Program-made: the position numbers and the translations under genes | Notes under the pieces: generated by a model | Seen by the model: only the letters and a program-made list of their open reading frames with translations | Told to the model about the DNA's origin: nothing | Database searches by the model: none | In this document: in pieces, positions 1 to 54,876 of the stretch | Numbering within the stretch: the first letter of the stretch is position 1 | Layout: each line of letters starts with the position of its first letter | Assembly (NCBI GenBank): GCA_902761055.1 | Contig: CACWIS010000009.1 | Span: 1 to 54,876 of the forward strand | Source: Oscillospiraceae bacterium | GTDB taxonomy: Bacteria > Bacillota > Clostridia > Oscillospirales > Oscillospiraceae | DNA: 54,876 nt | Direction of reading: 5' to 3'

Positions 1-1
1 C

Positions 2-1024
2 TGCACGGTCGCGAACTACAAGGAGCTCCTCATCGACTCCGGCTACTACACCTTTGACCAGCTCGGCATCGATCCCGACGCCGAACCCGCCGCTCCCGCT
101 GAGGCCGCGTACAAGCTCGGCATGGGCGTGAGCCTGAACACCGACAGCTCCAAGACCGGCAACGCCCAGGTCGACGCCACCTATGCCGCCGTCGTGCTCG
201 ACGACGCGGGCAAGATCGTCGCCGTCAAGCTCGACGTTGCCCAGAGCAAGATGGACGTGACCGACGGCGCCGTCGACACCGCCAAGGAATTCAAGACCAA
301 GGTCGAGCTCGGCGACGATTACAACATGGCCAAGTTCTCCGACGCCGTGGCCGAGTGGTACGTCCAGGCCGCCGCGTTCGAGGCCTACGTGCTCGGCATG
401 ACCGCCGACGAGGTCGAGGCCATGGAGACCGTCGTCAACGAGTCCGGCCACACGGTCACCACCGACGAGACCCTGTACGCCTCCTGCTCCATCTCCATCG
501 GCGACTTCAAGGAAGCCGTCGTCAAGGCCTGCCGCGACGAGCAGGGCGTTGAATTCACCGCTGCCGGCGAATTCACGCTCGGCATCGCTGCGAACACCAA
601 GTCCGACGAGTCCGTCGCTGCCGGCGACGAGGACGGCGTTGTGAAGATGTACACCGATTACGGCGCGGCCGTCGTCGGCGCCGACGGCAAGATCCTTGCC
701 GCCCTGACCGACGCCACCCAGCCCCAGATCGCGATCAACAAGGCCGGCGAGATCGGCGAGGTCAAGTTCGGCGGCACCAAGCGCGAGCTGAAGGAGAACT
801 ACAACATGGTCAAGTTCTCCGGCTGCACCTACGAGTGGTATGAGCAGGCCGCCGCGTTTGCCGCGTACGCCGCGGGCAAGACGGCCGACGAGCTGCGCGC
901 CAGCGAGCTGAAGCTCAACGACGAAGGCCACATGGTCTTTGTCGACGAGGCCCTCTACGCCAGCGTTTCCATCAGCGTTGACGGCATCATCGACGTTGTG
1001 GCGAAGGCCGCCGACAACGCCTGA
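2..1024 (+). CDS. Exported-type tandem-repeat protein resembling FMN-binding domains (5' partial)
   Basis: The reading frame is open from base 2, so the start and any signal peptide lie outside the window. Two complete copies of a ~150-residue domain are visible. Each has a strand/turn like 'DDAGKIVAVKLD', a 'NYNM-KFS---EWY-QAAAF' block, a 'GKTADEL'-type turn, and an end like 'YASVSISVDGIIDVV'. The first residues (CTVANYKELL) align with the end of a copy, so at least three copies exist. The copy ends sit where FMN_bind domains carry their S/T-G-A-T attachment motif, but here read SCS and SVS, and CT in the truncated copy. Apart from the first codon and one SCS there is little Cys and no haem motif. 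It lies 24 bp upstream of apbE and the Rnf-like operon, so an extracytoplasmic redox role is a reasonable inference, not a demonstrated one. Confidence 0.7.
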   Translation, partial: CTVANYKELLIDSGYYTFDQLGIDPDAEPAAPAEAAYKLGMGVSLNTDSSKTGNAQVDATYAAVVLDDAGKIVAVKLDVAQSKMDVTDGAVDTAKEFKTKVELGDDYNMAKFSDAVAEWYVQAAAFEAYVLGMTADEVEAMETVVNESGHTVTTDETLYASCSISIGDFKEAVVKACRDEQGVEFTAAGEFTLGIAANTKSDESVAAGDEDGVVKMYTDYGAAVVGADGKILAALTDATQPQIAINKAGEIGEVKFGGTKRELKENYNMVKFSGCTYEWYEQAAAFAAYAAGKTADELRASELKLNDEGHMVFVDEALYASVSISVDGIIDVVAKAADNA

Positions 1025-1048
1025 TCGGATCCGGAAAAATCATAGGAG

Positions 1049-2155
1049 ATGCGTCCTCTGCAACTGTTTCGACGGCTCTGCGCCGCCGCGCTGCTGCTCT
1101 CGCTGCTCACACTGAGCTCCTGCGCCGCCCCGGCGGCGCAGGAGAGTGCGGCTGAAACGCCCATGCCGCAGAAGATCGAACCGAAGGGCAAGGTCTATTA
1201 CAGCTATTTCGACACCGTCTCCTATGTATACGACTATGCGGGAGATTCGGCAGAACGCTTTGACGAGCGTTCTGCCGAAGTTTCACATATCCTGTCGGGA
1301 TACCATCAGCTCTTCGACATCTATCACGAGTACAGCGGCGTCGTCAATCTCTGCACGCTCAACAGGGCGGCCGGGGGCGAGGCGCTTGCGATCGACGGAA
1401 GGCTCGTCGATTTCCTGCTGTACGCAAAGGAGATGTACGAGCTGACGGGCGGCGAGATGAACGTCATGCTCGGCGCGGTGCTGCGCCCCTGGCACGACTG
1501 CCGCGAGGCCGCCGCGAGCGACCCCGCGGGCGCCTCGATCCCCGATGAGGAGACGCTGCGCGAGGCCGCCAGGCACACCGGCATCGAGCTGCTGGAGATC
1601 GACGCGGAGAGAGGCACCGCCCGCATCGCGGACAGCGAGGCCTCGATCGACGTCGGCGCGCTCGGCAAGGGCTACGCCGCGGAGCGCGCGGCGGAGTTTC
1701 TCGAGCGGGACGGCGCGCAGGGCTACGTGCTGAACATCGGCGGCAACATCCGCTGCATCGGCGACCGTCCGGACGGCAGCGGCTGGGTCACGGCCATCCG
1801 CGACCCGGACCGCGCCGCGGAGGGTTACGCCTGCTCGCTGCGCATCCGCGACACCGCCTGCGTGACCTCCGGCGTGTACGAGCGCTATTTCACGGTCGGC
1901 GGCGTCCGTTATCACCATATCATCGACAAGGATACCCTGTACCCCGCGGCGTATTACGCTTCCCTCACCGTCGTCACGCGGGACAGCGCGCTGGCCGACG
2001 CCCTGTCGACCGCCCTGTTCTGCATGCCGTATGAGGACGGAGCGAAGCTCGCGCAGTCGATCGGCGGCGTCGAGCTGCTGTGGATCTTCCCGGACGGGGA
2101 GCAGCGCAGCACGCCCGGCTTTGCCGAGCTGATCGAAGAACCAACACCATCCTGA
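1049..2155 (+). CDS. apbE: FAD:protein FMN transferase (ApbE), lipoprotein
   Basis: ApbE transfers FMN from FAD to a Thr (or Ser) of target proteins outside the cytoplasm, including RnfD and RnfG. The N-terminus is a lipoprotein signal ending in LSSC. Family blocks are present: DVGALGKGYAAERA, GYVLNIGGNIR, the TSG-YER-F block and a late ADALSTALF. The usual IDP-TG-PA block reads IDKDTLYPA, a mild divergence. Length (368 residues) is normal. AGGAG directly abuts the ATG with no spacer, which is unusual; CTG codons 9-15 nt downstream are better placed but rare as starts. The gene sits just before rnfC, as expected for the enzyme that flavinylates this complex. Confidence 0.93.
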   Translation: MRPLQLFRRLCAAALLLSLLTLSSCAAPAAQESAAETPMPQKIEPKGKVYYSYFDTVSYVYDYAGDSAERFDERSAEVSHILSGYHQLFDIYHEYSGVVNLCTLNRAAGGEALAIDGRLVDFLLYAKEMYELTGGEMNVMLGAVLRPWHDCREAAASDPAGASIPDEETLREAARHTGIELLEIDAERGTARIADSEASIDVGALGKGYAAERAAEFLERDGAQGYVLNIGGNIRCIGDRPDGSGWVTAIRDPDRAAEGYACSLRIRDTACVTSGVYERYFTVGGVRYHHIIDKDTLYPAAYYASLTVVTRDSALADALSTALFCMPYEDGAKLAQSIGGVELLWIFPDGEQRSTPGFAELIEEPTPS

Positions 2156-2168
2156 GGAGGCGGGAGAT

Positions 2169-3515
2169 TTGAGCCTGAAAAAAACGATCTCATCCCTGAA
2201 ACTGCCCCACTACAAGAGCACGGCCGGCATGGCGGCCGTGCGCATGGCCGTGCCCAAAGAGGTGCTGCTGCCGATGAACATGCACTCCGGCCAGGCGGCC
2301 GAGCCCGTCGTCGAGGCGGGCCAGCACGTCACCGTCGGTCAGCTCATCGCGCGCGAGGAGGGCCGCAACAGCGCCCCCGTCCACGCCAGCGTCTCCGGCA
2401 CGGTCAAAGCCATCGAGCCTTACGCCGTCGGCGGCCGCAAGACCACGGCGATCCGCATCGAGAGCGACGGCAAGATGGAAAAATGCCCCGATCTGAAGAT
2501 CCCCGCGCCCACGAATCTCGACGAGTTCCTGCAGTGCGTGCGCGAAAGCGGCGTCGTGGGTCTCGGCGGCGCGGCCTTCCCCGTGTGGGCCAAGCTCGCC
2601 GCCGCGCAGAAGAGCCACATCCAGACCGTGCTCATCAACGGCGCGGAGTGCGAGCCCTTCATCACCAGCGACCACCGCGTGATGCTCGAGCACGGCGATC
2701 TCATCGAAAAGGGCATCGCGCTGCTCAAGCAGTTCCTCGGCTCGGAGGAATACATCATCGGCATCGAGAAGAACAAGCCCGACGCCATCGAGGCGCTGAC
2801 CGAGCGCTTCCGCGACGACCCGGCGGTCAAGGTCATGCCGCTCGACAGCGTGTACCCCCAGGGCGCCAAGCAGGTGCTGCTCTACAACGCCACCGGCAAG
2901 GTCGTCGGCCCGGGCCAGCGTCTGGCCTCGCTCGGCGTCATCATCATCAACGTCACCTCGCTCGTCAAAACGGCGGAGTATTTCACGACCGGCATGCCGC
3001 TCGTCGAGCGCATCGTCACGGTCGAGGGCTCGGCCGTGAAGGAGCCGAAGAACCTGATCGTCCCGATCGGCTGCTCAATCCGCGACCTCGTCGAGGCCTG
3101 CGGCGGACTGAAGGAAGAGCCGGGCAAGATCATCTACGGCGGCGCGATGATGGGCAAGACCGTCGACACGCTCGACGCCTCGGTCCTCAAGGCGACCAAC
3201 GCCGTCGTCATCATGAACCGCAGGGACGCGGAGAAGACCAAGGCCTCGCCCTGCATCCACTGCGGACGCTGCGTGGCGGTCTGCCCCCTGGGCCTCAACC
3301 CCACGGCCTTCGCCCGCGCCATGGAGCTGGAGGACGAGGCGGCGCGCGCCGCGCTCCTGCAGAAGGAGCAGGTCTCGCTGTGCATGGAGTGCGGCTGCTG
3401 CAGCTACGTCTGCCCGGCCCACCGCCCGCTCGCGGAGAACAACAGCGCCGCGCGGCGCTTCATCCGCGGCTGGGAGACCGCCCAGAAGGAAAAAGCAAAG
3501 GAAGGAGGGAAGTAA
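2169..3515 (+). CDS. rnfC: Rnf-like electron transport complex subunit RnfC
   Basis: RnfC is the cytoplasmic NADH/FMN and iron-sulfur subunit of Rnf. The start is TTG with AGGAGG 8 bp upstream; that SD overlaps the apbE stop. The N-terminal barrel-sandwich, the GLGGAAFPVWAKL flavin/nucleotide loop, NGAECEPFITSDHR and YPQGAKQ blocks are all present. Two complete [4Fe-4S] motifs are seen: C362/C365/C368/C372 and C405/C408/C411/C415. Length (448 residues) is normal. RnfC therefore looks competent, in contrast to RnfA and RnfE downstream. It heads the order C-D-G-E-A. Confidence 0.93.
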   Translation: MSLKKTISSLKLPHYKSTAGMAAVRMAVPKEVLLPMNMHSGQAAEPVVEAGQHVTVGQLIAREEGRNSAPVHASVSGTVKAIEPYAVGGRKTTAIRIESDGKMEKCPDLKIPAPTNLDEFLQCVRESGVVGLGGAAFPVWAKLAAAQKSHIQTVLINGAECEPFITSDHRVMLEHGDLIEKGIALLKQFLGSEEYIIGIEKNKPDAIEALTERFRDDPAVKVMPLDSVYPQGAKQVLLYNATGKVVGPGQRLASLGVIIINVTSLVKTAEYFTTGMPLVERIVTVEGSAVKEPKNLIVPIGCSIRDLVEACGGLKEEPGKIIYGGAMMGKTVDTLDASVLKATNAVVIMNRRDAEKTKASPCIHCGRCVAVCPLGLNPTAFARAMELEDEAARAALLQKEQVSLCMECGCCSYVCPAHRPLAENNSAARRFIRGWETAQKEKAKEGGK

Positions 3516-3518
3516 GGC

Positions 3519-4448
3519 ATGGACAACAAGCCCGTAATGGCCGCCGGCCCGCATATCCACAGCGCCGACAGCTCCAGGCGGATCATGCTCGACGTCATTC
3601 TCGCGCTGCTTCCCGCCTCGATCGCCGCCGTCGTCCTCTTCGGACCGCGCGCGGCCGCGATGATCTGCGTCTGCGTCGCAGCCGCGGTCGTCTCGGAATT
3701 TCTCTTTAACCTGATCGCCAAACGCGAGCAGTCCGTCGGCGACCTCTCCGCCGTCGTGACCGGCCTGCTGCTGGCCCTCAACCTCTCGACCGGCGTGCCG
3801 CTGTGGCAGTGCGCGCTGGGCTCCGTGTTCGCGATCGTGCTCGTCAAGTGCGCCTTCGGCGGCATGGGCCACAACTTCGCCAACCCCGCCATCACCGCGC
3901 GCGTGTTCCTGCTGATGGCCTTCACCTCCACGGTGGCCGGCGGCGCCGCGCCCCGGATGGTCGACGCCGTCAGCTCCGCCACGCCGCTCGGCCTGATCGG
4001 CACGGAGGGCGCGGCGCTGCCCACGCTGGGCCAGATGTTCCTCGGTCTGCGCGGCGGCGCCGTCGGCGAGGGCTGCATCCTCGCGCTGCTCGTCGGCTTC
4101 GGCTACCTGCTCGTACGCAGGGTCATCTCCTGGCAGATCCCCGTGATCTTCATGGGCACGGTCTTCGTCTGCTTCCTCGTTTCGAGCGGCAGCTTCACCG
4201 TCGCGCTCTACGAGCTGCTCGCCGGAGGCCTGGTGCTCGGCGCGGTCTTCATGGCCACCGATTATACCACGACGCCCATCACGGCCGAGGGCCGGATGCT
4301 CTTCGCGCTGGGCTGCGGTCTGATCACCTTTGTGATCCGCCGCTTCTGCGCGCTCCCCGAGGGCGTGTCCTACTCCATCCTGTGCATGAACATCCTCGCA
4401 CCCTGGCTGGAGAAGTGGACGCGCAGAAAGCCGCTGGGAGGTGTGTGA
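3519..4448 (+). CDS. rnfD: Rnf-like complex membrane subunit RnfD (covalent FMN)
   Basis: An integral membrane protein of 309 residues with 8-10 hydrophobic segments. RnfD carries riboflavin and a phosphoester-linked FMN on a Thr on the outer face. The attachment block is intact: DAVSSATPLG around residues 149-158, with T155 the expected FMN site. The conserved GGMGHNFANPA and FMATDYTTTPIT segments are also present. It starts 3 bp after rnfC with GGAGGG upstream and ends one base before rnfG, so the genes are translationally coupled. ApbE encoded upstream is the likely flavinylating enzyme. Confidence 0.93.
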   Translation: MDNKPVMAAGPHIHSADSSRRIMLDVILALLPASIAAVVLFGPRAAAMICVCVAAAVVSEFLFNLIAKREQSVGDLSAVVTGLLLALNLSTGVPLWQCALGSVFAIVLVKCAFGGMGHNFANPAITARVFLLMAFTSTVAGGAAPRMVDAVSSATPLGLIGTEGAALPTLGQMFLGLRGGAVGEGCILALLVGFGYLLVRRVISWQIPVIFMGTVFVCFLVSSGSFTVALYELLAGGLVLGAVFMATDYTTTPITAEGRMLFALGCGLITFVIRRFCALPEGVSYSILCMNILAPWLEKWTRRKPLGGV

Positions 4449-4449
4449 T

Positions 4450-5724
4450 ATGAAAAACTCTCTTTTGCGTACCGCGCTTTCTCTGCTGCTCCTGCTGGCG
4501 CTGATGGCCGGACTCGTCTACGGCGTCAACAGCTTCTCCGCCCCGATCGTGGCGGAGAACGAGCGTCTCGCGGCCGAGGCCGCCGCTGCCGCCGAAAAGG
4601 CGCTGCTCGGCGACTCCGTCATGCTCTATGACCGCGCCGATCCCGCCGCCTCCGCGCTGACGGTCACGGCCGACACGGTCCAGTCCGTCTACAGGGACGA
4701 GAGCAAGCAGAGCTATCTGCTGCGTCTCTCCACCTTTGAAGGCTATACCAAGGACGTGCCCATCGAGCTGACGCTCGTCGTCGACTTCGAGGGGAAGATC
4801 GTCTCCCTCGCCGTTGAGTCCAGCGGCGAGACCAAGGAACTGAGCGAGGACTTCCTGCCGAGCTTCGCCGGCCAGGATTCCACCCTCGCGGGCGTCGAGC
4901 TCGTCGCGGGCGTGACCTTCTCCTCCTCCGCGATCCGGAACGCCGTCAACGACGGCTTCAACGCCTTGATCGAAAACGGTCTCTTCGCCGCCGCCGAGAA
5001 GAGCGACGAGCAGCTCCTGCGCGAGCTCCTCGCCGTCGTCTATCCCGGACTGGTGAACAAGGCCGGCGTCGTCCAGGGCGAGGAGCTCGCGGGCGCGGGC
5101 AGCGTCACGAGCGGCTACAAGGCCGCCAACGGCAGCGGCTTCGCCTGGTTCGTCGGCGGTGAGAAGGAGCTGCTGGCCGTCAGCACGACGCTCGGCGGCG
5201 TGAAGCTCTACGACGCCGCGGGCGAGGACGTGACCGCCTCCGCGGACGCCGCGCTGCTCGACGAGATCCGGAGCCTGAGCGAGGCAAACGCCGAGGACTT
5301 CTCCGCCGAGACGGAAAAGAATCTCGCGAAGATGCTCGAAGAGGGCGCCGCGCTGACGGCGGCGGAGATCCCCGGCCTGTGCAGTACGGTCGTCGGGGCC
5401 TATACCGTCGAGACCGCGGAGGGCACGCTTTACGCCTTCGCCGCGCATCCCTACGGCTATTCCAACGAGCCGATGGAGCTCTACTACGTGCTCGACGAGA
5501 GCGGAGCGATCACCGCCTTCCGCGCCAAGGAGCTGATCCTCTATTCCGAGTATTTCAGCAACTACACCCTTGACGAGCCGAGCTACAAGGAAGGCTTCCT
5601 CGGTCTGACCGCGGAGAGCTTCAACGGCGAACAGGCGCTGATCGCCGGCGCCACGATGAGCACCGACGCGGTCGATACCGCGACGCGCGACGTGTTCGAG
5701 GCCTTCGGGCTTCTCAAAGGCTAA
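4450..5724 (+). CDS. rnfG: RnfG-like subunit with duplicated FMN-binding domain
   Basis: RnfG is normally ~200 residues with one transmembrane anchor and one extracytoplasmic FMN_bind domain. This protein has 424 residues. After an N-terminal anchor (residues ~7-24) come a first FMN_bind-like domain ending in AGVTFSSSAI (T156) and a second ending in IAGATMSTDAV (T402). The second keeps the canonical G-A-T; the first reads G-V-T. The stretch between them (~190-290) may be a third, decayed copy. The start ATG at 4450 is chosen because GGGAGG lies 8 bp upstream; an in-frame GTG nine bases earlier has no SD. The duplication suggests more than one covalent flavin, which is inference. Confidence 0.88.
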   Translation: MKNSLLRTALSLLLLLALMAGLVYGVNSFSAPIVAENERLAAEAAAAAEKALLGDSVMLYDRADPAASALTVTADTVQSVYRDESKQSYLLRLSTFEGYTKDVPIELTLVVDFEGKIVSLAVESSGETKELSEDFLPSFAGQDSTLAGVELVAGVTFSSSAIRNAVNDGFNALIENGLFAAAEKSDEQLLRELLAVVYPGLVNKAGVVQGEELAGAGSVTSGYKAANGSGFAWFVGGEKELLAVSTTLGGVKLYDAAGEDVTASADAALLDEIRSLSEANAEDFSAETEKNLAKMLEEGAALTAAEIPGLCSTVVGAYTVETAEGTLYAFAAHPYGYSNEPMELYYVLDESGAITAFRAKELILYSEYFSNYTLDEPSYKEGFLGLTAESFNGEQALIAGATMSTDAVDTATRDVFEAFGLLKG

Positions 5725-5736
5725 GGAGGTGCGCGC

Positions 5737-6372
5737 ATGAACGAAAGAAAGCTTCTGTTCCGCAGCCCCGTGACGCTGCTGTTCCTCGGCGCCGTGCCCG
5801 CTCTGGGCGCGAGTGCGGATCTGCGCGGCGCGCTGGGCATGAGCGCCGCCGTTCTCGGCGTGCTGCTCCTCTCCGCGCTGATCCTGGGCCTGCTGCGCAA
5901 GCTGATCCCCGCCGAGGCCAAGCTCCCCGCGGCCGTGCTGGTCGTGGCCGGCTGCGCCTCCGCGGCCCAGCTGCTGCTCCACGCGCTGCTGCCCGCCGTC
6001 TGGGAGATGCTCGGCTTCTACGCCGCCGTGCTCGCCGTCGACCTGATGCTCTTCGCCGCGGCGGAGGACGCCGTGGACTTCGGGCTCGGCAAGGGTCTCT
6101 GCAGCGCGCTGGCGAGCGGTCTGATCTTCGCCGCCTTCGTGCTGGCGCTCGCCCTGATCCGCGAGCTGTTCGGCGCGGCCTCCCTGGCCGGCAATCCGGT
6201 CGAGGCGCTCGCGGCCTACAAGATCCCCCTGCTGACGAAGGTCTCCGGCGGGCTCGTCGTGTACGCGATCCTGCTGGCCGTCGTCAACGCCGTCTGCCCC
6301 GCGCAGGACGGCGCCGGCGAGCTGAGCCGCGCCGCGGCCGGGCTCGGTGAAGAGAAGGAGGCGCAGGCATGA
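5737..6372 (+). CDS. rnfE: RnfE-like membrane subunit lacking the 2Fe-2S cysteines
   Basis: A six-helix protein of 211 residues of the RnfE/NqrD family. In characterised Rnf/Nqr, one Cys from each of two half-helices of RnfE (motifs like GLCP and VNC--L) binds the intramembrane [2Fe-2S] cluster together with RnfA. Here the first block reads FLGAVPALG (V20 in place of Cys). The second reads AVDLMLFAAAE (D102-L103 in place of Asn-Cys). The rest of the family pattern, including KLIP--AKLP, ALIRELFG and the C-terminal helix, is recognisable. SD AAGGAGG is 9 bp upstream. The gene overlaps rnfA by 4 bp. The residues at the ligand positions suggest that no cluster is formed. Confidence 0.85.
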   Translation: MNERKLLFRSPVTLLFLGAVPALGASADLRGALGMSAAVLGVLLLSALILGLLRKLIPAEAKLPAAVLVVAGCASAAQLLLHALLPAVWEMLGFYAAVLAVDLMLFAAAEDAVDFGLGKGLCSALASGLIFAAFVLALALIRELFGAASLAGNPVEALAAYKIPLLTKVSGGLVVYAILLAVVNAVCPAQDGAGELSRAAAGLGEEKEAQA

Positions 6373-6899
6373 AAGAAATGATCCTTCTGATCCTCGGCTT
6401 CGTGCTGATCAACAACTACGCCCTGAGCACCGCCCTCGGCCTCGTGCCGCTGCTCGGCTTTGCCTCGCAGCGCGGCAGGATCCTCACGCTGGGTCTGAGC
6501 GTGACGGGCGTGACGCTGCTCACGGCGCTGCTGCTGTGGCTGCTGCGCGGCGTGATCCCGGCCCACTTCCAGATCCTGGCCGCCGCGGTGATCGTGCTGG
6601 CGCTGGTGTACCTGCTGCAGCTCGTCTGCGGCAAAAAGCTCGGTCTGTGGTTCCCGCTCATCGCGCTCAACAGCGCGGTGCTCGGTCTGGCGCTGAACGC
6701 CGCCGGAGCCGAGAGCGTCGGTACCGTGATCGCGAGCGCCCTCGGCGTCGGTCTCGGCTTCCTCTTCGGGCTGTTCCTCTTTGCCGGTCTGCAGAAGCGG
6801 ATCGAGCCGGAGCACCTGCCCAGAGCCTTCCGCGGCTTCCCGATCCAGATCCTGGCCGCGGCGATCGTCGCGCTGGCGCTCACCGCCTTCCAGTTCTGA
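6369..6899 (+). CDS. rnfA: RnfA-like membrane subunit lacking the 2Fe-2S cysteines
   Basis: An RnfA/NqrE-family membrane protein of 176 residues, slightly shorter than the usual ~190. The VLINNYALS start and the RAFRGFPIQILAAAIVALAL end are typical. The two cluster-ligand positions are changed: GLCP is GLVP (V26) and TNC is LNS (S102). With the same loss in RnfE, all four Cys ligands are gone. The only Cys (residue 87) lies outside the known ligand positions. In canonical operons rnfB comes next; here a NusG-domain-II gene starts on the stop codon (TGATG), and no RnfB-like ferredoxin protein occurs in the window. Confidence 0.85.
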   Translation: MKEMILLILGFVLINNYALSTALGLVPLLGFASQRGRILTLGLSVTGVTLLTALLLWLLRGVIPAHFQILAAAVIVLALVYLLQLVCGKKLGLWFPLIALNSAVLGLALNAAGAESVGTVIASALGVGLGFLFGLFLFAGLQKRIEPEHLPRAFRGFPIQILAAAIVALALTAFQF

Positions 6900-7279
6900 T
6901 GAAGGACTTTTTCGCCGACCGGAAACGGCGGGCGGACCTGCTCGTGATCGGCGCGCTGCTCCTCCTTGCGCTCGTGCTGTATCTTGTGATCGGCGCGACG
7001 CGCACGGAGGGCGGCGTCGCCGTCGTACGCGTGGACGGCGTCGAGACCGAACGCCACGCGCTCTCGGCGGACGGGACCTACCCGCTCAACGGCGGCAGCA
7101 ACATCCTCGTCATCGGGGACGGCCAGGCCTGGCTTTCGGATGCGAACTGCCCGGATCTGCTCTGCGTCAGGCAGGGCAAGATCCACTACACCGGGCAGTC
7201 GATCATCTGTCTGCCGAACCGCCTGACCGTCACCGTCGAGGGCGGCGAGTCGGACGGCGTGGATTTTGTGGTGGGCTGA
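6899..7279 (+). CDS. NusG domain II-containing membrane-anchored protein
   Basis: A 126-residue protein with one N-terminal transmembrane helix (~residues 13-33) and an extracytoplasmic NusG_II domain. It carries the family's three-Cys pattern: DANCPDLLC followed by SIICLPN. Such proteins often sit near apbE, rnf and Gx-transporter genes in Clostridia; their biochemical role is not settled. The ATG overlaps the rnfA stop (TGATG), so translation is coupled to the complex. The Cys pattern could serve redox or metal binding; nothing in the sequence decides between these. Confidence 0.82.
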   Translation: MKDFFADRKRRADLLVIGALLLLALVLYLVIGATRTEGGVAVVRVDGVETERHALSADGTYPLNGGSNILVIGDGQAWLSDANCPDLLCVRQGKIHYTGQSIICLPNRLTVTVEGGESDGVDFVVG

Positions 7280-7280
7280 T

Positions 7281-7766
7281 ATGAAAACGAAAAAAATTAC
7301 GGTCCTGGCCATGTGCGTCGCTCTGGCGATGATCCTTTCCTACGTCGAGAGCCTGATCCCCTCGCCCGGCATCCCCGGCGTCAAGCTGGGGCTTGCCAAC
7401 ATCGTGGTCATCTTTGCCCTCTACAAGCTCGGCTGGAAAGAGGCCGCGGGGATCTCGCTGCTGCGCGTGTTCCTCGTCTCGCTGCTCTTCGGCCACGCGG
7501 CCAGTCTGATGTACAGCGCCTCGGGCGCGGTGCTCAGCCTCGCGGGCATGATCCTGCTCAAGAGGACGGACCGGCTCGGCTGCGTCGCCGTCAGCGTGAT
7601 CGGCGGCGTGCTGCACAACGCGGGCCAGATCCTGATGGCCTGGCTGCTGATGGGGCCGAACGTGGTCTACTATCTGCCGGTGCTGGTTTTGAGCGGCACC
7701 GTCGCGGGCGTGGCCATCGGCGCGGTCTCCGCGCTGATCGTGAAGCGCGTGGACCTGAAAATCTGA
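7281..7766 (+). CDS. Gx transporter / heptaprenyl diphosphate synthase component I family membrane protein
   Basis: A hydrophobic 161-residue protein with about five membrane segments. It has the family's glycine-rich start (SYVESLIPSPGIPGVKLGLAN) and the FGHAASLMYSASGA block. The family is annotated both as 'Gx transporter' (ECF-like) and as a quinone side-chain synthase component. Its regular place beside NusG_II and ApbE genes points to transport or redox-cofactor supply. It begins one base after the preceding stop and is the last gene before a terminator. The ATG at 7281 is chosen; an in-frame upstream TTG lies inside the previous gene. Confidence 0.8.
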   Translation: MKTKKITVLAMCVALAMILSYVESLIPSPGIPGVKLGLANIVVIFALYKLGWKEAAGISLLRVFLVSLLFGHAASLMYSASGAVLSLAGMILLKRTDRLGCVAVSVIGGVLHNAGQILMAWLLMGPNVVYYLPVLVLSGTVAGVAIGAVSALIVKRVDLKI

Positions 7767-7781
7767 AAAACGGCGCAGGAA

Positions 7782-7812
7782 GGCCGTCCCGGTTTCCGGG
7801 ACGGCCCTTTTC
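7782..7812. terminator. Rho-independent terminator between the rnf operon and sigG
   Basis: A perfect 11-bp stem (GGCCGTCCCGG / CCGGGACGGCC, loop TTT) followed by CTTTTC on the + strand. It lies 15 bp after the last operon stop and abuts the convergent sigG stop, so it may serve both genes. Confidence 0.85.
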
Positions 7813-8587
7813 ATGCGCTGATATTCTTTTTGATCCGGTCGATCGCGCCCTTTTCCAGGCGCGAGACCTGGGCTTGCGAAATGCCGATCTCGCGGGCGAC
7901 TTCCATCTGCGTCCGGCCGTCGTAAAAGCGCAGCGCGAGGATGCGGCGCTCGCGCGGCGTCAGGCGGCCGATCGCCTCCTCGAGCGCGATCTGCTCGAGC
8001 CAGTGCTCGTCGGTGTTGCGGCTGTCGCCGATCTGGTCCATGATGCAGGAGCTCTCGCCTCCGTCGCTGAACACCGGCTCATAGAGCGAGACCGGCTCGC
8101 AGATCGCGTCGAGCGCAAAGACGATCTCCCGGCGCGGGATGCCGGTCTGCGCGGCGAGCTCGTCCACGCCCGGCTCCCGCCCGCTCTGCGCCGTCAGCTT
8201 CTCCTTGGCCTGCAGCACCTTGTAGGCCGTGTCGCGCATCGAGCGCGAGACGCGCAGCGCGCTGTGGTCGCGCAGAAAACGCCGCAGCTCCCCGGCGATC
8301 ATGGGGACGCCGTAGGTGGAGAACTGCACCTGCTGGCCGAGGTCGAAGGCGTCGACCGCCTTGATCAGGCCGATCACGCCCACCTGAAAGAGATCGTCCA
8401 TGCTCTCGCCGCGGTTTGCAAAGCGCTGCACGACCGAGAGCACAAGGCGAAGATTGCCCGCGATCAGCTTTTCCCGCGCGGCCTTGTCGCCCGCGCGCGC
8501 CTGTTCCAGAAGCGTCCTCGTCTCCGCGCTTTTGAGCACCGGCAGCTGCGCCGTGTTGACCCCGCAGATCTCGACCTTTCCCTGCAT
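7811..8587 (-). CDS. sigG: RNA polymerase sporulation sigma factor SigG
   Basis: The N-terminus KVEICGVNTAQLPVL is the hallmark of sigma-G, the late forespore sigma factor. Region 2 (NLRLVLSVVQRFANRGE, DDLFQVGVIGLIKAVD, FSTYGVPMIAGELRRFLRD) and region 4 (LTPRERRILALRFYDGRTQMEVA, ISQAQVSRLEK) are complete; length (258 residues) is normal. In Bacillus and many Clostridia sigG follows spoIIGA-sigE; here it stands apart, downstream of mntP and convergent with the rnf operon. A GGAG SD precedes the ATG. A sigma-G-like promoter lies upstream, which suggests autoregulation. Confidence 0.95.
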   Translation of the reverse strand: MQGKVEICGVNTAQLPVLKSAETRTLLEQARAGDKAAREKLIAGNLRLVLSVVQRFANRGESMDDLFQVGVIGLIKAVDAFDLGQQVQFSTYGVPMIAGELRRFLRDHSALRVSRSMRDTAYKVLQAKEKLTAQSGREPGVDELAAQTGIPRREIVFALDAICEPVSLYEPVFSDGGESSCIMDQIGDSRNTDEHWLEQIALEEAIGRLTPRERRILALRFYDGRTQMEVAREIGISQAQVSRLEKGAIDRIKKNISA

Positions 8588-8621
8588 GAAAAAGCTCCAC
8601 CCCCGAAAACAAGAGTGGAGT

Positions 8622-8651
8622 TAGTATTTCCCGACATGCGGAAAAACATTC
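8622..8651 (-). promoter_or_regulatory. Sigma-F/G-type promoter of sigG
   Basis: On the - strand GAATG (8651-8647) fits the -35 consensus GHATR. After an 18-bp spacer, AATACTA (8628-8622) fits the -10 consensus CATWHTA with one mismatch. This is the spacing of forespore promoters, and the gene behind it is sigG. Confidence 0.6.
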
Positions 8652-8656
8652 TTTTT

Positions 8657-9244
8657 TCACAGTACGCCGCGCAGGAAGATCTCGAGCCCGATGAAGATCA
8701 GGATCGCCCCGCCGAGAATCGGCGCCTTGCTCGAGAGCCGCGCGCCGGCCCTGCGGCCGAGAAACAGGCCGAAGAGGCAGATTGCGAGCGTGACCGCGCC
8801 GATGATCAGCGCTTCGATCAGCGCCGCGCCGAAGGGGTACTCTTCGATCGTGAAGCCGACGGAGAGCGCGTCGATCGACGTGGCGACGCCCTGCAGCATC
8901 AGCCCGCCGAGGGACAGCCGCGCCGCCGTGTTTTCCTCCTTGTCCCTGCCGCGCAGGCCCTCGAACAGCATCGAGCCGCCGATGTACAGCAGCAGCACGA
9001 GCGCGATCCAGGGGATGAAGCGCTGGAAGGCCGTGAAGCGCTCGGCCACCGAACGGACGCAGAGCCAGCCAATCAGCGGCATGAGGATCTGAAAGAGCGC
9101 AAAGGTCCCCGCGATGCCGAGCCTGCGGCCGTGCCTCATATCCGGCTCGGCGAGCGCGTTGGCCACCGAGACGGAAAAGGCGTCCATCGCAAGCCCCACG
9201 CCGAAGAGTGCGCTGTTCAGAAAAAAGGCAAAATCGAGTTTCAC
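8657..9244 (-). CDS. mntP: Manganese efflux pump MntP
   Basis: MntP exports Mn2+ across the cytoplasmic membrane. This 195-residue protein has six hydrophobic segments and the two family motifs with acidic residues: AMDAFSVSVANAL near the N-terminus and GVATSIDALSVGF in the second half. The GTG at 9244 is taken as start because GGAGG lies 8 bp upstream and a strong promoter lies just beyond; upstream ATG options overlap that promoter. The leader is only ~55 nt, too short for a yybP-ykoY manganese riboswitch, and I see no such element. Confidence 0.9.
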   Translation of the reverse strand: MKLDFAFFLNSALFGVGLAMDAFSVSVANALAEPDMRHGRRLGIAGTFALFQILMPLIGWLCVRSVAERFTAFQRFIPWIALVLLLYIGGSMLFEGLRGRDKEENTAARLSLGGLMLQGVATSIDALSVGFTIEEYPFGAALIEALIIGAVTLAICLFGLFLGRRAGARLSSKAPILGGAILIFIGLEIFLRGVL

Positions 9245-9305
9245 GCTCCGCGCCTCCGAAAGATCAAAGCTCGGGCGCAGGGCGCCCGGGACGGTCAGTG
9301 CGGCC

Positions 9306-9334
9306 ATTGTAGCACCGCGTCCTGCGCCTGTCAA
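9306..9334 (-). promoter_or_regulatory. Sigma-A promoter of mntP
   Basis: On the - strand TTGACA (9334-9329), 17-bp spacer, TACAAT (9311-9306). It lies ~60 bp before the GTG start and rules out the longer N-terminus. Confidence 0.85.
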
Positions 9335-9385
9335 CGAAAACGGCCCGCTTTTTTGGAAAAACAGGCTTTTTTGTGAAAAAAAGCC

Positions 9386-9414
9386 TTGACTTTCCGCGCG
9401 CCATCGGGTATATT
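9386..9414 (+). promoter_or_regulatory. Sigma-A promoter of rplJL
   Basis: TTGACT (9386-9391), 17-bp spacer, TATATT (9409-9414). The expected start is near 9421, just before the L10 leader. Confidence 0.85.
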
Positions 9415-9420
9415 ATACGA

Positions 9421-9574
9421 GCGCTCCGAAGACAGCAGGTGGCCCCCGGGCCGTAAATCCTGCCGAGGACAACAACAATTCACGCTGTTAATTGTTATTG
9501 TGCCTTTGCGTCCTTCCGGATGCAGAGGTTTTCTTTTTGGGCGCCATCAATCGTGTGGAGGTGAAAAAACACAC
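9421..9574 (+). ncRNA. Ribosomal protein L10 leader
   Basis: The segment CCGAAGACAGCAGGTGG ... GTAAATCCTGCCGAGGAC matches the conserved core of the L10 leader of Firmicutes. The GCAGG/CCTGC stem is interrupted by a GGCCC/GGGCC hairpin and the flanking bases form the protein-binding region. A second hairpin (AACAATT/AATTGTT) follows, and then an attenuator. L10(L12)4 binding here represses rplJL when ribosomal protein is in excess. Confidence 0.85.
9503..9538 (+). terminator. Attenuator in the rplJL leader
   Basis: CCTTTGCGTCC / GGATGCAGAGG forms an 11-bp stem with two G-U pairs and a TTCC loop, followed by TTTTCTTTTT. It lies between the L10-binding region and the rplJ SD, as expected for transcription attenuation. 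Confidence 0.7.
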
Positions 9575-10111
9575 ATGCCGAACGCAAAGGTTCTCAGCGA
9601 AAAGCAGGCGATCGTCGCCGCCCTGGCCGAGCGTATCAAGAACGCGGGCGCCGGCATCCTGGTCGACTACCGTGGCATCACGGTGCTCGAGGATACCGCT
9701 CTGCGCGCCGAAATGCGCAAGGAAGGCATCGACTACACGGTCGTCAAAAACACTCTGACCAGAAAGGCTCTCGATCAGCTCGGAATGAGCGGTCTGGACG
9801 AGGTGCTCAACGGCACGACCTCTCTGGCTACCACCGCGGGTGACCCCATCGCGCCTTTCCGTATCATCAGCGACTACTCCGACAAGCTCAAGGAGCGCTT
9901 CAACATCAAGGCCGCCTTTATGGACGGTCAGATCCTGAGCGAATCCGAGATCGCGGAGATCGCCGCGCTGCCTTCCAAGGACGCGCTGTACGCCAAGGTC
10001 CTGGGCACCATGATCGCACCCATCACCGGTCTGGCCGTCTGCCTGGGTCAGATCCTCGAGCAGAAGGGCGGCTCCCTCGAGCCGGCCGCTGCCGAAGCCG
10101 CTGCGGAATGA
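9575..10111 (+). CDS. rplJ: 50S ribosomal protein L10
   Basis: L10 anchors the L7/L12 dimers on the ribosomal stalk. The protein (178 residues) has the globular N-terminal domain (LVDYRGITV, VVKNTLTRKAL) and the C-terminal L7/L12-binding helix. The ATG at 9575 is chosen over far upstream in-frame codons that lie in the leader. The GGAGG is ~13 bp away, a long spacer. rplKA does not precede it; the neighbour upstream is the divergent mntP. Confidence 0.97.
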   Translation: MPNAKVLSEKQAIVAALAERIKNAGAGILVDYRGITVLEDTALRAEMRKEGIDYTVVKNTLTRKALDQLGMSGLDEVLNGTTSLATTAGDPIAPFRIISDYSDKLKERFNIKAAFMDGQILSESEIAEIAALPSKDALYAKVLGTMIAPITGLAVCLGQILEQKGGSLEPAAAEAAAE

Positions 10112-10147
10112 TCGCAGCAAACATCATTTATTTGGAGGAAAATTAAA

Positions 10148-10522
10148 ATGAGCGAAAAAATCACCGCCATGATCGAAGAGATCAAGGGTCTCACCGTTCT
10201 TGAGCTCAGCGAGCTCGTCCACGCCCTCGAGGAAACCTTCGGCGTTTCCGCCGCCGCCGTCGCCGCCGGCCCCGCCGTCGCCGCTGCCGGCCCGGTCGTC
10301 GAAGAGAAGACCGAGTTTGACGTTGTCATGACCAGCTTCGGTGCCGAGAAGATCAAGGTCATCAAGGAAGTCCGCGCGATCACCGGTCTCGGCCTGGCCG
10401 AGGCGAAGGCCCTCGTCGAGAGCGCCCCGAACGCGAAGATCAAGGAAGCCATCTCCAAGGAAGACGCCGAGGCTCTCAAGGCCCAGCTCGAAGGCGTTGG
10501 CGCCACTGTCGAGCTCAAGTAA
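10148..10522 (+). CDS. rplL: 50S ribosomal protein L7/L12
   Basis: The stalk protein that recruits translation factors. At 124 residues it has the dimerising N-terminal domain ([15 protein letters not shown]), an Ala/Gly/Pro hinge, and the C-terminal domain with [31 protein letters not shown] lies ahead of the ATG. It is followed by two terminators and not by rpoB, so the usual rplKAJL-rpoBC arrangement is broken here. Confidence 0.98.
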
Positions 10523-10544
10523 TCCTGAGCCGGAACAGAACAGA

Positions 10545-10574
10545 AAAAACAGGGATCGGAAGATCCCTGTTTTT
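10545..10574 (+). terminator. Rho-independent terminator after rplL
   Basis: AAAAACAGGGATC / GATCCCTGTTTTT, a 13-bp stem with a GGAA loop and a T-run. Confidence 0.92.
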
Positions 10575-10585
10575 CTTTGCCCGAA

Positions 10586-10620
10586 GCGGCGCGGACACGG
10601 ATCGTCCGCGCCGCTTTTTT
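10586..10620 (+). terminator. Second terminator between rplL and psuK
   Basis: GCGGCGCGGAC / GTCCGCGCCGC, an 11-bp stem with a 7-nt loop, then TTTTTT. The T-run is on the + strand, so it backs up the first rplL terminator; its stem may also stop transcription from psuK. Confidence 0.8.
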
Positions 10621-10625
10621 GTCGT

Positions 10626-11513
10626 TTACAGCAGCGCTTCGGCTCGGAGCCGCGGGCTGTTGGTCTCCTCGCCCGCGACGGTGAGCGCGCCCGCGCGGTC
10701 CGCGGCGAGCGCCGCGGCGGCGAGATCGAGGCCCTGAACGCCCGCCCAGACGATCGCGGCCGTCGCCGCGTCGCCCGCGCCGTTGGTGTTCACGAGCTCG
10801 GCCGGGATGCGCGGGAGCCGTATGCGTTCCTCGCCCTCGGCCGCGAGCAGGCCGTCGCCGCCGAGGCTGATAAAGACGCGGCCCACGCCCTTTTCGAGCA
10901 GCGCCGCGGCGCAGTCCTCGGCCGTCTCCCGGCCGGTGAGGGCGCGCGCCTCGAGCAGGTTCGGCTTGATCGCCGCGAGGCTGCCCAGCGCGCCGCGCAG
11001 CCGCGGCGCTTTGGCCGTGGAGACCGGGTCGGCGTACAGCGGAGCCGTGACGTGCCGCGCGAGCCAGTCGATCGTCCCGACGGAGAGATTCGCGTCGAGC
11101 ACGACCGCAGCGGAGGCGTTGAGCGCCGGCAGGTGACGCGCGAGCCACTCCGGCGTGATGTGCGCGGTCACGTCCATGTCGGCGACGCCGAGCTCCATCT
11201 CGCCCCGCTCGTCCGTGACGTAGAGGTAGACCGAGCTGCGCTCGCCCGCGACGAGCCGCGTCATCGAGCAGTCCACGCCGTAGGCGCGGCAGCTCTCCAG
11301 CACCGAGGCCCCCAGCGCGTCCTCGCCGACGGCGGTGAGGAGCCGGACCGGCAGGCCCAGCAGCGCGAGGTCGCAGGCGATGTTCCTGCCGACGCCGCCC
11401 GGGCGCAGCGTGACGCGTCCGGGGTTGGAGTCATGCCGGACGAGCCGTTCGGCGGGCACGCCGCAGATGTCGGTGTTCGCGCCGCCGACGACGCTCACGC
11501 ATCGAGCTTCCAT
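10626..11513 (-). CDS. psuK: Pseudouridine kinase (PfkB family)
   Basis: PsuK phosphorylates pseudouridine to pseudouridine 5'-phosphate, the substrate of PsuG. The 295-residue PfkB-fold protein has the PsuK-type start VGGANTDICG. It also has DSNPGRVTLRPGGVGRNIA, a GEM--GVADMD block, DPVS-AK, and the PfkB signature with catalytic Asp in NTNGAGDA. General sugar kinases of this fold do not share the DSNPG block. The gene overlaps the glgP stop by 19 bp and is the last gene of the prs-pth-glgCDP run. PsuG is encoded at 47.6 kb, 36 kb away. Confidence 0.85.
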   Translation of the reverse strand: MEARCVSVVGGANTDICGVPAERLVRHDSNPGRVTLRPGGVGRNIACDLALLGLPVRLLTAVGEDALGASVLESCRAYGVDCSMTRLVAGERSSVYLYVTDERGEMELGVADMDVTAHITPEWLARHLPALNASAAVVLDANLSVGTIDWLARHVTAPLYADPVSTAKAPRLRGALGSLAAIKPNLLEARALTGRETAEDCAAALLEKGVGRVFISLGGDGLLAAEGEERIRLPRIPAELVNTNGAGDAATAAIVWAGVQGLDLAAAALAADRAGALTVAGEETNSPRLRAEALL

Positions 11514-13900
11514 ATGTTCTCGGCGTATTCCCGCACGGCGCGGTCGGCGGCGAAGAAGCCGCTCTGGGCCGTGTTCATGATCGCCAGGCGCGCGAGCTCG
11601 TCCTCGTCGGAGATGCGCTCGTAGAGGCGCTTCTGGCAGTCGGCGTAGGCGCGGTAGTCCGCGATCAGCATGTAGGGGTCGCCGCCGTAGAGCAGCCCCG
11701 AGACGAGGTCGGAATAGCTCTTGCCGTCCGAGAAGCCCTGGGAGAAGCGGTCCATCACGCGCTGGATCTCCGGATCCTGCGAGGCGATGCGGGCCGGGTC
11801 GTAGCCCCGGGCGCGCAGCGCGGCGATCTCGTCGGTGTGCAGGCCGAAGAGGAACATGTTTTCGCCCGTGAGCCGCTCGTACATCTCGACGTTTGCGCCG
11901 TCGAGCGTGCCGATCGTCACGGCGCCGTTCATCATCAGCTTCATGCAGCCGGTGCCGGAGGCCTCCTTGCCGGCCGTGGAGATCTGCTCGGACACCTGGG
12001 CGGCGGGCACGATGGCCTCGGCCGCGCTGACGCGGTAGTTTTCCACGAAATAGACCTGCAGCTTGCCGCGGCAGAGCGGGTCCTTGTCGATGTCGGCGGA
12101 CATGGACAGCAGCAGCTCGATGATGCGCTTGGCGGTCTTGTAGCCGGCGGCCGCCTTGGCGCCGAAGACGAAGGTGCGCGGCAGGAAGCTGCGGTTCGGG
12201 TCGTCGTGCAGCTGGAGCTGCAGGCTCGCGATGTGCATGGCGCACAGGAGCTGGCGCTTGTACTCGTGCAGACGCTTGATCTGGACGTCCATGATGCCCT
12301 CGGGGTCGAAGGCAAAGCCGTCGTTGCGGCGGGCGAAGTCGGCAAAGCGGCGCTTGTTCTCCGCCTTGATGGCGAGGACGCGGCGGCGCACCTCGGCGTC
12401 GTCGGCGAATTTTGCCAGCTCGGCGAGGCGCTCCGGCTCGGTGAGGTACTCCTCGCCGCCGAGCAGCTCGGTGATGAGGCCGTGCAGGCCGGGGTTGATC
12501 TGCGCGAGCCAGCGGCGGTGATCGATGCCGTTGGTGACGTAGGTGAAGCGGTCGGACCGCAGCGAGCAGAGATCGCGGAACAGATCGTCCCGGAGGATCT
12601 CGCCGTGGAGGCGGGACACGCCGTTGACCTTATAGCAGGCCGCGAGGCAGAGATTGGCCATCAGCACCTGGTTGTCGCGGATGATGAGGTTGCGGCCCAC
12701 GCGCTCGTCCTGGCCGAAGTTGTAGATGAGGTAGCTGACCCAGCGGCGGTTGATCTCGCAGAGGATCTCCCACACGCGCGGCAGGAGCTGCTGGATGATC
12801 TGCTGGGGCCAGCGCTCGAGCGCCTCGCTCATGACCGTGTGGTTCGTGTAGGCGACGCTCTGCTTGACGATCTCCCAGGCCTCGTCCCAGCCGAGGCCGT
12901 GCTCGTCCATGAGCAGACGCATCAGCTCGGGGATGATGAGCGCGGGGTGCGTGTCGTTGATCTGGATCGTGTGATGCTCGCTGAAGCTGCGGACGTCGCC
13001 CCACTTCGCGATGTGCTTGCGCACGATGTCCTGCGCGGTGGCGGAGACGAAGAAGTACTGCTGCTTGAGACGCAGGATCTTGCCCTCGAGCTTTTCGTCC
13101 GCGGGGTAGAGCACCTTCGTGATGACCTCGGCCATCGTGCGCTCCTCCAGGCTCTTGACATACTCGGCGTTGGAGAAGAGGTACATATCCAGCTGGCTGG
13201 GGCTCTTGGCGTCCCAGAGGCGGAGCTTGTTGATCTCCTTGCCCCCGAAGCCGGCGATCAGCATATCGCGCGGGATGGCGGTGACGGGCGTGTAGTCGGT
13301 ATGGACGGCGCTGTAATGGCCGAGCTCGTCCCAGTGCGCGGAGATCTGGCCGCCGAAGCGGACCTCGACCGCGTCCGCATAGCACGGGACCAGCCAGCCC
13401 TCGGACGCGAGGAGCCAGTTGTCGGCCTTCTCGGTCTGCTTGCCGTCCTTGAATTTCTGTTTGAAAATGCCGAGCTCATAGCAGATGGAGTAGCCCGTGG
13501 CCTCCATGCCGAGCGTGGCCATGCTGTCCATGTAGCAGGCGGCGAGACGGCCCAGGCCGCCGTTGCCGAGGCCCGCGTCGGGCTCGGTCTCGAAAATGTC
13601 CGTGGCGTTCTTGCCCATGTCCTCGAGCGCGCCGATCAGCGCCTCGGAGATGCCGAGGTTGAAGGCGTTTTTCATCAGGCTGCGGCCCATGAGGAACTCC
13701 ATGGACATGTAGTGTACTTCTTTTTTCTTGGCCCGCGGCTTTTCGACCGCGAGAAGGCGGCTCATGATCTCGCGGATCACCATCGCGCAGGCCTGGAACA
13801 GCTGGTCGTCGGTGGCGGCCTCGCTCGTTACCGCGAAATAAGCGCAGAGGCGATCCTCGATCGCGCTTCTGACTTCGTCTTTAGAGATCTGACTGGTCAT
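11495..13900 (-). CDS. glgP: Glycogen/alpha-glucan phosphorylase
   Basis: Releases glucose 1-phosphate from glycogen with PLP as cofactor. The 801-residue protein has the GLGNGGLGRLAACYMDS block, the substrate-binding region NGIDHRRWL, and the PLP-lysine signature EASGTGCMKLMMNG at about residue 650. The ATG at 13900 is chosen: GGAGG lies 11 bp upstream and the product begins MTSQISKDEV. It follows glgD after a 92-bp gap that contains a hairpin. glgA and glgB are not in the window. Confidence 0.96.
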   Translation of the reverse strand: MTSQISKDEVRSAIEDRLCAYFAVTSEAATDDQLFQACAMVIREIMSRLLAVEKPRAKKKEVHYMSMEFLMGRSLMKNAFNLGISEALIGALEDMGKNATDIFETEPDAGLGNGGLGRLAACYMDSMATLGMEATGYSICYELGIFKQKFKDGKQTEKADNWLLASEGWLVPCYADAVEVRFGGQISAHWDELGHYSAVHTDYTPVTAIPRDMLIAGFGGKEINKLRLWDAKSPSQLDMYLFSNAEYVKSLEERTMAEVITKVLYPADEKLEGKILRLKQQYFFVSATAQDIVRKHIAKWGDVRSFSEHHTIQINDTHPALIIPELMRLLMDEHGLGWDEAWEIVKQSVAYTNHTVMSEALERWPQQIIQQLLPRVWEILCEINRRWVSYLIYNFGQDERVGRNLIIRDNQVLMANLCLAACYKVNGVSRLHGEILRDDLFRDLCSLRSDRFTYVTNGIDHRRWLAQINPGLHGLITELLGGEEYLTEPERLAELAKFADDAEVRRRVLAIKAENKRRFADFARRNDGFAFDPEGIMDVQIKRLHEYKRQLLCAMHIASLQLQLHDDPNRSFLPRTFVFGAKAAAGYKTAKRIIELLLSMSADIDKDPLCRGKLQVYFVENYRVSAAEAIVPAAQVSEQISTAGKEASGTGCMKLMMNGAVTIGTLDGANVEMYERLTGENMFLFGLHTDEIAALRARGYDPARIASQDPEIQRVMDRFSQGFSDGKSYSDLVSGLLYGGDPYMLIADYRAYADCQKRLYERISDEDELARLAIMNTAQSGFFAADRAVREYAENIWKLDA

Positions 13901-13933
13901 GGATTTGCTTGTCCTCCGAATATCAAATTGAAC

Positions 13934-13965
13934 GCGCCCGTGAAAGCCTCCGCTCTCACGGGCGC
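13934..13965 (-). repeat. Inverted repeat between glgD and glgP
   Basis: GCGCCCGTGA / TCACGGGCGC is a perfect 10-bp stem with a 12-nt loop. There is no good T-run on the - strand. It may be an mRNA-processing or attenuation structure that sets glgP levels apart from glgCD. Confidence 0.5.
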
Positions 13966-13992
13966 TTGTTCGGTCCTGTATGTGTCCGCCTT

Positions 13993-15105
13993 TCAGATGT
14001 GCGATCCCTTCGGGATCACGAGCGGCAGTTTCTCGTTGCCCTTGAGCACCGTGTCCGGGGCGAGCGTGCAGTCCTTGTCGGCGATCACGTACTCGAGCTG
14101 CGCGCCCGCGCCGATCGTCGTGTGGCGCATGATGACGCAGTCCTTCAGACAGGCGCCCTCCTCCACGACGACCTCGGTGGACAGCACGCAGTTCTCGATC
14201 TTGCCGAGGATGCGGCAGTTGTCGCCCACGAGGCTGTTGATCGAGACGGCGTCCTCGCCGTAGTAGGTGCTGACGCCCTCGTGGTGGCGCGTCCGGACCG
14301 GACGTGCGGGCGTGAAGAGGTCGTGGCGCTTGTCGGGGTCGAGCATGTCGCGGTTCGCGCGGTAGTAGAGGTCGACGGAGCGGATCGGCATGTAATAGCC
14401 CTTGTGCAGATAGATGCCCATCCTGCCGCCCTTTGCGAGATACTCGGCGATCGCGTCGCGGTGGAAGCGGTAGAGGTTGCGCGCGGCGCACTCGTCCATC
14501 ATCTTCACGAGCAGCTCCTTGTCGATGATGTAGCCCTCCGTCGAGGTGTAGCCCTCGCATTCGCCCTCGCGGTAGAACAGCACGCGCCCGACCGTGCCGT
14601 CGGGGCCTGGGACGTAGCGGTGCTGCGGGGCGGCCGGCGTTTTATCGCTGCAGATGGCCGTGATCGGCAGACCGGAGCGGATGTGCTGCTCGCCCGCGGC
14701 CGTGAGGTCGAGGTTGGCGCACATGCTGCCGAGCAGGAGCACGACGTATTTCTGCGGGATGTCGCGGATGTAGTCGCCCACGCCGTTGAGCGCTTCCATC
14801 GTGCCGAAGTAGTTGCCGCTGTGGTAGCCGGGCATGCCGAAGGGCGGGAGCAGGCGCACGCCGCCGTCCTTGCGGCTCATGTCCCAGGACTTGCCGTTGC
14901 GGACGTGGTCCATGAGAGACTGATAATCGCGCTGCATGATGACGCCGACGTCGTGGATGCCCGCGTTCATCAACGAGGAGAGCGCAAAGTCGATCACGCG
15001 GTAGCGGCCGAAGATCGGCATCGAGGCCGCGGTGCGGTGGCTGACGAGCTCACGCAGTTCGGGGGAGGCGCTGTAGGCAAAGATGATCCCGTGAAAGTCT
15101 TTCAT
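13993..15105 (-). CDS. glgD: Glucose-1-phosphate adenylyltransferase subunit GlgD
   Basis: GlgD is the regulatory partner of GlgC in Firmicutes. The 370-residue protein has the nucleotidyltransferase fold followed by a left-handed beta-helix (VGDNCRILGKIENCVLS, GAGAQLEYVI). It lacks the GG-G-RL nucleotide loop of GlgC; the start reads IIFAYSASPELRELV, typical for GlgD. It begins 4 bp after the glgC stop and ends 92 bp before glgP. Confidence 0.93.
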   Translation of the reverse strand: MKDFHGIIFAYSASPELRELVSHRTAASMPIFGRYRVIDFALSSLMNAGIHDVGVIMQRDYQSLMDHVRNGKSWDMSRKDGGVRLLPPFGMPGYHSGNYFGTMEALNGVGDYIRDIPQKYVVLLLGSMCANLDLTAAGEQHIRSGLPITAICSDKTPAAPQHRYVPGPDGTVGRVLFYREGECEGYTSTEGYIIDKELLVKMMDECAARNLYRFHRDAIAEYLAKGGRMGIYLHKGYYMPIRSVDLYYRANRDMLDPDKRHDLFTPARPVRTRHHEGVSTYYGEDAVSINSLVGDNCRILGKIENCVLSTEVVVEEGACLKDCVIMRHTTIGAGAQLEYVIADKDCTLAPDTVLKGNEKLPLVIPKGSHI

Positions 15106-15109
15106 GTTC

Positions 15110-16303
<1,194 letters not shown>

Positions 16304-16346
16304 GGTTTCCTCTCTTCTTTCTTGTGTTTTTTCCGTTATAACGGCC

Positions 16347-16943
16347 TCAGCCGTTTTGATTAAACCGGTTCATGGCCTTGTCCGGCCCCTCCGCGATATA
16401 GCACAGAGCCGCCTCGGCCGCGCGGTCGGCCGCGCCGCGGATCGTCTCGAGATCCTTGCCCGTGAAGCGGGCGAGCACCCAGTCGCGCATATCGTAATCC
16501 TCGTGCGGCGGGGCGCCGACGCCGAGGCGGATGCGCGGGAAGCCTTCCGTCCCGAGGGCGGCAATGATATCCTTCAGGCCGTTGTGCCCGCCGGCGGAGC
16601 CGCTGCGGCGCACGCGGATGCGCCCGAGCGGGAGGGAGACCTCGTCGGAGATCACGATCACCCGCTCCGGCGGGATCTTGTAGAAGCGCGCCGCCTCCGC
16701 GACCGCCTGCCCGGAGAGGTTCATATAGGTCTGCGGCTTGAGCAGCAGCACGTTCTGCCCGGCGTGCCTGGCGATCGCCGTGAGGGCGTGGAATTTTGAC
16801 TTGTTGATCCTGACGCCGCAGCGCTCCTCCATGGCCTCGGCCGTGAGGAAGCCGGCGTTGTGGCGGGTGTTTTCATAATCCTTCCCCGGGTTGCCGAGGA
16901 AGACGATGAGCCAGGAGGCCCCGCCGCTCTGCTTGAAAAACAT
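16347..16943 (-). CDS. pth: Peptidyl-tRNA hydrolase
   Basis: Frees tRNA from stalled peptidyl-tRNA. The 198-residue protein shows [18 protein letters not shown] with the catalytic His, [28 protein letters not shown] and [12 protein letters not shown]. The ATG at 16943 gives the usual short N-terminus. A GTG at 16958 overlapping the prs stop (GTGA) would add five residues and is a real alternative, because neither start has a clear SD and coupling with prs is likely. Confidence 0.94.
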
Positions 16944-16954
16944 GGTTTTGAAAA

Positions 16955-17917
16955 TCACTCGAACAGGTTGGAGATCGAGACCTCTTCATAGATGCGGCGG
17001 ATCGCCTCGGCGAAGACCGGCGCGGTGGAGAGGTAGCGGATCCTGTCGCACTGGGGCTTGTCGGCCGGATAGGGGATCGTGTTGAGGAAGAGCAGCTCCT
17101 TGATGCAGCTGTCCGCGATGCGGTCGATCGCGGGACCGGAGAGCACGCCGTGCGTGGCGCAGGCGTAGACCTCCTTCGCGCCGCCGATCTCCGAGATCGC
17201 CTTCGCCGCGCCGACGAGGGAGCCGGCGGTGTCGACGATGTCGTCGAGCAGGATGCAGGTCTTGCCCTCGACGTTGCCGATGATGTTCATGACCTCGGAC
17301 TGGTTGGCCTTCTCGCGGCGCTTGTCCACGATGGCCATGTTCACGCCCAGCTTCATCGAGAAGGCGCGGGCGCGGGCGGTGCTGCCGACGTCGGGCGAGA
17401 CGACCATGACGTCCTCGTTGCCCTTGCCGAACTGCTTGATGTAATGCTTGGCAAAGAGATGCGCGCCCATGAGGTTGTCCACGGGGATGTCGAAGAAGCC
17501 CTGGATCTGGGCGGCGTGGAGATCCATCGTCAGGACGCGGTCCGCCCCGGCGGCGGTGATGAGGTTGGCGACCAGCTTGGCCGAGATCGGGTCGCGGCTC
17601 TTGGCCTTGCGGTCCTGCCGGGCGTAGCCGAAATAGGGGATGACGGCCGTGATGCGGCCCGCGGAGGCGCGGCGCATCGCATCGGTCATGACCAGCAGCT
17701 CCATGAGGTGGTCGTTGACCGGGTTGCAGGTGGACTGGACGATGAACACGTCTTTGCCGCGTACCGCCTCTCCCACGGAAATGGAGCACTCGCCGTCGGC
17801 GAACTGGGAAACCGTAGCTTCACCGAGTTTGGTGTAAAGCTGGCTGCAGATCTCCTCGGCGAGCTCGGGATTGGAGTTGCCGCAGAAGACCTTGATTTCT
17901 TTGCCGTGTGCGATCAT
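16955..17917 (-). CDS. prs: Ribose-phosphate pyrophosphokinase
   Basis: Converts ribose 5-phosphate and ATP to PRPP. At 320 residues it shows the family blocks FADGE-SI, YFGYARQDRK, the flexible-loop DLHAAQIQGFFDIP, and the PRPP-binding signature CILLDDIVDTAGSL. It is first in the run with pth and glgCDP-psuK. GGAGAAAC lies before the ATG. No clear -35/-10 pair is visible in the 190 bp shared with divergent prfB on this strand. Confidence 0.97.
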   Translation of the reverse strand: MIAHGKEIKVFCGNSNPELAEEICSQLYTKLGEATVSQFADGECSISVGEAVRGKDVFIVQSTCNPVNDHLMELLVMTDAMRRASAGRITAVIPYFGYARQDRKAKSRDPISAKLVANLITAAGADRVLTMDLHAAQIQGFFDIPVDNLMGAHLFAKHYIKQFGKGNEDVMVVSPDVGSTARARAFSMKLGVNMAIVDKRREKANQSEVMNIIGNVEGKTCILLDDIVDTAGSLVGAAKAISEIGGAKEVYACATHGVLSGPAIDRIADSCIKELLFLNTIPYPADKPQCDRIRYLSTAPVFAEAIRRIYEEVSISNLFE

Positions 17918-18043
17918 GTTGTTTCTCCTTTTATTTCATCGGCCATGAGGCCGCAACGATACAGTATAAGTGTAACATACTTTTCCGGTCTTGGAAAGAG
18001 AAAAGGCGGAAAGTCCCGGGAAAAAAGCAGATAAAAAAAGCAA

Positions 18044-18072
18044 TTTACAAGCGAGCGGATTTTGTATATAAT
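18044..18072 (+). promoter_or_regulatory. Sigma-A promoter of prfB
   Basis: TTTACA (18044-18049), 17-bp spacer, TATAAT (18067-18072). It lies ~38 bp before the prfB ATG. Confidence 0.85.
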
Positions 18073-18109
18073 ATTAAAGTTAGTGCTGAAAGAAAAGGTT
18101 GATACTGCC

Positions 18110-19216
18110 ATGCTGGAATTTGAAGAATACAAAAGCAAGCTCAACGCCGCCAGGCCAACGCTCGAGGTGCTGCGCGGCGCGCTCCGGCTCGAGGCCGCCG
18201 CGAAGGAGATCGAGGAGCTCGAGGCGATGAGCGCGCGCGACGGCTTCTGGAACGACGTGGAGAAGTCCCAGAAGGTGCAGAAGCGCCTCAAGACGCTCAA
18301 GGGCAAGGTCGAGAGCTACGAAAAGCTCTGCGCGTCGTGGGACGATATGTACACGCTCTGCGAGATGGCCATCGAGGAGAACGACGCGTCCATGCTCGAG
18401 GAGCTGCAGAGCGAGTTCGCCGCCTTCTCCGAAAAGGCGGAGGCGATGCGCCTGTCCACGCTGCTGACCGGCGAGTACGACGCGAACAACGCGATCCTCA
18501 CCTTCCACGCCGGCGCCGGCGGCACCGAGGCGCAGGACTGGGCCTCGATGCTCTACCGCATGTACAACATGTGGGCCGAGCGGCACGGCTACAAGGTCAA
18601 GCTGCTGGACTATCTCGACGGCGACGAGGCCGGCATCAAGAGCGCCACGATCATGATCGAGGGCGAGAACGCCTACGGCTTCCTCAAGAGCGAGCACGGC
18701 GTGCACCGTCTCGTGCGCGTCTCCCCCTTCGACGCGGCCGGACGGCGGCACACCTCCTTCGCCGCGGTCGAGGTCATGCCCGAGATCGCCGATGCCGGCG
18801 AGATCGAGCTGCGCGACGAGGACATCAAGATGGACGTGTTCCGCTCCTCCGGCGCCGGCGGGCAGAAGGTCAACAAGACCTCCTCGGCCGTGCGTCTGAC
18901 GCACATCCCCACGGGCATCGTCGTCTCCAGCCAGGTCGAGCGCAGCCATTTCCAGAACCTCGAGAACTGCAAGAACATGCTGCGCGCGCGCCTCGCCGAG
19001 ATCAAGGAGCGCGAGCATCTCGAAAAGATCAGCGACATCAAGGGCGTGCAGATGAAGATCGAATGGGGCAGCCAGATCCGCTCCTACGTCTTCATGCCCT
19101 ACCAGCTGGTCAAGGACCTGCGCACCGAGTACGAGACCGGCAACATCCAGAACGTCATGGACGGCGATCTCGACGGCTTCATCAACGCCTACCTGTCGAT
19201 GAAGGCGCAGAGCTGA
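18110..19216 (+). CDS. prfB: Peptide chain release factor 2, no programmed frameshift
   Basis: RF2 releases peptides at UGA and UAA. The 368-residue protein has the SPF codon-recognition tripeptide (VRVSPFDAAG) and the catalytic GGQ loop (SGAGGQKVNKTSSAV). It reads in a single frame from the ATG at 18110. At the point where most prfB genes have a CTTTGAC shift site after the RG-L block, this gene has CTC CGG C, and no internal SD precedes it. So the autoregulatory +1 frameshift is absent. The ATG is downstream of a strong promoter; earlier in-frame codons fall on its -10. Confidence 0.95.
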   Translation: MLEFEEYKSKLNAARPTLEVLRGALRLEAAAKEIEELEAMSARDGFWNDVEKSQKVQKRLKTLKGKVESYEKLCASWDDMYTLCEMAIEENDASMLEELQSEFAAFSEKAEAMRLSTLLTGEYDANNAILTFHAGAGGTEAQDWASMLYRMYNMWAERHGYKVKLLDYLDGDEAGIKSATIMIEGENAYGFLKSEHGVHRLVRVSPFDAAGRRHTSFAAVEVMPEIADAGEIELRDEDIKMDVFRSSGAGGQKVNKTSSAVRLTHIPTGIVVSSQVERSHFQNLENCKNMLRARLAEIKEREHLEKISDIKGVQMKIEWGSQIRSYVFMPYQLVKDLRTEYETGNIQNVMDGDLDGFINAYLSMKAQS

Positions 19217-19236
19217 CCGACACAGATCCGACAGAC

Positions 19237-19266
19237 AAAACGGGGGCGCTCCTGCGCCCCCGTTTT
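19237..19266. terminator. Bidirectional terminator after prfB
   Basis: AAAACGGGGGCG / CGCCCCCGTTTT, a 12-bp perfect stem with a CTCCTG loop. T-runs are present on both strands, so it also serves the microprotein gene on the - strand, whose stop codon touches it. Confidence 0.92.
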
Positions 19267-19327
19267 ATCGGCTGCTGACGTAGCTCTCGCAGTCCTCGAA
19301 GATGAAGTCGTCGACGTCTTTTTCCAT
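19265..19327 (-). CDS. 20-residue acidic microprotein (unknown)
   Basis: The - strand has a perfect SD (AAAGGAGG, 19343-19336) 8 bp before an ATG at 19327. It opens a 20-codon frame, MEKDVDDFIFEDCESYVSSR, ending in TAA at the prfB terminator. Nearly every codon ends in C or G, like the genes around it, which argues for real coding. Seven of 20 residues are acidic and there is one Cys. No transmembrane helix is possible. I recognise no family. A CATAGAAT box at about 19360 resembles a sporulation -10 but lacks a good -35. Confidence 0.6.
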   Translation of the reverse strand: MEKDVDDFIFEDCESYVSSR

Positions 19328-19407
19328 TTTCCGACCCTCCTTTGAGCCTACCCTCATTCTATGCGCCGCCGCGCGGGCGTATTCCTCCGCTTTTTTCCGC
19401 TTTTCTC

Positions 19408-19436
19408 TTGAAGAACGCGGCGCTTTGCGTTATAAT
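19408..19436 (+). promoter_or_regulatory. Sigma-A promoter of the PrsA-like gene
   Basis: TTGAAG (19408-19413), 17-bp spacer, TATAAT (19431-19436), ~75 bp before the start codon. Confidence 0.85.
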
Positions 19437-19511
19437 GTTTCAGCTTGTTTCCCGCGGGACCCGCTCCCGCCGGAGGAGCGACGTATCAAACGGAAAAAAG
19501 GATGAATACCT

Positions 19512-21065
19512 ATGAGCGCATCGACTGAAAGAAAAAACCGTCAGGCCGCACGCGAGGCTGGCACCGATAAGAAGACCATCGCCCGGCAGGAGGCCGAGAA
19601 GAAGGCCGCGAAGAGCAAGCGCCGCTGGACGATCGGCTCGATCCTCGTCGCGGTGCTGCTGGTCGTGATCCTGATGCTCAACAGCGGCCTGCTCTATACG
19701 CACACGACCGCCGCCGTCGTCGGCAGCCGCAGCTATTCCCCCGCGGAGCTGAGCTACTACTACGTCAACCAGTACTCCAGCTTCCTCAGCCAGTACGGCT
19801 CCTACGCCTCGTTCTTCGGGCTCGACACCTCCAAGGGCATCGCCGGTCTGGCCGATCAGGAATGCCCCATGGCGGGCGAGGGGCAGAGCTGGCGCGACTA
19901 CTTCCTGGATCAGGCGCTCGCCTCCATGCGGCAGGTCACCGCGCTGAACGAGTACGCGAAGGCCAACGGCGTCGCCCTTGACGAGAGCGATCTCGCCGAG
20001 ATCGACGACAACCTCGCGCTCGCGCTCGAATCCGCCAAGGCCAACGGCTTTTCCAATCTCAACCGCTTCTTCGCCGCCCAGTACGGCACCGGCGTGAACG
20101 AGAAGACGGTCCGCTCGCTGCTCTGCGACAGCGCGCTCGCCTCCAAGGCGCTCGCGCAGTATCAGGATTCGCTGAGCTTCAGCGAGGAGCAGCGCGAGAC
20201 GTACTACAGCTCGCTCGAGGGCAGCAGCGACTTCTTCGACTACGGCTACTGCTACGTCGCCGCCGAGACCGTCCCCGCCGAGGGCGAGGAGCAGGACGCG
20301 CCCAACGAGCAGACCCTGCTCGAGGCGAGGATGACCGCCGAGGCCATCGAGATGGCGTACAAGGACGGCTATGACATCGAAGATCCCGCCGAGCGTCTGG
20401 GCGCCGCGGTCGAGGCCGAGTTCGAAACCGCCTCCCCCACCCTTCTCACGCGCGCCTCCGGCAGCAATCTGGGCGACCTGCGCGAGTGGCTGTGCGACAG
20501 CACCCGCCAGCCCGGCGACGTCTCCGTGATCGCATCCGGGGACGGGCTCGGCTACTACGTGGCCGTGTTCATCGCCCGCGACGACAACCACTATCCCACC
20601 GTCTCCGTGCGCCACATCCTCATCAAGGCCGAGGCCGGCGAGGACGGGACATACTCCGACGAGGCCAAGCAGGCCGCGCTGGACAGAATCAACGAGATCA
20701 AGGCCGAGTTCGACAGCGGCGACAAGAGCGAGGAGAGCTTTGCCGCGCTGGCGGAGAAATACTCCGAGGACGGCGGCTCGAACACCAACGGCGGCCTGTA
20801 TGAGAACATCTACAAGGGCGAGATGGTCCAGGAGTTCAACGACTTCTGCTTTGCGCCCCACCAGAAGGGCGACGTCGCCGTCGTTTACGGCGAGAGCAGC
20901 GGCTACGCCGGCTATCATCTGGTCTACTTCGTCGGCGAAGGCGAGCTGTACAGCAACGTGATCGCCGACAGCGCGCTTGCCAGCGAAGCCGTCAGCGAGC
21001 TCATCACCGAGCAGAGCGGCACGGTCGAGCCCGCGCTGCGCCGCTGGGCGAAGCTCGTCAAATAA
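19512..21065 (+). CDS. PrsA-like peptidylprolyl isomerase, membrane anchored
   Basis: A 517-residue secretion foldase. A Lys/Arg-rich cytoplasmic start (~residues 1-38) precedes one transmembrane helix (~40-60), with no lipobox, so this is a signal-anchor form and not a lipoprotein like Bacillus PrsA. A long SurA/PrsA N-domain follows. The parvulin PPIase domain begins at VRHILIKAE and continues through FAALAEKYSEDGGSNTNGG and FNDFCF. It would fold exported proteins at the outer face of the membrane. It has its own promoter and terminator. Confidence 0.88.
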   Translation: MSASTERKNRQAAREAGTDKKTIARQEAEKKAAKSKRRWTIGSILVAVLLVVILMLNSGLLYTHTTAAVVGSRSYSPAELSYYYVNQYSSFLSQYGSYASFFGLDTSKGIAGLADQECPMAGEGQSWRDYFLDQALASMRQVTALNEYAKANGVALDESDLAEIDDNLALALESAKANGFSNLNRFFAAQYGTGVNEKTVRSLLCDSALASKALAQYQDSLSFSEEQRETYYSSLEGSSDFFDYGYCYVAAETVPAEGEEQDAPNEQTLLEARMTAEAIEMAYKDGYDIEDPAERLGAAVEAEFETASPTLLTRASGSNLGDLREWLCDSTRQPGDVSVIASGDGLGYYVAVFIARDDNHYPTVSVRHILIKAEAGEDGTYSDEAKQAALDRINEIKAEFDSGDKSEESFAALAEKYSEDGGSNTNGGLYENIYKGEMVQEFNDFCFAPHQKGDVAVVYGESSGYAGYHLVYFVGEGELYSNVIADSALASEAVSELITEQSGTVEPALRRWAKLVK

Positions 21066-21070
21066 AACCC

Positions 21071-21099
21071 GCGCCGCCTCTCCCCCGAGGCGGCGCGTT
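21071..21099 (+). terminator. Terminator after the PrsA-like gene
   Basis: GCGCCGCCTC / GAGGCGGCGC, a 10-bp stem with a short C-rich loop, followed by GTTT. The T-run is weak, so read-through into the CPBP gene is possible. Confidence 0.65.
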
Positions 21100-21120
21100 T
21101 CATTCGCAAGGAGGTTCATC

Positions 21121-22032
21121 ATGGACGAAGAAAACAAGTTCCCGCAGGAGCCGGCCCCCGAGGCCGCGGCGGCGCCGAAAAAGCCGCGCAGACCGGTCCG
21201 CCACATGATCTGGGCGGTCTGCCTGATCTCGCTGGGCCTGATGCTGCTCGGCCAGATCCTGGGCGATGTGCTCATGAATCTGCTGGCCGGCGCGCTGGGC
21301 GTCACGGACGGCGCGACGCTGTTCCTGTTCATGTATCTGAGCTTCATCGGCATCGACCTGCTCGTGCTGCTCTATTGCCTGCTGTGCGAAAAACCGATTC
21401 TGCGCAGCTTCGGCCGCCGCGCGGAGCCCTTCGGAAGCGGCAACACCTGGCGGCTCTTCGGCCTCGGGCTGCTGGCCGGATTTGCGATGAACGCGCTTTG
21501 CATCCTCGCGGCGTGGCTGCACGGGGATATCGAGCTCTCCGTCGGACGCTTCAACGCGCCGTATCTGCTCGCCGCGCTCGTGTGCGTGTGCGTCCAATCC
21601 GGCGCGGAGGAGCTGCTGACCCGCGGCTATATGCTCGGCGCGCTGCGCGACCGCTATCCGCTCTGGCTCGCCGTCGCGGTCAATTCGCTGTTCTTCGGCA
21701 CGCTGCACCTGTTCAACAACGGCATCACGGTGCTGTCCTTCGTCAACATCGTGGCCTTCGGCCTGGCGCTGAGCTTCGTGATGGTCCGGCTCGAGAGCCT
21801 GTGGTTCTGCATCGCGGTGCATACGGCCTGGAACTTCTCACAGAGCATTTTCTTCGGGCTGCCGAACTCCGGCATCGTGTCCGAGGGCTCGTTCCTGCAT
21901 CTCGAGGCCGCGCGGGACAGCGCCGTCTACAGCGCCCTCTTCGGCGTGGAGGGCGCGATCACGACCACGCTGGTGCTGCTCGTTCTCGTGCTGTGCGTGC
22001 TGCTCTGCAAGCGCAGGAAGCAGGCCGTCTGA
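21121..22032 (+). CDS. CPBP family intramembrane glutamic endopeptidase
   Basis: A 303-residue membrane protein of the CAAX-protease/bacteriocin-processing family with about eight hydrophobic segments. The three family motifs are intact: AEELLTRG (EE---R), FGTLHLFN and VHTAWNF. The substrate is unknown. A proline/alanine-rich cytoplasmic start precedes the first helix. AAGGAGG sits 6 bp before the ATG. The gene follows the PrsA-like foldase closely and may be co-transcribed through its weak terminator. Confidence 0.87.
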   Translation: MDEENKFPQEPAPEAAAAPKKPRRPVRHMIWAVCLISLGLMLLGQILGDVLMNLLAGALGVTDGATLFLFMYLSFIGIDLLVLLYCLLCEKPILRSFGRRAEPFGSGNTWRLFGLGLLAGFAMNALCILAAWLHGDIELSVGRFNAPYLLAALVCVCVQSGAEELLTRGYMLGALRDRYPLWLAVAVNSLFFGTLHLFNNGITVLSFVNIVAFGLALSFVMVRLESLWFCIAVHTAWNFSQSIFFGLPNSGIVSEGSFLHLEAARDSAVYSALFGVEGAITTTLVLLVLVLCVLLCKRRKQAV

Positions 22033-22180
22033 CCGCCTCCGCTCCGGGCCGTTCCCTTTTCCCGGAAAATCCGCGCCGCCGCGGGAACATTTCCGCGGCG
22101 CCGCCGTCATAGTGAGCGTGAGACGAAAAACACCCCGCCGCGCCCCCCGGGATGCGGCGCCGCCAACAGGAGGAAAAACC

Positions 22181-23233
22181 ATGAAGAATCTCAAGAAGCT
22201 CTGCGCGCTTTGCCTGGCCGTTCTGATGCTCTTCTCCCTCGCGGCCTGCGGCAGCAGCGCCGCGAAGTCCGACAGCTACCGTCCCCAGAGCGCTCCCGCC
22301 TACGGTGCCAGCTACGCCGTCGAGGAGCCCGCCGAATACTACGCCGCCGACTACGATATGGCAGCGGCGGAAAGCGAAGGGCTCGGCGGCGTCTCGCTCA
22401 GCACCGCGGCCGCGTCCAACGGCGCGGAGCAGGCGAACGAAGCGCCCTCCGCGGGCGACATCGCCGTGGAAAAGATCATCTACTCGGCCAACGCCACCAT
22501 TGAAACCACCGATTTCGACGGTTCCCTGGAAAAGCTCGAGGCGCTGATCGCCGCTCACGGCGGCTTTGTGGAGTCCAGCAGCGTCAGCGGAAACAATTAT
22601 TACTCCAGCTCCCACGGCTACGCCTCGAATCGCAGCGCGGATTACCGCATCCGCATCCCCAGCCGTGATTTCGGCACCGTGATGAGCTCCCTCTCCACAC
22701 TGGGCAACGTGCCCTACAGCAACACCTACACCGAGAACATCACCAGCCAGTACTATGACGTGCAGGCGCGCCTCAACGCCTACCGCACCCAGGAGCAGAG
22801 CCTGCTCGACATGATGGCGAAGGCCGACAAGGTCTCCGATCTGCTGGAGATCCAGGAGCAGCTCTCCGAGGTGCGCTACCACATCGAGAGCCTGCAGTCC
22901 ACGCTGACGAACTGGGACCGCCAGGTCAGCTACAGCACGATCTCCCTGACGCTCGAGGAGGTCCGCGAGTATACGCCCGAGGCCAAGCTCTCCTTCGGTC
23001 AGCAGCTTTCTCTGGCGCTCTCGCGCGGTCTCAAGAGCATCGGCGAGTTCTTCCGTGATCTGCTGCTCTGGCTGCTCGAGGCCCTGCCCGCGCTGATCCT
23101 GCTGGCCGTCGTGGTCGCGCTCGTCGTGCTGCTCGTCCGCCGCATCCGCCGCAAGCGCGCCGCGAAGCGGGCGGCAAAGGCCGCCGCGCAGGCGCCCGCC
23201 GTTCCCGCGGGTCCCGCCGGGCCGGAGAAGTAA
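22181..23233 (+). CDS. DUF4349 domain lipoprotein
   Basis: A 350-residue lipoprotein with signal and lipobox LAAC at residues ~20-23. A Ser/Ala/Tyr-rich linker is followed by the DUF4349 domain, recognisable by IETTDFDGSLEKLEALIAAH, DYRIRIPSRDF, an extended coiled coil (DLLEIQEQLSEVRYHIESLQS) and STISLTLEEV. A C-terminal transmembrane helix (~305-325) and a Lys/Arg/Ala tail follow. The layout is typical of the family, whose function is unknown. CAGGAGG is 6-8 bp before the ATG; the upstream in-frame GTG lacks an SD. Confidence 0.85.
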   Translation: MKNLKKLCALCLAVLMLFSLAACGSSAAKSDSYRPQSAPAYGASYAVEEPAEYYAADYDMAAAESEGLGGVSLSTAAASNGAEQANEAPSAGDIAVEKIIYSANATIETTDFDGSLEKLEALIAAHGGFVESSSVSGNNYYSSSHGYASNRSADYRIRIPSRDFGTVMSSLSTLGNVPYSNTYTENITSQYYDVQARLNAYRTQEQSLLDMMAKADKVSDLLEIQEQLSEVRYHIESLQSTLTNWDRQVSYSTISLTLEEVREYTPEAKLSFGQQLSLALSRGLKSIGEFFRDLLLWLLEALPALILLAVVVALVVLLVRRIRRKRAAKRAAKAAAQAPAVPAGPAGPEK

Positions 23234-23244
23234 GCCCTCCGGCG

Positions 23245-23273
23245 TTGCACTTTGCCCCGCGGCATGGTATAGT
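23245..23273 (+). promoter_or_regulatory. Sigma-A promoter of the 23.3 kb gene
   Basis: TTGCAC (23245-23250), 17-bp spacer, TATAGT (23268-23273), 30 bp before the ATG. Confidence 0.75.
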
Positions 23274-23302
23274 TGGGGAAAGAACCGATTGGAGGGAACG
23301 CC

Positions 23303-23896
23303 ATGAAATCCTGGAAAGTGATCGTGCCGCTCGGCGCGCTGGCCGCCGCCGGCGCCGCCGCGCTGCTGCTGAAGAAAAAACCTGCCTCCCCCGCCGCGCC
23401 AAAAAGCGCGGCGAAGAAGGACGCGCCGCGCGAGACGCAGAGCAAGACGGGCGAATACAGCTTCGTCTCCGGCTTCAAGGACGCCCGGACCGTGGAAGTG
23501 AAGCTCGAGTACGACGCGCTGCGCTTCGGCTTCGACGTGATCGGCGAAGATTTCCTCTGCTATTCCAGCGACTCCCACGTCGCCGTGATCTCCGGCGAGG
23601 ACTTCTCGATCCAGATGGAGTACGCCTCCTTCTACAAGGGCGAGGATTTTGCGCTCATCGCCGAGACGGCGCAGAAGAAGTACGGCGGCTACGCCCCCGC
23701 CGCCTTCGGCTCGCTCGAGGGCTTCCGCTACCGCGAAGGCGACAGCGTCTGCTTCTGCCTGCCGGTGGACGAGTACAGCTATCTGCTGCTGACGCTCCTC
23801 AAGGCCGAGGGCAGCAAGCTGACGCTCGAGGAGATCGCCGGCGGCGAGGAGCTGCGCAAGCTGCTCGACACGCTCAAGATCGGCTTCAAGGAATAG
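23303..23896 (+). CDS. Membrane-anchored protein of unknown function
   Basis: I recognise no family. The 197-residue product has a short N-terminal transmembrane helix (~residues 5-22), a Lys/Pro/Ala-rich linker to ~50, and then a mixed alpha/beta domain rich in aromatic and acidic residues, probably outside the cell. GGAGGG is 7 bp before the ATG at 23303; it has its own promoter and is followed by a strong terminator, so it is a single-gene unit. Confidence 0.75.
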   Translation: MKSWKVIVPLGALAAAGAAALLLKKKPASPAAPKSAAKKDAPRETQSKTGEYSFVSGFKDARTVEVKLEYDALRFGFDVIGEDFLCYSSDSHVAVISGEDFSIQMEYASFYKGEDFALIAETAQKKYGGYAPAAFGSLEGFRYREGDSVCFCLPVDEYSYLLLTLLKAEGSKLTLEEIAGGEELRKLLDTLKIGFKE

Positions 23897-23905
23897 GCCG
23901 AGAAC

Positions 23906-23947
23906 AAAAAAACGTCCGCTTTCCAAAAGGAAAGCGGACGTTTTTTT
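23906..23947. terminator. Bidirectional terminator at 23.9 kb
   Basis: A perfect 19-bp stem AAAAAAACGTCCGCTTTCC / GGAAAGCGGACGTTTTTTT with an AAAA loop. It serves the + gene before it and the convergent prsW gene. Confidence 0.95.
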
Positions 23948-23956
23948 CGTCCCGCA

Positions 23957-24703
23957 TCAGCCGTCCCAGATGAAGCGATCCCTGGCCGACAGCCGTTTCA
24001 CCAGCCAGAAGGCCGAGGCGAACACCGCGGCGACGAAGACCAGGAAGGTCCCCGTCTCGCTGCCGCTCCCGGTGATGGCGATATAGTCGTAGCAGCCGTG
24101 GATGACCGCGGGCAGGAGCACGGCCAGGATGCTCCAGACCGCGCTTCCGGCCGAATCGCCGCGGTTCGCGCTCGCCCGGGCGAAGCTGTAGCACGCGCCC
24201 ATGAACACGCCGAAGCTCGCGTGGCCCGGCACGGCCGTGATCGCGCGCATCAGCGCCGCGCCGAAGCCGTACACCAGCACATAGCCGATGTTCTCCCACA
24301 GCGCGAAGCCCAGCGACACGAAGACCGCATAGACCACGCCGTCGAAGCGGCAGTTGAAATGCGGCGAGCGCCAGGTCCGCCAGCGGAGGATGAGATACTT
24401 CGACAGCTCCTCCGAGAGCCCGACGACAACGAAGAACATCCAGAAGGGATATTTCGGGTTCTCCTCGCCGCCGGGGAGGAAGAACGCCAGCGCGCTCGCC
24501 CCGATCGTCTCGGCCGCGACGGCGATCAGCGTCGAGATCGCGCCGAAGATCACCAGCTGCAGCAGCAGGCCGTCCGGCTCCTTCTCAATGCGGTCCTTGC
24601 GGTAGACGTAGATCAGCAGCACCGCCGCCGGGATGACGGCCGCCGCGATCAGCAGCGCCTTCGGCGAGAGGAAAAGGTAACTGAAAATCAGCGGAATACT
24701 CAT
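23957..24703 (-). CDS. prsW: PrsW family intramembrane metalloprotease
   Basis: A 248-residue membrane protein with about eight hydrophobic segments. The PrsW/CPBP-superfamily catalytic blocks are present: LSEELSKYL (EE--K), ALWENIGYV, PGHASFG and PAVIHGCYDY. In Bacillus, PrsW makes the first cut in the anti-sigma factor RsiW; no sigW/rsiW pair is seen here, so its target is open. It begins 15 bp after the stop of the clostripain-like gene and is probably co-transcribed with it. Confidence 0.87.
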   Translation of the reverse strand: MSIPLIFSYLFLSPKALLIAAAVIPAAVLLIYVYRKDRIEKEPDGLLLQLVIFGAISTLIAVAAETIGASALAFFLPGGEENPKYPFWMFFVVVGLSEELSKYLILRWRTWRSPHFNCRFDGVVYAVFVSLGFALWENIGYVLVYGFGAALMRAITAVPGHASFGVFMGACYSFARASANRGDSAGSAVWSILAVLLPAVIHGCYDYIAITGSGSETGTFLVFVAAVFASAFWLVKRLSARDRFIWDG

Positions 24704-24718
24704 CTCGCGCCCCTCGAT

Positions 24719-27256
24719 TCAGTCCAGCGGCAGCGACCAGTAGCGCTGCGCGAAGAGGTCGGTGAAGCGGTAGAGCGTCTGTGTCTTCACGCCCGCAGGG
24801 AAATAGCTGTCCTCGACGACGAGCGCGCCGTCGACGACCATCTGATCGCCGTACACGTAGCTGTTTTCGTAGCTGCCGTCGTAGCGGTAGTAATCGAAGA
24901 GGAAGTCCAGCTTATCGCCCTTCGAGAGCGTCTCGAAGCTCTTGGCGACCGTGTCGGTCTCGCCGTTCACGTAGACAGGACGTGCGCCGACAACACTGCC
25001 GCGGCCCTCGGCGTCGAAGGAGAGCAGCAGCTCGGCCCGCTCGCCGTTGAGCAGCACGGGCACGTAGCCGGTGTCGACGCGCTCCGCGCCGCTGCCGGTC
25101 GAGTATTCATGGTAGTAGGCCACGAACTGGCCGTTGATCGTCAGCCAGGTCCGCTCCCGCGGGGCGAGCAGCTGACCGTTTTCGTCAAACTCGAAGGCGT
25201 TGTCGAGGCCGAGGTCGAGATAGCCCTCGCCGTCGTCCACAAAGAGGTTGAGATCCAGCTCGTTGACCAGCGCCCACTGCGATTCGTCGAGCGAGATCAC
25301 GTCCTCGCCCGCGGCGTTCTTCGTCCAGAAGAGCGCGGAGGGATCGAAGCGCTTGTCCGCGATGTACGCCGCGGTGTCCTCGACGCTCATCGATCGGCCG
25401 TAGAGATAGCCGCTGCCCGAGGACAGGCCGGGCATCGAACTCGTGTCGCCGCCGAAGAAGGCGCCGAGCAGGGCGTTGATCAGCTCGGTGCTGTCAGAGG
25501 AGCTGTACGAGCCGTACGAACCGGAGCTGCCGGAGCCGCCGTAAACGCCGGAGGAGGACGAAGGCTGGGTCGAATACCCGGAGCCGTAGAAGCCGTAGGG
25601 ATCGAGGTTGCCGAAGAGCGAGGAGTAGGGGTTCGCTGCGCTGCCGCCGGAGGACACCTGGCCGGAGGTCTCCAGCGTGGCGAAGTCGCGGATGCACTGC
25701 GAATAGCTCTCGTCGATGCCGATGTCGTTGTAGGTCTTGATTGCCTTGTCGACGTTGGAGAGCTTGCGGTAGGGGAAGTAGACCGAAACGCCGTAGGAGT
25801 TGTTCATGTTCGAGGAGGTGCGGTTGTATTTCACCGCGCCGCGCACGGCCTCGGCGAGGGCGCGGCCCTCGTCGTTGCCGATGTTCGTGGCAAAGTGCAC
25901 CAGATCGATCTGGTCGACGGCCGTCGAGCGGGCAAACTCGCGGGAATTGCTGCGGGCCGTGGAGACCTGGCGGTACTCCTTGTCGGCGATCATGTCGCTG
26001 ATCGACTTCGCAAACTCGCTGAAGCGCGGCGGGACCGTGTGCGACAGCTCCGCGAGGTCGACGACGGAGAGCGTCGCGGACTGGCCGGAGGCGCTCTGCG
26101 CGCAGGCGGCGACGAAATCGTCCACGATCAGCTTGCCGAGCTCGACCGTCGGCATCGAGGTGTTCGCGCCGAGCCTCGTCAGCCAGTTGGTGTAGTACCA
26201 GCCGGTGCCCGGCTCGGTCTCCTCGGAGGCGATGAGATAGTCCGCACGGTCGGAGAGCATCAGGCCGTTCTCCAGCGTGCCCATCAGACAGGCGTCAAAG
26301 CCGATGAAGTCGAACTTCACGTCCGCCTCGTCGAGCGCCTTTTTGATCCCCGCGAGCGTCATCGAACCCGAGGACGGGAATTTCTGGTCATAGCCGTAGC
26401 CCGCGACCGAGCCGGAGCCGTGATCCCAGAGGATCAGCTCGTAGCGGTCGGCCTTGAAGTTCTTTTCGCAGAAGCCGATGAAGCCCGCAAGCGTGTCGGG
26501 GTCGGTCATGGAGACGTTGCCCGCATTCTGCTGCAGAGTCTTGAGCCGCCCGTCGACGATCTGATAGATCTGGTTGGCGCGGGTGGAGACGACGTTGTTG
26601 TTCCAGCGCGTGCAGCCGCCGGTGTAGACGATCAGATTGATCTTGTCGCCGAGCGAGGCCTTCGTCATCTCCAGGAGATCCTTCGTGGCCATGCCGCCCC
26701 TGGCTTCCAGATCGGTCCCGCACATGTAGACCATGATCGTGACCGTGTCCTTGCCTTTGCCGCGCAGCTGCGTGTACTTCGCGCGCGAGCCGGAGGCGAC
26801 GGTGTTCGAGAGCGTTGCGGTGTTGGTCGGCTCCGACCAGCTCTGCTGCGTCGAGGCGCCGAGCAGGCTCTCGAGCAGGGAGCCGCTCATGCCGGACACC
26901 GAGGCCTGCGTCTGCGGCTTTTCCGTGGGCCGGGGGGTCGGCCTGGGCGTGGTCTGAACGTAGGCCGTGGGCTCCTGCGCCGGAGCGGACGAGCCGCCGC
27001 CGAGCAGGCCGGAGAGCAGGCCTCCGCCGCCGCCGAAGATCAGCACGAGCAGCGCGATGATGACGCCGAGCGGACTTCTGCCGCCGCCGCGTTTGCCGTT
27101 GAAATTCCCGCCGCCGCCGCTCTCGCGGAAGCTTCCGCCGGGCACGCCGCTGCCGCGGCCGACCGGGCCGGTGTTCAGCCCGCTGCCGCGGCGGTCCAGC
27201 CCGCCGCCGATGCCGCCGATGTTCTTCTTTCTGCCTTGCGGACGATTGTCACTCAT
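24719..27256 (-). CDS. Clostripain-family (C11) cysteine peptidase, membrane anchored
   Basis: An 845-residue C11 peptidase. The first ~60 residues are Gly/Arg/Asn-rich and cytoplasmic, then comes a helix (~63-90) and a Thr/Pro linker. The C11 domain follows, with YMCGTDLEARGG, the catalytic His in LWDHGSGS (H279) and Cys in GFDACLMG (C323). A Gly/Ser/Tyr-rich stretch (~560-610) separates a C-terminal beta-rich domain. The ATG at 27256 is chosen (GAGG upstream) over a TTG three codons earlier. The substrate is unknown; surface proteolysis is likely. Confidence 0.88.
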   Translation of the reverse strand: MSDNRPQGRKKNIGGIGGGLDRRGSGLNTGPVGRGSGVPGGSFRESGGGGNFNGKRGGGRSPLGVIIALLVLIFGGGGGLLSGLLGGGSSAPAQEPTAYVQTTPRPTPRPTEKPQTQASVSGMSGSLLESLLGASTQQSWSEPTNTATLSNTVASGSRAKYTQLRGKGKDTVTIMVYMCGTDLEARGGMATKDLLEMTKASLGDKINLIVYTGGCTRWNNNVVSTRANQIYQIVDGRLKTLQQNAGNVSMTDPDTLAGFIGFCEKNFKADRYELILWDHGSGSVAGYGYDQKFPSSGSMTLAGIKKALDEADVKFDFIGFDACLMGTLENGLMLSDRADYLIASEETEPGTGWYYTNWLTRLGANTSMPTVELGKLIVDDFVAACAQSASGQSATLSVVDLAELSHTVPPRFSEFAKSISDMIADKEYRQVSTARSNSREFARSTAVDQIDLVHFATNIGNDEGRALAEAVRGAVKYNRTSSNMNNSYGVSVYFPYRKLSNVDKAIKTYNDIGIDESYSQCIRDFATLETSGQVSSGGSAANPYSSLFGNLDPYGFYGSGYSTQPSSSSGVYGGSGSSGSYGSYSSSDSTELINALLGAFFGGDTSSMPGLSSGSGYLYGRSMSVEDTAAYIADKRFDPSALFWTKNAAGEDVISLDESQWALVNELDLNLFVDDGEGYLDLGLDNAFEFDENGQLLAPRERTWLTINGQFVAYYHEYSTGSGAERVDTGYVPVLLNGERAELLLSFDAEGRGSVVGARPVYVNGETDTVAKSFETLSKGDKLDFLFDYYRYDGSYENSYVYGDQMVVDGALVVEDSYFPAGVKTQTLYRFTDLFAQRYWSLPLD

Positions 27257-27373
27257 GGAGATCAACCTCGCTTTCGGACGTCTCGGTGTATCTTATAATA
27301 GAAAAGTATAACAGATTACGGTGCAAAAAACCATACCATATATGAAGTTTTCACGCGCCGCCTCTTTCCGGGA

Positions 27374-27402
27374 TTGAATCGTCCGGAGCAATCTGCTATA
27401 AT
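27374..27402 (+). promoter_or_regulatory. Sigma-A promoter of the DivIVA-like gene
   Basis: TTGAAT (27374-27379), 17-bp spacer, TATAAT (27397-27402), 37 bp before the ATG. Confidence 0.82.
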
Positions 27403-27438
27403 GGCCCCACAGCATCGTTAGCGAAAGCGGGTGAGCGC

Positions 27439-28035
27439 ATGGCGCCGGAAAAGGAGTATCTCGAATCCCTCGGCCTTGAGATCGCAAAGAAAAAGTACTA
27501 CAACGCCGCGAAGGTGGACAGCGTGATCGACGAGTTCCGCCGCCGTTCGGCGCAGCTGCTGGCGGAAAACGCCTCGCTGCACGAGCGGCTCGACGCGCTC
27601 TCCTACGGGCGCGAGGAGATCGGCGATGCGATCCTCTCGGCCAAGACCATCGCCCAGCACCTGCTGGCCGAGGCCCAGGAGAAGGCCGACGCCCTGCTGG
27701 CCGACGCACAGGCGAGAGCCGAAGCCGCGCTGGCCGAGGCGAAGGAGAAGGCGGCGGCCGTCGCGGCCGAGGCGGAGGAAAGACGGCAGAGCGTCTATGC
27801 CGCCTGCGATGAGCGCGAGCAGGAGGCGATCGGCCGCGTGCGCGGCTGCTACGTCCATCTGCGCGAGCAGTATCTCTCCTCGATCCGCGCGCTCGACGGC
27901 GAGTGGCAGCGCTTTTTGTGCAGCCTCGGCGACGCGGAGGAGGCGGACGAGACGCTGCCGGAGGACCTGGGCGAAAAGCTCGGCGCGATCGCCGCGGGGC
28001 TCGACGCGATCGACGACGAGGGCGGCGACGAATAA
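27439..28035 (+). CDS. DivIVA-like coiled-coil protein
   Basis: A 198-residue cytoplasmic protein. The N-terminal ~60 residues resemble a DivIVA domain (KKYYNAAKVDSVIDEFRR), followed by a long Ala/Glu/Lys coiled coil (~65-135) and an acidic C-terminus. Proteins of this type mark curved membrane at poles and septa, or belong to the wider DivIVA/GpsB group. Monocistronic, with its own promoter and terminator. It does not neighbour the usual ylm/ileS genes, so a paralogue of the main DivIVA is likely. Confidence 0.75.
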   Translation: MAPEKEYLESLGLEIAKKKYYNAAKVDSVIDEFRRRSAQLLAENASLHERLDALSYGREEIGDAILSAKTIAQHLLAEAQEKADALLADAQARAEAALAEAKEKAAAVAAEAEERRQSVYAACDEREQEAIGRVRGCYVHLREQYLSSIRALDGEWQRFLCSLGDAEEADETLPEDLGEKLGAIAAGLDAIDDEGGDE

Positions 28036-28044
28036 AAACCGACG

Positions 28045-28084
28045 AAAAAACAGGAGCTGTGGGATCCACAGCTCCTGTTTTTTT
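28045..28084. terminator. Bidirectional terminator at 28 kb
   Basis: CAGGAGCTGTGG / CCACAGCTCCTG, a 12-bp stem with a GAT loop, flanked by an A-run and a T-run, between two convergent genes. Confidence 0.93.
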
Positions 28085-28781
28085 ATTCGGCCAGCCGTCC
28101 GGCCTCGCGGAAGGTCTCGCGCACGAGATTGGCGTAGGAGGCGACGGGACTGTCCTCGGGCGGCAGCAGCAGGCGGAAGCTCCTCCCCTCGTACTCCAGG
28201 CCCGTGAGGATATCCCATAGCGCGTCGAGGTTGCTGCCGTACCAGCTCTGCCAGCGCATCTTTTCGCGCATCTCGTCGTACAGCTCCGCGCGCTCGACGC
28301 AGCGGGAGAAGTCCAGCGTGAGGGGCCCCTTGAGCGTGTCCAGCAGACCGCGGCAGCCCTCCTCGATCTCCCGCATCGCCAGGTCGAAATCGCGGGTGTA
28401 CCAGGGGTCGTCGATCTCCTCGCCCTTGCGGCCGGCGTAGTCGAGCAGGTTCCGGATCCGGCCCCCGTCCCCGTCGGGGCCGAGCAGGCGGCGCGTGCGG
28501 CCGATCGTGAGCTCGTCCATGCAGATGAGCAGCTCGTATCCCTCCGCCTCGCCGCGGCGGAGCTTATGGGCCCGGTGGCCGGAGCAGTCGATCCCGCGCG
28601 CCTCCAGCAGGCGGCGCATCGGCGGATAGACGCCGTTGCCCTCCTCCTCGTCGCTGACGCCGGCGGAGGCGGCGAGGAATTCATCCTCCAGGCCCTCGCG
28701 CCGGACCGTGTCGTTGAACAGCAGCGCCGCGGCCGGGCTGCGGCAGATATTGCCCCAGCAGATAAACAGGATTTTCTTCAT
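28083..28781 (-). CDS. Low-molecular-weight protein-tyrosine phosphatase fused to barstar
   Basis: A 232-residue two-domain protein. Residues 1-150 are an LMW-PTP: P-loop CWGNICRS (C8 to S15, R14) and the general-acid block DDPWYTRD (D125). Residues ~154-232 match barstar, the barnase inhibitor fold: LTLDFSRCVERAELYDEM and YGSNLDALWDILTG. Nothing suggests a frameshift; both domains lie in one open frame. No barnase-like RNase is seen nearby. It starts 50 bp after the 2Fe-2S reductase gene and may be the last gene of that operon. Confidence 0.85.
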   Translation of the reverse strand: MKKILFICWGNICRSPAAALLFNDTVRREGLEDEFLAASAGVSDEEEGNGVYPPMRRLLEARGIDCSGHRAHKLRRGEAEGYELLICMDELTIGRTRRLLGPDGDGGRIRNLLDYAGRKGEEIDDPWYTRDFDLAMREIEEGCRGLLDTLKGPLTLDFSRCVERAELYDEMREKMRWQSWYGSNLDALWDILTGLEYEGRSFRLLLPPEDSPVASYANLVRETFREAGRLAE

Positions 28782-28831
28782 GGCTGACTACCTTCCATCA
28801 ATGAGTTGCGGCGGCTTCGCGCCAAAGGCTT

Positions 28832-30016
28832 TTATTCCGGGAAGATCTCAAGCTCCAGATCGGAGAGCGCCCAGGTGCTGCAGGGATGGATGTATCCGGC
28901 ATCGTCGTCGGCAAGCCGGCGGCCGTCCAGGGACGCGGGGATGAAGACCTCGCCGCCGATCAGCCGCGAGCGGCACCATCCGCACTCGCCGCTCCGGCAG
29001 CGGGACGGCGCGGCGATCCCGGCGCGTTCGACGGCCGTCAGGATCGGCTCGTCGGCGCGCAGCGGGATCCGCTTCTCTTCTCCGAGCATGCGCAGCGTGA
29101 GCGTGAAGCGCTTTGCGGGATCTCCCGGGTAGTCCTGGAAATATGTCGGCGAGCTCGGCGCGGGGACGAATTCGCGGCGGATGTGCTTCTGGTCCAGGCC
29201 GAGCCCGGGGAGCTCGCCGGCCAGGAAGTCATGCATGGCGCGCGGGCCGCAGATATACAGCGTATAGGTCTCGGGCGCATATTTTTTGATCAGCTCCGCG
29301 CCGATGAAGCCGTGCTCGAAGCCCTCCGCCTCTTCCTCGCTGAGCACATGGACGACCTTGACCTTGTCGGTCGCGGCGCAGATCCTTTCCAGCTCCTCGG
29401 CGTACAGGATATCCGCCTTCGTCCGGCTGCCGTACAGCAGCGTCAGGCGGAAGTCCTCGGTCCCGTCCAGGATCGCGGCGGCCATGGCCATGAAGGGCGT
29501 AATGCCGCTGCCGCCCGCGAGGCCGACGACCTCCTTCTCGTCGCGCAGCGGCTCATAGCTGAAGGGCCCCTCCGGCCCCGAGAGCGTGACCTCGGTCCCG
29601 AGCTGCCAGTTTTCCAGGATGTAGTCGGAGACAAAGCCGTCCTGCGCCTTTTTCACCGTGATCCGATATTCTCCCTCGAGCGCCAGCGCGGGAGACGCGG
29701 CGAGCGTATAGGGTCTGGCCGTGGCGGCGTCGCCGATCCGCAGCTTGACCGAAACGTACTGCCCGGCCCGGAAATAGGCGAGCTTGTCCGCCTTGAGGAC
29801 GTAGGTGTTGGCGTCCTTGCGGGGGATGATCTCGCTGACGACGGCCTTTTGCTGCCTGGGGTGCAGGGACTGCGCCAGACGGTTCACGCCGTAGACGGCC
29901 GTGATAGGGTCGAGCGAGCCGCTCTTCAGGATCGCACGCCGCCTGGGTACCATCTGCTTGAAGTGCAGCATGTCGAGGAGGCCGATCGGTTTAACGTGGA
30001 AATTAAACTTTTTCAT
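28832..30016 (-). CDS. FNR-type flavin reductase with C-terminal 2Fe-2S ferredoxin domain
   Basis: A 394-residue reductase. After ~55 N-terminal residues comes the FAD domain (RPYTLAASPA), then the NAD(P) domain (GLAGGSGITPFM, ICGPRAMHDF), then a plant-type [2Fe-2S] domain with C340, C345, C348 and C379. It would pass electrons from NAD(P)H to a partner. Its start overlaps by 14 bp the 3' end of the phytoene-desaturase-like gene, so the two are translated together and probably act as an electron pair. Confidence 0.88.
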   Translation of the reverse strand: MKKFNFHVKPIGLLDMLHFKQMVPRRRAILKSGSLDPITAVYGVNRLAQSLHPRQQKAVVSEIIPRKDANTYVLKADKLAYFRAGQYVSVKLRIGDAATARPYTLAASPALALEGEYRITVKKAQDGFVSDYILENWQLGTEVTLSGPEGPFSYEPLRDEKEVVGLAGGSGITPFMAMAAAILDGTEDFRLTLLYGSRTKADILYAEELERICAATDKVKVVHVLSEEEAEGFEHGFIGAELIKKYAPETYTLYICGPRAMHDFLAGELPGLGLDQKHIRREFVPAPSSPTYFQDYPGDPAKRFTLTLRMLGEEKRIPLRADEPILTAVERAGIAAPSRCRSGECGWCRSRLIGGEVFIPASLDGRRLADDDAGYIHPCSTWALSDLELEIFPE

Positions 30017-31547
30017 AGTTCTCCTCCTTCATATCCGCCATCGTCAGCTTCACGGCCATATCGCCGCCCATATAGGTCGAGCTGTAGCCGTAGAGGCGCG
30101 GTCCGTAGCCGCTGGCAAAACGAATGTTCTTCACGCGCTGATCCTCTTTGAGCATCTGCAGCCGGGCCATCAGCCCGTCGCCCTCGCCGCAGGAATAGGC
30201 GTACATCGCGCCCTGCGGGACCAGCGCATAGCGGGCCAGTGTCGCGGGGGATGCGATCTCGATCTCCTCGATGTAGGGCATGATGCTGGTGCCGGTGGCC
30301 TTCTCGAAATCGCGGATCATCTTCACGGCGACCTCGCGCTTTTTGGCCGTATACTCCTTTTCGGTCACGTCGGACCAGATGTCCTTCATGAAGAAGGTGG
30401 TGAAGCTCATGATGCAGGTGCCCGGAGGCGAACAGTCGGGGATGGCGTTGCTCAGGCAGATCGTCGCCTGCATCGGGTGCTCGCGGAAGGTGCCGGCGAG
30501 CTCCTGCTCCTTCACCGTGTCCGACAGCTCGCTGATGAAATAGCTGTACTCATGGACGCCGAGCTCCTCGGCGGTCTTGTTGAGACCGACGTAGCAGCAG
30601 TAGCCGCGGCCGCCGATCTTTCGGGCGTTGACCGCGCGGATGTGGTCCTCGGGCAGGCCCTTGCCGCCGTCCATCATGTCGCCGAACACGGCGTTGGGAG
30701 AGATGTCCGCGATGATGTGGCGGGCATAGAAGCTGCCGTGCGTCGTCTCCACGCCGACCGGGGCGCCGTCCTCCATCAGGATCTTCGTGGCGAGGGTGTT
30801 GTACAGGATCGTCCCGCCGTGCTCGCGGATCGTTTTGTCCATCGCGACCGAGAGCTCGTGCGAGCGGTAGCGGGGGATATACGCGGCGTTCACGATGTAC
30901 TTGTGCACCAGCGAGGCGTAGAAGCCGAATTCCAGATCCTCCATGTTGACGCCCATATAGCACCAGTAGGCGGCGAGGATCTTCTGCGCCTTGAGCGGCA
31001 TTTTCAGCTTGCGGAGCACGACCGCCGTGGGGTAGTTGGCGCACTTGAGAAAATCGGGATGCTCCTTCATCATGACCTTGGGATCCGCGTTCCCGCCCGC
31101 CGCTGCGACGGCGGCGTTGGCGGCCATGATGCAGTCGGCGAGATAAAAGAACTTCTCCATGGACTCGCGGCTGCCGGGAACGTACTCCTCCATCTTGTCG
31201 ATGAAGGCCTCTTTCCCGAAGGGCATGACCGCGTCGATCTTATCCTCCCCTTCGCCGAAGATGATCAGGCGGTATGCCTCCGGCAGTCTCACCCAGTCCA
31301 CCTCGGCGCCGTAGGAGTCGATCAGCGCGCCGACCTCCTCGCGGCTGTCCGGCTCGCCCACGTCGCACAGCTCATGGAGCGCCGGCTCGAACTCGAAGCG
31401 GCCGCGGCGGAAGCTGGTCGCGAAGCCGCCTGGCAGGTTGTGCTGCTCGATCAACAGCGTCCTGAAGCCGCGCTTGCATGCGGACGCAGCTGCCGACAGG
31501 CCGCCGTTGCCCGCGCCGATGACGATGATGTCGTATTGTTTGTCCAA
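30003..31547 (-). CDS. Phytoene desaturase/CrtISO-like FAD oxidoreductase
   Basis: A 514-residue flavoprotein. The N-terminal FAD fold IVIGAGNGGLSAAASA and the family's LPGGFATSFRRG block are clear, and the C-terminal FAD-contact region has YGYSSTYMGGDMAVKL. This superfamily covers carotenoid desaturases and isomerases and retinol saturases. No isoprenoid synthase or other carotenoid gene lies near, so the substrate is unknown; a lipid or polyene is plausible. The start is TTG with GGGAGG 8 bp upstream. It overlaps the 2Fe-2S reductase gene by 14 bp. Confidence 0.85.
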   Translation of the reverse strand: MDKQYDIIVIGAGNGGLSAAASACKRGFRTLLIEQHNLPGGFATSFRRGRFEFEPALHELCDVGEPDSREEVGALIDSYGAEVDWVRLPEAYRLIIFGEGEDKIDAVMPFGKEAFIDKMEEYVPGSRESMEKFFYLADCIMAANAAVAAAGGNADPKVMMKEHPDFLKCANYPTAVVLRKLKMPLKAQKILAAYWCYMGVNMEDLEFGFYASLVHKYIVNAAYIPRYRSHELSVAMDKTIREHGGTILYNTLATKILMEDGAPVGVETTHGSFYARHIIADISPNAVFGDMMDGGKGLPEDHIRAVNARKIGGRGYCCYVGLNKTAEELGVHEYSYFISELSDTVKEQELAGTFREHPMQATICLSNAIPDCSPPGTCIMSFTTFFMKDIWSDVTEKEYTAKKREVAVKMIRDFEKATGTSIMPYIEEIEIASPATLARYALVPQGAMYAYSCGEGDGLMARLQMLKEDQRVKNIRFASGYGPRLYGYSSTYMGGDMAVKLTMADMKEENYEKV

Positions 31548-31610
31548 GTTTCGTCCCTCCCGGATCGTTGTCTGCGGAGCGTCCCCGAAAAGCGCGCCCC
31601 GCGGGGTTTC

Positions 31611-32276
31611 TCACAGACCGCCGAGAAAGCGCAGGCTCAGGGCGATCAGCAGCTGACCGACGTAATACAGCGCGATGTTCGTGATCCGAAGGCTCCGCCT
31701 GCTCTCCGCGCCGAAGGTGTTGAGGATCAGCACGACGTCGCTCACCAGGAAAAGCAGCGCGCCGGCGGCGAACAGGGCGGTGAACGCGCCCGGGGCCGCG
31801 ATCAGGTTCCCGACCGCGGCGCAGTTGAGCAGCACGACCGCGCCGATGTAGACTACGCCGAAGATCTTAAAGGCTTTTTTCGCCGTGATGCGGCGAAAGA
31901 TCCACCACATCAGCAGCGCCGTCAGGACCGCGCCGGCCGCGCAGCAGAGCGCCTTGTTCGCGCCGAGCGGCAGGACAGCGGCGAGATACAGGACATGTCC
32001 GCTGAGGAACACCGCGATCCCGATGAGGAAGATCAGCTGTCCCTTCTCGCGGAAGACCCACCGGAGGTTCAGCATCACGTCCGCGGCGCAGCCGAGGACG
32101 AGACCTGCGACGATCAGCTTCGCCGTATGCGTGCCGCCGCCGCAGAGGACGCCGAGCAGCACGAAGCACAGCGAGGCCAGTCCTTTGAACACGACCGCGG
32201 AGACGTACTTCTCCTCGCCCTCCTGCCGGAGGAATACCGCGGCGAGCGCGAGACACAGCGGGACCAACAGGATCAC
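31611..32276 (-). CDS. YhhN/TMEM86 family protein (lysoplasmalogenase-like)
   Basis: A 221-residue membrane protein with about eight hydrophobic segments. Family blocks: FKGLASLCFVLLG, LVLGCAADVMLNL, FLSGHVLYL, FLVSDVVLILNTF. Animal TMEM86 proteins hydrolyse the vinyl-ether bond of lysoplasmalogens; several Clostridia make plasmalogens, so a lipid role fits. Start is GTG with AAAGGA ~11 bp upstream. It sits between hypA and the flavoprotein pair on the same strand. Confidence 0.83.
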   Translation of the reverse strand: MILLVPLCLALAAVFLRQEGEEKYVSAVVFKGLASLCFVLLGVLCGGGTHTAKLIVAGLVLGCAADVMLNLRWVFREKGQLIFLIGIAVFLSGHVLYLAAVLPLGANKALCCAAGAVLTALLMWWIFRRITAKKAFKIFGVVYIGAVVLLNCAAVGNLIAAPGAFTALFAAGALLFLVSDVVLILNTFGAESRRSLRITNIALYYVGQLLIALSLRFLGGL

Positions 32277-32307
32277 GCGTCACACATCCTTTCTTTTCCG
32301 TGCTTTT

Positions 32308-32661
32308 TCATGCGCGGCCCTCCGGCACGACGATCTCCCGGACCGTAAAGTCCTTCCCGCTCAGGACGGTTTTGCGGAAGCTGCCGCAGGCGGGGCAGTA
32401 GCCCTTGTGCTCGATCACGTTGAAGATCTCGTCACACTCGTCGCACTCGGCGAGCCCGGGGACGACGTTGATCGTCAGCTTCGCGTCCTGCAGGATGCTG
32501 TTCTTCGCAGCCACCGGAAAGAGCTCTGTGAGGTACTCCGGGATCGCGAGCGAGAGCTCGCCGCAGTCCACGACGACCTCCCGGATCTCGTCTACGCCGT
32601 TTTCCGCGGCGAAATCCGTGACCGTCCGGACCATCTGGCGGAGCAGCCCGATCTCATGCAT
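32308..32661 (-). CDS. hypA: HypA-like nickel metallochaperone
   Basis: HypA delivers Ni to [NiFe]-hydrogenase or urease maturation. The product (117 residues from ATG 32661) has the required Met-His-Glu start, where H2 and the N-terminus bind Ni, and the structural Zn site C73/C76/C89/C92. An ATG at 32673 would add four residues before the MHE and would spoil the N-terminal Ni site, so 32661 is preferred although its GGAGG is only 2 bp away. It overlaps the preceding gene by a few bases. No hydrogenase, hypB or urease gene is in the window. Confidence 0.82.
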   Translation of the reverse strand: MHEIGLLRQMVRTVTDFAAENGVDEIREVVVDCGELSLAIPEYLTELFPVAAKNSILQDAKLTINVVPGLAECDECDEIFNVIEHKGYCPACGSFRKTVLSGKDFTVREIVVPEGRA

Positions 32662-35335
32662 TTCCTCCACCATACTTTCCGAGGTGCTTCTTTACCGTGT
32701 TGATGCCGATCTTCGGCACGTTCTTCACGACGCGGCCGAGCGTGTGGAAGTACTCCCGGTTGTCCGCGTCGTGGATCTTCTCCAGGCGGATCGCGTCGAA
32801 CTTGCACTTGGTCGTGCACACGCCGCAGCCGACGCACATGTATTCGTCCACGACCGCCGTGCCGCAGCCGAGACAGCGGGCGCATTCGGCCTTCATCTGT
32901 TCGGCGGTGAAGCCCGTGCGCAGGTCGTTGAAGCTGCTCCTGGCCTCCGCGCCGGACACGCGCGCGGGGCGCTGGCGCGGCGCGCTGTCGAAGCCGCCGG
33001 GCGTGATCTGCGCCGTCGCCCGGTCGAAGGGCCTGTAATCCCTGCGGTCGCGGCCGAGCGTCAGCGTCTGGCCCTCGTGCACGAAGCGGTGGATCGACAC
33101 CGCGGCCTCCTTGCCGGCGGCGATGGCGTCGATGACGAACTGCGGTCCGGTGACGGCGTCGCCGCCCGCGAACACGTCCTTCACCGCGGTCTGGCAGGTC
33201 ATGGGGTCGGCCTCGACGGTGCCCCTCGCGCCGAGGGGCAGCTCGATGCCGCCGAGATCGACCCGCTGGCCGGTCGCCGAGAGCACCGCCGTGACGGGCA
33301 CGGTCTCGTATTCTCCCGTCCCCTTCACGCTGCGGCGGCCCTTTCCGTCGTCCTCGCCGAGCGCCATCTTTTCGATCTTCAGGGACGCGGCGCGTCCCTC
33401 GCCGCCGATCTCGACCGGCGCGCAGAGGAAGCGGAACTTCACGCCCTCCTCCTTCGCCTCCGCGATCTCGTCGGCGTCGGCGGGCATCTCCTCCTCGCCG
33501 CGGCGATAGTAGACGGTGACCTCCGCGCCGAGGCGCACGGCCGCGCGCGCCACGTCCATCGCGACGTTGCCGCCGCCGATGACCGCGACCCGGTCTCCGA
33601 TCTCCGGGCGCTCGCCGCGGTTGATCTGCCGCAGGAACTCGACGCCCGTGTACACGCCGCCAAGCTCCTCGCCGGGGATGGAGAGCTTCGCGCCCTTCGA
33701 GGCGCCGACGGCGAGATAGAAGGCCTTGTAGCCTTCCCCGCGCATGCTCTCGAGCGTCACGTCCTTTCCGACCTCCACGCCGGTCCGGAAGCTCACGCCC
33801 AGCTCGCGCAGCACCTCGATCTCGGCGTTGATGACGTTCTTCTCCAGACGGAACGAGGGGATGCCGAGCGTGAGCATGCCGCCCAAAAGCTCTTCTTTTT
33901 CAAAAACCGTGACGGGGTATCCCTTGAGCGCGAGATAATACGCGCAGCTCAGACCCGCGGGGCCGGCGCCGATGACGGCGATCTTCTCGGGATAGGGTCT
34001 GCCGGTCTGGTTGACCATCTTCGGCACGGGCCGCGTCTCCGCGGAGAGCTCTCTTTCCGCGATAAAGCGCTTGATCTCGTCGATGGCGACCGGGGCGTCC
34101 ATCGCGGCGCGCGTACAGGCCTCCTCGCACTTCTTGTTGCAGATCCTGCCGCAGACGGCCGGGAAGGGGATCTCCTTCCTGATCAGCTCCAGCGCCTCGT
34201 CGAAGCGGCCCTCGGAGGCCAGCTTGATATAGCCCTGGACCGGGACGTGCGCGGGGCAGGCCGCCTTGCAGGGCGCGGTGCCCTCGGGCGTCACGTTCGT
34301 GCGGTCGATCCGGAAGTCGGGATCGTAGTGCCTGCTCGTCCACAGCGAGTTGCGCGGCGTCTCGGCGGGGCGGTCCTCCGCGGTCGGTCGGCTGCAGAGC
34401 TTCATGCCGAGCTTGACGGCGTTGAGCTGGCAGTTCTCCACGCACTGGCCGCAGCCCACGCACTTGTCCTTGTCCACCTTTGCGATGTAGTTGGAGCGGA
34501 TCGCGTCCGGCGCGCGGAAGTACGAGGCGATGCGCAGCGAGAAGCAGGAGCAGCTGCAGCAGTTGCAGATCGCCGTCGTATCCTCGAAGCCGGGCGTGAC
34601 GTTCAGCTCGTGCACGAGGCCGTTCTCTTCGGCGCGCTTGAGGATCTCATAGGCCTCCTCCTTGGAGATGAGGCGGTGCGCGCCGGTCTCGGAATAATTG
34701 ACGGCGTTGTCGTTGAGGTACATGCACATGTCCTCTTCGAGATGGCCGCAGCCCTCGCCCATGAGGCGGCGGGTCCGGCGGCAGGAGCAGGGACCGACCG
34801 AGACGGCCCAGGCGTCGTCGAGGAGCTTGGCGACCTCGTCGTAGCTCGCCTTGCGGCTGTCGTTTTCGATCGCGCTCTGCACGGGGACGACGCGCACGAG
34901 GTTCATGCCCGCGTCCAGGAAGGGCGCCAGCATGGACACGCGCGTGCGGGTGTACTCCTCGAAGCATTCTCCGAGCACGGGGTACTTTTCGCACTGCTCG
35001 CGGTTCGTGAGCACGCCCTCCATGATGCCGGGCACCCAGATCGGGTAGTACCAGCAGAGCTTGCCGTCCACCTTGCGGCTGCGGCAGACGCCGGCCACCT
35101 TCAGCTTGTTGAGCTGTTCGAGCGTGAAATCCACGTCCTTTTTGGCGCGGCGGGCGATCTCCTCCGCGGTGCGGTTGGCCTCCAGGCGCATATGCATCAT
35201 GATCTGAAACATATCGTCGTCGACGATGGGCTCCAGGATCTTGTACTCCGGGTCGTTGTAGGTGATGCCTGTGTAGGTCAGGCTCTCGAGACTGATTTTG
35301 GTCGCGAGCTTCAAGATATTCGGTCTGTGGGACAC
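32654..35335 (-). CDS. Multi-cluster Fe-S flavoprotein, glutamate-synthase-beta-like
   Basis: An 893-residue cytoplasmic redox protein. The N-terminal ~250 residues include a helix-turn-helix-like part and Cys clusters (CSCRR at ~183, ICNCCSCSC at 256-264). A 2x[4Fe-4S] ferredoxin motif starts at C292. A GltD-type N-domain with Cys at ~356-407 follows, then FAD (GAGPAG, 456-461) and NADP (GGGNVAMD, ~587) folds, and a final ferredoxin domain with C818/C821/C824 and C834-C844. The GTG start at 35335 has AAAGGAG 8 bp upstream. Domains suggest electron transfer between NAD(P)H and ferredoxin-like partners; the partner is unknown. Confidence 0.85.
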   Translation of the reverse strand: MSHRPNILKLATKISLESLTYTGITYNDPEYKILEPIVDDDMFQIMMHMRLEANRTAEEIARRAKKDVDFTLEQLNKLKVAGVCRSRKVDGKLCWYYPIWVPGIMEGVLTNREQCEKYPVLGECFEEYTRTRVSMLAPFLDAGMNLVRVVPVQSAIENDSRKASYDEVAKLLDDAWAVSVGPCSCRRTRRLMGEGCGHLEEDMCMYLNDNAVNYSETGAHRLISKEEAYEILKRAEENGLVHELNVTPGFEDTTAICNCCSCSCFSLRIASYFRAPDAIRSNYIAKVDKDKCVGCGQCVENCQLNAVKLGMKLCSRPTAEDRPAETPRNSLWTSRHYDPDFRIDRTNVTPEGTAPCKAACPAHVPVQGYIKLASEGRFDEALELIRKEIPFPAVCGRICNKKCEEACTRAAMDAPVAIDEIKRFIAERELSAETRPVPKMVNQTGRPYPEKIAVIGAGPAGLSCAYYLALKGYPVTVFEKEELLGGMLTLGIPSFRLEKNVINAEIEVLRELGVSFRTGVEVGKDVTLESMRGEGYKAFYLAVGASKGAKLSIPGEELGGVYTGVEFLRQINRGERPEIGDRVAVIGGGNVAMDVARAAVRLGAEVTVYYRRGEEEMPADADEIAEAKEEGVKFRFLCAPVEIGGEGRAASLKIEKMALGEDDGKGRRSVKGTGEYETVPVTAVLSATGQRVDLGGIELPLGARGTVEADPMTCQTAVKDVFAGGDAVTGPQFVIDAIAAGKEAAVSIHRFVHEGQTLTLGRDRRDYRPFDRATAQITPGGFDSAPRQRPARVSGAEARSSFNDLRTGFTAEQMKAECARCLGCGTAVVDEYMCVGCGVCTTKCKFDAIRLEKIHDADNREYFHTLGRVVKNVPKIGINTVKKHLGKYGGGNA

Positions 35336-35390
35336 CGTCGCCTCTCCTTTCCGTTTGTTCCCTGCATCGGTTGACTTTCCCTCTGCCCCG

Positions 35391-35420
35391 ATTGTAACAC
35401 AAGCGTCCGCGGCGCTACAA
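35391..35420 (-). promoter_or_regulatory. Probable sigma-A promoter of the redox operon
   Basis: On the - strand TTGTAG (35420-35415), 18-bp spacer, TACAAT (35396-35391), ~55 bp before the GTG start of the large flavoprotein. Confidence 0.6.
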
Positions 35421-35518
35421 ATGCTTTTTACCGTGCAATACAACGAAAAAAAGGCGGCCGAGTTGTTCATGTTGTCGTTTTGTAAAAATCTTCCTTCTCC
35501 CTTCTGCCGCAAACGAAA

Positions 35519-35557
35519 CGGCGCAGGCCCTCCGCATTCGGCGAAAGGCCTGCGCCG
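35519..35557 (-). terminator. Terminator of the 35.6 kb membrane-protein gene
   Basis: CGGCGCAGGCC / GGCCTGCGCCG, an 11-bp stem, followed on the - strand by GTTTCGTTT. The rest of 35336-35587 contains only the redox-operon promoter. Confidence 0.75.
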
Positions 35558-35587
35558 TATGATGATCCGGGAGAAGCGCGCCGCTCC

Positions 35588-36418
35588 TCACAGCAGCTCG
35601 AATCCGCCCTCGGCCTGCGCGGCGTCCGCGATCGGGTCGACCTTCTTGCGGCGCATGTTCGCGATCAGGATCCAGGTGTAGTCGATCAGCATCAGCGCGG
35701 CGGCGAGGAGCATGATCTGCATGCCCGTATAGCGCTCGTCGGCCAGGCACATGATGGCGAGAAAGGCGCCCATCATGCACAGGAACAGGCTGCTCCAGCC
35801 GTCGGGCGAGGAAAAGGCGAAGCCCGCGACGCGGAAGAAGGCCAGCAGCATCACGCAGCAGCCCACGACCTCGACCCCGTAGGCCCAGACCACCCCGTTG
35901 ATGGAATTGACCTTGTAGCAGGTGACGAGCCAGAAGGCAAAGAGCAGCATGGGCGCGGCGCTCGCCGCGCACACGAGCTTCATCCGCGGCTCGACCTCCT
36001 GGTTCGCCTCGCCGAGGATGATCGGGAAGGAGGCGCCGGAGAGCAGGCCCAGCAGGGCGAGCACCCGGTAAAAGCCCGCGTTCTTGTCGGTCTCGCACTT
36101 GACGAGCAGAAGGATCGCGCCGATGCACATCAGCGCGCCGAAGAACCAGCGGAGCGCGGAATAGACGAGCCCGTCGTTGCGCAGCGCCGAGGTGAAGGCC
36201 GAGGCGAAATAATAATGCTTCCTGCGGTAGACGCGCAGAAAACGGAAAAAGACGACCGCCGCGGCGATGCTGATGAGCGGCACCAGGAGGTTGAACACGC
36301 TCGCGTCCGGCAGCCCCTCGTCGTTGAAGGCGACCTGGAGCTGCAGCCAGCGCGTGAACACGCCGAAGGCGCCGCCGCCGACGACGTAACAGGTTTTTTC
36401 AAGAGCTTCTTTTTGCAT
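35588..36418 (-). CDS. Polytopic membrane protein of unknown function
   Basis: No family recognised. The 276-residue product has about eight hydrophobic segments, short loops, and a Lys/Arg cytoplasmic patch near residue 75 (RVYRRKHYYF). It has several membrane Cys and an acidic C-terminus. The ATG at 36418 is chosen; a TTG three codons earlier also exists. It is monocistronic, with its own terminator, and divergent from spoIID. A sporulation or envelope role is only a guess from the neighbour. Confidence 0.75.
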   Translation of the reverse strand: MQKEALEKTCYVVGGGAFGVFTRWLQLQVAFNDEGLPDASVFNLLVPLISIAAAVVFFRFLRVYRRKHYYFASAFTSALRNDGLVYSALRWFFGALMCIGAILLLVKCETDKNAGFYRVLALLGLLSGASFPIILGEANQEVEPRMKLVCAASAAPMLLFAFWLVTCYKVNSINGVVWAYGVEVVGCCVMLLAFFRVAGFAFSSPDGWSSLFLCMMGAFLAIMCLADERYTGMQIMLLAAALMLIDYTWILIANMRRKKVDPIADAAQAEGGFELL

Positions 36419-36502
36419 ATTTCCCAACCTGCTTTAATAGAATGATAACAGAGGTATTTTACCCTCTTTTTCTTCCCCAGTCAAGGAGGGGCGCAAATTC
36501 GG

Positions 36503-36520
36503 CCCGGCGGCGCCGCCGGG
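36503..36520. repeat. 18-bp perfect palindrome upstream of spoIID
   Basis: CCCGGCGGC/GCCGCCGGG with no loop lies 60 bp before the spoIID ATG, in a 160-bp region with no gene. It could be an operator or RNA hairpin; in GC-rich DNA it may also be chance. Confidence 0.35.
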
Positions 36521-36580
36521 TCTTCGCCCCGATCACGCAAAGCCCCGCCGCCCGGTCGCGGCAGGGGCGGAGAGGACGCC

Positions 36581-37615
36581 ATGAAGCACACGATCCTGTA
36601 CGCCTATTTCGCGCTGATGCTCGCCGTCGGTCTCCCCTTCCTCGCCAATCTCGGCGGGGACGGCGCGGCGGGCGGAGAGCGGGAGATCAATCCGACGCCT
36701 GCGGCCGCGGCGGACGAGGCTTCTCCCCCTCCCGCTCCGCGCGTCCCGGACGCCGCTGCGGCGTCTTTGCCCGCCGCGCCGGACGAGCTGCGCGTGCTGA
36801 TGCCGGACGGCTCGGTCGCCGTGATGGACATGCAGGAATACCTGCGCGGGGTCGTCGCCGCCGAGATGCCGGCCGACTTCCACCCCGAGGCCCTTAAGGC
36901 CCAGGCCGTGGCGGCGCGGAGCTACGCGCTTTACTGCGCGTCCTTCTCCAAGCACGGCGAGGCGCAGGTCTGTACCGACTACGCCTGCTGTCAGGCCTGG
37001 CAGAGCGAGGAGCGGCGCAAGGAAAAATGGGGAGAGAGCTTTGATGCGAACGATGCGAAAATATCCGCTGCCGTCGGCAGCACGAACGGAGAGTATCTTG
37101 CCGCCGGAGGGCGGCCGGCCTTTGCCGCATTTCATTCGTCCTCCGCCGGGGCGACCGAGAACAGCGCCGACGTGTGGAGCGCGGTGCCGTATCTCGTGAG
37201 CGTCCCCAGCCCCGAGACGGAGGAGGACGTGCCGAACTACGTCAGCACCGTCCGCTGCAGTCCTATCGATTTCCGTGATACGGTCCTCTCCGCGCACCCG
37301 GAAGCGGATTTTTCCGGGCCGGAGGAAGCTTGGGTAGGCGAACTGCGGCGCGACGGGAGCGGACGCGTCGCTTCGGCGCTCCTCGGCGGGGCGGAAGTGG
37401 GCGGGAAGGAGCTCCGGCAGCTCTTTTCCCTTCGCTCCACGGCCTTTGCGCTGGACTATGCCTCCGGCAGCTTCGTCTTCACCGTGACCGGCTTCGGCCA
37501 CGGCGTCGGGATGAGTCAGTACGGTGCGGATAAAATGGCGCGTCTGGGCGCGGATTACAGGGAGATCCTGGCACACTACTATCCCGGCACGCTGCTGGTC
37601 GGCGGCGCGGCATAA
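36581..37615 (+). CDS. spoIID: Stage II sporulation protein D (SpoIID/LytB)
   Basis: SpoIID is a peptidoglycan lytic transglycosylase needed for forespore engulfment. The 344-residue protein has an N-terminal membrane segment (~5-24), an Ala/Pro linker, and the catalytic block EYLRGVVAAEMPADF with E95, then EALKAQAVAARSYA. Further conserved parts are the HSSSAGATENSADVW region and GFGHGVGMSQYGA near the end. GAGAGG precedes the ATG. It may be sporulation-specific SpoIID or a close paralogue; SpoIIP and SpoIIM are not adjacent. Confidence 0.88.
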   Translation: MKHTILYAYFALMLAVGLPFLANLGGDGAAGGEREINPTPAAAADEASPPPAPRVPDAAAASLPAAPDELRVLMPDGSVAVMDMQEYLRGVVAAEMPADFHPEALKAQAVAARSYALYCASFSKHGEAQVCTDYACCQAWQSEERRKEKWGESFDANDAKISAAVGSTNGEYLAAGGRPAFAAFHSSSAGATENSADVWSAVPYLVSVPSPETEEDVPNYVSTVRCSPIDFRDTVLSAHPEADFSGPEEAWVGELRRDGSGRVASALLGGAEVGGKELRQLFSLRSTAFALDYASGSFVFTVTGFGHGVGMSQYGADKMARLGADYREILAHYYPGTLLVGGAA

Positions 37616-37634
37616 GGGCTTTTCACCGCCAGCG

Positions 37635-37666
37635 GGCTGCTGCACATCCTGTGCGGCAGCCTTTTT
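37635..37666 (+). terminator. Terminator after spoIID
   Basis: GGCTGCTGCACA / TGTGCGGCAGCC, a 12-bp stem with one G-U pair and a TCC loop, followed by TTTTT. Confidence 0.88.
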
Positions 37667-37957
37667 GCATATCCGCGGCCTCCCGGCGGGCAGCGCCGCG
37701 GCGCGCGGAGCGCGCCGCAAAACGCCGGGACGCCCCTTTCTCATGCGGATATCCTCCCGCCTGCCTTCCCCTTCCCGTTCCGGCGGCCGGACGCTGAAGC
37801 GGTCAAATAAAACAGATGCTTTTTTCTCCCGGCTGTGGTATGCTTGACAGAGAGCCGCGGATCGGTTCGTCAAAAGAAAAGGCGGCGAGCGCGGGCGCAG
37901 ATCGTCCGCGAGGCGCCGACCGCGATCTGATCCGCGTCTGCCCGGGAGGTGACGTCC
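37667..37957. other. Gene-free region with a two-tier hairpin
   Basis: No coding frame is convincing in the 342 bp between spoIID and the response regulator. At 37681-37730 an outer stem (TCCCGGCG / CGCCGGGA) encloses an inner stem (GCGGCGCG / CGCGCCGC). Further on is TATGCT (37839-37844), a possible -10 without a good -35, for the two-component operon. Confidence 0.5.
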
Positions 37958-38632
37958 ATGAGACTTCTGTATGCCGAAGACGAAAAATCCCTGGCCAGAG
38001 CCGTTTCGGCGATCCTGGTCAGGAACAACTATTCCGTCGACGTCGTCCATGACGGCCAGAGCGCGCTGGACTACCTCGAGACGGGCAACTACGACGGGGC
38101 GATCCTGGACGTGATGATGCCGAAGGCGGACGGCTTCGAGGTGCTGCGCCGGATGCGCGCGCGGGGCGACAGCACGCCCGTGCTGCTGCTCACCGCCAGG
38201 AGCGAGATCGACGACCGGGTCGCGGGTCTCGACAGCGGGGCCAACGACTACCTGACCAAGCCCTTCGACATGAAGGAGCTGCTGGCCCGCATCCGCGCCA
38301 TGACGCGCGTGCTCTCCGTCCAGCCGGACAAGACCCTTTCCTTCGGCGCCGTCACGCTCGACTGTGCCAGCTACGATCTGCGCGGCCCGGGCGGCAGCAC
38401 GAAGCTCGCGGGCAAAGAATTTCAGATGATGGAGATGCTGATGCGCGATCCCCGCAAGCTCGTCTCCACCGAGGCCTTCATGGACCGTATCTGGGGCTAT
38501 GACAGCGAAGCGGAGCTGAACATCGTCTGGGTGTATATCTCCACGCTGCGCAAGAAGCTCAAGGGGATCGAGGCGGACATCGAGATCAAGGCCCAGCGCG
38601 GCGTCGGCTACTACCTGGAGGTCCTGTCATGA
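37958..38632 (+). CDS. OmpR/PhoB-family response regulator
   Basis: A 224-residue DNA-binding response regulator. The receiver domain has the acidic pocket (AEDE, residues 6-9), the phospho-acceptor D51 in AILDVMMPKADG, T in LLLTAR and K in TKPFDMKELLARI. The winged-helix domain covers ~125-224 (VSTEAFMDRIWGYD, VYISTLRKKL, RGVGYYLE). ATG 37958 has GGGAGG 8 bp upstream. The gene overlaps its kinase gene by 4 bp. The neighbouring trio on the opposite strand is its likely regulon, by analogy with similar loci. Confidence 0.93.
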   Translation: MRLLYAEDEKSLARAVSAILVRNNYSVDVVHDGQSALDYLETGNYDGAILDVMMPKADGFEVLRRMRARGDSTPVLLLTARSEIDDRVAGLDSGANDYLTKPFDMKELLARIRAMTRVLSVQPDKTLSFGAVTLDCASYDLRGPGGSTKLAGKEFQMMEMLMRDPRKLVSTEAFMDRIWGYDSEAELNIVWVYISTLRKKLKGIEADIEIKAQRGVGYYLEVLS

Positions 38633-39909
38633 TCAAAAAACTGCGGAAAAAATTTCTCCTGGCGGCGATCCTTTCGGTCTTCCTCGTGCTGGCCGTTCTG
38701 ATCGGCGCGATCAACGCGCTCAACTACCGCAGCCTTGTTTCGGACGCCGACGACACGCTGCGGGTCCTTGCGGAGAACAAGGGCTCCTTCCCCCGGCAGA
38801 TGTTCCGGGAACAGGATCGCTCCGCGGAAATGCAGCCCCCGCCGGGGGCGGGCGGAAACGGCCCCTTCGGCGCGAGACGCGGCGGCAGCGGGGAGCTGGC
38901 CTACCAGACCCGGTATTTCACGGCGTGCTTTTCGGACGACGGCAGTCTCACCCGGATCAATCTGGACAACCTCGCGTCCTTGACGGAGGAGGCCGCCGCG
39001 TCTGTCGCGGAAACCGTCTATGCCGCGGGAAGCGCGAAGGGCTTTGCCGGCGAATACCGCTTCTGCCGCACGAGCTGCGACGGGGAGACCATGCTGCTCT
39101 TCCTCAATTGCGAGCGCGAGTTCGCGACCTTCCGGAGCTTCCTGTACGCCAGCGTCGGGATCTCCCTTGCCGGGACGCTCGCGGTCTTCCTTCTGCTGCT
39201 GCTGCTCTCCGGCCGTATCGTACGCCCGATCGCGGAGAGCTATGAAAAGCAGAAGCGCTTTATCACGGACGCCGGGCACGAGCTGAAAACGCCGATCACG
39301 ATCATCCGGGCCGACGCGGACGTGCTGAGCGCGGACCTGGACGAGGAAAACGAGTGGATCTCGGATATCCGCAGGCAGACGAACCGGCTCGCGGAGCTCA
39401 CCGAAGAGCTGATCTATCTGTCCAGGATGGAGGAGGAGAACGCCGCGCTGCAGATGCAGGAGCTCTCCCTCTCCGAGCTCGTCGACGAGACCGCGCGCTC
39501 CTTCCAGGCGCTCGCGCGCTCGAAGGGCAAGACCTTTTCCTCTTCCGTCGCGCCCGATCTGCACGTCAGCGGCGATGAAAAGGCGCTGGCGAAGCTGGTC
39601 TCCGTCCTGCTGGACAACGCCATGAAGTATTCCACGGAAGGCGGGACGGTGGAGCTCGGGCTCCGTGAGGTCGGCAGGAACGCCCGGCTCACCGTGAAGA
39701 ACAGCACGCCGCCCATGGAAAAGGGGAACGCGGAGCGCCTCTTCGAGCGTTTCACCAGAGAGGACCGTTCCCGCAGCTCGGAGTCCGGCGGCTTCGGTCT
39801 CGGCCTTGCGATCGCAAAGGCCGTGACGGAGGCGCACAGGGGCCGGATCCGTGCGGAGTCCGAGGACGGCGCGTCGCTGACCGTCACGGCGGAGCTGCCG
39901 CTCTGCTGA
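38629..39909 (+). CDS. Membrane sensor histidine kinase
   Basis: The 426-residue partner of the response regulator. Two transmembrane helices (~8-30 and ~172-194) flank an external sensing loop of ~140 residues with a Pro/Gly/Arg-rich stretch near 70-90. The HisKA motif is DAGHELKTPIT (H217). The ATPase domain has N box LLDNAMKYS and G box GGFGLGLAIAKA. The ligand is unknown. The ATG overlaps the regulator stop (ATGA). Confidence 0.92.
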   Translation: MIKKLRKKFLLAAILSVFLVLAVLIGAINALNYRSLVSDADDTLRVLAENKGSFPRQMFREQDRSAEMQPPPGAGGNGPFGARRGGSGELAYQTRYFTACFSDDGSLTRINLDNLASLTEEAAASVAETVYAAGSAKGFAGEYRFCRTSCDGETMLLFLNCEREFATFRSFLYASVGISLAGTLAVFLLLLLLSGRIVRPIAESYEKQKRFITDAGHELKTPITIIRADADVLSADLDEENEWISDIRRQTNRLAELTEELIYLSRMEEENAALQMQELSLSELVDETARSFQALARSKGKTFSSSVAPDLHVSGDEKALAKLVSVLLDNAMKYSTEGGTVELGLREVGRNARLTVKNSTPPMEKGNAERLFERFTREDRSRSSESGGFGLGLAIAKAVTEAHRGRIRAESEDGASLTVTAELPLC

Positions 39910-39981
39910 AAACAGGTATCCGGCGGAACGCCCCCGCGGGCTTTCGCCGCCGGACGCTTAAGATAACGATCCCCGAAGACA

Positions 39982-40020
39982 GAACAGGGACCCGGAGTCG
40001 ATCCGGGTCCCTGTTCGTTT
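39982..40020. terminator. Bidirectional terminator at 40 kb
   Basis: GAACAGGGACCCGG / CCGGGTCCCTGTTC, a 14-bp stem with an AGTCGAT loop and GTTTTA after it, between the convergent kinase and beta-helix lipoprotein genes. Confidence 0.9.
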
Positions 40021-40033
40021 TATGCCGTTGTCG

Positions 40034-41701
40034 TCAGAGGCCGTCCGCCGGAGCCGTCGGGGGTTCCGGAGCTCCCGCCGGGGGCTCCGCGCCGCCGAAG
40101 GGCCAGGCGATACTCTCTTGCCCGTCAGAGCCGCCCCGGCCGTCGGGCGTAGCTCCCGCCACGGCGTCGGGGAGGGTTGCGCCGTCCTGATCGCCGTGCA
40201 TGCCGCGGCCGCGGCCCTGCCCGTCGGGGCCGCCGCCGAAGCCGCCCTGGCCCCCGGGGCCTCCGCCGAAGCCTCCCTGATTGCCGGGGCCTCCTCCAAA
40301 GCCGCCCTGCCCGCCGGGGCCGCCGCCCATGAACTGGTTGGGGATCGTGCTGACCTGCTGACCGTTGACGTAAACCGTGCCGCCGGTGAAGGTCGCGGTC
40401 CCGTCATAGTCAAAGCTGGAATTGCCGTTGATGCTGACCGTGCCGCCGGTGATGATGACGTTCCCGTTGCAGTCGACGCCGTCGGTGTCGCCCGCGCCCA
40501 TCGTGATGTCGATCGTCCCGCCGGTGATCTCCACGGTCGGCGTGTACGCGGAGGACTTGCGCACCGCGTTGACGCCGTCGTCCGAGGCCGCGATCGTGAT
40601 GTCTCCGCCGCTGATCAGGATATAGGTGGCCTCGATCCCCTCATAGGCCGTGACGTTCAGCGTGCCGCCGGCGATCTCCGCCTTCTCGTTCGCGTGGACG
40701 CCGTCGTCCCGGCTCCGGAGCGTGAACGCGCCGTCGCGGATGAGGATCGAGCCGTTGGTGTGGATCGCGTCGTCAAGGGAGTCGATCGTATAGACGCCGC
40801 CGTTGATCGTGATCGAGACGCCCGTCTTGATACCCTTATAGGATTCCGAAGCGTCTCCGCTCCTCGCGCCGCTTCCGCCGCCGGAAGTGATGCTGATGTT
40901 GGCGTTTTCAGCCGTGAACACCGTCTCGGCCTGAATGCCGTCCTTGCCGGAGGTAATGGTAACTGTGGAATCCGCGACGGAGACAAAGCCCTTGTCCGCG
41001 TCCGTGCCGTTTTCCGAGCGGACGCCGTCGCTGCCCGCCGTAATGCTGACCGTCGCCTCCGAGAGTCTGACGGAGTCCTTGCCGCTTAAGCCGACGTTCT
41101 GTGCGTTCACGGTCAGATCCTTTGCCGTGATCACGAGATCGTCCTTGGAGACGACCGCGTGCTTGTAATTGCCGTTGATCGTCAGCTTGCCGGAGCCGTT
41201 GATCGTGAGATCGTCCCGGCTGAACACGGCCGCGTCCGGGGTGGTGTCGCCGTCGGTGAGCGCATAATCCGAGCCGTCGGAGATCGTGTTGACCGTGCCC
41301 TCCGCCGCGGTAAGAAAGACCTTGTCCGCGCTGCGGACGTAGATCGCGGGGCCGCTCCCATTGGTGATCGTCGCGTTCTCCAGCACGAGCTGGACCTTGT
41401 CCTCCTCGCCGGCCTCGATGACGATCATGCCCTCGTATTCCCCGGAGAGGATGTAGGTGCCGGCTTCGGTGATCGTCAGATCGCCGTCCGGGGAGAGCGT
41501 CACGGCTTCGGCGGCGTCGTACTCGCCCGAGGCGTCGCGCCTGGACACCGCGGTATCCGGATCGGAAGCCGACGGCGCGGTCTGCGTCGTCGAGGCTGCG
41601 GCGGAAACGCTTTCCCCGGCGCTTGCGGGGGCTGCCGCGCAGCCGGTCAGCAGAAAGAGCGCCAGCGCGCCGGCAAGTGTGATCTTCAAAGACTTCTTCA
41701 T
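40034..41701 (-). CDS. Cthe_2159-like beta-helix lipoprotein
   Basis: A 555-residue surface lipoprotein: signal with lipobox LLTGC, then a Ser/Thr/Ala linker. A right-handed beta-helix follows, built from turns such as GSGKLTINGNYKHAVVSKDD, SDDGVNAVRKS and GITGG-like steps with many Asp. It matches the carbohydrate-binding Cthe_2159 family, which binds calcium and acidic polysaccharide. The C-terminus (~450-500) is a run of GGFGGGPGGQG-type repeats, then a Pro/Gly/Ala tail. It is the last gene of a three-gene unit with DUF4956 and VTC proteins. Confidence 0.85.
   Translation of the reverse strand: MKKSLKITLAGALALFLLTGCAAAPASAGESVSAAASTTQTAPSASDPDTAVSRRDASGEYDAAEAVTLSPDGDLTITEAGTYILSGEYEGMIVIEAGEEDKVQLVLENATITNGSGPAIYVRSADKVFLTAAEGTVNTISDGSDYALTDGDTTPDAAVFSRDDLTINGSGKLTINGNYKHAVVSKDDLVITAKDLTVNAQNVGLSGKDSVRLSEATVSITAGSDGVRSENGTDADKGFVSVADSTVTITSGKDGIQAETVFTAENANISITSGGGSGARSGDASESYKGIKTGVSITINGGVYTIDSLDDAIHTNGSILIRDGAFTLRSRDDGVHANEKAEIAGGTLNVTAYEGIEATYILISGGDITIAASDDGVNAVRKSSAYTPTVEITGGTIDITMGAGDTDGVDCNGNVIITGGTVSINGNSSFDYDGTATFTGGTVYVNGQQVSTIPNQFMGGGPGGQGGFGGGPGNQGGFGGGPGGQGGFGGGPDGQGRGRGMHGDQDGATLPDAVAGATPDGRGGSDGQESIAWPFGGAEPPAGAPEPPTAPADGL
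40200..40335 (-). repeat. Tandem Gly-rich coding repeat
   Basis: Short imperfect direct repeats encode successive GGFGGGPG(G/N)QG units in the tail of the beta-helix lipoprotein. Such repeats can vary in copy number between strains. Confidence 0.7.
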
Positions 41702-42366
41702 AATTCTTCTCCTCCTTCGGCGTTGTTCAAAAGAGCGATCTCGAGGTTCCCGTTCCGGCAGCGCAGGGCGTCGAGAAATTCCTGCAGCCTGTCGGGATCC
41801 TTCATTTCGATCCTGTAATCCAGTTTATACAGACTCCCCATGTTGGATGTCCTGGCCTTCACGAGCTTCCGGCTTTTCGTGTACTGCTCGAAGAGGTCGT
41901 CGAAGGCGTTTGCGAAATGCACCGATTCCGGTACGGTGATGTGCAGCGCCGCGAAGCGCTCGCAGCTCATCGGGACGCGGGAGAGCAGCAGGATCAGGCC
42001 GGACGCGATCAGCGTGAAGAGCAGGGCGATCGCGACGTAGCCCGCCGCGCAGGCGAGGCCCGCGGCCATGACCAGGAAGATCGCGGAGATGTCCCGCGCC
42101 CTGCCCGCCGCGCTGCGGAAGCGCACCAGCGAGAAGGCGCCCGCCACGGCGATGCCGGTGCCCACGCTGCCGTTGACCATCAGGATCACCGTGGCGACGA
42201 TGATCGGCAGCACGACCAGGGAGATCAGAAAGCTGCGGCTCGACGTGCTCTCGCGGCCGAGCGTCAGCGCCGCGATCGCGCCGCAGAGCCCCGCGAAAAG
42301 CAGGCAGAGCAGATATTGACCGACCGAGAAGCTCCCGGTCAGGATCGAGTTAAAGATTGACGACAT
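41698..42366 (-). CDS. DUF4956 membrane protein
   Basis: A 222-residue protein with four to five N-terminal transmembrane helices. The family block NGSVGTGIAVAGAFSLVRFRS plus GRARDISAIFLVMAAGLACAAGY is clear. The C-terminal ~90 residues form a soluble ferredoxin-like part. DUF4956 proteins occur with VTC-type polymerases and CotH or Cthe_2159 proteins. Its ATG lies inside the 3' end of the VTC gene (17-bp overlap), and its stop overlaps the lipoprotein start (4 bp), so the three are tightly coupled. Confidence 0.88.
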   Translation of the reverse strand: MSSIFNSILTGSFSVGQYLLCLLFAGLCGAIAALTLGRESTSSRSFLISLVVLPIIVATVILMVNGSVGTGIAVAGAFSLVRFRSAAGRARDISAIFLVMAAGLACAAGYVAIALLFTLIASGLILLLSRVPMSCERFAALHITVPESVHFANAFDDLFEQYTKSRKLVKARTSNMGSLYKLDYRIEMKDPDRLQEFLDALRCRNGNLEIALLNNAEGGEEL

Positions 42367-43093
42367 GTCGTTCTCCTCCTTCTGTGATGGAAACGGGACG
42401 GTTTTTTTCTTTCAGCGTCCGCAGATAGGCCTCTCCGTATTTGGAGAAGCTGCCCGGCAGGATGCTCTCCGCGTCCAGCGCGTCCGCCAGCCACAGGGGC
42501 ATGGCGCCCGCCGTTTTGATCTCGAGCAGCACCGTGTCCCTCGGCAGCAGGCAAATCCCCGCGGAGCCGCGGTCGAGCCGCAGTTCGTTCTCGCGGCAGC
42601 GGATGTTCCGGTCGAAGGTCAGGCGGAGGTCGGGATGCGCCTCGTCGAACCAGGCCTCGCGCTCGCAGGCGATCAGCATCGCGGCCTTCGGTCTTCCGTA
42701 GAGCCGCATCGCCCAGTCGATCTCGGACATGATCTGGCTCTCAAAGGGCTTGATCCCCATGCGCAGATAGCGCTCCGCTTCCCTGAGCGTCATGGCCGCG
42801 CGGCGCTTGTACACCACGCCGCCGTATTTCTTCTTGAGCTCGAGGAAAACGGTGGAATCCGCTCCGGCCGTTCCGTAGCTGCGCAGGCGGAGCTTTTCCT
42901 TGTAGTCCGCCGCCTCGATCGAGCTGCGGATGATGCGCCTGTCGGGCGTGTCCAGATAGAGACTGAGCACCGTGCTGCGGCCGTATTCATCCGGCCTCAG
43001 ATGCGCGCCGATCCTTTGAAACAGCGCCTCGGCCTGCGCTTCGGAGAGAAGATACTTCTTCTCGATCCTCTTGAAACTATAGATCGCGTCCAT
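42350..43093 (-). CDS. VTC domain (polyphosphate polymerase-like) protein
   Basis: A 247-residue protein of the VTC/CYTH superfamily. The basic tunnel residues are present in FKRIEKKYLLS, SLYLDTPDRRIIR, KEKLRLRSYG, FLELKKKYGGVVYKRR and the acidic LLEIKTAGAMP. Yeast Vtc4 makes polyphosphate from ATP; for the bacterial DUF4956-linked members this activity is assumed, not proven here. AAGGAGG is 9 bp before the ATG. First gene of the trio; no clear promoter pair was found upstream. Confidence 0.87.
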   Translation of the reverse strand: MDAIYSFKRIEKKYLLSEAQAEALFQRIGAHLRPDEYGRSTVLSLYLDTPDRRIIRSSIEAADYKEKLRLRSYGTAGADSTVFLELKKKYGGVVYKRRAAMTLREAERYLRMGIKPFESQIMSEIDWAMRLYGRPKAAMLIACEREAWFDEAHPDLRLTFDRNIRCRENELRLDRGSAGICLLPRDTVLLEIKTAGAMPLWLADALDAESILPGSFSKYGEAYLRTLKEKNRPVSITEGGERHVVNL

Positions 43094-43164
43094 GTGCGAT
43101 GACCTCCTTCCCTGTTTCTGGGGCCATCATAGCGGCTCAAACTAAAACCAACTTAAAAGAAAAC

Positions 43165-43200
43165 AAAAAAATCCCTCTGAGCGAAACCGCTCAGAGGGAT
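43165..43200 (-). terminator. Terminator after the DHFR-aminopeptidase gene
   Basis: ATCCCTCTGAGCG / CGCTCAGAGGGAT, a 13-bp stem with a 4-nt loop, followed on the - strand by TTTTTTTGTTTTC. Confidence 0.93.
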
Positions 43201-43241
43201 AAAAGCATTCCGGGAAGCCGCGCGGGCGCGGCGCGCGCTTT

Positions 43242-44963
43242 TCAGAAGGTGAAATTGCCGTCGCGGAAGATCTCGATCTGCTCGCCGTTCGCGCGCGTGC
43301 CGACGATCGAGAGGTCCGCCGTGCCGATCATGAAGTCCACGTGCGTGTCGGAGTGGTTGAGTCCCGCCGCGGCCAGCTCCTCGGGGCTCATGTCCTCGCC
43401 GCCGCGCACGCACTCGGGATAGGCGTCGCCGAAGGCCAGATGGCAGGCGGCGTTCTCGTCGAAGAGCGTGTCGTAGAACAGGATCTCCTGGTTGCGGATC
43501 GGGCTGTCGTAGGGCACGAGCGCGGCCTCGCCGAAATAGCGCGCGCCCTCGTCCACGTCGATCGCGGTCTGCAGGAACTCCTCGCCGCTGTCGGCGTGCG
43601 CCTCGACGATCCGGCCGTCCCTGATGACGAAACGGATGCCCTCGATGACGTTGCCGTTGTGTACCAGCGGCATGGAGGCGTACACCACGCCGTCGATCCC
43701 GTCGCGCTGCGGGGCGGTGAAGATCTCCTCGGTGGGCATGTTGGCGATGAAGCGCCGTCCCTCGGGCGTCGCGCTGCTGCCGCCGGCCCAGAGATGCCCC
43801 CGGGGCAGGCGCACGGTCAGATCGGTGCCAAGACTGTTGCGGTAGTGCAGGCTCTCAAAGTGCCAGTCGTTGAGCTTCGCGATGCGTCCGCGCAGCCTCG
43901 CCTCGTGCTCGCGCCAGCGTTCCACCGCGTCGCCCGTGCCGGTGATGCGCACGGACTTGAAGATCGCGTCCCAGAGCTTTTCCATAGCCTCGTCCCCGCC
44001 GCAGTCCGGGAAGACCTTTTTTGCCCAGCTCTCTACCGGGATCGCGCCGATGGACCAGGCGTTGCGGTTGGCCATCAGGCGCGTGCGGAAGGGGGCCAGG
44101 TCGCGGCCCGCGGCGCGGCTGCTGCGCAGCATGCGCTCGGGGTCAACGCCGAGGAAGGCCTCCGGGTCGTTGCCGATGATGCTGAGAAAGGCCGCGCCCT
44201 CCTCGGCCAGGCCGTTGGCCATGGCCTTCTGCCACTCCGGCACGCTGTCGAACAGCTCGTCCGCGGCGTAGAGATACCTCATTTTTGTGATCGCGTCGTC
44301 CGTCCAGTTGAGGACGACGCTGCGCGCGCCGGCGGCATAGGCCGCCTCGGCGCAGAGGCGCGCAAAAAAGGCGCAATCCACCGGCGAGGAGATCATCAGG
44401 GTCTGATCCTTTTGCAGATTCACGCCCGCCTCGACGAGCAGGCGCGCGTATTCACGCAGCTTTTCTTCCATGATCGTTTTTTTGTCCTTTCTTTCGTAGG
44501 TGCAGAAGCGGAAGCGGACGCCGTCCTCCTCCTGCAGGGGGCCCTGCTCGGCGCAGACCCAGTCGGGATCGGCGTCGAGATCGGGGAAATAGCTGTCCGA
44601 GGGCGGGGCGAGCTCGATCTTCGTCAGCTCGATCCGGTCGAGATACGGGAAGAACTGGCGGAACACGCTCGCACCGCCGATGACGTAGCAGCTTTCGTAC
44701 TTCGCCGCGAGGGCGAGCGCCTCCTCCGTCGAGTGGGCGATCTCCGCGCCTTCGATCGTGATATCCTGCCGTGTGACGACGATGTTGCTGCGCCCCTTGA
44801 GCGGCTTCCCGCCGGGGAAGTCCTCCATCGTCCTGCGCCCGACGATCACGGCGGCGCCCCGCGTCTTTTCGCGGAAGCGCGCGCGGTCGGCGCGCAGCAC
44901 GACGGGCTGCGTCCCGCTCTCGCCGATGCCCCAGTCGGAGTAGACCGCTACGATCGCGTCCAT
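43242..44963 (-). CDS. Dihydrofolate reductase fused to M29 aminopeptidase
   Basis: One 573-residue open frame holds two enzymes. Residues 1-159 are a DHFR: VVLRADRARFREKTRG (D26), GRRTMEDFPGGKPLKGRSN, YVIGGASVFRQFFPYLDRIELT, ending FRFCTYER. From M165 on it is an M29 (AmpS/T-type) metallo-aminopeptidase: MPTEEIFTAP and the final GLNHSDTHVDFMIGT metal block. A 7-A run and an AAAGGA lie just before M165 (ATG 44471), as if the aminopeptidase was once, or still is, started on its own. thyA is 10 bp upstream, the usual DHFR partner. A lost or miscalled base in the A-run could mimic the fusion. Confidence 0.85.
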   Translation of the reverse strand: MDAIVAVYSDWGIGESGTQPVVLRADRARFREKTRGAAVIVGRRTMEDFPGGKPLKGRSNIVVTRQDITIEGAEIAHSTEEALALAAKYESCYVIGGASVFRQFFPYLDRIELTKIELAPPSDSYFPDLDADPDWVCAEQGPLQEEDGVRFRFCTYERKDKKTIMEEKLREYARLLVEAGVNLQKDQTLMISSPVDCAFFARLCAEAAYAAGARSVVLNWTDDAITKMRYLYAADELFDSVPEWQKAMANGLAEEGAAFLSIIGNDPEAFLGVDPERMLRSSRAAGRDLAPFRTRLMANRNAWSIGAIPVESWAKKVFPDCGGDEAMEKLWDAIFKSVRITGTGDAVERWREHEARLRGRIAKLNDWHFESLHYRNSLGTDLTVRLPRGHLWAGGSSATPEGRRFIANMPTEEIFTAPQRDGIDGVVYASMPLVHNGNVIEGIRFVIRDGRIVEAHADSGEEFLQTAIDVDEGARYFGEAALVPYDSPIRNQEILFYDTLFDENAACHLAFGDAYPECVRGGEDMSPEELAAAGLNHSDTHVDFMIGTADLSIVGTRANGEQIEIFRDGNFTF

Positions 44964-44973
44964 CCCGCGGCCC

Positions 44974-45804
44974 TCACACGGCCACCGGGATCTTCCCGGT
45001 GAATTCGCTGTACTCGTAGCCCTCGACCCTGAAGCTGTCGCGCGTGAAGGCGTAGAAGTCCTTTACCGCGGGGTCGATGAGAAACTTCGGGGCCGGCTTC
45101 GGCTCCTTTTTGATGAGCTCCTCGATGACGGGGACGTGCCGGTCGTAGATGTGCGCGTCGGCGATCACATGGATGAACTCGCCCGGCTCGAAGCCGGAGA
45201 CCTGGGCGAACATCATCGTCAGCACCGCGTACTGCACGACGTTCCAGTTGTTGGCCGCGAGCATGTCCTGCGAGCGCTGGTTGAGGATCGCGTTGAGCTT
45301 CCTGCCGCTGACGTTGAAGGTCATCGAATAGGCGCAGGGGTAGAGCGCCATTTCGCTGAGGTCCGCGAAGGTGTAGATGTTGGTCATGATGCGGCGCGAG
45401 GCCGGGTTGTGCTTGAGGTCCCAGAGCACCTTGTCCACCTGGTCCATGTCCCCCTCGGGGTAGTGGTGCTTCACGCCGAGCTGATAGCCGTAGGCCTTGC
45501 CGATCGAGCCGTTCTCGTCGGCCCAGGCGTCCCACACGCGGGCGCGCAGATCGCGGACGTTGTTGCTCTTGGCCTGCCAGATCCACAGCAGCTCGTCGAT
45601 CGCGCTCTTCCAGTAGGTGCGGCGCAGCGTCAGGATCGGGAACTCCTCGGAGAGGTCGTAGCGGTTGACGACGCCGAATTTCTTGACGGTATGGGCGGGG
45701 CTGCCGTCCTCCCAGCGGGGACGGACCTCGCGGTCGGTGTCCCAGACGCCGTTGTCTAAAATATCCCGGCAGTTCTGAATGAAGATCTCGTCTGCTCTGC
45801 TCAT
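44974..45804 (-). CDS. thyA: Thymidylate synthase ThyA
   Basis: Methylates dUMP to dTMP using methylene-tetrahydrofolate, which becomes dihydrofolate and is recycled by the DHFR encoded downstream. The 276-residue protein has RRTYWKSAIDELLWI, the nucleophile Cys in ALYPCAYSMTF, LNQRSQDMLAANNWNVVQYA and the HVIADAHIYDRHVP block. GAAGGAAGG lies upstream of the ATG. A weak promoter (TTTCCT-N17-TAAGAT at 45868-45840, - strand) precedes it. Confidence 0.96.
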   Translation of the reverse strand: MSRADEIFIQNCRDILDNGVWDTDREVRPRWEDGSPAHTVKKFGVVNRYDLSEEFPILTLRRTYWKSAIDELLWIWQAKSNNVRDLRARVWDAWADENGSIGKAYGYQLGVKHHYPEGDMDQVDKVLWDLKHNPASRRIMTNIYTFADLSEMALYPCAYSMTFNVSGRKLNAILNQRSQDMLAANNWNVVQYAVLTMMFAQVSGFEPGEFIHVIADAHIYDRHVPVIEELIKKEPKPAPKFLIDPAVKDFYAFTRDSFRVEGYEYSEFTGKIPVAV

Positions 45805-45880
45805 CGAAAGCGCCTTCCTTCCCTTGTTTTTCCTCCGTCATCTTACCATAGCGCGGGAGAAAAGGAAAGCCTTTTTCCTC

Positions 45881-45908
45881 ACCGCGGCGCGCCGCGCGGA
45901 ATAGACTG
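45881..45908 (+). promoter_or_regulatory. Possible sigma-K promoter of dpaAB
   Basis: AC at 45881 and, 17 bp later, AATAGACTG at 45900-45908, against the sigma-K pattern AC / CATANNNTA with two mismatches. The placement, ~20 bp before the dpaA start, and the gene it serves support it; the match is weak. Confidence 0.3.
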
Positions 45909-45928
45909 GGCATGTGGAGGTGATGGTC

Positions 45929-46789
45929 TTGCGATTTGCGATCGTCGGCGGCGACAAGCGCGCCGCCTGTCTCTCCGCGCTGCTCTGGCGGGACGGCCAC
46001 AAGGTCTGTACATACGCCCTCGAGCGCGCCGAGCTGCCCAAGGAGATCCCGAAGGCCGGCTGCCTGCAGGGCTGCGTCTACGGCGCGGACTGCATCGTGC
46101 TGGGCGTGCCGGCGGAGGCGGGCGGCTTTCTCAACGCGCCGCTCTCGGGCGAAAAGCTGCGCGGCGAGGAGCTGGTCGCCGCGCTCTGGCAGGGCCAGCG
46201 GCTGATCGGCGGGAGGCTCGGCGACGGGCTCTGCCTCGCCGCGCTGCGCCAGGGCCTGCAGGTCGAGGACCTGCTGCGCCGGGAGGAATTTGCCGTCGGC
46301 AACGCCGCGCTCACGGCGGAGGGCGCGATCGGCGTGCTGACGGCCAACAGTGAAAAGAGCCTCTGGCGCGGCCGCGTGCTGGTGAGCGGCTGGGGGCGCG
46401 TCGCCAGGCTTCTGACGCTGCGGCTGCTGGGGCTCGGCGCTCACGTATGCGTCGCCGCGCGCCGCGCGGACGCGCGCGCCATGGCCGGGGCCGTCGGCGC
46501 GGAGAGCTGCGGCTTTGCGGAGCTGGAGAGCCGCGTCGGCGGCTTTGATTTCATCGTCAACACCGTGCCTGCGCGCGTGTTCGGCGACGGCGCTCTCTGC
46601 GCGGTCAGCGAGGACGCGCTGCTGCTGGAGCTTGCCTCGGCGCCGGGCGGCTTCGAGCGTACGCTGGCGGAGAACCTGGGGCTGCGCGTGCTCGCCGCGC
46701 CGGGCCTGCCCGGACGCTGCGCCCCGCAGAGCGCGGCAAAGGTCATGTGCGAGGCGATCTACGCCTCGCTTCGGGAAGGAGAGGGATAA
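45929..46789 (+). CDS. dpaA: Dipicolinate synthase subunit A
   Basis: With DpaB it converts a dihydrodipicolinate-pathway intermediate to dipicolinic acid, the spore-core Ca2+ chelate, in the mother cell. The 286-residue protein has RFAIVGGDKRAA at the start, the GVPAEAGG block, and a Rossmann motif VSGWGRVARLL. A TTG at 45929 is taken as start since GGAGG lies 8 bp upstream; an ATG at 45923 is only 2 bp from the SD. Its stop overlaps the dpaB ATG (TAATG). Confidence 0.9.
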   Translation: MRFAIVGGDKRAACLSALLWRDGHKVCTYALERAELPKEIPKAGCLQGCVYGADCIVLGVPAEAGGFLNAPLSGEKLRGEELVAALWQGQRLIGGRLGDGLCLAALRQGLQVEDLLRREEFAVGNAALTAEGAIGVLTANSEKSLWRGRVLVSGWGRVARLLTLRLLGLGAHVCVAARRADARAMAGAVGAESCGFAELESRVGGFDFIVNTVPARVFGDGALCAVSEDALLLELASAPGGFERTLAENLGLRVLAAPGLPGRCAPQSAAKVMCEAIYASLREGEG

Positions 46790-47361
46790 TGGACGCAAGG
46801 AAAAAGCTGGGGCTCGCGCTCTGCGGCTCCTACTGCACCTACGAAAAGCTCTTCGCGGCGCTTCCCGCGCTGGCGGAGCAATACGAGCTCTATCCCATCA
46901 TGAGCGAGACCGCCGCCGAGACCGACACGCGCTTCGGCACGGCGGTCTCGCATATCCGGCGGCTGACGGAGCTGACCGGGAGGCGCGTCGTGACGACGAT
47001 CCCGGAGGCCGAGCCGCTGGGCCCGGCGCTGGGGCTCGACGCGCTGCTGATCGCGCCCTGCACGGGCGGTACGCTCGCGAAGCTCGCCCTCGGCGCGACG
47101 GACAGCGCCGTGGCCATGGCCGCCAAGGCGCATCTGCGCAACGGCCGTCCGCTCGTCGTCGCCTTCTCGACGAACGACGCGCTCTCCGGCTCGGCGGAGA
47201 ACATCGCGCGGCTGCTCAACCGCAAGAACGTCTATTTCGTGCCCTTTCATCAGGACGACCCGCAGCGCAAGCCGTATTCGATGCAGGCGGACTTCTCCCG
47301 TCTCGGCGAGGCCGTCGCCGCCGCCCTCGAGGGCCGGCAGCTGCAGCCGATCGTATATTGA
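46789..47361 (+). CDS. dpaB: Dipicolinate synthase subunit B
   Basis: The flavoprotein-like partner of DpaA. The 190-residue protein has GLALCGSYCTYEKLF, YPIMSETAAETDTRFG, the phosphate-binding LLIAPCTGGTLAKLALGATDS, and VAFSTNDALSGSAENIARLLNRKNVYFVPF. AAGGAGAGG precedes the ATG. Presence of both subunits next to one another, plus sigG and spoIID in the window, marks a true spore former. Confidence 0.93.
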   Translation: MDARKKLGLALCGSYCTYEKLFAALPALAEQYELYPIMSETAAETDTRFGTAVSHIRRLTELTGRRVVTTIPEAEPLGPALGLDALLIAPCTGGTLAKLALGATDSAVAMAAKAHLRNGRPLVVAFSTNDALSGSAENIARLLNRKNVYFVPFHQDDPQRKPYSMQADFSRLGEAVAAALEGRQLQPIVY

Positions 47362-47396
47362 AAAATACCCCCGGAGTTTCCTCCGGGGGTACTGTT
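47362..47396. terminator. Terminator between dpaB and the candidate RNA
   Basis: TACCCCCGGAG / CTCCGGGGGTA, an 11-bp stem with a 4-nt loop. The T-run is better on the - strand (TATTTTTC) than on the + strand (CTGTTTA), which suggests a - strand transcript also ends here. Confidence 0.88.
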
Positions 47397-47485
47397 TAAG
47401 GCGTGCGTCCGCGCAGGCACCGGGTAAGAGCGGCACCTGCCGGAGTGCGCCCGTCAGGAAGGCTGCGCGGCGCGGCGCCTTAAGC
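47366..47485 (-). ncRNA. Candidate structured small RNA
   Basis: On the - strand an extended -10 (TGCTATACT, -10 at 47497-47492) is followed by ~90 nt with strong pairing and then by the terminator at 47366-47396. TTAAGGCG pairs with CGCCTTAA as an outer stem and CCGCGCAG with CTGCGCGG as an inner stem. There is no open reading frame of note. The layout is that of a free-standing sRNA of ~120 nt. It does not contain the SRP, tmRNA or RNase P conserved cores that I can recall. A 6S-like RNA remains possible. Confidence 0.45.
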
Positions 47486-47591
47486 GTGTGCAGTATAGCA
47501 CAGTTTCCCGTGCCGACACGGCTGTGGGCACAACTGGCAGCTTTGCTGTCATGAAATGCAGCTTTCCCTTTTACGTCTCTCCGTCCGCTTT

Positions 47592-48503
<912 letters not shown>

Positions 48504-48537
48504 TCCAAGATCCTCCGGGTCGTTTTTTTGCCCGTCC

Positions 48538-48565
48538 ATTATACCTGGCGGGCCGGGAAAGTCAA
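48538..48565 (-). promoter_or_regulatory. Sigma-A promoter of psuG
   Basis: On the - strand TTGACT (48565-48560), 16-bp spacer, TATAAT (48543-48538). The terminator before it means psuG has its own transcript. Confidence 0.82.
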
Positions 48566-48570
48566 GGGGA

Positions 48571-48603
48571 GAAAAAACGGGCAGGCGCAGCGCGCCTGCC
48601 CGT
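48571..48603 (-). terminator. Terminator of the nucleoside ABC operon
   Basis: ACGGGCAGGCGC / GCGCCTGCCCGT-type stem (at least 10 bp) followed on the - strand by TTTTTTCTCC, 12 bp after the permease stop. Confidence 0.88.
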
Positions 48604-48614
48604 CCGGGAGCGGT

Positions 48615-49646
48615 TTACCGACTGCCCTTGTCGTAGGGGATGCCCTCTGCCTTCGGGGCGCGGGAGCCCTTGGAGGTGAAGGCCAGCACGACGAGCGTGA
48701 TGATGTAGGGGAGCATGCGGTAGAGGTGGGAGCTGATGCCGATCTGCGAGAGCATGTAAACGCCGTCGCCGTTGATGTCGAGGCTGGAGTAGGAGGCGGC
48801 GATGCACTTGAACAGGCCGAAGATCAGACTGGAGACCGCGATGTTCAGCGGCGTCCAGTTGCCGAAGATCATGACGGCCAGGGCCAGGAAGCCGAAGCCC
48901 GCCACGTCGCCGGTCGACGAGCAGTTCGAGGTGGTCAGCGCATAGACGAAGCCGCCCATGCCCGCCAGCGCGCCGGAGATCGTCACGCCCGCGTAGCGCA
49001 TCTTGTACACGTTGATGCCCAGCGAGTCCGCCGCCTGGGGATTTTCGCCGCAGGCGCGCAGACGCAGGCCGAAGCGCGTCTTGTACAGGATGATCGAGAG
49101 GATCACGAACAGGAGGATGCACACGTAGGTCGCGAGATAGACCTTGTTGATCAGCGTCTCGCCGAGGAAGCCGAGGTGCACGCTCTTGTCGATGCCGAAG
49201 GTGGACTTTTTGATCATGAACCAGCTCGCGGCGTCGCCCTTGGCCATGTTCAGCGTCTCCTGGTTGGCGATGACGCGGATCAGGAAGAGCACCAGCGCCG
49301 GAGCCAGCAGGTTCAGCGCCGTGCCGCCGATGGTCTGGTCGGCGCGCAGGTTGATCGCGGCGAAGGCCAGCAGCAGCGAGAAGACCGAGCCCATGACCGC
49401 CGCGGCGAGCATCGAGAGCAGCTCGAGCCCCTGCAGGCTGAGCCAGTCGCCCGCGGCCTTGGCCGCGTCATAGGCGCCGGAGAGCTGCATCGCGCGCACG
49501 AAGAGCACGCCGATGAAGGCGCCGAAGATCATGATGCCTTCCAGGGCGAGGTTGATGATGCCGCTTCGCTCGGAGAACACGCCGGCGAGCGCCACGATCA
49601 TCAGGGGGACGGCGAAGATCAGGGTCTGCTGGATCAGGAATGTCAT
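48615..49646 (-). CDS. Nucleoside ABC transporter permease (second)
   Basis: A 343-residue permease of the BMP-type nucleoside importers (like NupQ of Bacillus). Eight or more membrane segments are visible, with the start FSERSGIINLALEGIMIFGAF and the coupling block LRACGENPQAADSLGINVYKMRYAG. Its ATG overlaps the other permease's stop by 4 bp. Together with the ATPase and lipoprotein it would bring in purine or pyrimidine nucleosides, which psuG, deoD and udk next to it process. Confidence 0.9.
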   Translation of the reverse strand: MTFLIQQTLIFAVPLMIVALAGVFSERSGIINLALEGIMIFGAFIGVLFVRAMQLSGAYDAAKAAGDWLSLQGLELLSMLAAAVMGSVFSLLLAFAAINLRADQTIGGTALNLLAPALVLFLIRVIANQETLNMAKGDAASWFMIKKSTFGIDKSVHLGFLGETLINKVYLATYVCILLFVILSIILYKTRFGLRLRACGENPQAADSLGINVYKMRYAGVTISGALAGMGGFVYALTTSNCSSTGDVAGFGFLALAVMIFGNWTPLNIAVSSLIFGLFKCIAASYSSLDINGDGVYMLSQIGISSHLYRMLPYIITLVVLAFTSKGSRAPKAEGIPYDKGSR

Positions 49647-50893
49647 GCCTGCTCGCCTCCTTTCCCGTTCTGCGCCGCATCCGGTTTCGGCGGCTCTTCG
49701 TTCTCTTTCGCTTTTTTCTCCGCGGCGGGAGCCTTCTTTTTGCGGCTCTCGAAGATCATGCGGATCACCAGCGCAAAGGCGCTGAGGTACACGATGACCG
49801 CGACGATGATGTCGGTGAGGTATTCGTTGTAGGCGGTGAGGTTGCTCATCTGCAGGCCGATGACGTTGAGCATCGACATGAAGATGCCGGTGAAGATGAC
49901 CGCGATGGGGTTGTTGACCGCGAGCAGGGCCACGGGGATGCCGTTGAAGCCGATGGCCGGCAGCGACTGGTAGGTGGACCAGAAGAACTCCGTGTTGCCG
50001 GAGAGCCAGTAGAGCGCGGCGCCGCCGCCCGAGAGCGCGCCCGCGATCGCCATGGACAGGACGATGTTGCGCTTGTCCTTGATGCCGGCGTAGCGCGCGG
50101 CGTGGCGGTTGGAGCCGCAGGCCTTGAGCTGATAGCCCAGCGTGGTCTTGTTGATGAGGACGTACATGCCGATCGCCGCGAGGATCGCCACCAGGATGCC
50201 GGCGTTGACCTGCGAGCCCGGGAAGAGCTTGTCGAGACCCAGCTTCGCCGTGGCGACGCCGTTGAAGGTCGTCTTGTAGACGTAGCCGGTCTTGGTGCTC
50301 TCGGCGACGTTCTTGAAGTTGCTGATGTCAAAGGCCCAGGTGACGATGTTGGCCGCGATCCAGTTGGTCATGATGCAGGCCAGCACCTCGTTGATGTTCA
50401 GAAAGGCCTTCATCGCGCCGGGGATCGCGCCCCAGAGCGCGCCGGCGAGCACGCCCGCGAGGAACGCGATGATCCAGACCGGGACGGCGCCCATCTTCTC
50501 CGTCGGGAGGCTGAGGGCGACCATCAGCGAGGCCATCGTGCCGAAGAGGTACTGTCCGGGCGCGCCGATGTTGAACAGGCCGGTCTTGAAGGCCACCGCG
50601 ACCGAGAGGCCGGTCATGATCAGCGGCATCGCGCGGAAGAGCGTGTTGCCAAGGCTGGTGGGGTTGAAGCCCCAGGTCAGCGCGCCCGACGCGTCGCGGC
50701 CCGTGGAGAAGATGCCGAAGAAGATCAGCCGCACGCCTTCCCAGGCGCCCTTGAGCGAAATGCGCGAGTTGAACAGGCCCACGATGATGACGACGAACGC
50801 CCCGACGAGCAGGCCGATGAGGATGGAGACCAGTGAGGCCAGGATCTTTTTCGTCCCATCCTTCTGATAGAGGGTCGCAAGCTTCCCTTTCAT
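49643..50893 (-). CDS. Nucleoside ABC transporter permease (first)
   Basis: A 416-residue permease (like NupP). The N-terminal helix is followed by GLFNIGAPGQYLFGTMASLMV, the coupling block LKACGSNRHAARYAGIKDKRNI, and GFNGIPVALLAVNNPIAV. A Lys/Glu/Pro-rich cytoplasmic tail extends past the last helix. Its ATG overlaps the ATPase stop by 4 bp and its stop overlaps the next permease, so the three are coupled. Confidence 0.9.
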   Translation of the reverse strand: MKGKLATLYQKDGTKKILASLVSILIGLLVGAFVVIIVGLFNSRISLKGAWEGVRLIFFGIFSTGRDASGALTWGFNPTSLGNTLFRAMPLIMTGLSVAVAFKTGLFNIGAPGQYLFGTMASLMVALSLPTEKMGAVPVWIIAFLAGVLAGALWGAIPGAMKAFLNINEVLACIMTNWIAANIVTWAFDISNFKNVAESTKTGYVYKTTFNGVATAKLGLDKLFPGSQVNAGILVAILAAIGMYVLINKTTLGYQLKACGSNRHAARYAGIKDKRNIVLSMAIAGALSGGGAALYWLSGNTEFFWSTYQSLPAIGFNGIPVALLAVNNPIAVIFTGIFMSMLNVIGLQMSNLTAYNEYLTDIIVAVIVYLSAFALVIRMIFESRKKKAPAAEKKAKENEEPPKPDAAQNGKGGEQA

Positions 50894-52440
50894 TTTGTCT
50901 CCCCTCCTTCCCCGGCGCGCTTGGCGCCCGCCATGTAGAGGCCGAGCTCCTGCACGGTGACGGCCTTCGGGTCGAACTCGCCGACGATCTCGCCCTCGTA
51001 GAGCACGAGGATGCGGTCGGACAGGCTCATGACCTCGTCGAGCTCGAGCGAGACGAGCAGGACGGCCTTGCCCTTGTCGCGCTCGGCGACGAGCTGGCTG
51101 TGGATGTATTCGATCGCGCCGACGTCCAGGCCGCGGGTGGGCTGGACGGCGACGATCAGAGGCTTGTCGCGGTCGATCTCGCGGGCGATGATCGCCTTCT
51201 GCTGGTTGCCGCCGGACATGCTGCGCGCGATCGTCACGGGGCCCTGACCGGAGCGGACGTCGTACTGCTCGATCAGCTTTTCGGCGTAATCGCGGACCTC
51301 GTCGTTGCGGATGAAGCCGGCCTTCTGGAACTGCGGCTCGTCAAAGCGCTGCAGCACCATGTTCTGCTCGAGCGTGAAGTCCAGCACCAGGCCGTGCTTG
51401 TGCCGGTCCTCGGGGATGTGGCTCATGGCCTCGCCGCGCTTGTGGATCGAGGCGCTCGAGATGTCCTTTCCGCAGAGCGTCACGGTGCCGGAGCTGGCCT
51501 TGTCAAGGCCGGTCAGGCCGTGGATCAGCTCGGTCTGGCCGTTGCCGTCGATGCCCGCGATGCACAGGATCTCGCCCGCGCGCACCGAGAAGGAGACGTC
51601 GTTGACGGCGTTGCGCTTGTGCAGGTGGCTCGGCACACACAGATGCTCGACCTTCAGGATCTCCTCGCCGGGCTTGGCGGGGGTCTTGTGGACCTCGAGC
51701 TGGACGGGACGGCCGACCATCATGTTCGACAGCTCCTGCTTGTTGGTGTCCTTCGTGTTGACCGTGCCGATGTACTTGCCCTTGCGCAGGACGGAGACGC
51801 GGTCGGCCACGGCCATGATCTCGTTGAGCTTGTGGGAGATGAAGAGGATGGATTTCCCTTCCTTGGAAAATTCCTTCATCGTGGCCATCAGCGCGTCGAT
51901 CTCCTGGGGGGTGAGAACGGCGGTGGGCTCGTCGAAGATCAGGATCTCGTTGTCGCGGTAGAGCATCTTGAGGATCTCCACGCGCTGCTGCATGCCGACC
52001 GTGATATCCTCGACCTTGGCGTCGAGATCGACCGTGAGGCCGTATTTCTCGCTGAGCGCCTCGATCTTCCTGCGGGCCTCCTTCTTCTGGAGGAAGCCGA
52101 GCTTGTTCGTGGTCTCTGCGCCGAGGATGATGTTGTCGAGCACCGTGAACACGTCGACCAGCTTGAAGTGCTGGTGCACCATGCCGATGTTCAGCGCGGT
52201 GGCGTCGTTGGGGTTGTTGATCTCTACCTTGACGCCGTTCTTGCGGATCTCGCCCGCCTCGGGCTGGTACAGGCCGAACAGCACGCTCATCAGCGTGGAT
52301 TTGCCTGCGCCGTTTTCGCCCAGCAGAGCGTGGATCTCGCCGCGGCGGAGCTGGAGCGTGATATCATCGTTGGCGATGATACCGGGAAAGACTTTCGTGA
52401 TATGAAGCATTTCAATCACGTATTCGGGGGCATTCTCCAT
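50890..52440 (-). CDS. Nucleoside ABC transporter ATP-binding protein
   Basis: A 516-residue tandem ATPase (like NupO). The first half has Walker A GENGAGKST, Walker B LIFDEPTAVLTP, and a changed signature (VGMQQR). The second has a degenerate Walker A (GIDGNGQTE), an intact signature MSGGNQQK, and Q in place of the Walker B Asp (VAVQPTRGLD). This split of active and inactive sites is normal for the RbsA/BMP-type ATPases. It follows the bmp gene after a terminator. Confidence 0.93.
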   Translation of the reverse strand: MENAPEYVIEMLHITKVFPGIIANDDITLQLRRGEIHALLGENGAGKSTLMSVLFGLYQPEAGEIRKNGVKVEINNPNDATALNIGMVHQHFKLVDVFTVLDNIILGAETTNKLGFLQKKEARRKIEALSEKYGLTVDLDAKVEDITVGMQQRVEILKMLYRDNEILIFDEPTAVLTPQEIDALMATMKEFSKEGKSILFISHKLNEIMAVADRVSVLRKGKYIGTVNTKDTNKQELSNMMVGRPVQLEVHKTPAKPGEEILKVEHLCVPSHLHKRNAVNDVSFSVRAGEILCIAGIDGNGQTELIHGLTGLDKASSGTVTLCGKDISSASIHKRGEAMSHIPEDRHKHGLVLDFTLEQNMVLQRFDEPQFQKAGFIRNDEVRDYAEKLIEQYDVRSGQGPVTIARSMSGGNQQKAIIAREIDRDKPLIVAVQPTRGLDVGAIEYIHSQLVAERDKGKAVLLVSLELDEVMSLSDRILVLYEGEIVGEFDPKAVTVQELGLYMAGAKRAGEGGETK

Positions 52441-52520
52441 GGGCTCACCTGCCTTTATTCAATCTTCTTTAATTATAAAGGGAACGGCGTCGTTTTGCAA
52501 GAAAAAAGGGCGCCGCCGGA

Positions 52521-52557
52521 CGCAAAAAAAGGAAGCCCCGGAGGGCTTCCTTTTTTG
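52521..52557 (-). terminator. Intra-operon terminator after the bmp lipoprotein gene
   Basis: AAAAAAAGGAAGCCC / GGGCTTCCTTTTTTT around a CGGA loop; the T-run is good on both strands. It lies between the binding protein and the ATPase and would leave the lipoprotein in excess, as is common. Confidence 0.9.
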
Positions 52558-52571
52558 TTGTGTCGGGAGAA

Positions 52572-53687
52572 TTACTCGACGACGTTGAGCGTGACGTGCT
52601 CGGTGGAGGCGAGGTTCTCGAAGTTGTTGTCGATGACGAGCTTGCCGGAGACGATATCGGCAAACATGGCGTTGTACTCGTCAACGCTCCAGTTCTTCAG
52701 AGACCAGGTGGCCACGGGCAGGCCGACAGCACCGTCGGCAGCGCCGAGGGTCTTGGAGCCGTCGCCGGCGAACTCGGCCCACTTGCCGTTCATGGCAGCC
52801 TCGAGCGCGAGCTTGGCAGCCTCGCCGATGCCCTTGAGGGCGGAGGTGATGACGGTGTCGGACTGGCTGGACTGGTCGACGTCGACGCCGATGACCTTGC
52901 CGTCGTTGGCGGAGGCGGCGGCGGTGATGGACGAGAAGATGGAGCCGCCGCAGGAGAAGACGACCTCAGTGCCGTTCTCATACCAGCCGGAGACGAGGGT
53001 CTGCAGCTCGGGAGAAGCCTGGAAGGAAGCGCCGTAGAGGAAGGTGTAGTTCATCTCGACGTTCACGCCCTTGGCGGCGGCAGCCGCCTCAGCGCCCTGA
53101 ACGTAGCCGTAGCCGTAACGGTTGACAGCGGGGTTGGTGCCGCCGCCGCCGCCGCAGAAGCCGAGCTTGGTGTAGCCTTCCATAACGGCGGCATAGCCGG
53201 CGAGGAAGCCGCACTGCTCTTCCTGGAACGCGATGCCGACCACGTTGGGCAGGCCGAGGCTCCAGCCGTCAATGAAGACGAACTTGACGTCGGGGAAGTC
53301 CTTGGCGGCACGCTCGAGAGCGCCGCCCTGCATGAAGCCGGCGCAGACGATGACGGAAGCGCCGCCGTCGACAGCGGCCTTCATGGCGTCGTAACGGTCG
53401 TCGTCGGTGGCCTGGTCGCCGTTGGCGGGCTGGTAGTACTTGTAGCTCACGCCGGCGCTGGCCGCGTAGAGCTTGACGCCGTCATAGGTGCCCTGGTTGA
53501 AGGACTTGTCCTTCAGCTGGCCGACGTCGGTAACGAAGGCGACGGCGTACTTGCCGTCTTTGGACGTCATCTCGTCGGGGATGGCGTCGGGGGAGTCGGC
53601 GCTGGCAGGAGCCTCGGCCTTTTTGCCGCAGGCAGCAAGCGCGAAGATCATGCACAGCGCGAGAACAAGTGCGAGAATCTTTTTCAT
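52572..53687 (-). CDS. BMP family nucleoside-binding lipoprotein
   Basis: A 371-residue lipoprotein (lipobox LAAC), the substrate-binding part of the importer. BMP-family blocks: AFVTDVGQLKDKSFNQGTYDG, ASVIVCAGFMQGG, AFQEEQCGFLAGYAAVM, TEVVFSCGGSIF and VIGVDVDQS. Members bind purine or pyrimidine nucleosides. TATGGAGGA lies before the ATG. It is first in its operon, with a strong promoter and a short leader that leaves no room for a purine riboswitch. Confidence 0.93.
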   Translation of the reverse strand: MKKILALVLALCMIFALAACGKKAEAPASADSPDAIPDEMTSKDGKYAVAFVTDVGQLKDKSFNQGTYDGVKLYAASAGVSYKYYQPANGDQATDDDRYDAMKAAVDGGASVIVCAGFMQGGALERAAKDFPDVKFVFIDGWSLGLPNVVGIAFQEEQCGFLAGYAAVMEGYTKLGFCGGGGGTNPAVNRYGYGYVQGAEAAAAAKGVNVEMNYTFLYGASFQASPELQTLVSGWYENGTEVVFSCGGSIFSSITAAASANDGKVIGVDVDQSSQSDTVITSALKGIGEAAKLALEAAMNGKWAEFAGDGSKTLGAADGAVGLPVATWSLKNWSVDEYNAMFADIVSGKLVIDNNFENLASTEHVTLNVVE

Positions 53688-53748
53688 GTTTGTTCCTCCA
53701 TATTTTTTTGTTTTTGTCCCATCGGTGTGTTTTCACATACCGTCGTTC

Positions 53749-53777
53749 ATTATACCATGCCGCGGGGGCGGAATCAA
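53749..53777 (-). promoter_or_regulatory. Sigma-A promoter of the nucleoside ABC operon
   Basis: On the - strand TTGATT (53777-53772), 17-bp spacer, TATAAT (53754-53749), ~60 bp before the bmp ATG. Confidence 0.87.
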
Positions 53778-53841
53778 GCGCAATCCGCTCGATTCGGCAA
53801 GTTTTACAGTTTCTTCCGCGCGGCGCCGCATCCGGCCGTTT

Positions 53842-54573
53842 TTATTTCAGTTCGGCCATCTTCACGGCCGTGTCGAGCGCGATCTCCATCATCTGGGTGA
53901 AGGAGGTCTGGCGCTCTTCGGCCGAGAGATACTGCTGCTTGTACAGGTGGTCCGAGATCGTGCAGATGGCCAGCGCGCGCTTGTGCGCGTAGGCGGCGTT
54001 GGCATAGAGACCCGCCGCCTCCATCTCGACGGCGAGCACGCCCATGCGCTTCCACAGGTCGTTGGCGCTCTGCCCCTCGGCGGCGTAGAAGTTGTCGGAC
54101 GAGAGGATGTTGCCGACCATGAACTTCGCCCTGTGCTCCTCGGCGGCCTCGACCGCCTTCTGCAGCAGCGTGTAGTCCGCGATCGGGGCGTAGAGCCCGG
54201 GGGTGCCGAAGGTGCCTGGCAGGACGGAATTGGTGCAGGCGCCCTGGGCGATGACGATGTCCATGACGTCGAGCTCGTCGCTCAGCGCGCCGGCCGAGCC
54301 GATGCGGATGATGTTGTCCACGTCATAGTAGTGATAGAGCTCCCAGCTGTAGATGCTGATCGACGGGATGCCCATGCCGGAGGCCATGACCGTGACGGGC
54401 ACGCCCTTCCACTTGCCGGTATGGCCCTGGACGCCGCGGACGTTGTTGACGAGCTTGGGATCGCTCAGGAAGGTCTCGGCGATGAATTTCGCGCGCAGCG
54501 GATCGCCCGGCATCAGCACGGTCCTGGCGATCTCGCCGGCCTTGGCGTTGATATGGGGAGTCGGGATCGACAT
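53842..54573 (-). CDS. deoD: Purine-nucleoside phosphorylase DeoD
   Basis: Cleaves purine (deoxy)ribonucleosides with phosphate. The 243-residue protein has the start TPHINAKAGEIARTVLMPGDPLRA, the GHTGKWKG and GMGIPSISIYSWEL blocks, RIGSAGAL, EMEAAGLY and the catalytic Asp in ICTISDHLY. AAGGAGG is upstream of the ATG. It lies ahead of the bmp gene but each has its own promoter. It gives ribose 1-phosphate and base from nucleosides brought in by the importer. Confidence 0.96.
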   Translation of the reverse strand: MSIPTPHINAKAGEIARTVLMPGDPLRAKFIAETFLSDPKLVNNVRGVQGHTGKWKGVPVTVMASGMGIPSISIYSWELYHYYDVDNIIRIGSAGALSDELDVMDIVIAQGACTNSVLPGTFGTPGLYAPIADYTLLQKAVEAAEEHRAKFMVGNILSSDNFYAAEGQSANDLWKRMGVLAVEMEAAGLYANAAYAHKRALAICTISDHLYKQQYLSAEERQTSFTQMMEIALDTAVKMAELK

Positions 54574-54607
54574 GATAGGTTCCTCCTTGCGTGTTCAGAT
54601 CGATTAA

Positions 54608-54636
54608 ATTATAGTAAAGTACGCGCGGTTTGGCAA
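54608..54636 (-). promoter_or_regulatory. Sigma-A promoter of deoD
   Basis: On the - strand TTGCCA (54636-54631), 17-bp spacer, TATAAT (54613-54608). Confidence 0.85.
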
Positions 54637-54656
54637 GCACCGTTTGCGGAAATCGA

Positions 54657-54685
54657 TTGAAACACCGCCCGATCTGTGGTAAGAT
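54657..54685 (+). promoter_or_regulatory. Sigma-A promoter of the uridine kinase gene
   Basis: TTGAAA (54657-54662), 17-bp spacer, TAAGAT (54680-54685), 38 bp before the ATG. Confidence 0.8.
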
Positions 54686-54723
54686 GTGGTCGGAAAAGAG
54701 ATTTGCCTGCGGAGGGATTGCAT

Positions 54724-54876
54724 ATGAGCGACGTCATGGTCATCGGCCTCGCGGGAGGCACCGGCAGCGGCAAGACAACGATCACCAAAAAGCTGATGCA
54801 GCGCTTCGGCGGAGAGGTCTCCGTCATCTACCACGACAACTACTACAAGGCGCACCACGACATGCCCTACGAGGAG
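54724..54876 (+). CDS. udk: Uridine kinase (3' partial)
   Basis: The first 51 residues of a P-loop nucleoside kinase run off the window end. Walker A is GLAGGTGSGKTT, and the DNYYKAHHDMPYEE block is that of uridine/cytidine kinase or the Udk-like phosphoribulokinase group. GGAGGG is before the ATG. It would phosphorylate uridine or cytidine taken up by the importer next door. Confidence 0.88.
   Translation, partial: MSDVMVIGLAGGTGSGKTTITKKLMQRFGGEVSVIYHDNYYKAHHDMPYEE

Follow-up and report, generated by a model that had tools for sequence, protein, structure and literature searches.

An rnf operon variant without rnfB and without the RnfA/RnfE [2Fe-2S] ligand set in gut-associated bacteria, a probable outward route from NADH to extracellular flavins

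The window, i.e. the whole 54,876-nucleotide stretch of an Oscillospiraceae contig (CACWIS010000009.1) that was analysed, begins with nine genes on one strand in the order lipoprotein, apbE, rnfC, rnfD, rnfG, rnfE', rnfA', eetA and eetB (Table 1). Homologues of RnfC, RnfD, RnfG, RnfE and RnfA stand together in this operon, as in Rnf. RnfC and RnfD scored above the NCBIfam cut-offs and RnfA' and RnfE' passed those of Pfam but fell far below those of NCBIfam, while RnfG was recognised by PF04205 only, with one such stretch in the window protein and two in that of a relative (L080). The apbE gene lies beside an FMN_bind protein with a [ST]GA[ST]-like site, the arrangement of an ApbE-flavinylated extracytosolic system. 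EetA is encoded directly after rnfA', at the spot where related canonical operons place rnfB and then eetA, and the EetB family is described as an ECF-S-like FAD exporter in the accessible text of PMC9973259. An earlier note on this DNA had correctly listed the rnf genes and seen that rnfB does not follow rnfA, where eetA (NusG_II) and eetB stand. Its span of 2169-6899 was too short, since the unit extends to 7766 and starts no later than position 2, within a gene truncated by the contig end. It had also overlooked apbE, the lipoprotein, eetA/eetB and a further rnf operon of the canonical type in this genome, as well as the fact that RnfG has two FMN sites.

Table 1. Genes of the operon and [2Fe-2S] ligand positions in the window
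Feature	Coordinates	Strand	Remarks
Secreted tandem-repeat protein, 340 aa seen	2..1024	+	5' end cut by contig start; candidate two-site FMN carrier
ApbE-family FMN transferase	1049..2155	+	PF02424 1.4e-62
RnfC, NADH/FMN-type motifs and two [4Fe-4S] motifs	2169..3515	+	TIGR01945 413.9 bits, above cut-off; TTG start as listed
RnfD, flavinylation threonine and riboflavin-site residues	3519..4448	+	TIGR01946 267.8 bits, above cut-off
RnfG-like protein, 427 aa, two FMN sites (AGVTFSS, AGATMST)	4441..5724	+	PF04205
RnfE' without intramembrane Cys ligands	5737..6372	+	PF02508 1.8e-19; TIGR01948 only 65 of 213.4 bits
RnfE' V20, first ligand position	5794..5796	+	alignment to PDB chains; C in 18/39 variant rows
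RnfE' L103, second ligand position	6043..6045	+	alignment to PDB chains; L in 39/39 variant rows
RnfA' without intramembrane Cys ligands	6369..6899	+	PF02508 6.2e-25; TIGR01943 only 80.1 of 229.3 bits
RnfA' V26, first ligand position	6444..6446	+	alignment to PDB chains
RnfA' S102, second ligand position	6672..6674	+	alignment to PDB chains
EetA (NusG_II domain)	6899..7279	+	PF07009 2.3e-26
EetB, ECF-S-like FAD-export subunit family	7266..7766	+	PF07456 6.1e-40

RnfA' was aligned to the structure chains 9eri_A and 7zc6_A and RnfE' to 7zc6_E and 9eri_E, with the ligand columns mapped on Vibrio NqrE C26/C120 (RnfA') and NqrD C29/C112 (RnfE'). The residues V26 and S102 of RnfA' and V20 and L103 of RnfE', which the earlier note had named, indeed occupy the four positions at which every solved Rnf/Nqr chain aligned has a [2Fe-2S] cysteine. 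In 39 variant rows (the window, L054-L090 and L167), the first RnfA' column held T in 28, V in 4, S in 4 and A in 3, and the second held S in 36 and T, G and A in one each; the first RnfE' column held C in 18, A in 12, V in 8 and F in 1, and the second L throughout. At least three of the four ligand cysteines were thus gone in all 39 variant rows, whereas all four were kept in each of the 42 canonical rows, 3 of which are further pieces of genomes that the set already contains. The four cysteines did not disappear in a single event: three are missing throughout the clade, and on the RnfD tree the first RnfE' site must have changed state at least twice. The claim that all four went together holds for this window and not for the whole clade. 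The AF2 model of RnfA' (moderate pLDDT of 68) matched RnfE, NqrD and NqrE chains with a probability of 1.00 but with E-values of 0.02 or worse and a TM-score of ~0.5.

Neither the variant RnfA nor the variant RnfE alignment has a Cys in any column that is invariant or nearly so, and no new invariant Cys or His was found; we rejected replacement cysteines at the ligand sites, by which the claimed loss would have fallen. The other cofactor sites were retained row by row, as had been claimed for the window: the eight cluster cysteines of RnfC in 38/38 rows covering them, the ATP(L) threonine of RnfD in 37/37 rows, with the motifs ATPL, NxxNPA and FMATD conserved among variant rows, and each of the two GxT sites (FMN threonines) of RnfG in 39/39 rows covering them, counts that include L168, the same record as L062.

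The variant is carried by one group of uncultured bacteria, most of them from animal guts, and the variant genomes seen were MAGs or drafts in many contigs. In RnfD trees the variant formed one clade near canonical Rnf operons that end in rnfB-eetA-eetB, and gene order was conserved across it. Among the 37 named variant loci, rnfA' was accompanied by eetA in 37, eetB in 32, apbE in 32 and the lipoprotein in 31, the five loci without apbE being short pieces and L059 having no recognised lipoprotein. No rnfB was recognised in the 37 variant operons, where one 31-bit ferredoxin-like match lay on the other strand at L054; losses common to a clade whose operons are without rnfB were what the earlier note had expected to support its claim. 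The variant has neither the RnfB in the operon nor the full set of four RnfA/RnfE cysteines of canonical Rnf. A divergent copy (L167/L091) is partial. The best 30 loci from 391 genomes of the class comprised the window and 29 canonical loci, and the best 12 from 398 genomes of the phylum the window and 11 canonical loci, with no further variant in either set; the best 30 from 300 genomes of the family comprised the window, two other variants and 27 canonical loci, in one of which RnfE was not seen. Among these best-scoring loci, the variant was not widespread. NrfA, considered as a partner or acceptor, was present in 10/13 variant-bearing and 9/16 other same-genus genomes (the divergent G014 among the 16), with no clear link.

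The genome of the window also has a canonical rnfCDGEAB operon on another contig (C1), the only place in it with an rnfB over the cut-off. The search for a second rnf operon that the earlier note had proposed thus led us to reject loss of all canonical rnf from this genome. An rnfB over the cut-off was present in 11 of the 12 other variant-bearing genomes. The 95%-complete relative G023 seems to have the variant only: its best rnfB score was 37.2 bits, below the cut-off of 68.7, and no further match of RnfA type was found.

The secreted repeat protein at the start of the operon matched no Pfam family over cut-off (DUF7876 at 16 of 27 bits) and, by Foldseek of its AF2 model (pLDDT 89), no credible PDB structure. 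NCBIfam gave weak matches only, chiefly to lipoprotein families, and the PplA model touched 1 of 30 (E 0.017). Its repeats aligned with the RnfG FMN_bind domains with an hhalign probability of 79.8% (0.2% for an RnfC control), compared with 40.8% for the whole lipoprotein against FMN_bind and 71% over 38 columns with whole alignments. A Ser/Thr in A-[SGT]-[CV]-[ST] was present at both repeats in 33/33 rows, and a regular expression found a lipobox-like start in 26 of 31 relatives. The hhalign result suggests flavinylation of the lipoprotein, although the lack of an accepted FMN_bind match and of a credible fold counts against its place in the electron route set out below.

We consider it likely that the operon encodes a derived form of Rnf in which the limb for ferredoxin input, namely RnfB and the RnfA/RnfE [2Fe-2S] cluster, was lost and the NADH-linked limb was kept, with electrons running outward. 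NADH would reduce RnfC (FMN and two [4Fe-4S] clusters), from which electrons would cross the membrane by the riboflavin and covalent FMN of RnfD to the two covalent FMN of RnfG and the flavinylated lipoprotein, and would then reach outside acceptors, candidates being free flavin, metals and flavin-fused reductases. ApbE would attach the FMN, and EetB, perhaps with EetA, would supply FAD outside. RnfA' and RnfE' would no longer be electron carriers and would form a cluster-free scaffold for RnfD and RnfG; an NqrD-C29A variant of Nqr devoid of the cluster could still be isolated and measured (accessible part of PMC10643135). The variant would be the return limb of Rnf run outward, and the complex is probably a wire that carries electrons in one direction only, from NADH to extracellular proteins. 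The proposal made from the window, that NADH feeds outside flavins by way of RnfC on a changed route, fits the losses in the clade best; the further suggestion of another way across the membrane is not needed, because the RnfD FMN/riboflavin path, with its sites intact here, already crosses it in canonical Rnf.

NADH is usually in surplus in fermenting gut bacteria, which we counted against the reverse use of the same wiring, electron uptake from outside through the lipoprotein, RnfG, RnfD and RnfC to NAD+. Transfer from RnfG through RnfD and RnfC to NAD+ is the forward direction of canonical Rnf (accessible part of PMC12174285) and every part of that path is kept, but an outside donor near or below the potential of NADH would be required, and eetB and apbE are known from outward transfer in Listeria; we regard uptake as unlikely. 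A redox or metal centre of RnfA'/RnfE' on other residues (Thr26/Ser102 of RnfA', Asp/Asn before L103 of RnfE') would accord with the prevalence of S or T at the two RnfA' positions (T28 and S4, and S36 and T1, of 39) and with the D or N that precedes the lost RnfE' ligand in most rows printed. It is quite improbable given that position 26 of RnfA' can also be V or A, that RnfE' has L at 103 throughout and C, A, V or F at 20, and that no new His or Cys became invariant.

Cooperation of the variant subunits with the canonical complex, for instance through a borrowed RnfB or a swapped RnfG or RnfD, is made conceivable by the coexistence of both operons in this genome and of rnfB in most others, but without the cluster RnfA'/RnfE' would offer RnfB nothing to reduce, and G023 carries the variant with no rnfB over the cut-off; we judge this very improbable. 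RnfA' and RnfE' evolve faster than RnfC and RnfD, which, with the partial divergent copy, could be taken for an operon decaying on its way out. Since gene order is conserved, cofactor sites are invariant and dN/dS was below 1 for all subunits and pairs computed (0.14-0.46 for RnfA' and 0.12-0.50 for RnfE' in eight pairs), values that place the operon under purifying selection, there is hardly any room for decay. Assembly or sequencing error, for which the draft state of the contig and the 80.7% completeness of its genome might speak, is refuted for practical purposes by the same losses in 37 named loci, which are public and stem from several sequencing projects, in line with the earlier argument against random error.

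The outward-running, rnfB-less Rnf that we prefer shares with canonical Rnf, in its Clostridia form with eetA/eetB, the homologues and order C-D-G-E-A; eetB is next to Rnf in 572 Clostridia genomes (PMC9973259, accessible text). It differs in having no RnfB, no RnfA/RnfE [2Fe-2S] ligand set, an RnfG with two FMN sites and an added lipoprotein. Na+-NQR, thought to derive from a duplicated rnf operon after rnfB loss (accessible part of PMC4014512), shares that loss but kept the NqrD/NqrE cluster, gained NqrF and has an RnfC-derived NqrA without cofactors, whereas the variant lost the other half: none of its nine proteins gave an NqrF-type match and RnfC has its eight cysteines. Two-subunit Nqr/Rnf-like systems, proposed to carry electrons one way from NAD(P)H to outside flavin via an RnfD/NqrB homologue, have, as far as the accessible text of PMC8238504 and PMC11334425 goes, apparently just two subunits, a fusion of an RnfD/NqrB-type domain with PF00175 and no RnfD flavinylation threonine. 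In the variant, unlike these, RnfC would feed RnfD (309 aa, PF03116 only), the threonine is kept and RnfA' and RnfE' remain. Extra FMN sites on RnfG are shared with the multi-flavinylated RnfG of some Rnf, for which a second pathway to outside acceptors was proposed (PMC8238504, accessible part); as described there, that survey counted a cluster as Rnf only with rnfB inside, so that rnfB-less clusters fall outside its Rnf. The listings and abstract openings of the open-access literature that we searched held no report of an rnfB-less, cluster-free Rnf. With the flavin-based EET of Listeria (PplA, FmnB, EetA, EetB), the variant shares ApbE, EetA, EetB and a lipoprotein, which in the variant is a candidate flavin carrier by hhalign. 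Listeria EET uses Ndh2 and demethylmenaquinone, in whose place the variant has an Rnf core, with no Ndh2 or demethylmenaquinone genes in the operon.

We lean, with modest confidence, towards a third Rnf/Nqr branch, a cluster-free and rnfB-free 'half Rnf' that arose by rnf duplication and rnfB loss and serves as a dedicated NADH:extracellular flavin oxidoreductase. By analogy it would mirror the proposed origin of Nqr, there with RnfC losing its cofactors and here RnfA/RnfE, and would give rnf duplication another outcome beside Nqr. For uncultured bacteria of the gut and rumen, it would mean a further path by which electrons from NADH leave the cell.

The coupling of electron flow to ion pumping in Rnf and Nqr is still argued, and in one model the redox state of the NqrD/NqrE cluster drives Na+-pumping movements (PMC10643135, accessible part). 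With the RnfD flavin and riboflavin sites kept and the redox switch of RnfA/RnfE apparently gone, the variant would be a natural case in which electron transfer across the membrane is separated from the switch proposed for pumping, and its coupling may be absent or reversed. A natural complex with RnfA/RnfE but no cluster, the linked acids mostly gone and RnfD kept would test the role of RnfA/RnfE and allow asking whether RnfD alone moves ions. At the position of NqrE-E95, 33 of the 39 variant rows had no E (E in 6, D in 7), and at that of NqrD-D133, 35 had no D (D in 4, E in 1), whereas both were kept in 42/42 canonical rows; loss at positions tied to Nqr pumping thus appears in most variant rows, though not uniformly.

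The window is one of 45 contigs (C9) in a draft genome that is 80.7% complete, and its first 7.8 kb carry nine plus-strand genes, which were searched with NCBIfam and Pfam models. The window RnfC and RnfD passed the NCBIfam cut-offs. RnfE' and RnfA', so written here for lacking the full set of [2Fe-2S] cysteines, passed the PF02508 cut-off and obtained 65 of 213 bits in the curated rnfE model and 80 of 229 in the rnfA model.

Coordinates and composition of the operon, its relatives and the NrfA-type genes
Feature	Location	Strand	Remarks
Window operon	C9	+	Order: secreted protein (cut by contig start), apbE, rnfC, rnfD, rnfG, rnfE', rnfA', EetA (NusG_II), EetB (Hpre_diP_synt_I)
Canonical operon L156	G565:C52, 4868-13542		rnfCDGEAB with all four cysteines, two-site RnfG, eetA, eetB, lipoprotein, apbE
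Doubled lipoprotein	L064:1569-3566		Four repeats, 666 aa
Frame across rnfD and rnfG places	L061:701-2866		Single open frame of ~720 aa; fusion or run-on frame
RnfA-type matches	G611:C7:28632-29150; G659:C24:15756-16295		Inside 410- and 423-aa frames, respectively; perhaps fusions
FMN_bind-NrfA fusion	L153:304-1911; own genome C12, about 94106-95512	-	CWTCK and four CxxCH
Unfused NrfA genes	L172, G024:C105:60967-62031; L175, G020:C120:4971-6032

The cluster cysteines of solved Rnf/Nqr chains aligned with V26 and S102 of RnfA' and with V20 and L103 of RnfE', as the earlier note had read from the sequence. Across 39 variant rows (the window, 37 named loci and the divergent L167), the first RnfA site was T in 28, V in 4, S in 4 and A in 3, and the second was S in 36 and T, G and A in one each. 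The second RnfE site was L in all 39 and the first was C in 18, A in 12, V in 8 and F in 1, so that the joint loss at all four positions claimed in that note holds for the window but not across the clade. All four sites were C in 42/42 canonical rows, which represent 39 genomes because three rows (L162, L165, L166) are further loci from the genomes of L098, L094 and L096, respectively. No substitute conserved cysteine, a possibility raised in the same note, was found in the variant RnfA and RnfE alignments. Since substituting just the residue at the first NqrD site is reported to leave Nqr devoid of the cluster (PMC10643135), variants keeping the lone RnfE cysteine should by analogy also be cluster-free. 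The state of this cysteine requires two or more changes along the RnfD tree.

According to PMC10643135 and PMC7414866, a salt bridge between NqrE-E95 and NqrD-R71 fixes one switch state in Vibrio Nqr, where E95 and D133 are also discussed as Na+ sites. The E95 column held E in 42/42 canonical rows; among the 39 variant rows it held E in 6, D in 7 and no acid in 26. The D133 column was D in 42/42 canonical rows and, in the variant, D in 4/39 and E in 1/39. The R71 column stays basic in 32/39 variant rows. From the E95 and D133 changes, not just the cluster but also the redox switch therefore seems to have been given up, though not uniformly.

The cofactor sites of the other subunits were kept (L168, a duplicate of the L062 record, is among the rows counted). 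RnfC retained its eight cluster cysteines in 38/38 covering variant rows and GGAx[FY]P and ECEP in all 36 covering rows. RnfD retained the ATP(L) threonine and NxxNPA stretch in 37/37 rows and FMATD, the D of which matches the riboflavin binder NqrB-D346, in 38/38, and both predicted flavinylation threonines of RnfG were present in 39/39 covering rows. dN/dS was below 1 for every subunit and pair computed, the highest single value being 0.66 (EetA). Over eight pairs it was 0.02-0.14 for RnfC, 0.14-0.46 for RnfA' and 0.12-0.50 for RnfE'; thus RnfA' and RnfE' are less constrained than RnfC, yet still under selection.

The 40 loci in named genomes comprised 37 full-type variants (L054-L090), the divergent partial L091 and the outsiders L092 and L093. 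rnfB was recognised in 0/37 variant operons. The earlier note had named a clade sharing the four losses and lacking rnfB as support for its claim; the clade found here lacks rnfB in its operons and has lost at least three of the four cysteines in every row. eetA adjoins rnfA' in 37/37; eetB was recognised in 32, apbE in 32 (the loci without it being short pieces) and the lipoprotein in 31, with L059 having space for it and none recognised. L054 contains a 31-bit ferredoxin-like match on the opposite strand, and L087 includes rnfC of an adjoining canonical operon, whose rnfB is visible in the larger piece L053. Among the named loci, records that state a source give animal gut or rumen, and one is Candidatus Limivicinus faecipullorum. 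Variant genomes with handles all belong to the window's genus. Besides the window's own genome, 12 of 28 listed same-genus genomes carried the full variant and one (G014, a MAG from horse faeces) the divergent form; these are drafts and the absences are soft. In the divergent form (L167/L091) the four sites carry V/A and F/L, eetB was recognised but eetA was not, and the rnfE' and rnfA' frames overlap oddly.

A genome search, also proposed earlier, located on contig C1 of the own genome a canonical rnfCDGEAB operon whose cysteines are all present. rnfB exceeded the cut-off in 11/12 other variant-bearing genomes; G023 (95% complete, 40 contigs) gave neither rnfB over the cut-off nor a second RnfA-type match. 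In RnfD trees of 51 and 48 rows, the 36 variants formed one side of a branch with support 100/99. They joined canonical L156, L162 and L166 (support 99/92) in the first tree, which contains three long canonical branches whose position is uncertain; the second omits these and has no outgroup root. L156 and L162 have the order C-D-G-E-A-B-eetA-eetB, and L166 is cut off after rnfB. L156 is an apparent two-branch Rnf and a likely intermediate. In the simplest history an Rnf first gained an outward branch; the rnfB that stood between rnfA and eetA was lost later, and the cluster with it. The origin proposed for Nqr (PMC4014512) is a duplicated rnf operon minus rnfB, with cofactor loss in RnfC and recruitment of NqrF as later steps. 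The loss of rnfB is thus common to both, but the variant RnfC kept its sites while RnfA' and RnfE' lost theirs.

Canonical Rnf is described as passing electrons from ferredoxin through RnfB, the RnfA/E cluster, RnfG FMN, RnfD FMN, RnfD riboflavin and RnfC to NAD+ (PMC12174285). With the ferredoxin/RnfB/cluster limb gone, only RnfG-RnfD-RnfC-NAD(H) would still be wired. The best reading is outward flow from NADH via RnfC-RnfD-RnfG, favoured because apbE, EetB, a second RnfG FMN site and the lipoprotein are present, which partly supports and refines the different electron route suggested at the outset. In Listeria, FAD export and flavinylation are reported to require EetB, and deletion of eetA to cause no EET phenotype (PMC9973259). 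The principle itself is known, since a one-way route from NAD(P)H to the outside was earlier proposed for two-subunit Nqr/Rnf-like systems (PMC8238504, PMC11334425), but the variant's parts differ from those described there. The rnfB-less clade, a new form within the Rnf/Nqr group, would be passed over by the 2021 survey because its Rnf clusters are defined by rnfB (PMC8238504).

The lipoprotein, encoded in the window by the gene cut at the contig start, has two repeats, and a regular expression found a lipobox-like start in 26/31 relatives; a doubled form occurs in L064. A Pfam search gave no family over the cut-off, and Foldseek with the AF2 model (pLDDT 89) no credible match. Profiles built from single repeats aligned with those of the RnfG FMN_bind domain at 79.8% probability (whole lipoprotein, 40.8%; RnfC control, 0.2%), with an A-G-C-T-I-S stretch placed over the RnfG flavinylation site. 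On these profile matches, the lipoprotein is a likely candidate FMN carrier.

The own genome also encodes a 536-aa protein in which FMN_bind is fused to an NrfA-type nitrite reductase, and such a flavin-fused NrfA could take the variant system's electrons. NrfA was found in 19/29 same-genus genomes searched, with FMN_bind in the same frame in 12/19. It occurred in 10/13 variant-bearing genomes (fused in eight, unfused in one and truncated at a contig end in one) and in 9/16 others (fused in four), and no NrfH/NapC-type gene (PF03264) was found in any of the 13, own genome included. NrfA as a general acceptor was rejected because three variant genomes, one of them 99% complete, show none. The unfused NrfA genes L172 and L175, from two same-genus genomes, have canonical rnf genes within about 1.1 kb.
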